Part shown: positions 1 to 25,716 of the stretch, piece by piece
Layout: every line of letters starts with the position of its first letter
Numbering within the stretch: position 1 is the stretch's first letter
Origin: Candidatus Methylomirabilota bacterium
GTDB lineage: Bacteria > Methylomirabilota > Methylomirabilia > Methylomirabilales > Methylomirabilaceae
DNA: 25,716 bases
Direction of reading: 5' to 3'
NCBI GenBank assembly: GCA_028869615.1
Contig: JAGWRQ010000005.1
Span: 1 to 25,716 of the forward strand
Position numbers and translations under genes: made by a program
Notes under the pieces: generated by a model
What the model was told of the DNA's origin: nothing
The model's input: only the letters and a program-made list of their open reading frames with translations
Databases searched by the model: none

Positions 1-42
1 AAATGGATTGGGCTTCCTTCAGACCCAACCTCACGATGACGC

Positions 43-61
43 CCCCGGATCGAGTCCGGGG
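43..61. repeat. Small extragenic palindrome (7-bp stem)
   Basis: A perfect 7-bp inverted repeat (CCCCGGA / TCCGGGG) encloses the 5-base loop TCGAG. Palindromes of the form CCGGAnnnnnTCCGG recur between genes in many GC-rich bacterial genomes, so this is probably a dispersed intergenic palindrome rather than a gene-specific site. It lies downstream of the minus-strand membrane-protein gene, but no T-run follows it on the minus strand, so a factor-independent terminator is not well supported. Nothing else in 1-217 looks like a gene. Confidence 0.45.
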
Positions 62-217
62 CAGGCTCTTCCCTTCTCCTCACCTTTGGCTCCGCGAATA
101 CCTAGTGTAGGAACTTCCACCTCACAAGCTCTGTGCTACGCCCGGTACATATGTATACGGCTCACCGGCGGCACCCGCAGGGTGACGTCCTGTACGGCCG
201 CTGGTTCGGCACAACTT

Positions 218-967
218 TCATTCGCTTACCTCCTGACTCAATACGCGCTTCTCTGTCCTGTTCGTATATATGATAAATGCTGCGAGCAAGGAAACGAGAA
301 TGAGGGAAGACCCAACAGTGCCGAAATCGAGTCCGCCCTTTGCAACGGGCTTTGTAAGAAGATCCCCAAAGGTTGCTCCAAACGGGCGAGTCAAAACGAA
401 GGCAATCCAGAACACCATGACTCGATTAAGTCGAGTGAAGGTGGCAGCAAGGACGACCAACCCGAGCATCCCCCCGATGAGAGCGGCCCCGCCAAAAAAA
501 CCCAGGCCGGAATCATCGGCCAGGAAATCCCCCAAGGCTGTACCCAATGTGTTGGAAAACAATATGGCCGTCCAATAAAACAGCTCCGCTTTAGTTGTTT
601 GGATGTGGCTAACGGATAACGTCTTTTCGCTGATACGCCAAGCCGCCAGCACCACTAGCAAACATGCAATTAAGATCAGTGAGCCTTTCATGTAACCAAG
701 CCCCAGGGTTCGATCCATAAAATCTGACATTGTTGTGCCGGCCGTACTTGTCGTAAGGATCACAGTCCAATACAGTACAGGATGAAACCTGGTCGCCTTA
801 AGCTGGGCAACAACAGAAATCAGGAACAGACTGATCAGGATGACAGAACTCACGCCGTAACCGACGTTCATCGTCATCGAAAGGAGATCTCCGGCTGTCT
901 CACCGAGAGTGGTTACACAGATCTTCATGATCCAAAAGAAGAAGGTGACTTGTGCAATCTTACTCAT
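218..967 (-). CDS. Four-repeat integral membrane protein, COG4705-like, function unknown
   Basis: This 249-residue protein is almost wholly hydrophobic, with about eight membrane segments in four homologous two-helix units. Each unit carries a similar signature: a Thr- or Gly-rich stretch, an acidic residue (GETAGDLL near residue 22, GTTMSDFM near 77, GTALGDFL near 141, GATFGDLL near 197), then a GLGY/GLGF-type turn and a second helix. This fits the uncharacterised COG4705 membrane-anchored protein family. The repeated acidic residue in a membrane hairpin could suggest a transport or ion-binding role, but that is inference. The start is the ATG preceded by GGGG about seven bases upstream. The DNA is poorer in GC (43-55% in the 60-base lines I counted) than the neighbouring ABC operon (about 62%), and the gene is divergent from it, so acquisition by transfer is possible. 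Confidence 0.7.
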   Translation of the reverse strand: MSKIAQVTFFFWIMKICVTTLGETAGDLLSMTMNVGYGVSSVILISLFLISVVAQLKATRFHPVLYWTVILTTSTAGTTMSDFMDRTLGLGYMKGSLILIACLLVVLAAWRISEKTLSVSHIQTTKAELFYWTAILFSNTLGTALGDFLADDSGLGFFGGAALIGGMLGLVVLAATFTRLNRVMVFWIAFVLTRPFGATFGDLLTKPVAKGGLDFGTVGSSLILVSLLAAFIIYTNRTEKRVLSQEVSE

Positions 968-1129
968 TACTGCCCCAGTTCATAGTTGTGCCCCACTATT
1001 CCGTGAGCCGCTTTAGAGGCCGACAAAGGCCGGCGGGTTATCTCTCAAGACGGCTCCACTTCTCAACCACGAATTTTGCTCGCAATATCCCATACTTATT
1101 CCAACCGGTCAAGACTACGTATCGCGTCG

Positions 1130-1159
1130 TTGCAGGCAGCGGGTACGATCGTGTACAAT
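1130..1159 (+). promoter_or_regulatory. Possible sigma70-type promoter for the ABC exporter operon
   Basis: TTGCAG at 1130-1135 and TACAAT at 1154-1159 are separated by 18 bases. The -10 box matches TATAAT at five of six positions; the -35 box keeps only TTG. Transcription would begin near 1166, giving a leader of about 57 bases before the ATG at 1223. The 968-1222 gap between divergent genes holds no gene that I can support. Confidence 0.35.
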
Positions 1160-1222
1160 GCTCGATGGTCTTTCGAAATGCAGGCTGCCGACCGGCGGCA
1201 GGGAAGCGACAGGAGAGACGGA

Positions 1223-2197
1223 ATGATCGAAGCGGACAAGCTGACGAAATATTACGACAAGCATATAGCGATTCGCGATGTCTCCTTCAAGGTCGAGAAA
1301 GGGGAGATCGTGGGGTTCCTCGGGCCGAACGGCGCCGGCAAGACCACGACGATGCGGATCTTGACCGGTTTTCTGCCGCCCAGCAGCGGGACGGCGCGCG
1401 TCGCCGGCTTCGACGTCCTGACCGAGTCGCTTCAGGTGCGGCGACGCATCGGCTACCTGCCTGAAAACGTGCCGCTGTACACCGACATGAAGGTGGCCGA
1501 CTACCTGGAGTTCGTAGCTGAAGTCAAAGGCCTGGAACGGGGGAGGAGGCAACACAGGATCGGCGAGATCATGGACAGGTGCGGGGTGGCCGGGGTCCGG
1601 CGGACCTTGATCGGGGCACTCTCGCGCGGCTACAGGCAGCGGGTCGGGATCGCTCAGGCGCTACTCAACGATCCTGAGGTGCTGATCCTGGACGAGCCGA
1701 CCATCGGGCTCGACCCGAAGCAGATCATCGAGATCAGACAGCTCATCAAGGAGCTGGCCGGTCAAAGCACGGTTATCCTGTCGACTCACATCCTGCCCGA
1801 GGTCAGCATGGTCTGCCATCGGGTGATTATCATCAACAATGGACAGATCGTGGCGGTTGACACTCCGGAGAACCTTACGGCCGGGCTTCAGAGTTCCACC
1901 AAACTGCGCATCAGGGTGGAGGGGCCGGTGGATCAGGTCGGATTGGCCCTGACCCGGCTTCCAGGCGTGCTGCGGGTTGTGGTGGAGGATGAGACGCACC
2001 TGTCTGCCGGACAGGCAGGCGAGACCGCCAAGAACTTCGTTGTGGAGTCGGAGCGGAATTGTGACCTGCGACGCGAGGTATCGCGCCTGATCGTCGAGCG
2101 CGGATGGGGGCTGCTTGAACTGCGGCCCGCCGATATGAGCCTGGAGGACATCTTCGTGCGCCTGGTCACCAAAGAAGCGCAGGAGGTTCGGGCATGA
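1223..2197 (+). CDS. ABC transporter ATP-binding protein, GldA/NatA/CcmA-like
   Basis: The 324-residue protein is a single ABC ATPase domain with a C-terminal extension. Walker A is GPNGAGKTT (residues 34-42); the signature is the variant LSRGYRQR usual in the GldA/NatA branch; Walker B is LILDEPTIGLDP, followed by the STHIL switch histidine. It should power the membrane proteins encoded just downstream. An open frame continues upstream to 1076, but the ATG at 1223 has AGGAGAG five bases ahead and starts where the family homology begins (IEADKLTKYY). The gene ends in a 4-base ATGA overlap with the permease gene. A short palindrome at 1999-2015 lies inside the weakly conserved C-terminal region. 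The substrate cannot be told from sequence; GldA-type ATPases are widespread outside gliding bacteria, so gliding is not implied. Confidence 0.9.
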   Translation: MIEADKLTKYYDKHIAIRDVSFKVEKGEIVGFLGPNGAGKTTTMRILTGFLPPSSGTARVAGFDVLTESLQVRRRIGYLPENVPLYTDMKVADYLEFVAEVKGLERGRRQHRIGEIMDRCGVAGVRRTLIGALSRGYRQRVGIAQALLNDPEVLILDEPTIGLDPKQIIEIRQLIKELAGQSTVILSTHILPEVSMVCHRVIIINNGQIVAVDTPENLTAGLQSSTKLRIRVEGPVDQVGLALTRLPGVLRVVVEDETHLSAGQAGETAKNFVVESERNCDLRREVSRLIVERGWGLLELRPADMSLEDIFVRLVTKEAQEVRA

Positions 2198-2961
2198 ACG
2201 TCCTGGCGATCTTCAAGAAAGAGTGGCGGGCCTACTTTGCGTCGCCGGCCGCCTACGTCATCTTGACTATCTTTGCGCTCATCTCTGGTTACTTTTTCTA
2301 TAGCCTCCTCACCTTCTTCTCGCTCAGCAGCCTGCAGGCCACCATAAACCCCGCGTTCGGCCGAGGCTTGAACGCCTCCGAGTGGATCGTGAATCCGCTG
2401 TTTCGTGACATCGCCATCACCATGTTGTTCCTCATGCCAGCGGCCACCATGCGCCTGTTTTCAGAAGAAAAGAAGACGGGAACCATCGAACTCCTCTTCT
2501 CGTACCCAATCAGGGACTGGGAGCTGCTGTTGGGTAAGTTCCTGGCGGCTCTCGCGCTCTACTCGGCAATGCTCGGAATCAGTCTGCTGGACATCGCGAT
2601 GCTCGGGTCTGTCGCCACGCTGGAATGGGGGCTTATCTTCAGCGGCTACCTCGGTCTACTGCTTCTTGGTATGACCTTTCTGGGGCTCGGAATTCTGGCC
2701 TCCTCCCTGACCGAAAACCAGGTCGTCGCCGCCGTCGGGACCTTCGGCGTCCTCCTGCTGTTGTGGGTCATCGGTTGGTCCACCGAGGCGGCCGGGCCGA
2801 CGCTGGGCCCTATCCTCTCGCACCTCTCGATCATCAATCATTACGACAACTTCGCCAAGGGAACCATTGAAAGCCGAGACGTGATCTTCTACCTCAACTT
2901 TACGCTCCTCTGCCTCTTCCTGACACTCCGTTCCCTGGAGTCGAAACGGTGGCGGAGTTGA
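2194..2961 (+). CDS. ABC-2 type permease, GldF-like
   Basis: This 255-residue protein has six hydrophobic segments and opens with the short amphipathic start NVLAIFKKEWRAYFASPAAY that is typical of ABC-2 permeases of the GldF/NosY type. An extracytoplasmic loop follows the first helix pair, then a conserved cytoplasmic stretch (MRLFSEEKKTGTIELLFSYP) couples the permease to the ATPase. The ribosome-binding site AGGAGG lies inside the end of the ATPase gene and the ATG overlaps that gene's stop codon, which indicates translational coupling. It would form the membrane channel of a transporter together with the upstream ATPase and the downstream GldG-like protein. Length is normal for the family. 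Confidence 0.88.
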   Translation: MNVLAIFKKEWRAYFASPAAYVILTIFALISGYFFYSLLTFFSLSSLQATINPAFGRGLNASEWIVNPLFRDIAITMLFLMPAATMRLFSEEKKTGTIELLFSYPIRDWELLLGKFLAALALYSAMLGISLLDIAMLGSVATLEWGLIFSGYLGLLLLGMTFLGLGILASSLTENQVVAAVGTFGVLLLLWVIGWSTEAAGPTLGPILSHLSIINHYDNFAKGTIESRDVIFYLNFTLLCLFLTLRSLESKRWRS

Positions 2962-4562
2962 CCATGGACAAGCTGACTCGCTTCGCCGCACCGGCCGGCC
3001 TCATCCTCCTTGTCGTGGGCGGGATTGCCTATAACATCAGTCCGGATCTGAAGGCGTGGATGGGGGGTATCCTCCTGCTTGGGGCGATCCTCATCCTTAC
3101 CGGCGTCTATCGTTCCTTTGGCGGGATCATGGCCTGGCTGAATCGCCGCTCCACGATCACCGGACTGAACGTCGCCCTGATGACGATGCTGGTGCTGGGG
3201 ATCATCGGTCTGGTGGAGGTCATCTCGGCCAAGCACAACACGCGGTTCGATCTGACCGCAGGGAAGCGGTACACCCTCGCCGATCAGACCAGGAAGGTAG
3301 TCAGAGGACTCGCCAAGGACGTCCAGGTCACGGCCTTCTTCCGAGCCGACCAGGCGGAGCGCCGGCCTGCCGAAGACCTCCTGCGCCAGTACGCCGACCT
3401 CTCGTCGCGGTTCCACTTCGAGGTGGTCGATCCTGACAGGAACCCCGGCAGGGCCAAGCGGTACGGCATTACCACGTACGGCACCACGATCTTAGAGACC
3501 CAGGATAAGGAGGAAAAGATCGCTGAGGTGGATGAGGAACACCTGACGAATGGACTGGTCAAGCTGCTGCGCGAAGGGAAGCGAACGGTCTATTTCCTGA
3601 AGGGGCACGGGGAAAACGAATTGGAGGACAAGTCGCGGAACGGCTACCGGCAGGCCAAAGAGGCCATCGAGAAGGCCAACTATCTGGTCAAGGAGCTATT
3701 GTTGCTCCGCGAACGTGAGGTGCCACAGGACGCCTCGATACTCGTGATCAGCGGACCGAAACGCGATCCGGCCGAATCGGAGCTGCAGGCCCTGCAACTG
3801 TTCGTTGAGCGGGGCGGAAAGCTGCTCATCCAGCTCGATCCGTATACGTCGCCGAGTCTCAAAGCGTTTGTGAACCGATACGGCATCAAGGTCGGGGATG
3901 ATGTGATTGTGGACCAGTACGCTCGCGCCATGGGCGGCGATTACCTGATGCCCGTGGTCTCGACCTACTATCCGCACGCGATCACCCAGGGCTTCACCCT
4001 CGCCTCCCTCTTTCCCTTCGCACGCTCCGTGGACGTGGCAGAAAAGTCACCGCAGGGGGTGACGGTCCAGAAGCTCGGGGAGACGGGGCCGGGAAGCTGG
4101 GCGGAAACCGACAAAGGCGAGTTGAATCGCGGTCAACTCAGTTTTGAGAAAGGGCAGGATCGGCAGGGACCAATTCCGGTGGGAGTCATCGCCACGGTGC
4201 AGGTCGAGCAGGCGACAGCAGGCGCAAAGGCGGAGAGGGACACCACAGGAACGAGAGACACAGAACAGGGCACTCACAGGCAACCGAAAGTCGCCCGATT
4301 GGTGGTGTACGGCAACTCCGCCTTTGCCAGCAATAACTTTCTGAACTTCTCGGGGAACCGGGATCTCTTCTTGAATAGCATCAGTTGGCTGGCCGAAGAG
4401 GAGGCGATGATCGCCATCCGGCCGCGAGAGGCAAAAACTGCCCCCATCTTCTTGAGCGCGACGCAGGGACGGATGGCCTTTTGGATGCTGGTCGTCGTGG
4501 TGCCGAGTCTATTCTTAGTCTCCGGGACATCGGTGGTCCTCAGGCGGAAGCGGTCGCGATGA
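2949..4562 (+). CDS. GldG-like ABC transporter auxiliary protein (COG3225/PF09822 family)
   Basis: This 537-residue protein has two hydrophobic helices in the first 100 residues, a large soluble domain and a final membrane helix near the C-terminus (FWMLVVVVPSLFLVSGTSVV). That is the layout of the 'gliding motility auxiliary' domain. Family-like features include an N-terminal NTRFDLTAGKRYTLADQT stretch after the second helix, a FLKGHGENE segment and a 'GGKLLIQLDP' strand. The GTG at 2949 overlaps the permease stop by 13 bases; an ATG at 2964 with GGAG six bases ahead is an equally good start. A charged Thr/Glu-rich insert (near residues 415-440) looks like a variable linker. The role is probably periplasmic or extracytoplasmic support of the ABC exporter. 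Substrate unknown. Confidence 0.85.
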   Translation: MAELTMDKLTRFAAPAGLILLVVGGIAYNISPDLKAWMGGILLLGAILILTGVYRSFGGIMAWLNRRSTITGLNVALMTMLVLGIIGLVEVISAKHNTRFDLTAGKRYTLADQTRKVVRGLAKDVQVTAFFRADQAERRPAEDLLRQYADLSSRFHFEVVDPDRNPGRAKRYGITTYGTTILETQDKEEKIAEVDEEHLTNGLVKLLREGKRTVYFLKGHGENELEDKSRNGYRQAKEAIEKANYLVKELLLLREREVPQDASILVISGPKRDPAESELQALQLFVERGGKLLIQLDPYTSPSLKAFVNRYGIKVGDDVIVDQYARAMGGDYLMPVVSTYYPHAITQGFTLASLFPFARSVDVAEKSPQGVTVQKLGETGPGSWAETDKGELNRGQLSFEKGQDRQGPIPVGVIATVQVEQATAGAKAERDTTGTRDTEQGTHRQPKVARLVVYGNSAFASNNFLNFSGNRDLFLNSISWLAEEEAMIAIRPREAKTAPIFLSATQGRMAFWMLVVVVPSLFLVSGTSVVLRRKRSR

Positions 4563-5572
4563 GGTGGCGATCGCTTGGCCTGCTCGGCCTGCTGCTGGCA
4601 CTTGTCGTCGTGGCCTACTACGCCCTGGAGAGCAAGGGCACACTATCAGGGGCGGATGCCAGCCGATTATTCCAGGCCGAGGAGAAGGACGTCGAGACTA
4701 TCGCCATCAGGAAAGGCGACGCGCTGATCGCGCTGAAGCGTGAAGGCAACGGGTGGCGGCTGATCGAGCCTGTACAGGCTACGGCCGATAGCTCAGAGGT
4801 CGTCTCGCTGCTCCATGCGCTCCTGGAAGCCAGGGAAGAACGACGCATCGAGGAGGCGCCGAAGAACCTCGCCGACTACGGGCTCGAGCGTCCCGCAGTC
4901 CATCTCAGCGTGACGCTCAAAGACGGAAAGACGTTACCGGCTCTCCTGCTTGGCGATCTGAACCCGAACGGCCGCTCCGTCTATGCCAAACGACCCGATC
5001 GACCCGCGGTCTTCCTGGCGACCGTCATCGTACGACTCCGCGCGGACCGGAAACCGGACGATTTCCGTGACAAGACCCTGCTCGCGCTGGAGCCAAACCA
5101 GGTCACGCAGGTCGAGCTGACCGGTAAGGGAGAACCGATCAGCCTCAGCCATGCCGAAGGAAAGGGATGGGAAATCAACAAGCCGATCAAGGCCAAGGCG
5201 GACGCGGCGGTGATCGGGCAGTTGTTGTGGAAGATTAAGGACGCCCGCGTGACGGCATTTGTCGGCTCCGGCCCCGACGCCAAACGCAGGTACGGCCTGG
5301 AGCGCCCGGACCTGATCGTGGAGTTGAAGGACGCGGGCAGCGTGAAGCGGCTGTTGCTGAAAAAGGCCGCCGACCCACAGGTCGGCCTGTACGCCATAGC
5401 TGAGCCTAGAGGAGATGTGGTATCCCTCGATGCCGGCCTCTTCACCGATCTCTCCAAGTCGCCCCGTGATCTCGCAGATCGATCCGCACCAGAGCGCCGA
5501 CCGGCGACCGGCGACAAGAGCCGCCGATTCTCTCCCACCACACCGACCCCGCCCGCATCGTCCTCATCCTGA
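4559..5572 (+). CDS. DUF4340 domain protein, partner of the GldA/F/G-type ABC exporter
   Basis: The product has 337 residues: one N-terminal membrane helix (LGLLGLLLALVVVAYYAL) and then two similar beta-rich modules. Each module has a 'W.l..P....AD...v..LL' segment (GWRLIEPVQATADSSEVVSLL, then GWEINKPIKAKADAAVIGQLL) followed by a 'YGLERP' turn, the hallmark of DUF4340 proteins. These are commonly encoded directly after GldG-like genes. The ATG overlaps the GldG stop codon (ATGA), so I start here rather than in the open frame reaching back to 4385. The last 35 residues (Arg/Pro/Ser/Thr-rich) do not resemble the usual C-terminus and the gene overlaps the convergent gene by 9 bases, so the tail may be worn or frameshifted. 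Function unknown. Confidence 0.82.
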   Translation: MRWRSLGLLGLLLALVVVAYYALESKGTLSGADASRLFQAEEKDVETIAIRKGDALIALKREGNGWRLIEPVQATADSSEVVSLLHALLEAREERRIEEAPKNLADYGLERPAVHLSVTLKDGKTLPALLLGDLNPNGRSVYAKRPDRPAVFLATVIVRLRADRKPDDFRDKTLLALEPNQVTQVELTGKGEPISLSHAEGKGWEINKPIKAKADAAVIGQLLWKIKDARVTAFVGSGPDAKRRYGLERPDLIVELKDAGSVKRLLLKKAADPQVGLYAIAEPRGDVVSLDAGLFTDLSKSPRDLADRSAPERRPATGDKSRRFSPTTPTPPASSSS

Positions 5573-6340
5573 TCGGGCTTCTGAAGACGTTCGCCCGCCT
5601 TCCGACCGGAAACGCCAATGCAGCCCGAACGAGAGGACGGTATAGTAGATCGGGTACAGCAGAGACCAGGCGACCAATGAAGGCGAGGAGTCGGGAAGCT
5701 GCCATAAGAGAATCAGGAGCGCGGCGGTCCACATGATGCAAAGCCCGATGGTCAGAGAACGGAGGATTCGAGTGCGGCCGGGATAGATGTATTTGATCGG
5801 CACCAGCACCATCACCGCCGCAAAGAGGGTAAAGACCGCGTTCAACCAGAGGGGACTCCTCCCGACGTAATAGTAGAAGGCCAGGACGTTCCAGTATGAA
5901 GGGAAGCCGGTGAAAAAATGATCCGGCGTCTTGGCAGAGACGTGACAGAAACGGTAGGCACTGACCAGGAGCGGGAAGGGCACAATCCAGATCGAGACCG
6001 ACGCCGGCAATAGGTCGGCTTCGTAGATCAACACGATAGGGACGACCACATAATTCAGATAATCAACGATATCATCAAGTTTCGGCCCATCGAATTGGAG
6101 CAGGACCTCCTTGACCCTGGCCAGTCGTGCCAGCGGCCCATCCGCAGCATCGATCACGACGGCCAGCACCATCCCGAAGAACGCCCCACGATAATCGCCC
6201 CTGTGTATGGCGACAAGGCACCAGACTCCGACGACCGCCCCTGAAGCGGTGAACAGATGCACCGCCCACGCCATTACCCGCTGCCACGCGTGCTCTCCCC
6301 TTTTCACGCCGACCGTCCCATCCCTCCTCCGCCACTCCAC
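5564..6340 (-). CDS. pcs: Phosphatidylcholine synthase-like CDP-alcohol phosphatidyltransferase
   Basis: The product is an inner-membrane enzyme of up to 258 residues with about eight helices. Counting from the GTG at 6340, residues 67-93 carry the CDP-alcohol phosphotransferase motif D67-G68-x2-A71-R72-x12-G85-x3-D89-x3-D93. The 12-residue spacing, rather than the usual 8, is characteristic of phosphatidylcholine synthase, which joins CDP-diacylglycerol to choline in one step. The context LDDIVDYLNYVVVP and the later YRFCH and FFTGFPSYWN segments also fit Pcs. The start is uncertain: GTG at 6340 has no clear ribosome-binding site, GTG at 6307 follows a GGAGGAGGG somewhat too far away, and ATG at 6274 would still keep the motif. 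It lies 54 bases after the TPR gene and may be the last gene of the cytochrome operon. A related phosphatidylserine synthase activity cannot be excluded. Confidence 0.75.
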   Translation of the reverse strand: MEWRRRDGTVGVKRGEHAWQRVMAWAVHLFTASGAVVGVWCLVAIHRGDYRGAFFGMVLAVVIDAADGPLARLARVKEVLLQFDGPKLDDIVDYLNYVVVPIVLIYEADLLPASVSIWIVPFPLLVSAYRFCHVSAKTPDHFFTGFPSYWNVLAFYYYVGRSPLWLNAVFTLFAAVMVLVPIKYIYPGRTRILRSLTIGLCIMWTAALLILLWQLPDSSPSLVAWSLLYPIYYTVLSFGLHWRFRSEGGRTSSEARSG

Positions 6341-6394
6341 CAGTGAATGGTGCGCTCTACTGATGGCTTCACTCGCCGCGAATCGGAAGTCGGG

Positions 6395-7009
6395 TTAGCG
6401 TTCTTCTCGCCCGCTTGTCCCGGCGTTTCCTTTCTGAGGACTATGAGGGCGGGCCAGCTCCGCTATCCATCCTTTGACCCGCTTGGCATCGTCTGAGTCC
6501 GGCGGCACGAGAGTGAGAAAACGCTGGAACACCTCAGTGGCACCCTTTGCATCCCCCTTCGCTTTCAAGGCCTGCCCCTTGTCGAACAGGGCGTGAGCGT
6601 ACTGGGGGTTCAGGCTCAGCGCCCGGTCATACAGCTTGATGGCCTCATCCGGACGGTTGCTCTGCATCAGGATAGTTCCCAGATGTGTCAGCGCCTCGAC
6701 CTGGTTCCGATCGGTGAGTAGAATCTGGTGATATTTCTCCCAGGCCGCCTGGAGGTCACCGGCCTCGAGCGAGGCGTGGGCCGCCTTCAAGGCCGAATCG
6801 ATCTCGGAGGGCGAGAGACGGGGGCCAGGGGCGGCGGACGTCGATGTAGTGGGCGATTGTGGCGGCCGGACGAGCGGAACGAAAGCTGAGGCCAGGTACC
6901 CGAGGAGAAAGCCTACGGCCAACGCGCTGCCCAGCATGATGATGAGGCGTATCTTGCCCGTGGAGCGTGGTTCTTCCATGATCTTTTCTGTGTTTACTCT
7001 GTGTGTCAT
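6395..7009 (-). CDS. Membrane-anchored TPR protein
   Basis: The 204-residue product has an N-terminal signal anchor (IIMLGSALAVGFLLGYLASAF, residues 23-43), a Pro/Ser/Thr-rich linker and three tandem tetratricopeptide repeats (about residues 71-104, 105-138 and 139-172). The repeats show the usual pattern, for example AWEKYHQIL, AIKLYDRALSLNPQYAHALFDKG and ATEVFQRFLTLVP. The orientation would put the repeats in the periplasm, where TPR proteins such as NrfG or the C-terminal part of CcmI assist haem attachment. Its place 29 bases after the 13-heme gene makes a cytochrome-assembly role plausible, but that is inference. An AGAGGAGGT site lies 16 bases ahead of the ATG at 7009, rather far; an ATG at codon 11 is an alternative. 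Confidence 0.75.
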   Translation of the reverse strand: MTHRVNTEKIMEEPRSTGKIRLIIMLGSALAVGFLLGYLASAFVPLVRPPQSPTTSTSAAPGPRLSPSEIDSALKAAHASLEAGDLQAAWEKYHQILLTDRNQVEALTHLGTILMQSNRPDEAIKLYDRALSLNPQYAHALFDKGQALKAKGDAKGATEVFQRFLTLVPPDSDDAKRVKGWIAELARPHSPQKGNAGTSGREER

Positions 7010-7038
7010 AGCTCGATCAGTCGTTACCTCCTCTTGCC

Positions 7039-9135
7039 CTAGCCGACCCGCGGTTCTGTGATCTCCTCGTCCGCCGACAATGGGCTTGGCGCGGATTCCA
7101 CTGCGAGCACCTCGTCTAATTCGGCAGCGTGATCCTTGGCCATTTGTTCCCCCGTGACCGTCCCCGTCAGCCAGGCTAAACTCATCGGGTAAATATCGGG
7201 TCGGAAAATGACGTGGTAGAAGTGCCAGACCAGGACAGCGAGCGTTGCAAGCCAGGCCTCGTAATAATGGATGACGGTCGCCAAGTCAATCACCAAAAGG
7301 GGCCAGCGCTTCAGCACAACCGTTTGCAACCACATGATACATCCGGTGCCGGCCATGACAAACGTTCCCCATATGACCGCCCAGTACTCCAGCTTCTCCA
7401 CGTAAGAAAAGTGATGGAAACGGGGCCGGTGTGGTCGCAGACCCAGGTTGAACGTCACCATTTCCCACGCCTCGTTCACATCCCGCCAGCCTGGTTCCAT
7501 CAACCGGAACTGAGTCCGACCACGCTGCGTACCGAAGAGGTACACCAGATGGTACACCGCCGCTCCCATCATGAGAACACCGGCGATCCGATGCAGCCAC
7601 GCTCGGACGGCATACCATCCCTCGATCCAGACCAGCGGCCGCGCCCACCACGACTCAGGAAACTTCAAGGCAAAACCGGTGATCACCAGGATCGTGAAGG
7701 TTGCAAATAGCGTGAAATGCTGAATCCGCTCATTCAGGGTCAAGCGCTCAAAGAGCCGGCGTCCCACCTCGGGGGGCACGCGCGACTGCTCTTCCTCCTG
7801 CCTCTCCGGCAGCCAACGCTCCCGCAGATGCGCCAGGAAGTCGAGCCCATTGTGCAGGCTCATCCCGCCAATGACGACAACGATGAGCACAAGGTAGATC
7901 CGTCTGACCAGGGTCACCCATGGGTGCTCGCCGAACCCGGGGGCTACGTGGATCCTGGTATTGGCCAATTGCATGCCGGCGCCTCGGTGACACTGCCCGC
8001 AGGTTCGCGAGAGATTCATCGGGTTGACGGTGGAACGAGGATCGGAGGATGGCTGGATGTTGTGGGTGCCATGGCAGCTTGCGCAATTGGCCACGACGGG
8101 CGATCCGCCTCTTACCGCCAGGCCGTGGAAGCTCTCGAAGAACGTCCCGGCTCGCCGCGGCGCGAGGCCAAACTCCTCGATGACCCGCGCCGCCTCGTGG
8201 CAGGCCGCGCAGGTCTTAGAGACCGTCATCGGCGCTACCCGCGATCCCGGAGCACGGGTGGCGGTGATTCCGTGCTCACCATGACAGTCAGTACATGTCG
8301 GCGCCGCAAAAATCCCGCGTGAGACGGCTTCCCCATGGACACTGTCCCGAAACTGTCCGGCCTCGTCGCCGTGGCAGTGGCTACAGGTCGTAGCCACATT
8401 CTTCTTGAAAATAGTCGAAGCGGGATCGGCGCCTCGTCGGATCTCGTGGGCGCCATGGCAATCGGTGCAGGTTGCGGCGGCAAGATTGCCCTTCTGCAGG
8501 ATGGCCTGTCCGTGGATGCTCTGCTCAAAGAGCGCTACGACCCGCGGCCTTGCGATCCGCTCTTGAGCGATGACTTTCGGATCGGCATGGCAGCGGGCGC
8601 AGGTTTCGTGGATGTGCGAACGATGGGTAGGCGACGCAGGGTCGCGGCGAGATCGGACGGCGTGGGCGGTATGGCACGTCACGCAGGTGGGCAGGTTCCG
8701 GGTTCGCTCCTCACGGCGACCGGCGTGAATACCGGCGGCCATCTGCGTTGCCTGGCGGCCATGGCACGACGCGCAGATGATATCGGCATCGGCGGCGATC
8801 TTTCGGATTCGGTGACTGCCATGACAGGCGATGCAAGTGGCGCTGTCGCCGCTGCCACCCAGCTTGGCATGAGCGCTCTTCGGAATCTCGTTATGAGGTG
8901 TGAGATGGCATGCGCCGCAACGGACCGGCTGGGGCCTTTCGGTGTGAGGCCCTTCCGGGATATCGCTATGGCACTTGGCGCAGGCAAGCTCTTTGTGCGC
9001 GGATTGAAGGAGATCGTCGGGATCGTTGTGACAGGCCAAGCACTCCTCAGACGTGGAAGGCAACTCCGAGACGGACGCAACAGCATTCGGAACTGTGGTC
9101 AGGAAAAGCCACACAATGAAAAGGCTTCCAACCAC
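7039..9135 (-). CDS. 13-heme c-type cytochrome fused to membrane cytochrome b domain (CbcL-like)
   Basis: The product has 698 residues. A signal peptide (about 1-21, ending AVASVS) leads into a periplasmic domain with thirteen CXXCH haem sites between residues 32 and 383. This is followed by about five membrane helices (roughly 410-433, 472-490, 512-535, 585-608, 622-645) with His residues suited to b haems (H473, H515, H529, H638, H641) and the HFTLFATFTILVITGFAL stretch typical of the FdnI/HydC/cytochrome b561 fold. The architecture parallels Geobacter CbcL (multiheme c plus b domain), an inner-membrane quinol oxidoreductase passing electrons to periplasmic cytochromes. Direction and partner here are inferred. 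GTG at 9135 is the only start that keeps the signal peptide close; a weak GGGTGG lies ahead. The gene is 43 bases downstream of the c7-type gene. Confidence 0.88.
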   Translation of the reverse strand: MVGSLFIVWLFLTTVPNAVASVSELPSTSEECLACHNDPDDLLQSAHKELACAKCHSDIPEGPHTERPQPVRCGACHLTPHNEIPKSAHAKLGGSGDSATCIACHGSHRIRKIAADADIICASCHGRQATQMAAGIHAGRREERTRNLPTCVTCHTAHAVRSRRDPASPTHRSHIHETCARCHADPKVIAQERIARPRVVALFEQSIHGQAILQKGNLAAATCTDCHGAHEIRRGADPASTIFKKNVATTCSHCHGDEAGQFRDSVHGEAVSRGIFAAPTCTDCHGEHGITATRAPGSRVAPMTVSKTCAACHEAARVIEEFGLAPRRAGTFFESFHGLAVRGGSPVVANCASCHGTHNIQPSSDPRSTVNPMNLSRTCGQCHRGAGMQLANTRIHVAPGFGEHPWVTLVRRIYLVLIVVVIGGMSLHNGLDFLAHLRERWLPERQEEEQSRVPPEVGRRLFERLTLNERIQHFTLFATFTILVITGFALKFPESWWARPLVWIEGWYAVRAWLHRIAGVLMMGAAVYHLVYLFGTQRGRTQFRLMEPGWRDVNEAWEMVTFNLGLRPHRPRFHHFSYVEKLEYWAVIWGTFVMAGTGCIMWLQTVVLKRWPLLVIDLATVIHYYEAWLATLAVLVWHFYHVIFRPDIYPMSLAWLTGTVTGEQMAKDHAAELDEVLAVESAPSPLSADEEITEPRVG

Positions 9136-9178
9136 CTTTCGGCCACCCGTCTCAATCCGGTCGCTGTGTCTCGGGTCC

Positions 9179-9574
9179 TTACGAGGGCGGCGCCGTACTG
9201 ATTTTATGGCACTTCATGCAGTTAGTCATCTCCTTCGTGGAGAACGCAACCTTCCCGTTGTGGCATGTACCGCATGCCTTGCCTTCATTGTAGGCTTTCA
9301 TGGTGAGGTCCGGAGAGGTCCCAATCTTGGTCTTGAAAGGTTTATCCTTGCCGTGGCAGTTCAGGCACTTCTGACCCTTTGCCAGATGCGCGTTGTGATC
9401 GAACGTCACCTTTCCGGGGCTCGGGTTCCCCTGCTCATCCCTGGTCTTCTGTTCGAAGGTAAATGGAGCCGGCACCTTGGGCTTAGGCTGCGCGAAGCTT
9501 CGAGATGCTGTAACGCTCACAATCAGGAGGCACGCGAGTGCAAGTGTCGCGCTCCTTCCAATCCTTGATCTCAT
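9179..9574 (-). CDS. Triheme c7-type periplasmic cytochrome
   Basis: This is a small secreted protein of 131 residues with an N-terminal signal peptide, cleavage likely after SFA near residue 28. It holds three CXXCH haem sites: CLNCH at 70-74, CGTCH at 101-105 and CMKCH at 119-123. The GKVTFDHNAHLAKGQKCLNC lead-in, with His residues available as distal ligands, is typical of the c(7)-type triheme domain found in Geobacter-like periplasmic electron carriers. AAAGGAGG sits four bases before the ATG, giving a strong start. It lies between the 9-heme gene and the 13-heme/b fusion, so it could shuttle electrons between the inner-membrane complexes and the outer-membrane conduit. That role is inference. 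Confidence 0.88.
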   Translation of the reverse strand: MRSRIGRSATLALACLLIVSVTASRSFAQPKPKVPAPFTFEQKTRDEQGNPSPGKVTFDHNAHLAKGQKCLNCHGKDKPFKTKIGTSPDLTMKAYNEGKACGTCHNGKVAFSTKEMTNCMKCHKISTAPPS

Positions 9575-9610
9575 ACTTCCTCCTTTCTGCAGGCAGTTTC
9601 TTAGGAAATA

Positions 9611-9687
9611 GCGTTCAGCACTCAGCCATCAGCTTCAGACAAAACAGGGAACGTATCGGAAGAGCTGACCGCTGAAAGCTGACAGCT
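9611..9687. repeat. Imperfect inverted repeat of CTGA/CAGC-type units
   Basis: Between the 9-heme and c7-type genes, a left arm at 9611-9639 (GTTCAGCACTCAGCCATCAG and following bases) faces a right arm at 9662-9687 (GAGCTGACCGCTGAAAGCTG and following bases). The reverse complement of the right arm repeats the same AGC-x3-CAGC periodicity. Short runs of CTGA/CAGC units of this kind are scattered between genes in many bacteria. I see no gene in 9575-9781. Confidence 0.45.
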
Positions 9688-9724
9688 CCCCCCTCCGCTT
9701 TCATTCGTATCTTCGGAGCATGAT

Positions 9725-9782
9725 ACCATACGCTCGTCATTCATGCGAGCGGGCGTTCATAAAGGGTCGCAGACGGTATGGT
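9725..9782 (-). terminator. Nested inverted repeat directly after the 9-heme gene
   Basis: A perfect 7-bp outer inverted repeat (ACCATAC at 9725-9731, GTATGGT at 9776-9782) encloses a 6-bp hairpin (CGCTCG at 9731-9736, CGAGCG at 9746-9751). The outer right arm touches the stop codon of the 9-heme gene. There is no clean T-run, so it may be a processing or mRNA-stabilising structure or a weak terminator separating the Rieske-cytochrome b-9-heme genes from the c7 and 13-heme genes. Confidence 0.4.
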
Positions 9783-11053
9783 CAGCCAGGCCCCCGCCGT
9801 CGATCAACTTCCCTGATCTTGAAAAAGAGGCCGACCAGGACCGCGCCAATGACCAGCATGGAGACCGCCAGCCCCTTGCGACGAAACTGCAACTCCGCCA
9901 GGAGGTCTTGGCCGCTCTCGAGACTCTTCTGCGCTACGATCAACCCGGAGTCGGTGGCGGTCTTGATCTTTTCCACCTGAAGCGAATGAGTTTCCGCTCT
10001 GGCCTTGATCAAAGACTCTTTCGCCGCAATGAGCTCGAACCGAGGCTGGCCAACCTCCATTCCTGCGCGCTCGGCCTTGGTGAGGACTGCCGCCGCCTGG
10101 TCGATCCGGCTCGAAAGCCCCTCAACCATGGTTCGCAACTCGGCGGCCTTCTTCAGGGGCACAGAGTTCGCCTCATGGCAGGTAGCACAAGGGGTGCCTT
10201 CTCCACCGGCCAGCATCGCGTCCGACGGTTTCGTGACATCGTGATTCCCATGGCATGTCACGCATGCCGGCATCCCCAGCTCAGCGAATGCCGGCTTGTG
10301 CGCGCTCTTAGCGAAGAGCTCGACCGTCGCGACATGACAGTGGCTACAGATATTCGCCACCGAATCGATACCGGGAGGGGCAGCGCCGTGACTGCCGTGA
10401 CAGCTACTGCATGTCGGGGAGGCGAGGTCCCCCCTCTTGGTCAACATCTCGTAATGAATGCTCTGCTTGTACTTCTCAAACTGATCGGTGGGGATCTTGT
10501 ACGCCTTCATGTACTCAGCGTCACCGTGGCATCGACCGCAGGTCTCAGCGACCTTGATAGGGTGGGTCCAAGCCATCTGGTCCTTGACGGCACGGATGGC
10601 ATGCACGTCATGGCAACTGATACAGACGGCGACCTTCTGATCTCCCTCGCGAAGCCTTTTGCCATGGGCACTGGTATAGTATTCCTTCACCTGATCGGTC
10701 CGAATGGACGGATTGAACGTCCGCATATAGACCGGATCGCTGTGGCACCTTCCGCAGGATTCAGGGATCGCCTGCCGCTTCGGTTTGCCCACAAACCCCT
10801 TGGCCGGACTGTGGCTCTGCGCCTTGTTGTCGAGCGCCGTAGGGTCGCCGCCGTGACAGTTGTGACAGCTCAGTCCCCGTACCAGGTGATAATCGTCTTT
10901 AATCTTGAAGGCCGGACGGCTCAGGCGCTCCTCTCGTAATGCCTTGTGACAGTCAATGCAGGCATCCTCCGCCGCAGCGAAGGGGACACCACGGATCAGG
11001 GCAGCCGCGGCCAGGAGAAGGCCGCAACACGCGACGCGCAGCATCAGCCTCAC
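9782..11053 (-). CDS. Membrane-anchored 9-heme c-type cytochrome, probable partner of Rieske/cytochrome b
   Basis: Translated from the GTG at 11053 the protein has 423 residues: a signal peptide (LMLRVACCGLLLAAAALIRG and following), nine CXXCH haem sites between about residues 32 and 293, a charged, probably coiled-coil segment (about 300-390) and a C-terminal membrane helix (MLVIGAVLVGLFF) ending in a basic tail. The GTG start has GAGG five bases ahead and lies just after the cytochrome b stop; an ATG at 11089 would overlap cytochrome b by 29 bases and give an odd N-terminus. The position after Rieske and cytochrome b genes, plus a single C-terminal anchor as in cytochrome c1, suggests that it replaces cytochrome c1 as electron exit from the complex. 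That is inference from gene order and topology. Confidence 0.85.
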   Translation of the reverse strand: MRLMLRVACCGLLLAAAALIRGVPFAAAEDACIDCHKALREERLSRPAFKIKDDYHLVRGLSCHNCHGGDPTALDNKAQSHSPAKGFVGKPKRQAIPESCGRCHSDPVYMRTFNPSIRTDQVKEYYTSAHGKRLREGDQKVAVCISCHDVHAIRAVKDQMAWTHPIKVAETCGRCHGDAEYMKAYKIPTDQFEKYKQSIHYEMLTKRGDLASPTCSSCHGSHGAAPPGIDSVANICSHCHVATVELFAKSAHKPAFAELGMPACVTCHGNHDVTKPSDAMLAGGEGTPCATCHEANSVPLKKAAELRTMVEGLSSRIDQAAAVLTKAERAGMEVGQPRFELIAAKESLIKARAETHSLQVEKIKTATDSGLIVAQKSLESGQDLLAELQFRRKGLAVSMLVIGAVLVGLFFKIREVDRRRGPG

Positions 11054-11060
11054 GGCGTCC

Positions 11061-12149
<1,089 letters not shown>

Positions 12150-12154
12150 CTCAT

Positions 12155-12604
12155 TTATCCTTTCATGACGATAATCTGATCTCCCCGGACGTTGAGCTTC
12201 AACGGCTCCAGGGGCCGCGGCGGCGGGCCGCTGATATTCTTCCCATTCAGGTCGTACACGCCATTATGGCAGGCGCACCAGATGTCCTGCCGATCTTCCC
12301 GGTATTGTACCGTACATTGCAGGTGGGTACAGACGGCAGAGAAGGCCCGCAACTCACCCGCCGATGTCTTCACCAAGATGCCCGGAAGACTCCTGAAGCG
12401 GAAGATCCGCCCTGAGTTCGCCTTTAGCTCCGCGAGCTTCCAGGGAAGGGTCACACTGAATGTCGTCGGCTCGGCAAGTTTCGGGGGAATCAGGTATTTG
12501 GCGATCGGGTAAAAGATGGACACAAAGAGCACGCCGAGGGAACTCCCCAGCAGCCAATTCACCGTTCGCCGCCCGTGATCGACCTGTTCATCTTGCTGCG
12601 ACAC
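12155..12604 (-). CDS. Rieske [2Fe-2S] protein of the cytochrome b complex
   Basis: The product has 149 residues. An N-terminal membrane anchor ([20 protein letters not shown]) is followed by a b6f-like KYLIPP hinge segment and a C-terminal Rieske domain with both cluster-binding motifs: CTHLQC and CACHNG, each giving one Cys and one His ligand. The extra Cys of each motif forms the usual disulfide. I start at the GTG at 12604 because AGGAGG lies eight bases ahead; the ATG two codons earlier is only two to three bases from that site. The cytochrome b gene follows after five bases. The protein takes one electron from quinol at the membrane surface and hands it to a c-type cytochrome, here probably the 9-heme protein. 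Confidence 0.93.
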
Positions 12605-12635
12605 AACCATTCCCTCCTTCGGTCTTAAATATCAA

Positions 12636-12672
12636 AAGCCAGCCCGCCAGACAACGCCCGGTAGGCTGGCTT
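12636..12672 (-). terminator. Probable factor-independent terminator after the mtrB-like gene
   Basis: On the minus strand AAGCCAGCC, a 19-base loop and GGCTGGCTT form a perfect 9-bp stem, followed at once by TTGATATTT so that the transcript ends in a U-rich run. It lies 65 bases after the mtrB-like stop codon and 32 bases before the Rieske start. It could end or attenuate the mtrA-mtrB transcript. A second perfect hairpin adjoins it on the upstream side (12671-12693). Confidence 0.55.
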
Positions 12673-12693
12673 GCCTGCTCCGTTCGCAGGCAA
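12671..12693. repeat. Perfect 8-bp hairpin in the mtrB-Rieske gap
   Basis: TTGCCTGC at 12671-12678 and GCAGGCAA at 12686-12693 enclose a 7-base loop. It shares two bases with the terminator-like stem-loop beside it, so both could form in tandem with little loss. The palindrome may be a dispersed GC-rich intergenic repeat or part of a two-hairpin leader in front of the Rieske gene. Confidence 0.5.
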
Positions 12694-12736
12694 CATACTA
12701 GCACATCAGAGAAGCGCCTGAAACAAGGAGGCTCAC

Positions 12737-15157
12737 TCAGAACTGGTAGCGAAGCGTAAATGCTGCAATATGAGCGTCGTAATTCTGGAGAAAACGAGCG
12801 CCCAAGAAGGTATCGGTCGTCGGTGGCAGGGTGGTCAGCCCGGTCGTCCCGATCGTATCGGTCGCCCAGTCCTTTTCTCGAAACTGCTCATATCGATATT
12901 CGCCCTTGAGACTCCAATTTTTAGTCAGGTTGTAACGAAGCGCGGCGATAAGAGTATGGAGCTTCGTGTTGGCTAGGGGATAGGAGACGGCGGTCGCCGT
13001 CGCCCGTTGGGATGCCGGTGAGGGTGAGCCGCCCGGCCCTACCGATTGTCCGCTGGTCGGAACGACCGGGTTAAAGGAGTTGATCGTGGTATCCGCGTCT
13101 GAGAAAGAGTAGTTCAGCCGAAGGGTAAGACGATTGGGAATCAGGCTGATGTCGGCGCCGGCCCCCCAAGTATTCACCGTGTCCGTATTCAGGCTCCGCC
13201 AGTTAAAATCAGCGAAGTCGCAGGCTGCGGTATTGGGGGAGGAGCCTGGCGCGCACCCGGGCGCAAGCGGCGCGGAAGGGGTTCCCAAGTTGACGACCGG
13301 TCTGGAACGGGAGATCTGGTCGTACCGGAACTCCTCCCGCGTATAGTTGACGAACAACGAGAGCCACGAGAAGGGGCTGTAACTGAGGTCGCCGCCGGCG
13401 CTCCAGCCTCTCGATTCCTGCAAGCCAAGGGTGGAGTTATTGAAATTGTCCAGGAGGAGACTGTAGGTCGCCGTAAAGTTCAGTGTGTCGATCGGGGTGA
13501 TCGTCGACAGGATCTCTACCCTGTCCCTGTTCCGGTCAGCCTCATCGAACTTCCGAAGCAGAATCGACTGACCCTGGGGATCCGGCACAAAAGGCTCCCC
13601 CTCGATGCCAACGGTGACGTGCGCGTCCTGAGCTTGTGGTACGTACTTATCGATACGCCGCCAGCTTCGACGGTATGCGGCACGAAACAAAAGCCAGTCG
13701 ATCGGTGTATAATCCAGGCTAGTCTTCAAGAAGTGCTCATCGCTGACCGGTACCTCCCGGTGTTTGGGATCGCGTTCCCAGCGCTCCCACTCGTACCCCA
13801 ACTTGACATGGAGGTCGCTGAGAAGAGGATAGCCCGCGTCCAGATGGGCATTGTGCTTTGTGTAGGAGAAAGGCGCGTTGACCTCTGGACCGAGCGTGAG
13901 CGACGTATCCCGAACCGTAGTCGCTGGGAACACGATCTCAGGCGTTCGGTTATTAAAGTCGTAGAAGCGGTAGCCGCTGGACAGCGTCAGCGGTAACGCC
14001 GTAAGCGGACGGCTCGTCGCGTTGAACGTTACGAGGGTCGTCCTGACGTCTCCATCCAGACTGTTTCTTGGGAGCGCCAACTGCGGATCGGCTGCCAAAG
14101 CCGGATTGATGGTGTGCGGGACGAACGTCTCATCCTGAAGCCGCCACCCATAGGAGACTTTGCCGGTGATCCGAGTCCGGAGGGGGAGAGAGAGGCCGCC
14201 TGCCAGAAATACATTATGAGCCTGATTGCTCGGATCCATGGTCGTGCGACCGAGAGCGGAAACGGTCGGGCTACTGGTCGCCGAGAGCGGGTTGTCGAAC
14301 ATGATATTATCGATGCCCTGGTCGAAGATCGAGGCGGCGTAGCCGAGACCAACGTTCCACCCTGGCCTCGCATACTCGGTCTTGACCTCAACCTGGTGAG
14401 TCCGATCAAAGCGGGGGGCCGGAAGCTCGACCACATTGCCGCCAGGACTACCGAAGCCCGCGCCAAAGGGGATCGTTCCGTCCTTTTCCGTATAGGTATA
14501 ACGGACCTTCATATCCAGCGATTCGCTCAAGGCATACTTCAAGCCGAATCCGCCATTCCTCGTCAAAAAATTGAGATTAACCGGTACGGCATTGGCCAGG
14601 AAGCCCGCCAATACAGAGGCCTTTGTGGCCGCAGGGGCGGCCTGGACCGTCGATGCAACCCCAGGCGGCAGGGTCAGACGCGCGGCGCTGTCTTCGATTG
14701 TTGTCGTGAACAGGGTCCGTCCCGTCGTGCTCAGCAAATGCGGGATCTGATCCCAGAAGATCTCCAACTCATAGTCGCCGTACGTTCCCGCCCGGAAGAG
14801 ATAGCGCTGGTCTTTCTTGAGAGGCTTGACGGCGGAGAACTCGATGTACCGCCTCTGATCTTTCGTCTCAAGCGAGACGCGAGCATGGTCAAGGAAGGGG
14901 TTCTCATCGAGAATCCGGTACTCTTGAAATTTGGCCGAGCTCCGATTGCCGTCGACCTGCCGGTAGCCGCCCTCGACATCCACTCCCGTTACGTTGAGGC
15001 TGAACGGCAGCCGGTCATTAAGCCAGCTCGCCCATGAAGGCAGGGTCTCCTGTGGCGGACCCTGTTCAGCGTAACCTGACGCGACGGTCGCCAGCAATAG
15101 AGCGACAGCAAGCGGCAGCGCTTGACCAATCCGTCTTTTCCCAAGCAATGCGCCCAT
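12737..15157 (-). CDS. MtrB/PioB-family outer-membrane beta-barrel of a porin-cytochrome conduit
   Basis: This 806-residue protein has a signal peptide (ALPLAVALLLATVASGYAE). The rest consists of alternating amphipathic strands ending in RYQF, the C-terminal aromatic signal of outer-membrane barrels. The segment SSAKFQEYRILDENPFLDHA, followed by DQRRYIEF and the GDYELEIFWDQIPH stretch, fits the 'decaheme-associated' MtrB/PioB family (PF11854). The N-terminal CXXC pair of Shewanella MtrB is not seen. In this family the barrel wraps a decaheme cytochrome and insulates it while electrons cross the outer membrane. GGAGGAGGT five bases before the ATG gives a strong start. The gene follows the decaheme cytochrome gene by 34 bases, the expected pairing. 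Transport of anything other than electrons is unlikely given that pairing. Confidence 0.9.
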   Translation of the reverse strand: MGALLGKRRIGQALPLAVALLLATVASGYAEQGPPQETLPSWASWLNDRLPFSLNVTGVDVEGGYRQVDGNRSSAKFQEYRILDENPFLDHARVSLETKDQRRYIEFSAVKPLKKDQRYLFRAGTYGDYELEIFWDQIPHLLSTTGRTLFTTTIEDSAARLTLPPGVASTVQAAPAATKASVLAGFLANAVPVNLNFLTRNGGFGLKYALSESLDMKVRYTYTEKDGTIPFGAGFGSPGGNVVELPAPRFDRTHQVEVKTEYARPGWNVGLGYAASIFDQGIDNIMFDNPLSATSSPTVSALGRTTMDPSNQAHNVFLAGGLSLPLRTRITGKVSYGWRLQDETFVPHTINPALAADPQLALPRNSLDGDVRTTLVTFNATSRPLTALPLTLSSGYRFYDFNNRTPEIVFPATTVRDTSLTLGPEVNAPFSYTKHNAHLDAGYPLLSDLHVKLGYEWERWERDPKHREVPVSDEHFLKTSLDYTPIDWLLFRAAYRRSWRRIDKYVPQAQDAHVTVGIEGEPFVPDPQGQSILLRKFDEADRNRDRVEILSTITPIDTLNFTATYSLLLDNFNNSTLGLQESRGWSAGGDLSYSPFSWLSLFVNYTREEFRYDQISRSRPVVNLGTPSAPLAPGCAPGSSPNTAACDFADFNWRSLNTDTVNTWGAGADISLIPNRLTLRLNYSFSDADTTINSFNPVVPTSGQSVGPGGSPSPASQRATATAVSYPLANTKLHTLIAALRYNLTKNWSLKGEYRYEQFREKDWATDTIGTTGLTTLPPTTDTFLGARFLQNYDAHIAAFTLRYQF

Positions 15158-15191
15158 GGCCCACCTCCTCCGCTTGATCTCGATCGGCGCC

Positions 15192-16193
15192 TCAGTTCAG
15201 GAAGGCAAACCCTGAGGGATGGTTTGACCCATGGATCTTCTGGTGGCAGTTGATGCAGCCCCGGTTGATGACGAACCTGCTTCCGGTCCTTGGATCGTAT
15301 GGACTCGTCGGGTGCCGTGTCTCAATGTGGCATTGCTGACAGAGGCGGGGTACCCTGCTCTTCAGGAGCCTTTCATTGGTGGAACCGTGCGGCTCGTGGC
15401 AGTTCGTACAGCTCTCGACGACGGGCGCATGCTCCCACAGGAACGGCCCCCGTTTCTCGGCATGGCACTTGTAGCAGTTCTCATTGATAGAGTCTTCGCG
15501 GAGCATCGCCTGCGTCGCAGTCCCATGAGGGTTGTGGCAGTCGCTGCAACTCATCTTTCCCTCGCGCAGCGGCATGTGGGAACTGCGCTGGAGCTGGGCC
15601 CGTCGGGTCTGGTGACACTGTGAACAGACCTCGATCGCGGTCGGCTTTGCCAGGTTGTATCGGTCGGATATCGACTCCATCACCTTATGGCAGGATACGC
15701 ACGCCACTCCCCGTGTTTCATGGGTGCTTCCTTGCCAGAAGGTGTGTTCGCCCTTTTCGTGGCAGCCGTTCACACAGGTGGCATTCTGTGCTTCGACCGG
15801 CTCGGCCCCCTTCTTGAAGGTCATCAACGTCTCTAACGCGCCGCCCTCCGCAGCCACGTGCGGGCCCCCTGGACCATGACACGACTCGCAGTCTCGCTGT
15901 TCTTGGGGAGTGCGCGGGTTCACAGACATGATCCGCCCCATCCTCGTCTTGTGGAAGCGCTGGGCCGACTCCTCATGGCACGTCAGACAGGACTCCCGGC
16001 CCACGTACTTGGCGTTCGGGGAGGGACCGGTCCACTGAGGCCGAGGCGCATTGGTGCTTGCAGCGGATGCCGCTTGGGCATGAAGAGTTGCAGAGTCGGA
16101 TGGCGGCAGACTGAATCGACTGCAGGCCCATCCAATAAGGAGAGCAACAACCAACAGGGGCAACAGGGCGACGACAGCGTCACGTTTCTTCAT
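15192..16193 (-). CDS. Decaheme c-type cytochrome, MtrA/PioA/DmsE family
   Basis: The product has 333 residues. An N-terminal hydrophobic segment (residues 7-22) is followed by GWACS and an Ala/Ser-rich linker. Ten haem sites follow at 69, 102, 140, 165, 190, 216, 240, 262, 285 and 313. Nine are CXXCH; the third, CVNGCH at 140-145, is the rarer CXXXCH. The C-terminal KIHGSNHPSGFAFLN is characteristic of MtrA/PioA/DmsE proteins, which sit inside an MtrB/PioB barrel and carry electrons through the outer membrane. The partner barrel is the next gene. The Cys at 24 could be lipidated, but Trp two positions before it departs from the usual lipobox. AAGGG lies ahead of the ATG. A molybdoenzyme partner (as for DmsE) is not present nearby. 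Confidence 0.92.
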   Translation of the reverse strand: MKKRDAVVALLPLLVVALLIGWACSRFSLPPSDSATLHAQAASAASTNAPRPQWTGPSPNAKYVGRESCLTCHEESAQRFHKTRMGRIMSVNPRTPQEQRDCESCHGPGGPHVAAEGGALETLMTFKKGAEPVEAQNATCVNGCHEKGEHTFWQGSTHETRGVACVSCHKVMESISDRYNLAKPTAIEVCSQCHQTRRAQLQRSSHMPLREGKMSCSDCHNPHGTATQAMLREDSINENCYKCHAEKRGPFLWEHAPVVESCTNCHEPHGSTNERLLKSRVPRLCQQCHIETRHPTSPYDPRTGSRFVINRGCINCHQKIHGSNHPSGFAFLN

Positions 16194-16257
16194 CTTTGAG
16201 CCCTTTCAGGTATGGATCGCGAACGGAAACGCGACTCTGAATTCGAGTGGCTAACGG

Positions 16258-16286
16258 ACTATATGATTGCTTGCATGGAATGTCAA
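16258..16286 (-). promoter_or_regulatory. Strong sigma70-type promoter for the mtrA-mtrB-like genes
   Basis: On the minus strand a perfect -35 box TTGACA (16286-16281) is followed after exactly 17 bases by TATAGT (16263-16258), five of six matches to TATAAT. Transcription should start near 16251, leaving a leader of about 58 bases before the decaheme start codon. No operator-like palindrome overlaps the boxes. The 16194-16404 gap contains no gene that I can support. Confidence 0.7.
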
Positions 16287-16404
16287 GTATTTACCTATTC
16301 AGTACATGTCGAAACCGCCGCGAACTTCTGACTCGGCTAACCTTCGCGAGACTGATCCGGAAGATGTCGTCATCGTAATGCAACATCTTCAACTTGGTAT
16401 GGCA

Positions 16405-16806
16405 TCAGGAGACCTCAAAATACTCTACGATGATCTGACTGACCTTCTGATAATGTGCGTCCGCACTTAGGAGCCGACACCCGTACTGCATGGCACTGGC
16501 CGCGATCCAGATGTCGTTAGTGGGTATAGGGGTACCTGCCTTCCAGAGCGCATTGAGTATCAGCGCGTACCTCTCGGCGGTCTCCTCATTGATATCCACG
16601 ATACTCACCCGCGGTGATGCCAGGAACTGATGCAGCTCCAATTGGTTCTTTTTTCTGTGCTTTCCTCGGACAAAACCCGCGAGCAGTTCGCCCACAATGA
16701 CGGCATTAAGATAGATCTCGTCGGCTTGCTGGAGAGCATGCGTGAGTTCCGGATGGCCTCGCATGAACGCCGAGTAGGCCGATGTATCCACCATCGCCCG
16801 CATCAT
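16405..16806 (-). CDS. vapC: PIN-domain toxin, VapC family
   Basis: This is a PIN-fold ribonuclease of 133 residues from the ATG at 16806. Its four acidic active-site residues are visible: Asp in MVDTSAY at the N-terminus, Glu in VGELLAGF, Asp in TNDIWIAA and Asp in SADAHY. VapC toxins cut tRNA or rRNA and are held inactive by the cognate antitoxin encoded upstream. I choose the ATG at 16806 because it overlaps the antitoxin stop codon in the usual ATGA arrangement; ATGs at 16815 and 16803 are also in frame and no clear ribosome-binding site decides between them. All catalytic residues are intact, so the toxin is probably active. Confidence 0.88.
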   Translation of the reverse strand: MMRAMVDTSAYSAFMRGHPELTHALQQADEIYLNAVIVGELLAGFVRGKHRKKNQLELHQFLASPRVSIVDINEETAERYALILNALWKAGTPIPTNDIWIAASAMQYGCRLLSADAHYQKVSQIIVEYFEVS

Positions 16807-17066
16807 CGCCGCCATAGTTCCGGATCAATTGCACGCTGCCTGGTCAGGGCTCTGTTGAAGGCGGCAGCCTCCTCACGCGTCCACGTCCCGGCCAGCGCAT
16901 CCAGATCGTGGTATAGGGTCATCTCACCTTTCTTTCCTCGAACCCCTACGCTGTTCTCCAACAGACCGATGACGACCCTGTTGATGCTCGCGTGCTGCTT
17001 GTCGGCCTTCTGGCGGATAATCCGGGTAAGCTCGGGTGGAAGATTTCGCAGTGTGATCGCCTTCAT
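16803..17066 (-). CDS. vapB: Ribbon-helix-helix antitoxin, VapB/FitA-like
   Basis: The product has 87 residues. The N-terminal part (MKAITLRNLPPELTRIIRQK then ASINRVVIGLLE) fits a ribbon-helix-helix DNA-binding domain: a short strand, a helix with PPEL, then a second helix. The C-terminal half contains an acidic/aromatic stretch and ends in AIDPELWRR, likely the toxin-wrapping tail. It should neutralise the downstream PIN toxin and repress its own promoter. AGGAGG six bases before the ATG is a strong ribosome-binding site. Its stop overlaps the toxin start by four bases. Confidence 0.85.
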   Translation of the reverse strand: MKAITLRNLPPELTRIIRQKADKQHASINRVVIGLLENSVGVRGKKGEMTLYHDLDALAGTWTREEAAAFNRALTRQRAIDPELWRR

Positions 17067-17083
17067 TAGCGCCTCCTATGACG

Positions 17084-17129
17084 TTGCAGATAATGCATCA
17101 TTATGATGCAATTCTAGCATCGTCTGCAA
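17084..17129 (-). promoter_or_regulatory. vapBC promoter with embedded palindromic operator
   Basis: A perfect inverted repeat TGCATCA-TTA-TGATGCA occupies 17094-17110, and a second perfect pair TTGCAGA (17084-17090) / TCTGCAA (17123-17129) flanks it. On the minus strand TTGCAG (17129-17124 region) and CATAAT, 18 bases further on inside the palindrome, form a promoter with five of six -10 matches. An additional GATGC copy lies between the arms. A -10 box inside a palindrome is the expected layout for autorepression by a VapB-VapC complex. Confidence 0.6.
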
Positions 17130-17264
17130 GGCGAGGTCAAGATTCCTAAAAACCCGACTCGAATGGCGCCTCTTCCCCCAATAGTCCTCTCTGGTTCGCG
17201 GGAAACCCCGTGGAGGAGCTGGATCGTGACGTCCAAGTCGCTCCGAGCTGGCTGCACAATGGGG

Positions 17265-17299
17265 TGAGACAACGCCGATCAAGCGCCGTGGTTGTCTCA
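17265..17299. repeat. Perfect 9-bp inverted repeat
   Basis: TGAGACAAC at 17265-17273 and GTTGTCTCA at 17291-17299 enclose 17 bases. The downstream side on the plus strand becomes AT-rich (TATTTATTAATTA) after a five-base gap, so it could act as a weak terminator or be the remnant of a mobile-element end. No gene reads into it on the plus strand. Confidence 0.5.
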
Positions 17300-17323
17300 A
17301 GCCGTATTTATTAATTACGTCTG

Positions 17324-17452
17324 GCATAAGTAATGGAAAGCGAACTAGATACCTATCCGTTCGGCCTGAGCTTGTCGAGGGCTGATCCGCCCATAGTTCG
17401 ACGGGCTTACCACGAACGGAACGAAGCCATCCGCAGTCTACATTACTTATGC
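17324..17452. repeat. Nested palindromic intergenic repeat (dispersed-repeat family)
   Basis: An outer perfect 12-bp inverted repeat (GCATAAGTAATG at 17324-17335, CATTACTTATGC at 17441-17452) encloses an imperfect palindrome at 17357-17419 that begins CCGTTCG and ends CGAACGG. Its inner part (CCTGAGCTTGTCGA ... GTTCGACGGGCTTACCACGA) matches a palindromic sequence scattered widely between genes in many proteobacteria and other phyla. The outer arms resemble terminal inverted repeats of a small non-autonomous element, though no target duplication was recognised. Confidence 0.7.
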
Positions 17453-17643
17453 AAAGCTCAATAGATCGGTCGGTTTGTCTTGCTCGCAATAGGCTTTGAC
17501 GGTTGCGGTAATTCTCCGGCGTTTCCAATGGCTTGTCAAGATTTTCAATCGCGAAATATCGCTTGTCGCATCGGACGGGTTCGCCTATGATGAAGGCGAG
17601 ATTGTTGACGTATATCAGCCAACCGACGGAGGAATGCGCTGAC

Positions 17644-19833
17644 GTGAAATCTCACGCAATAGTCGCCGATCTGAACCCGCGACAAGCGGAGGCGGTCCTG
17701 CACACCGAAGGGCCGCTCCTGGTGCTGGCGGGCGCCGGATCGGGGAAGACCCGGGTCATCACCCGGCGGATCGCCTACCTGATCGGCCACTGCGGGGTTC
17801 CGCCCTGGAATATCCTGGCGGTCACGTTCACCAACAAGGCCGCCGGTGAGATGAAACGGCGGGTGGCGGATCTATTGGGACAAGGCTGCTCTGAGCCTGG
17901 TCCAAGGGATGACGGCAGCGTCTGGGTCGGGACATTTCATTCTACCTGCGTTCGGATTCTGCGAAAGCATGGCGCGGCGCTGGGCATCAAGAGCTCGTTC
18001 GTCATTTACGACGACGGCGATCAGTTGAGCCTCATGCGGGACTGCCTGCGAGCGCAGGGCCTATCCGAGCGCTCCCTGAACCCTCGCGCAGTCCTTTCCC
18101 GCATCAGTCGCGCGAAGAATGAACTGCTCTCTGCCGAGGAGTATGTGTTGCAGGCTAACGACCGGATGGAGGAGCGGACCGCCAAACTGTACATCCTGTA
18201 TCAGGAGCGGCTGGATAGCCTGCAGGCGCTCGACTTCGATGATCTGCTCATGGCGACGGTGCGCCTCTTCGAGCAACATCCCGAGGTGCTGGCGGCCTAC
18301 CAGGACCTCTGGCGCTACATTCTGGTGGACGAGTACCAGGATACGAACCACGCCCAGTATCGCCTCATCCATCTGCTGGCAAGCCGATACGGGAACCTCT
18401 GCGTGGTGGGTGACGACGACCAGTCGATCTATCGATGGCGCGGCGCCGACCTGAACAATATCCTGGACTTCGAACGGGATCATCCTGGCTGCGCCGTGAT
18501 CCGGCTGGAACAGAATTATCGATCGACCCCGCAGATCCTCCAGGGGGCCGGGGGGGTGGTAGCTCACAATTACGGTCGGAAGGGGAAGAGCCTGTGGACC
18601 GAGAACGAGGTCGGCGATCCGATCGTGCTCTACCGGGCCCTTGATGAAACCGATGAGGCCCTCTTTGCCGTGAGAACGATCCAGAGTCGAGTGGCCGATG
18701 ATGGGACAGGGTACGACGACTACGCGATCTTCTACCGGACGAACGCGCAGTCCCGGGTCCTGGAGGAGGCGCTGCGGCAGGCCCTGATCCCGTATGTCAT
18801 TGTGGGTGGACTCCGCTTTTATGAACGGAAGGAGATCAAGGATCTGTTGGCCTATTTGCGCTGGGTGATCAATCCCGCCGACAGCATCAGCTTCAAGCGG
18901 CTTGTGAATGCGCCGGCGCGTGGGATCGGACCGGCCACGATCGCCAAGCTCGAACTGTTGGCGATGCAAGAGAAGGCCACGATCTGGGAGGCGTGCCAGC
19001 GCGCGGTACAGGAGAGGCTGCTCAATACCAAGCAGCAGGCGGCCATGGAACGATTGCTGCACCTCATTGAAGAGGTAAGGGCACAATCCGCCGTTGTCCC
19101 GATTCCGGACCTGATCGGAGAGCTGATTACCGGGTCCGGGTATGCTGAGGAGTTGGAACACGAGCGGACACCGGAGGCCGAGAGCCGCCTGGAAAACCTG
19201 AAGGAGCTCGTGACCGCGGCCCAGGAGTTTGCGGAGCGCAACGTGGACGGAGGGCTGGCGGCGTTCCTCGACTCCGTCGCCCTGATCAGTGACCTCGACG
19301 AGTACGCCGAAGGCCGAGGCGCGGTGACGCTCATGACGCTCCATACGGCCAAGGGTCTGGAGTTTGACACCGTCTTCATGGTCGGGTTGGAGGAAGGGAT
19401 CTTCCCGCACGCCTTTGCCATGCCCGACGAGCGGGAGTTGGAGGAGGAACGACGGCTTTGTTACGTCGGCATGACCAGGGCCAGGCAGCGGCTCTATCTG
19501 GCGTCGGCGCGGCAGCGACGGGTCTACGGCAACCGGAGTTTTAACCTGCCGTCACGGTTCCTGGATGAAATTCCGCCCGAGGTCCTGCAGGTCCGCGATC
19601 CGTGGGCATCCGAGGCTATGGGCCTCTCGCCCCGCACCGTTCCCGAACGTCAAGAGGACGAGCCCTTTGTCGACCGCCTGTATCCCGGCGCCCGCATCCG
19701 GCATCCCGACTTCGGCATCGGGATCATCCGGGAACGGAGCGGCAGCGGGGACGATCTGAAGGTGGTCGTGAGGTTCAATCGCGCCGGTGAAAAGAAACTG
19801 ATGGTCAAGTATGCGCAACTGGAGCAAGCCTAG
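17644..19833 (+). CDS. pcrA: ATP-dependent 3'-5' DNA helicase PcrA/UvrD
   Basis: The product is a superfamily 1A helicase of 729 residues. Visible motifs in order: LNPRQAEAV (Q motif), Walker A AGAGSGKTR (residues 29-37), TFTNKAAGEMK (Ia), VDEYQDTN (II), GDDDQSIYRWRGA (III), QNYRST (IV), TLHTAKGLEFD (V) and VGMTRARQRLYLA (VI). The C-terminus ends in a Tudor-like module (YPGARIRHPDFGIGII ... KLMVKYAQLE) that in PcrA/UvrD binds RNA polymerase, which separates it from Rep-like paralogues. Roles: nucleotide-excision repair, removal of stalled polymerase and of recombinase filaments. I start at GTG 17644, 11 bases after GGAGG, where homology begins; in-frame ATGs at 17587 and 17590 and an open frame to 17533 would only add unconserved residues. 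The next gene begins immediately after its stop codon. Confidence 0.93.
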   Translation: MKSHAIVADLNPRQAEAVLHTEGPLLVLAGAGSGKTRVITRRIAYLIGHCGVPPWNILAVTFTNKAAGEMKRRVADLLGQGCSEPGPRDDGSVWVGTFHSTCVRILRKHGAALGIKSSFVIYDDGDQLSLMRDCLRAQGLSERSLNPRAVLSRISRAKNELLSAEEYVLQANDRMEERTAKLYILYQERLDSLQALDFDDLLMATVRLFEQHPEVLAAYQDLWRYILVDEYQDTNHAQYRLIHLLASRYGNLCVVGDDDQSIYRWRGADLNNILDFERDHPGCAVIRLEQNYRSTPQILQGAGGVVAHNYGRKGKSLWTENEVGDPIVLYRALDETDEALFAVRTIQSRVADDGTGYDDYAIFYRTNAQSRVLEEALRQALIPYVIVGGLRFYERKEIKDLLAYLRWVINPADSISFKRLVNAPARGIGPATIAKLELLAMQEKATIWEACQRAVQERLLNTKQQAAMERLLHLIEEVRAQSAVVPIPDLIGELITGSGYAEELEHERTPEAESRLENLKELVTAAQEFAERNVDGGLAAFLDSVALISDLDEYAEGRGAVTLMTLHTAKGLEFDTVFMVGLEEGIFPHAFAMPDERELEEERRLCYVGMTRARQRLYLASARQRRVYGNRSFNLPSRFLDEIPPEVLQVRDPWASEAMGLSPRTVPERQEDEPFVDRLYPGARIRHPDFGIGIIRERSGSGDDLKVVVRFNRAGEKKLMVKYAQLEQA

Positions 19834-20850
19834 GTGAATTCGACCATGGTTGAGGCACCATCAGTAGAAGCTGGCAGTCACCCTGCCGGTCACCGGTGGA
19901 CGGACCCGGCAACGCTCGATTCCGGGATCAGGGCGCTGGTCATCTCCAGCGTGGGCCTATTGGCGACCTGCATCATCCAGCTTGGAGTCGTATGGGTTGG
20001 GCAAAGTGCGGCGCTCCTTGCCGATGCCCTCCACAATCTGGTCGATGTCTTTACCTCGATTCCACTCTGGATCGCATTCGTCCTTTCTCGCCGTCTGGCA
20101 ACTCGACGGTTTACGTACGGTTATGCCCGCGCAGAGGACGTCGCCGGCGTGACCATCATCCTCTTTATCGTGGCCAGTGCGATTCTTGCGGGCTATGCCG
20201 CGCTGTACAAGTGGTCGAGCGGGGCGCCAACGACTCACCTTGGACTCGGGATGGGCGCAGCGCTGGCCGGAGCTATCGGTAATGAGCTGGTTGCCGTGTA
20301 TAAGATTCGGGTAGGGAAGGCGATCGGCAGCGTGGCGTTAGTCGCTGATGGCCAGCACTCCCGCGCCGATGCGCTGACCTCTGTCGGGGCTTTCTTTGGC
20401 ATCCTCGGGGTGTTTTGGGGGTTTCCCTGGGCCGACCCGCTCATGGGCCTCCTGATCAGCGTAGCCATCCTGTATATCGCCTGGGAGGCCGGCCGTGAGG
20501 TGTTGGCGCGCATCATGGATGCCATCGAGCCGGAGACGGTCAACCAGATCGAGCAGATAACCGGCGCCGTCGCCGGCGTGCACCGGGTCGATGAGGTGCG
20601 AGCCCGCTGGATCGGACACCAGGTGATGATCGAGCTGTCGATTGAAGTCAGCCCGCGCTTGACCGTTGCCAAAGGACACCAGATCGCCGAAACGGTGCGG
20701 CACGAGCTATTCCATCACATCCCGCGGCTGGGCGACGCCCTCGTGCACGTCAACCCCGCATGGGAAGGAATGGATCCGTACCACGCGCTGACGGCCGACC
20801 ACACACCGGATTCCCGGACACCCTCCACAGCGAAAAGGAACACGCCATGA
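19834..20850 (+). CDS. Cation diffusion facilitator family metal exporter
   Basis: The 338-residue product has six membrane helices followed by a cytoplasmic ferredoxin-like domain (about residues 215-305). The metal site is of the HD-HD type: H67-x3-D71 in helix 2 (ADALHNLVDV) and H175-x3-D179 in helix 5 (ADGQHSRADAL). This set is typical of Zn(II)/Co(II)/Cd(II) exporters such as ZitB and CzcD, as opposed to the DD-HD site of YiiP. It should exchange cytoplasmic divalent metal for protons. The GTG start directly follows the helicase stop; an ATG at codon 5 is an alternative. The C-terminal 25 residues are His/Asp/Thr-rich and unconserved. Its stop overlaps the gatC start (ATGA), so it is co-translated with housekeeping genes of unrelated function. 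Confidence 0.9.
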   Translation: MNSTMVEAPSVEAGSHPAGHRWTDPATLDSGIRALVISSVGLLATCIIQLGVVWVGQSAALLADALHNLVDVFTSIPLWIAFVLSRRLATRRFTYGYARAEDVAGVTIILFIVASAILAGYAALYKWSSGAPTTHLGLGMGAALAGAIGNELVAVYKIRVGKAIGSVALVADGQHSRADALTSVGAFFGILGVFWGFPWADPLMGLLISVAILYIAWEAGREVLARIMDAIEPETVNQIEQITGAVAGVHRVDEVRARWIGHQVMIELSIEVSPRLTVAKGHQIAETVRHELFHHIPRLGDALVHVNPAWEGMDPYHALTADHTPDSRTPSTAKRNTP

Positions 20851-21137
20851 AGATCACGCTTAAAGAGGTCGAGCATGTGGCCCGGCTGGCCCGCTTGGAG
20901 CTGACCGCGGAAGAGAAGGAGCGGATGCGGGCTCAGCTCGACTCGATCCTGAGCTACATCGATAAGCTCAATGAGCTGGATACGTCGGCCGTCGAGCCGA
21001 CCTCCCATGTCCTGCCGATGACGAACGTCTTCCGCAAGGATGAGGTCACGCCTTCAGTTGCTCAGGAGGCAGCCCTGGCGAATGCACCGGATCGCCACGA
21101 TCTCTTCTTCCGGGTTCCGAGAATCCTGGAGGAGTAG
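20847..21137 (+). CDS. gatC: Glutamyl-tRNA(Gln)/aspartyl-tRNA(Asn) amidotransferase subunit C
   Basis: This 96-residue protein has the full GatC pattern: EVEHVARLARLELTAEEKER at the N-terminus, DSILSYIDKLNELDTSAVEP in the middle and FRKDEVTPSVAQEAALANAP then DLFFRVPRILE at the end. GatC stabilises the GatA-GatB complex. The ATG at 20847 overlaps the transporter stop and has AAAGGAA about six bases ahead; an upstream in-frame ATG at 20760 lies deep in the transporter gene and is rejected. gatA begins four bases after the stop. Confidence 0.95.
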   Translation: MKITLKEVEHVARLARLELTAEEKERMRAQLDSILSYIDKLNELDTSAVEPTSHVLPMTNVFRKDEVTPSVAQEAALANAPDRHDLFFRVPRILEE

Positions 21138-21140
21138 GCC

Positions 21141-22601
21141 GTGGACCTCGCCCGACTCACCATCCACGAGATGCAGGAACTGCTCACGAGGCGCGAGGTC
21201 AGCGCGACGGAGCTTGTCCGTTCGGTGCTCGATCGGATCAGACGTCTCGATGGACAGGTTGAGGCGTATACTACCCTGACCGAGGAGACGGCCCTGAAGC
21301 AGGCCGAGGCCGTCGATCGGTTGCGCGCCGCCGGCACACCGCTTCCGCCGTTAGCCGGCATCCCGCTGGCGATCAAGGATGTCATCTGCACGCAAGGGGT
21401 GCGGACCACCTGCGCCTCAAAGATTCTGGCACCGTACGTGCCGCCTTACGATGCCACAGTCATCCGGCGGCTGAAGGCGCAAGAAGCGATCTTACTGGGG
21501 AAGACGAACATGGACGAGTTCGCCATGGGCTCCTCGACGGAGAACTCGGCCTTCTTCCAGACGCGCAATCCCTGGGCGCTCGACTATGTCCCCGGCGGCT
21601 CATCGGGCGGCTCTGCCGCCGCCGTGGCGGCGGACCTGTGCGCCGCTGCGCTCGGCAGCGATACAGGAGGCTCGATCCGGCAGCCGGCAAGTTTCTGCGG
21701 TATCGCGGGTTTGAAGCCGACCTACGGCCGGGTCTCCCGATACGGTCTGGTCGCCTTCGCCTCATCTCTCGACCAGATCGGGCCCTTCACGAAAGATATT
21801 CGCGATGGCGCCATCATGCTGCACGCCATCGCGGGACACGACCCCCACGATTCGACCTCGGCGGACCTGCCGGTTCCCGATTACTGCGCCGCGCTGACCG
21901 GAGACGTTCAGAAGGTGCGTATCGGGATTCCTGACGAGTATTTCGTCGAGGGAATGGACCCGGAGGTCGAGGCCGCGATCTGGACGGCGATCCGGACGCT
22001 GGAGGAGCTGGGCGGAAAGCAGGAAAAGGTCTCGCTCCCACACACCCCGTATGCTATCGCGACCTACTACCTGGTAGCGACCGCCGAGGCCAGCAGCAAT
22101 CTGGCCCGCTACGACGGGGTCAAATACGGCTATCGGACCTCGAAGCCGGCCGACCTGCTGGAGATGTATCAGCGCAGCCGGCGGGAGGGATTCGGGCCGG
22201 AGGTCAAGCGCCGGATTATGCTGGGGACCTATGCGCTGTCGGCCGGCTACTATGATGCCTACTACCTCAAGGCCCAGAAGGTCCGGACGCTGATCCGCCG
22301 TGACTTTGAGCGGGCCTTCGAAACGTGCGAGGTGATCGCGACCCCCACCTCGCCGACGCCGCCGTTCAAGTTCGGCGAGAAGATGGACGATCCGCTCCAA
22401 ATGTACCTCTCGGACATCTTCACGATCTCGGTCAATCTGGCAGGTCTGCCCGGCATCTCGATTCCGTGCGGGTTCACTAAGGCGGGACTGCCGATTGGCC
22501 TGCAACTGATCGGCAAGCCATTCGATGAGGCAACGATCCTGAAGGTGGCACACGCTTATGAGCAGGCAACCGACTGGCATCGCCGCACACCTCTCGCGTG
22601 A
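21141..22601 (+). CDS. gatA: Glutamyl-tRNA(Gln)/aspartyl-tRNA(Asn) amidotransferase subunit A
   Basis: The 486-residue product is an amidase-signature enzyme releasing ammonia from glutamine for the transamidation of Glu-tRNA(Gln) or Asp-tRNA(Asn). The Ser-cisSer-Lys triad is intact: K79 in PLAIKDV, S154 in GGSSGGS and S178 in [10 protein letters not shown], at the same residue numbers as in Staphylococcus GatA. The conserved [20 protein letters not shown] block follows. The start is a GTG three bases after gatC, read as Met-Asp-Leu-Ala. Length is normal. Its presence with gatC and gatB indicates that the cell makes Gln-tRNA(Gln) and/or Asn-tRNA(Asn) indirectly. Confidence 0.96.
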
Positions 22602-22605
22602 GATA

Positions 22606-23013
22606 ATGCGAACGGCGGCAGGCCGACTCCTCATACTGCTGCTCCTGGCGGTCAGTCTGCTGCCGTACCAGGCATCGGCCGAGAACAAAGATCTGGTCAT
22701 CCTCAAATCGGAGCGCTGGATCGACACCATGAAGGGTACAATCAAAAATATGAGCGCCGATCGAGCTGAAGAGGTCGTTATTGTCGTCCGGTTCTTTGAC
22801 GGGACAGCTACTCCCGCACGGCCGCACAGGCGGAAGCATACCACCCGGCAGGAATTGGGCCGGCAGACAGTCACACTCCCTCCGCTTGATTCCGGCCAGG
22901 AAGCGCCCTTCGAGGTTGAGATCGCCGAGAAGCACCGTACGGCCACGTCATTCAAGTTCGAGCCCCACGCCATCTGGCGCGCGATGAGTCGGGCCCGTTC
23001 CGGAGGGCGCTAG
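22606..23013 (+). CDS. Small secreted protein with FxLYD-like fold, function unknown
   Basis: The 135-residue product has a clear signal peptide (LLILLLLAVSLLPYQASA, cleavage near residue 25) and one compact beta-rich domain. The pattern ILKSERWIDTMKGTIKNMSA, then VVIVVRFFDGTA, then LDSGQEAPFEVEI resembles FxLYD-type domains (a 'G.v.N.s...' strand, a 'V.v.v.fyD' strand and an '...L.PGe.apF.v' strand), which occur in many exported proteins of unknown role. I start at ATG 22606, four bases after the gatA stop; an in-frame ATG at 22558 inside gatA would bury the signal peptide. No catalytic residues are apparent. Confidence 0.75.
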   Translation: MRTAAGRLLILLLLAVSLLPYQASAENKDLVILKSERWIDTMKGTIKNMSADRAEEVVIVVRFFDGTATPARPHRRKHTTRQELGRQTVTLPPLDSGQEAPFEVEIAEKHRTATSFKFEPHAIWRAMSRARSGGR

Positions 23014-23017
23014 CCGG

Positions 23018-23461
23018 ATGTTCTACTTCGCCTACGGTTCGAACATGGAGCGGTTCCAGCTCAAGCGGCTTTGCCCGAAGGCGAAGTTTGTCGCAGCGAC
23101 AGTCCTCGCAGACTACGAGCTGAGCTTCTTCGGGAACTCCCCAATGTTGGGCGGCGGCATCGCGAATATCCGAGAGCGGCCCGGAAAAACGGTCGAAGGC
23201 GTGGTGTGGGAGATCAACGAGACGGAACAAAAAGCATTGGATGAGTACGAAGGCTACCCCGCTCTCTACCTCCGTAAGGAGATCAAAGTACGGAGCCGCG
23301 CCGGCAAGGTGATCACGGCGTGTGCGTACGTCATGCCGAATCCCGGCCGTGAGATGCCCCCTTCAAAGCGGTATAAGCAGTTGCTGATCAGCGGCGCCGA
23401 GGAGCACGGCTTGTCCGATGAGTACATTGACTTTCTCGAGTCCATCCGGCCTCTGACGTAA
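23018..23461 (+). CDS. Gamma-glutamylcyclotransferase-like (AIG2/GGCT fold) protein
   Basis: This 147-residue protein has the GGCT fold signature: FAYGSNM at residues 4-10 forming the substrate-binding loop, and LDEYEGYP with the catalytic Glu at residue 78. GGCT-like enzymes release 5-oxoproline from gamma-glutamyl amino acids or gamma-glutamylamines; the exact substrate cannot be read from sequence. It begins five bases after the small secreted protein and lies 17 bases before gatB. A link between gamma-glutamyl chemistry and amidotransferase genes is only positional. Confidence 0.87.
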
Positions 23462-23478
23462 CGACGAAGGAGCGGCCA

Positions 23479-24951
23479 TTGTCCACAACAGTCACCTATG
23501 AGGCGGTTATCGGGCTGGAGGTGCATGCCCAACTCCTGACCAGATCCAAGATCTTCTGCGGCTGCAGCGCCGCCTTCGGCGCCCCGCCAAACAGCCAGAC
23601 CTGTCCCGTCTGCCTGGGGATGCCTGGCGCACTACCGGTCCTGAACAGACGAGCGGTAGAGTTCGCCATCAAGACCGCGCTCGCCCTGGGGTGCGACATC
23701 ACTCCCGTGTGCCGCTTCCACCGCAAGAATTACTTCTACCCCGACATGCCGAAAAACTACCAGATCTCGCAGTACGAGCTTCCGCTCGCCTGGCGAGGGT
23801 CCATCGAAGTCCCCGCCGATGGAACGACCAGGCGCGTCCGTATCCATCGCCTCCATCTCGAAGAGGACGTCGGCAAGCTGCTGCATGCGGGTACGCTCCA
23901 GGCGGCAGACTACAGCCTGGTGGACTTTAACCGCAGCGGCGTGCCGTTGATGGAGATCGTCAGCGAGCCCGACATCCGCACCCCGGAGGAGGCCGCCGAA
24001 TATCTCCGCCAGCTTCGGGCAATCCTCGTCTACCTGAAAGTCTGCGACGGCAACATGGAGGAAGGCAGCCTGCGTTGTGACGCCAATGTTTCCCTGCGGC
24101 GCGCCGGAAGCGAGGAGTTGGGAGTCAAGGCTGAGGTGAAGAATATGAACTCCTTTAAGAGTGTTCAGAAGGCCTTAGCCTATGAGATCCAGCGACAGAC
24201 ACAGGTCCTTGAAAAAGGGGGAAAGATCGTCCAGGAGACACGGTTGTGGGACGCCGACCAGGAGCTGACCTTGCCGATGCGAAGCAAGGAGTACGCTCAT
24301 GACTACCGTTACTTCCCGGAACCGGACCTGGTCCCCCTGGCCATCTCACAGAAGTGGATCGACGAGATCCGCGCGACCCTGCCAGAACTCCCGCAGCAGC
24401 GCCGCGCTCGGTTTGCCAGAGAGTACGGGATCCCGGACTATGATGTTGCGGTCCTCACGACATCCAGGCCGCTTGCCGACTACTACGAGAAGGTCGCGAA
24501 GAGCTGCCAGGAGCCGAAGCTCGCCAGTAACTGGGTGATGGTCGAACTCTTGGGCCATTTGAACAAGGATGGCCGGGAGATTGCCGACAGCCCGATCCCG
24601 CCGGCCGAGTTAGCTGCGCTCCTTGGGCTACTGAAAGGCGGGAGTATCAGCGGCAAGATCGCCAAAACAGTCTTTGAACAGATGTATCTCACCGGGAAAT
24701 CGGCCGAGCTGATCGTGAAGGAGCAGGGGCTGATCCAGATCTCCGACCAGGACGCGCTGCTCCAGATTGTTGAGGAGGTGCTTGCCAAACATCCCGGGCC
24801 GGTCGCCGACTACCGGAAAGGGAAAGTACAAAGTCTCACCTTTCTGGTCGGCATGGTGATGAAGTCCAGTCGCGGCAAGGCCAATCCACAGGTGGTGGGC
24901 GAGCTGCTTCTCACGCGACTCAAGGGAGAGGAGCCCGGAGGGGGCGGGTAA
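23479..24951 (+). CDS. gatB: Glutamyl-tRNA(Gln)/aspartyl-tRNA(Asn) amidotransferase subunit B
   Basis: The 490-residue product phosphorylates and amidates the misacylated tRNA using ammonia from GatA. The GatB signatures are present: [20 protein letters not shown], the zinc-type cysteines around CGC and [58 protein letters not shown], and the helical tail plus YqeY-like C-terminal domain (from about residue 330) that recognises the tRNA. I start at TTG 23479 with AAGGAG seven bases upstream; this begins the protein at [13 protein letters not shown], the normal position. The gene is separated from gatA by two small genes, unlike the usual contiguous gatCAB. Confidence 0.96.
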
Positions 24952-24952
24952 G

Positions 24953-25716
24953 GTGACGGGACGCGGGCGGCGTTGGCTCCTCGGGTTACTCCTGGTCTTG
25001 GGTGGGCTCGTCATCGTGCTCCTCGCCGGCCCGCTTCTGCTGGACCAGGAGCGGTACCGAGGGATCCTCACCAGTCGAGCCAGCCAACTGCTGAACCGCA
25101 AAGTCACCGCAAGCAGTCTGCGAGTCCACCTTCTGCCGTCGCCCGGGGTAACCATCCGCGACCTGCTTATTACTGATCGCGCCCCATGGTCTGGACCGTT
25201 CTTGGAGGCGGAGCGACTTGATCTGGCGCTCAAGCTGCTGCCGCTCCTCAAGGGCGAACTCCAGGTCAGGAACGTCCGCATTGACCGACCACGTATCAGG
25301 TTGGCCGGGGGGCCGGATGGGTGGAACCTCGCCGACTTGATTCGGCCAACCGCGCGAGAGGCCGCCGTCGAACCGCGCCATACTGAAGGTACGCGAGTGG
25401 CCAGAGGGCAGCCTGCCCTGCCGGTCCTGGTGGCAGGGGCCCTGGCCATCCGTCAGGGGGCCCTCGTTCTCGATAACCCTCTCTACCCTTATGGACCGGT
25501 CAGGCTGGAGTTGAAGGATGTGAACGTGGACATCCCGGCGCCACTTCCCCGCAGTCCTGTCCGCATTCATGCCAGTGGGCCCCTGCCTGGCGGCGCATCC
25601 GGCTCGTTTGACCTGACTGGGAGCATACAACCCTACGAAGGAGATCACCCGTCGGTTGAGGTGGAGCTTCACGCGAGGGGACTCGAGGTCGCGCAACTGG
25701 CTTCGTCATTCGGCGC
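24953..25716 (+). CDS. AsmA-family protein, N-terminal part (runs off the window)
   Basis: The open frame continues to the window end with no stop (254 complete codons). It begins with a basic n-region and a membrane anchor (WLLGLLLVLGGLVIVLLAG), then the AsmA N-terminal pattern: YRGILTSRASQLLNRKVTAS, LLPSPGVTIRDLLITD, FLEAERLDLALKLLPLLKGE, LQVRNVRIDRPRIRL and WNLADLI. AsmA-like proteins are inner-membrane-anchored periplasmic beta-groove proteins linked to lipid movement to, and integrity of, the outer membrane. The GTG at 24953 follows the gatB stop directly and has GGAGGGGG upstream. A Pro/Arg/Thr-rich linker at about residues 135-165 separates two conserved stretches. The C-terminal part is not visible. 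Confidence 0.83.
   Translation, partial: MTGRGRRWLLGLLLVLGGLVIVLLAGPLLLDQERYRGILTSRASQLLNRKVTASSLRVHLLPSPGVTIRDLLITDRAPWSGPFLEAERLDLALKLLPLLKGELQVRNVRIDRPRIRLAGGPDGWNLADLIRPTAREAAVEPRHTEGTRVARGQPALPVLVAGALAIRQGALVLDNPLYPYGPVRLELKDVNVDIPAPLPRSPVRIHASGPLPGGASGSFDLTGSIQPYEGDHPSVEVELHARGLEVAQLASSFG

Follow-up and report, generated by a model that had tools for sequence, protein, structure and literature searches.

The window analysed here is the whole stretch of 25,716 nucleotides. ORF calls and profile searches located all seven genes of the original prediction where it had placed them, side by side on the minus strand: a decahaem MtrA-type cytochrome, an MtrB-type barrel, a Rieske protein, cytochrome b, a nonahaem cytochrome, a trihaem cytochrome and a 13-haem cytochrome fused to a b561-type domain. 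A recount also returned the predicted 35 haem motifs, with nine CXXCH and one CXXXCH in MtrA, nine in the nonahaem protein, three in the trihaem protein and 13 in the 13-haem/b561 protein (10 + 9 + 3 + 13). At the DNA level the window contains 37 CXXCH motifs, compared with a mean of 1.18 and a maximum of 5 in 100 shuffles; 34 of the 37 are in-frame motifs of the four haem genes, and the CXXXCH of MtrA brings these to 35. From mtrA to the 13-haem/b561 gene the intergenic gaps are, in order, 34, 126, 5, -29, 207 and 43 bp, the negative value being the overlap of the nonahaem gene with the cytochrome b gene.

The interval over which the prediction was made (5564-16193) excludes a promoter at its upstream end and holds two further genes that had gone unnamed. 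The promoter, sigma-70-like, lies upstream of mtrA (16258..16286, minus strand) and reads TTGACA-17-TATAGT, with 11 of 12 consensus bases. Among nine aligned Methylomirabilis sequences, the window included and two of them (G007 and G014) identical, TTGACA is unchanged in all nine and TATAGT in eight, and conservation is absent farther upstream. Between promoter and mtrA, a leader element, CAGAGTCGCGTTTCC (16225..16239, minus strand), forms a conserved block with some substitutions in the same nine sequences; the genome contains one exact copy of it and two more at one mismatch. A search of the window against Rfam gave no match reaching the gathering score. Conservation of the gene order in relatives, whose absence the original prediction had named as refuting, was found: the core order is kept in Methylomirabilis congeners, and the first five genes also occur in six Acidobacteriota loci. 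Given this order, the tight spacing and the one conserved promoter, the seven genes look like a single unit.

The first gene (15192..16193, minus strand) encodes a decahaem c-type cytochrome of the DmsE/MtrA family with 10 haem motifs (TIGR03508, 272 bits against a cut-off of 192), which aligns over residues 10-329, nearly its full length, to chain 6r2q_A of the solved Mtr complex (E=1.7e-73). Its neighbour 34 bp away (12737..15157, minus strand) encodes an MtrB/PioB outer-membrane barrel of 806 aa (PF11854, 387 bits; TIGR03509, 312 bits, both above cut-off) that matches 6r2q_B of the same complex (E=1e-17). A DmsE/MtrA decahaem beside an MtrB/PioB barrel is the make-up of an MtrAB/PioAB-type conduit, and the pair appears, as proposed, to encode an outer-membrane electron conduit. 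The locus encodes no MtrC/OmcA surface decahaem, as the prediction had observed. Moreover, TIGR03507 (OmcA/MtrC) scored above cut-off in 0/36 genomes, G000 included, a set in which the named genomes gave no proven positive control; weak sub-cut-off matches were seen in 13 of the 36, G000 not among them. At one locus elsewhere, L111, an MtrC-like cytochrome (181 bits against PF22113) is encoded immediately upstream of the decahaem.

Some relatives carry an additional 18-haem gene after the 13-haem/b561 gene. Against PF22113, a domain model for MtrC/MtrF, the protein scores 52.8 bits, above the cut-off of 30; this model is unspecific, the window's own MtrA also exceeding the cut-off (34.7 bits). 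At its N-terminus the 18-haem protein matches the NapC/NirT family (PF03264, 37.6 bits; cut-off 24.1). We considered it as the missing MtrC and dropped the idea, since a NapC/NirT-type anchor would hold it to the membrane on the inner side; on account of this anchor we read it as a further candidate quinone module. A search of G000, run without a positive control, did not find the gene, and in the window only 29 bp separate the 13-haem/b561 gene from the next, which encodes a TPR protein.

The Rieske [2Fe-2S] protein (12155..12610, minus strand; PF00355, 39.5 bits) has an N-terminal membrane anchor, visible as a hydrophobic segment, and the boxes CTHLQC and CACHNGVY. Both ligand boxes (CxH..C and CxCH) are present in 76/76 proteins checked; the second reads HNG in 74 family members and HAG in two, so that the serine of the textbook HGS is missing. 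A box lacking this serine has a lower potential, which fits menaquinone. Cytochrome b (11061..12149, minus strand; PF00033 and PF00032) is a single chain with b6 and subunit-IV parts, its best solved-structure matches being cytochromes b6, with haem ligands H89-x13-H103 and H190-x14-H205 and a PEWY Qo motif at 280. PEWY is more typical of higher-potential chains. The Rieske boxes, the four haem histidines and the PEWY-type Qo motif assign the two proteins to the Rieske/cytochrome b superfamily (bc1/b6f). A canonical bc1 or b6f complex has monohaem cytochrome c1 or f as its third subunit; the Pfam scan of 20 proteins from the window named neither, and the third gene instead encodes the nonahaem cytochrome c (9782..11089, minus strand; nine CXXCH), with an N-terminal signal/anchor and a C-terminal membrane helix (hydrophobic segment 407-425). 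In its AF2 model the C-terminal helix (372-431) is mostly confident and the haem domain poor (mean pLDDT 63.7). As a single sequence it had no match among solved-structure sequences, its profile gave one marginal match there (6i5b, E=0.0011), and it had no match in the plasmid collection.

Next in the run are a trihaem c7-type cytochrome (9179..9574, minus strand; PF14522 and TIGR04257 above cut-off), which is probably periplasmic, and the 13-haem/b561 protein (7039..9135, minus strand). The latter has 13 CXXCH followed by PF01292 at 467-645, and hence the N-terminal multihaem domain and C-terminal b-type membrane domain of the CbcL/MtrH/MtoC layout. Past the haem region we count five hydrophobic segments against the six transmembrane helices of the family, and five histidines are invariant in 15/15 aligned proteins and three more in 14/15, a comparison in which CbcL itself stood outside. 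Against solved-structure sequences the protein gave no match. The first of the two previously unnamed genes encodes a membrane-anchored TPR protein (6395..7009, minus strand; TPR families of Pfam), which also lies near the 13-haem/b561 gene in relatives and is probably an accessory protein. The second, the final minus-strand gene of the run (5564..6340), encodes a phosphatidylcholine-synthase-like CDP-alcohol phosphatidyltransferase (PF01066, 23.7 bits, cut-off 22; NF045886, 216 bits, under its cut-off of 440) and is probably functionally unrelated to the electron-transfer genes.

The MtrB gene directly adjoins the Rieske gene in 8/14 congeners. In other Methylomirabilota outside the genus, MtrB and the nonahaem protein occur together in eight cases, MtrB alone in two, the nonahaem protein alone in five and neither in 30 (one-sided P=2e-4, uncorrected for relatedness). 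Across 80 nonahaem loci, decahaem and porin are found together within 9 kb in 9/9 loci having either, six of these nine pairs having served to build the search profiles. A first pass with MtrB in 4/80 loci had suggested that the arrangement was almost private to the phylum, which we dropped: large haem-free ORFs lie beside decahaems, and a profile search with fold prediction raised the conduit count to 9/80. Six divergent porins were compared with Pfam (five without a match, one with a sub-threshold MtrB match) and four with NCBIfam (two sub-threshold GSU2204 matches, two without a match). The predicted fold of one resembles MtrB (mean pLDDT 67.6, 6-row alignment), and this one model suggests that the divergent porins may be MtrB-like. 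The census took decahaem candidates with 9-11 motifs only; L098 and L117 were left out, as their MtrA-like ORF matches fall beyond the motif range or distance limit. A Rieske gene is present in 73/80 nonahaem loci by tblastn (ORF calling gave 65/80, too low through overlap filtering), and a nonahaem gene is present at L152, titled Caldithrix abyssi. No conduit pair lies within 9 kb in 71/80 nonahaem loci, many of them on short contigs, nor in 33 of the 41 with 6 kb on each side. The Rieske/b-nonahaem module therefore seems often to serve other partners. In the nonahaem tree the conduit label is scattered, with 10 changes as a raw count without shuffle baseline.

The decahaem MtrA and the MtrB barrel are shared with Shewanella MtrCAB (6r2q); the locus differs in lacking MtrC and in having Rieske/b-nonahaem and a CbcL-type protein on the quinol side in place of CymA. 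The original prediction had called it unusual to have quinol-side complexes, a periplasmic carrier and the conduit together; published loci show a quinol-side protein beside a conduit to be less unusual than that. Members of the CbcL/MtrH/MtoC family, with 3-23 N-terminal haem motifs and a C-terminal b-type membrane domain, have their MtrH/MtoC genes clustered with mtrAB/mtoAB in seven species, and CymA genes likewise adjoin mtrAB in several (PMC6295460). Our 13-haem/b561 protein has the same layout and stands additionally beside a Rieske/b-nonahaem complex; 'NC10' and 'Rieske' do not occur in the main text of that paper. Similarly, the Geobacter ext cluster ExtHIJKLMNOPQS, tied to selenite/tellurite, combines the Rieske protein ExtO, the cytochrome b ExtP, multihaem cytochromes and the outer-membrane porin ExtI (PMC5877670, PMC2825233). 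It differs in its 45 kDa porin and cytochromes of 5, 12, 10 and 4 haems, and the available portions of these sources contain no MtrA/MtrB pair. In a methanotroph, Methylobacter, a four-gene cluster of a DmsE/MtrA decahaem, an MtrB/PioB barrel and two monohaem cytochromes belongs to an organism enriched on a methane-dependent anode with methane-dependent current; the available portion of that report names no Rieske/b or CbcL-type gene in the cluster (PMC13322032). We recognised no published description of the operon in Methylomirabilis in the accessible part of the open-licence literature.

The products of these genes appear, from their sequences, to form an electron wire of 35 haems that leads from the quinones of the inner membrane to the cell surface; we put at roughly 60% the probability that the locus is a menaquinol-oxidising electron-export operon running from Rieske/b-nonahaem through MtrAB to the outside. 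We infer the physical path, its outward direction, the conservation of energy and the acceptor as follows. The cytochrome b/Rieske complex would oxidise menaquinol and pass electrons via its Rieske centre to the nonahaem protein. This tail-anchored protein would stand in for cytochrome c1/f; energy would be conserved at the Rieske/b step if a Q-cycle operates. The 13-haem/b561 protein, of CbcL/MtrH/MtoC type, would provide a parallel second quinol entry. The trihaem c7 and the nonahaem ectodomain would bridge the periplasm to decahaem MtrA within the MtrB barrel, and MtrA/MtrB would deliver electrons beyond the outer membrane. The acceptor, for which the locus has no gene, might be a humic or metal oxide, a cell living in partnership or a surface protein encoded elsewhere. 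The prediction had the genes forming one path from quinone pool to exterior: spacing, promoter and order uphold the single unit, and the quinone-linked modules may be alternative entries rather than steps in series. That the complex is a proton-translocating Q-cycle enzyme with a nonahaem wire, co-transcribed with the conduit, so that export conserves energy at the bc step, is a more tentative proposal, to which we give somewhat less than an even chance.

Two MqnA/D-family proteins were found, presumably of the futalosine route, which indicates menaquinone use, and PmoA, found as well, marks an internal electron source. Together with the HNG Rieske box and the Methylobacter bioanode case (PMC13322032), these support export, as do the family assignments, the solved-structure matches, the conserved order and promoter, the co-occurrence of MtrB with the nonahaem protein, the decahaem-porin pairing in nine loci and the MtrC-like cytochrome of L111. 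Export is weakened by the many nonahaem loci without a conduit pair, the scattered tree label, the PEWY motif and the absent surface cytochrome.

The Rieske/b-nonahaem module could instead mainly feed periplasmic N-oxide reductases (Nap, NirS or an HAO-like octahaem), with MtrAB a minor or separate branch sharing the promoter. The Caldithrix Nap locus, where Rieske/b genes without a nearby monohaem cytochrome c are proposed to feed multihaem NapM/eHao, offers a parallel, in which the proposed partner is nitrate/nitrite reduction and not an outer-membrane conduit (PMC5317091). Moreover, G001 has a protein with eight haems, whose likeness to HAO was judged by eye only, upstream of Rieske at the position of MtrAB in other congeners, and several nonahaem loci have an octahaem, FeS and NrfD-like set close by. 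Yet MtrAB heads the operon here, MtrB adjoins Rieske in 8 of 14 congeners, the pairing recurs in Acidobacteriota, and the Pfam scan of 20 window proteins named no N-oxide reductase; we consider this explanation unlikely.

Less probable still is an inward conduit like PioAB/MtoAB, carrying electrons from extracellular Fe(II) or another donor to quinones via the 13-haem/b561 protein or a reversed Rieske/b complex. Driving menaquinone reduction uphill with Fe(II) is costly, a methanotroph already possesses a strong internal donor, and the L111 operon has the arrangement of known reducers; these weigh against the MtrAB homologues without MtrC in the Fe(II) oxidisers Gallionella and Sideroxydans (PMC8805035) and the MtoC-type CbcL homologues of Fe(II) oxidisers (PMC6295460). 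It seems very improbable that, as in DmsEFAB, the conduit supplies one particular enzyme outside the cell that acts on a soluble acceptor, and not solids. The decahaem does belong to the DmsE family, and in G004 genes for a TAT-signal molybdopterin protein, a pentahaem, NrfD and cytochrome c lie between MtrB and Rieske. That set, with NrfD, looks more like a Qrc/ACIII-type complex than like a DmsAB pair; the molybdopterin protein in it is below all enzyme-family cut-offs shown (best ArrA, 379 of 1600, and QrcB, 331 of 440). The 20 window proteins put through Pfam include no molybdopterin protein or DmsB.

If such Q-cycle-driven electron export is real, the Rieske/b-nonahaem complex would be a quinol-entry class distinct from CymA, ImcH and CbcL, found in Methylomirabilota and Acidobacteriota, and the operon makes it possible to ask whether extracellular electron transfer can start, at the inner membrane, from a Rieske/cytochrome b complex that conserves energy. 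What Methylomirabilis is known for is nitrite-dependent methane oxidation; an extracellular outlet for such methanotrophs may let them oxidise methane with solids, humics or partner cells as acceptors, a possibility relevant to nitrite-poor methane sinks. The recurrence in Acidobacteriota offers independent organisms for testing. Iodate use by Methylomirabilota follows a different, periplasmic IdrABP1P2 route (PMC10989891), and in Lake Baikal mtrA is reported from some Methylomirabilota and Nitrospirota MAGs (PMC10386581).

The seven minus-strand genes of the original prediction all lie where it had placed them, and family models name each one: a DmsE/MtrA decahaem cytochrome, an MtrB/PioB barrel, a Rieske protein, a cytochrome b, a nonahaem and a trihaem cytochrome, and a 13-haem protein with a b561 domain at its end. 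The 35 haem sites it had claimed agree with the motif tally (10 + 9 + 3 + 13 = 35), and at the DNA level the haem pattern has 37 occurrences where 1.18 are expected. Intergenic gaps from mtrA to the 13-haem gene are, in order, 34, 126, 5, -29, 207 and 43 bp, and the spacing is thus operon-like. The genes share a promoter at 16286-16258, approximately 65 bp ahead of mtrA, that matches the consensus at 11 of 12 bases. When nine Methylomirabilis upstream regions (the window and eight others, those of genomes G007 and G014 being identical) are aligned, TTGACA is invariant and TATAGT is shared by eight. The promoter is followed by a leader block, which shows few substitutions and whose exact window form is present once in the genome; DNA farther upstream of the promoter is unconserved. 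The promoter count across the region is 8 versus 4.0 (sd 2.0) in shuffles, only mildly above. Therefore, the argument for this promoter rests on its conservation and not on the match. A PIN-domain, VapC-like gene (16405-16815) lies just upstream, and is also found near mtrA in G003 and G005 (88-90% identity).

Gene order in relatives, on which the original prediction had hinged, is kept. An MtrB match was found in 9/14 congeneric genomes, and in all nine such a match shares a contig with Rieske/b-nonahaem genes. Rieske directly follows MtrB in eight (G002, whose 5.7 kb contig ends inside mtrB, G003, G005, G007, G008, G009, G013 and G014). In G004 the two are ~7 kb apart, separated by genes for a pentahaem protein, a TAT-signal molybdopterin protein, NrfD and a protein carrying four cytochrome-c domains. 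In G010 and G012 the contig starts ~200 bp before or inside the cytochrome b gene; G001 encodes, upstream of Rieske, an 8-haem protein that looks HAO-like by eye; and no nonahaem match was found in G006 or G011. Identity to the window is 81-89% for MtrA (8 loci compared) and 71-76% for MtrB (9 loci). G008 carries two tandem MtrA-MtrB pairs (locus L060:3959-10943), the second near the window's (81/71% identity) and the other at 50/31%. An extra 18-haem gene (~731 aa, NapC/NirT-type anchor, 17 or 18 motifs) follows the 13-haem gene in seven congeners: G005 (L069:13007-15205), G001, G004, G007, G010, G013 and G014; in G001 and G004 the contig or locus ends before the gene does. The window, G008, G009 and G012 lack it at that place.

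Scanning with a nonahaem alignment gave 211 relatives, the best 80 of which were kept; these come from Methylomirabilota, Rokuibacteriota, Acidobacteriota, KSB1, Gemmatimonadota, Zixibacteria, Calditrichota and others. By tblastn, cytochrome b is present in 77/80 of these loci and Rieske in 73/80, and therefore the three form a module. A DmsE-type decahaem protein (9-11 motifs) lies within 9 kb of the nonahaem gene in 9/80 loci and a porin in the same nine, a count not independent of the profiles, since 6/7 Acidobacteriota pairs went into building them. The nine are L088 (Methylomirabilis; its contig equals G007's in length, 49,378, so that it is not independent of the congener set), L106 (Rokuibacteriota) and seven from Acidobacteriota (L105, L111, L112, L122, L131, L133 and L137). 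The pair is upstream, in the window's order, in six of these seven; it is downstream in L133 and on the opposite strand in L106. L130 (Rokuibacteriota), with MtrB at the contig start just past 9 kb, was left uncounted. Among 41 loci having 6 kb on both sides, 8 carry the pair. The nonahaem proteins of L118, L096 and L101, labelled Bacillota, Acidobacteria and Deltaproteobacteria, group with Acidobacteriota, Methylomirabilota and Rokuibacteriota, suggesting misbinned contigs or transfers.

Across 60 genomes of the class, 18 have both MtrB and the nonahaem protein, 2 MtrB only, 8 the nonahaem protein only and 32 neither. Outside the genus the figures are 8, 2, 5 and 30 (one-sided P=2e-4, kinship ignored), or 8, 2, 2 and 23 in the 35 genomes at least 90% complete. 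On a quickly built tree of 91 nonahaem proteins, with SH-aLRT as its sole support measure, the conduit label requires 10 changes, a figure that has no shuffle baseline and is probably inflated because early-ending contigs were scored as lacking the conduit. Read plainly, the pairing was gained or lost several times.

The cytochrome b has four haem histidines, spaced x13 and x14, plus PEWY; among solved structures, cytochromes b6 match it best. The window's Rieske boxes are CTHLQC and CACHNGVY; both boxes occur in 76/76 proteins checked (window included), box 2 reading HNG in 74 and HAG in 2. A Rieske box that, like this one, lacks the serine would have a lower potential. Because the C-terminal hydrophobic segment of the nonahaem protein (407-425) sits within a long predicted helix (372-431), this protein could be a tail-anchored subunit replacing cytochrome c1/f. 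The 13-haem protein has the layout of CbcL/MtrH/MtoC; its closest relative, at 99%, comes from a MAG labelled candidate division NC10 bacterium, and the named nonahaem relatives are Methylomirabilis. The host genome is itself a MAG (2.06 Mb, 278 contigs, completeness 99.79, contamination 7.85; the window is contig C92). As it encodes PmoA and two MqnA/D-family proteins (PF02621), we regard it as a methanotroph that has menaquinone. Rieske-domain stretches also occur at C171:10532-10786 and C185:1823-2056; thus the island complex is not its sole Rieske protein.

Most likely, the island is a path linking the quinone pool and the cell exterior, as had been proposed. Electrons would pass from menaquinol through cytochrome b/Rieske to the nonahaem protein, with the 13-haem protein as a parallel entry, and then via the trihaem protein to MtrA within MtrB and outside. 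The components, their conserved order and a common promoter are established; the path itself, its outward direction and the conservation of energy are what we infer. In favour of export are the reductant that methane yields inside the cell, the reported enrichment of a methanotroph having an MtrA-MtrB cluster on a methane-dependent anode (PMC13322032), and an MtrC-like protein encoded by a sister operon. Less probably, the conduit works inwards, for uptake, or the Rieske/b-nonahaem trio serves periplasmic N-oxide reduction.

Known pieces of this arrangement are in print. Excerpts of published work place MtrH/MtoC and CymA genes beside mtrAB (PMC6295460), describe a Geobacter cluster that, like the island, holds Rieske/b, a porin and multihaem cytochromes (PMC5877670, PMC2825233), and propose that Rieske/b feeds multihaem cytochromes in Caldithrix, the pairing we propose here (PMC5317091). 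The main text of an MtrCAB cluster survey, in the part seen, contains none of NC10, Rokubacteria, Methylomirabil- or Rieske (PMC8805035). Our literature search found neither a Rieske/b-nonahaem complex sharing an operon with MtrAB nor the island operon in Methylomirabilis. Therefore, we regard the island as a variant on known systems.

Lastly, other sets neighbour these genes. L062:5490-11779 (G004), L057, L111, L158 and others carry a Qrc/alternative-complex-III-like set (multihaem protein, molybdopterin protein, NrfD and cytochrome c) close to MtrAB or the trio. In L103, L110, L159 and L121, from several phyla, the trio has beside it an 8-haem protein of ~250-300 aa and another protein whose start looks TAT-like or FeS-protein-like; L103, L159 and L121 also have an adjacent NrfD-like membrane protein (the latter two assignments by eye or weak profile scores).
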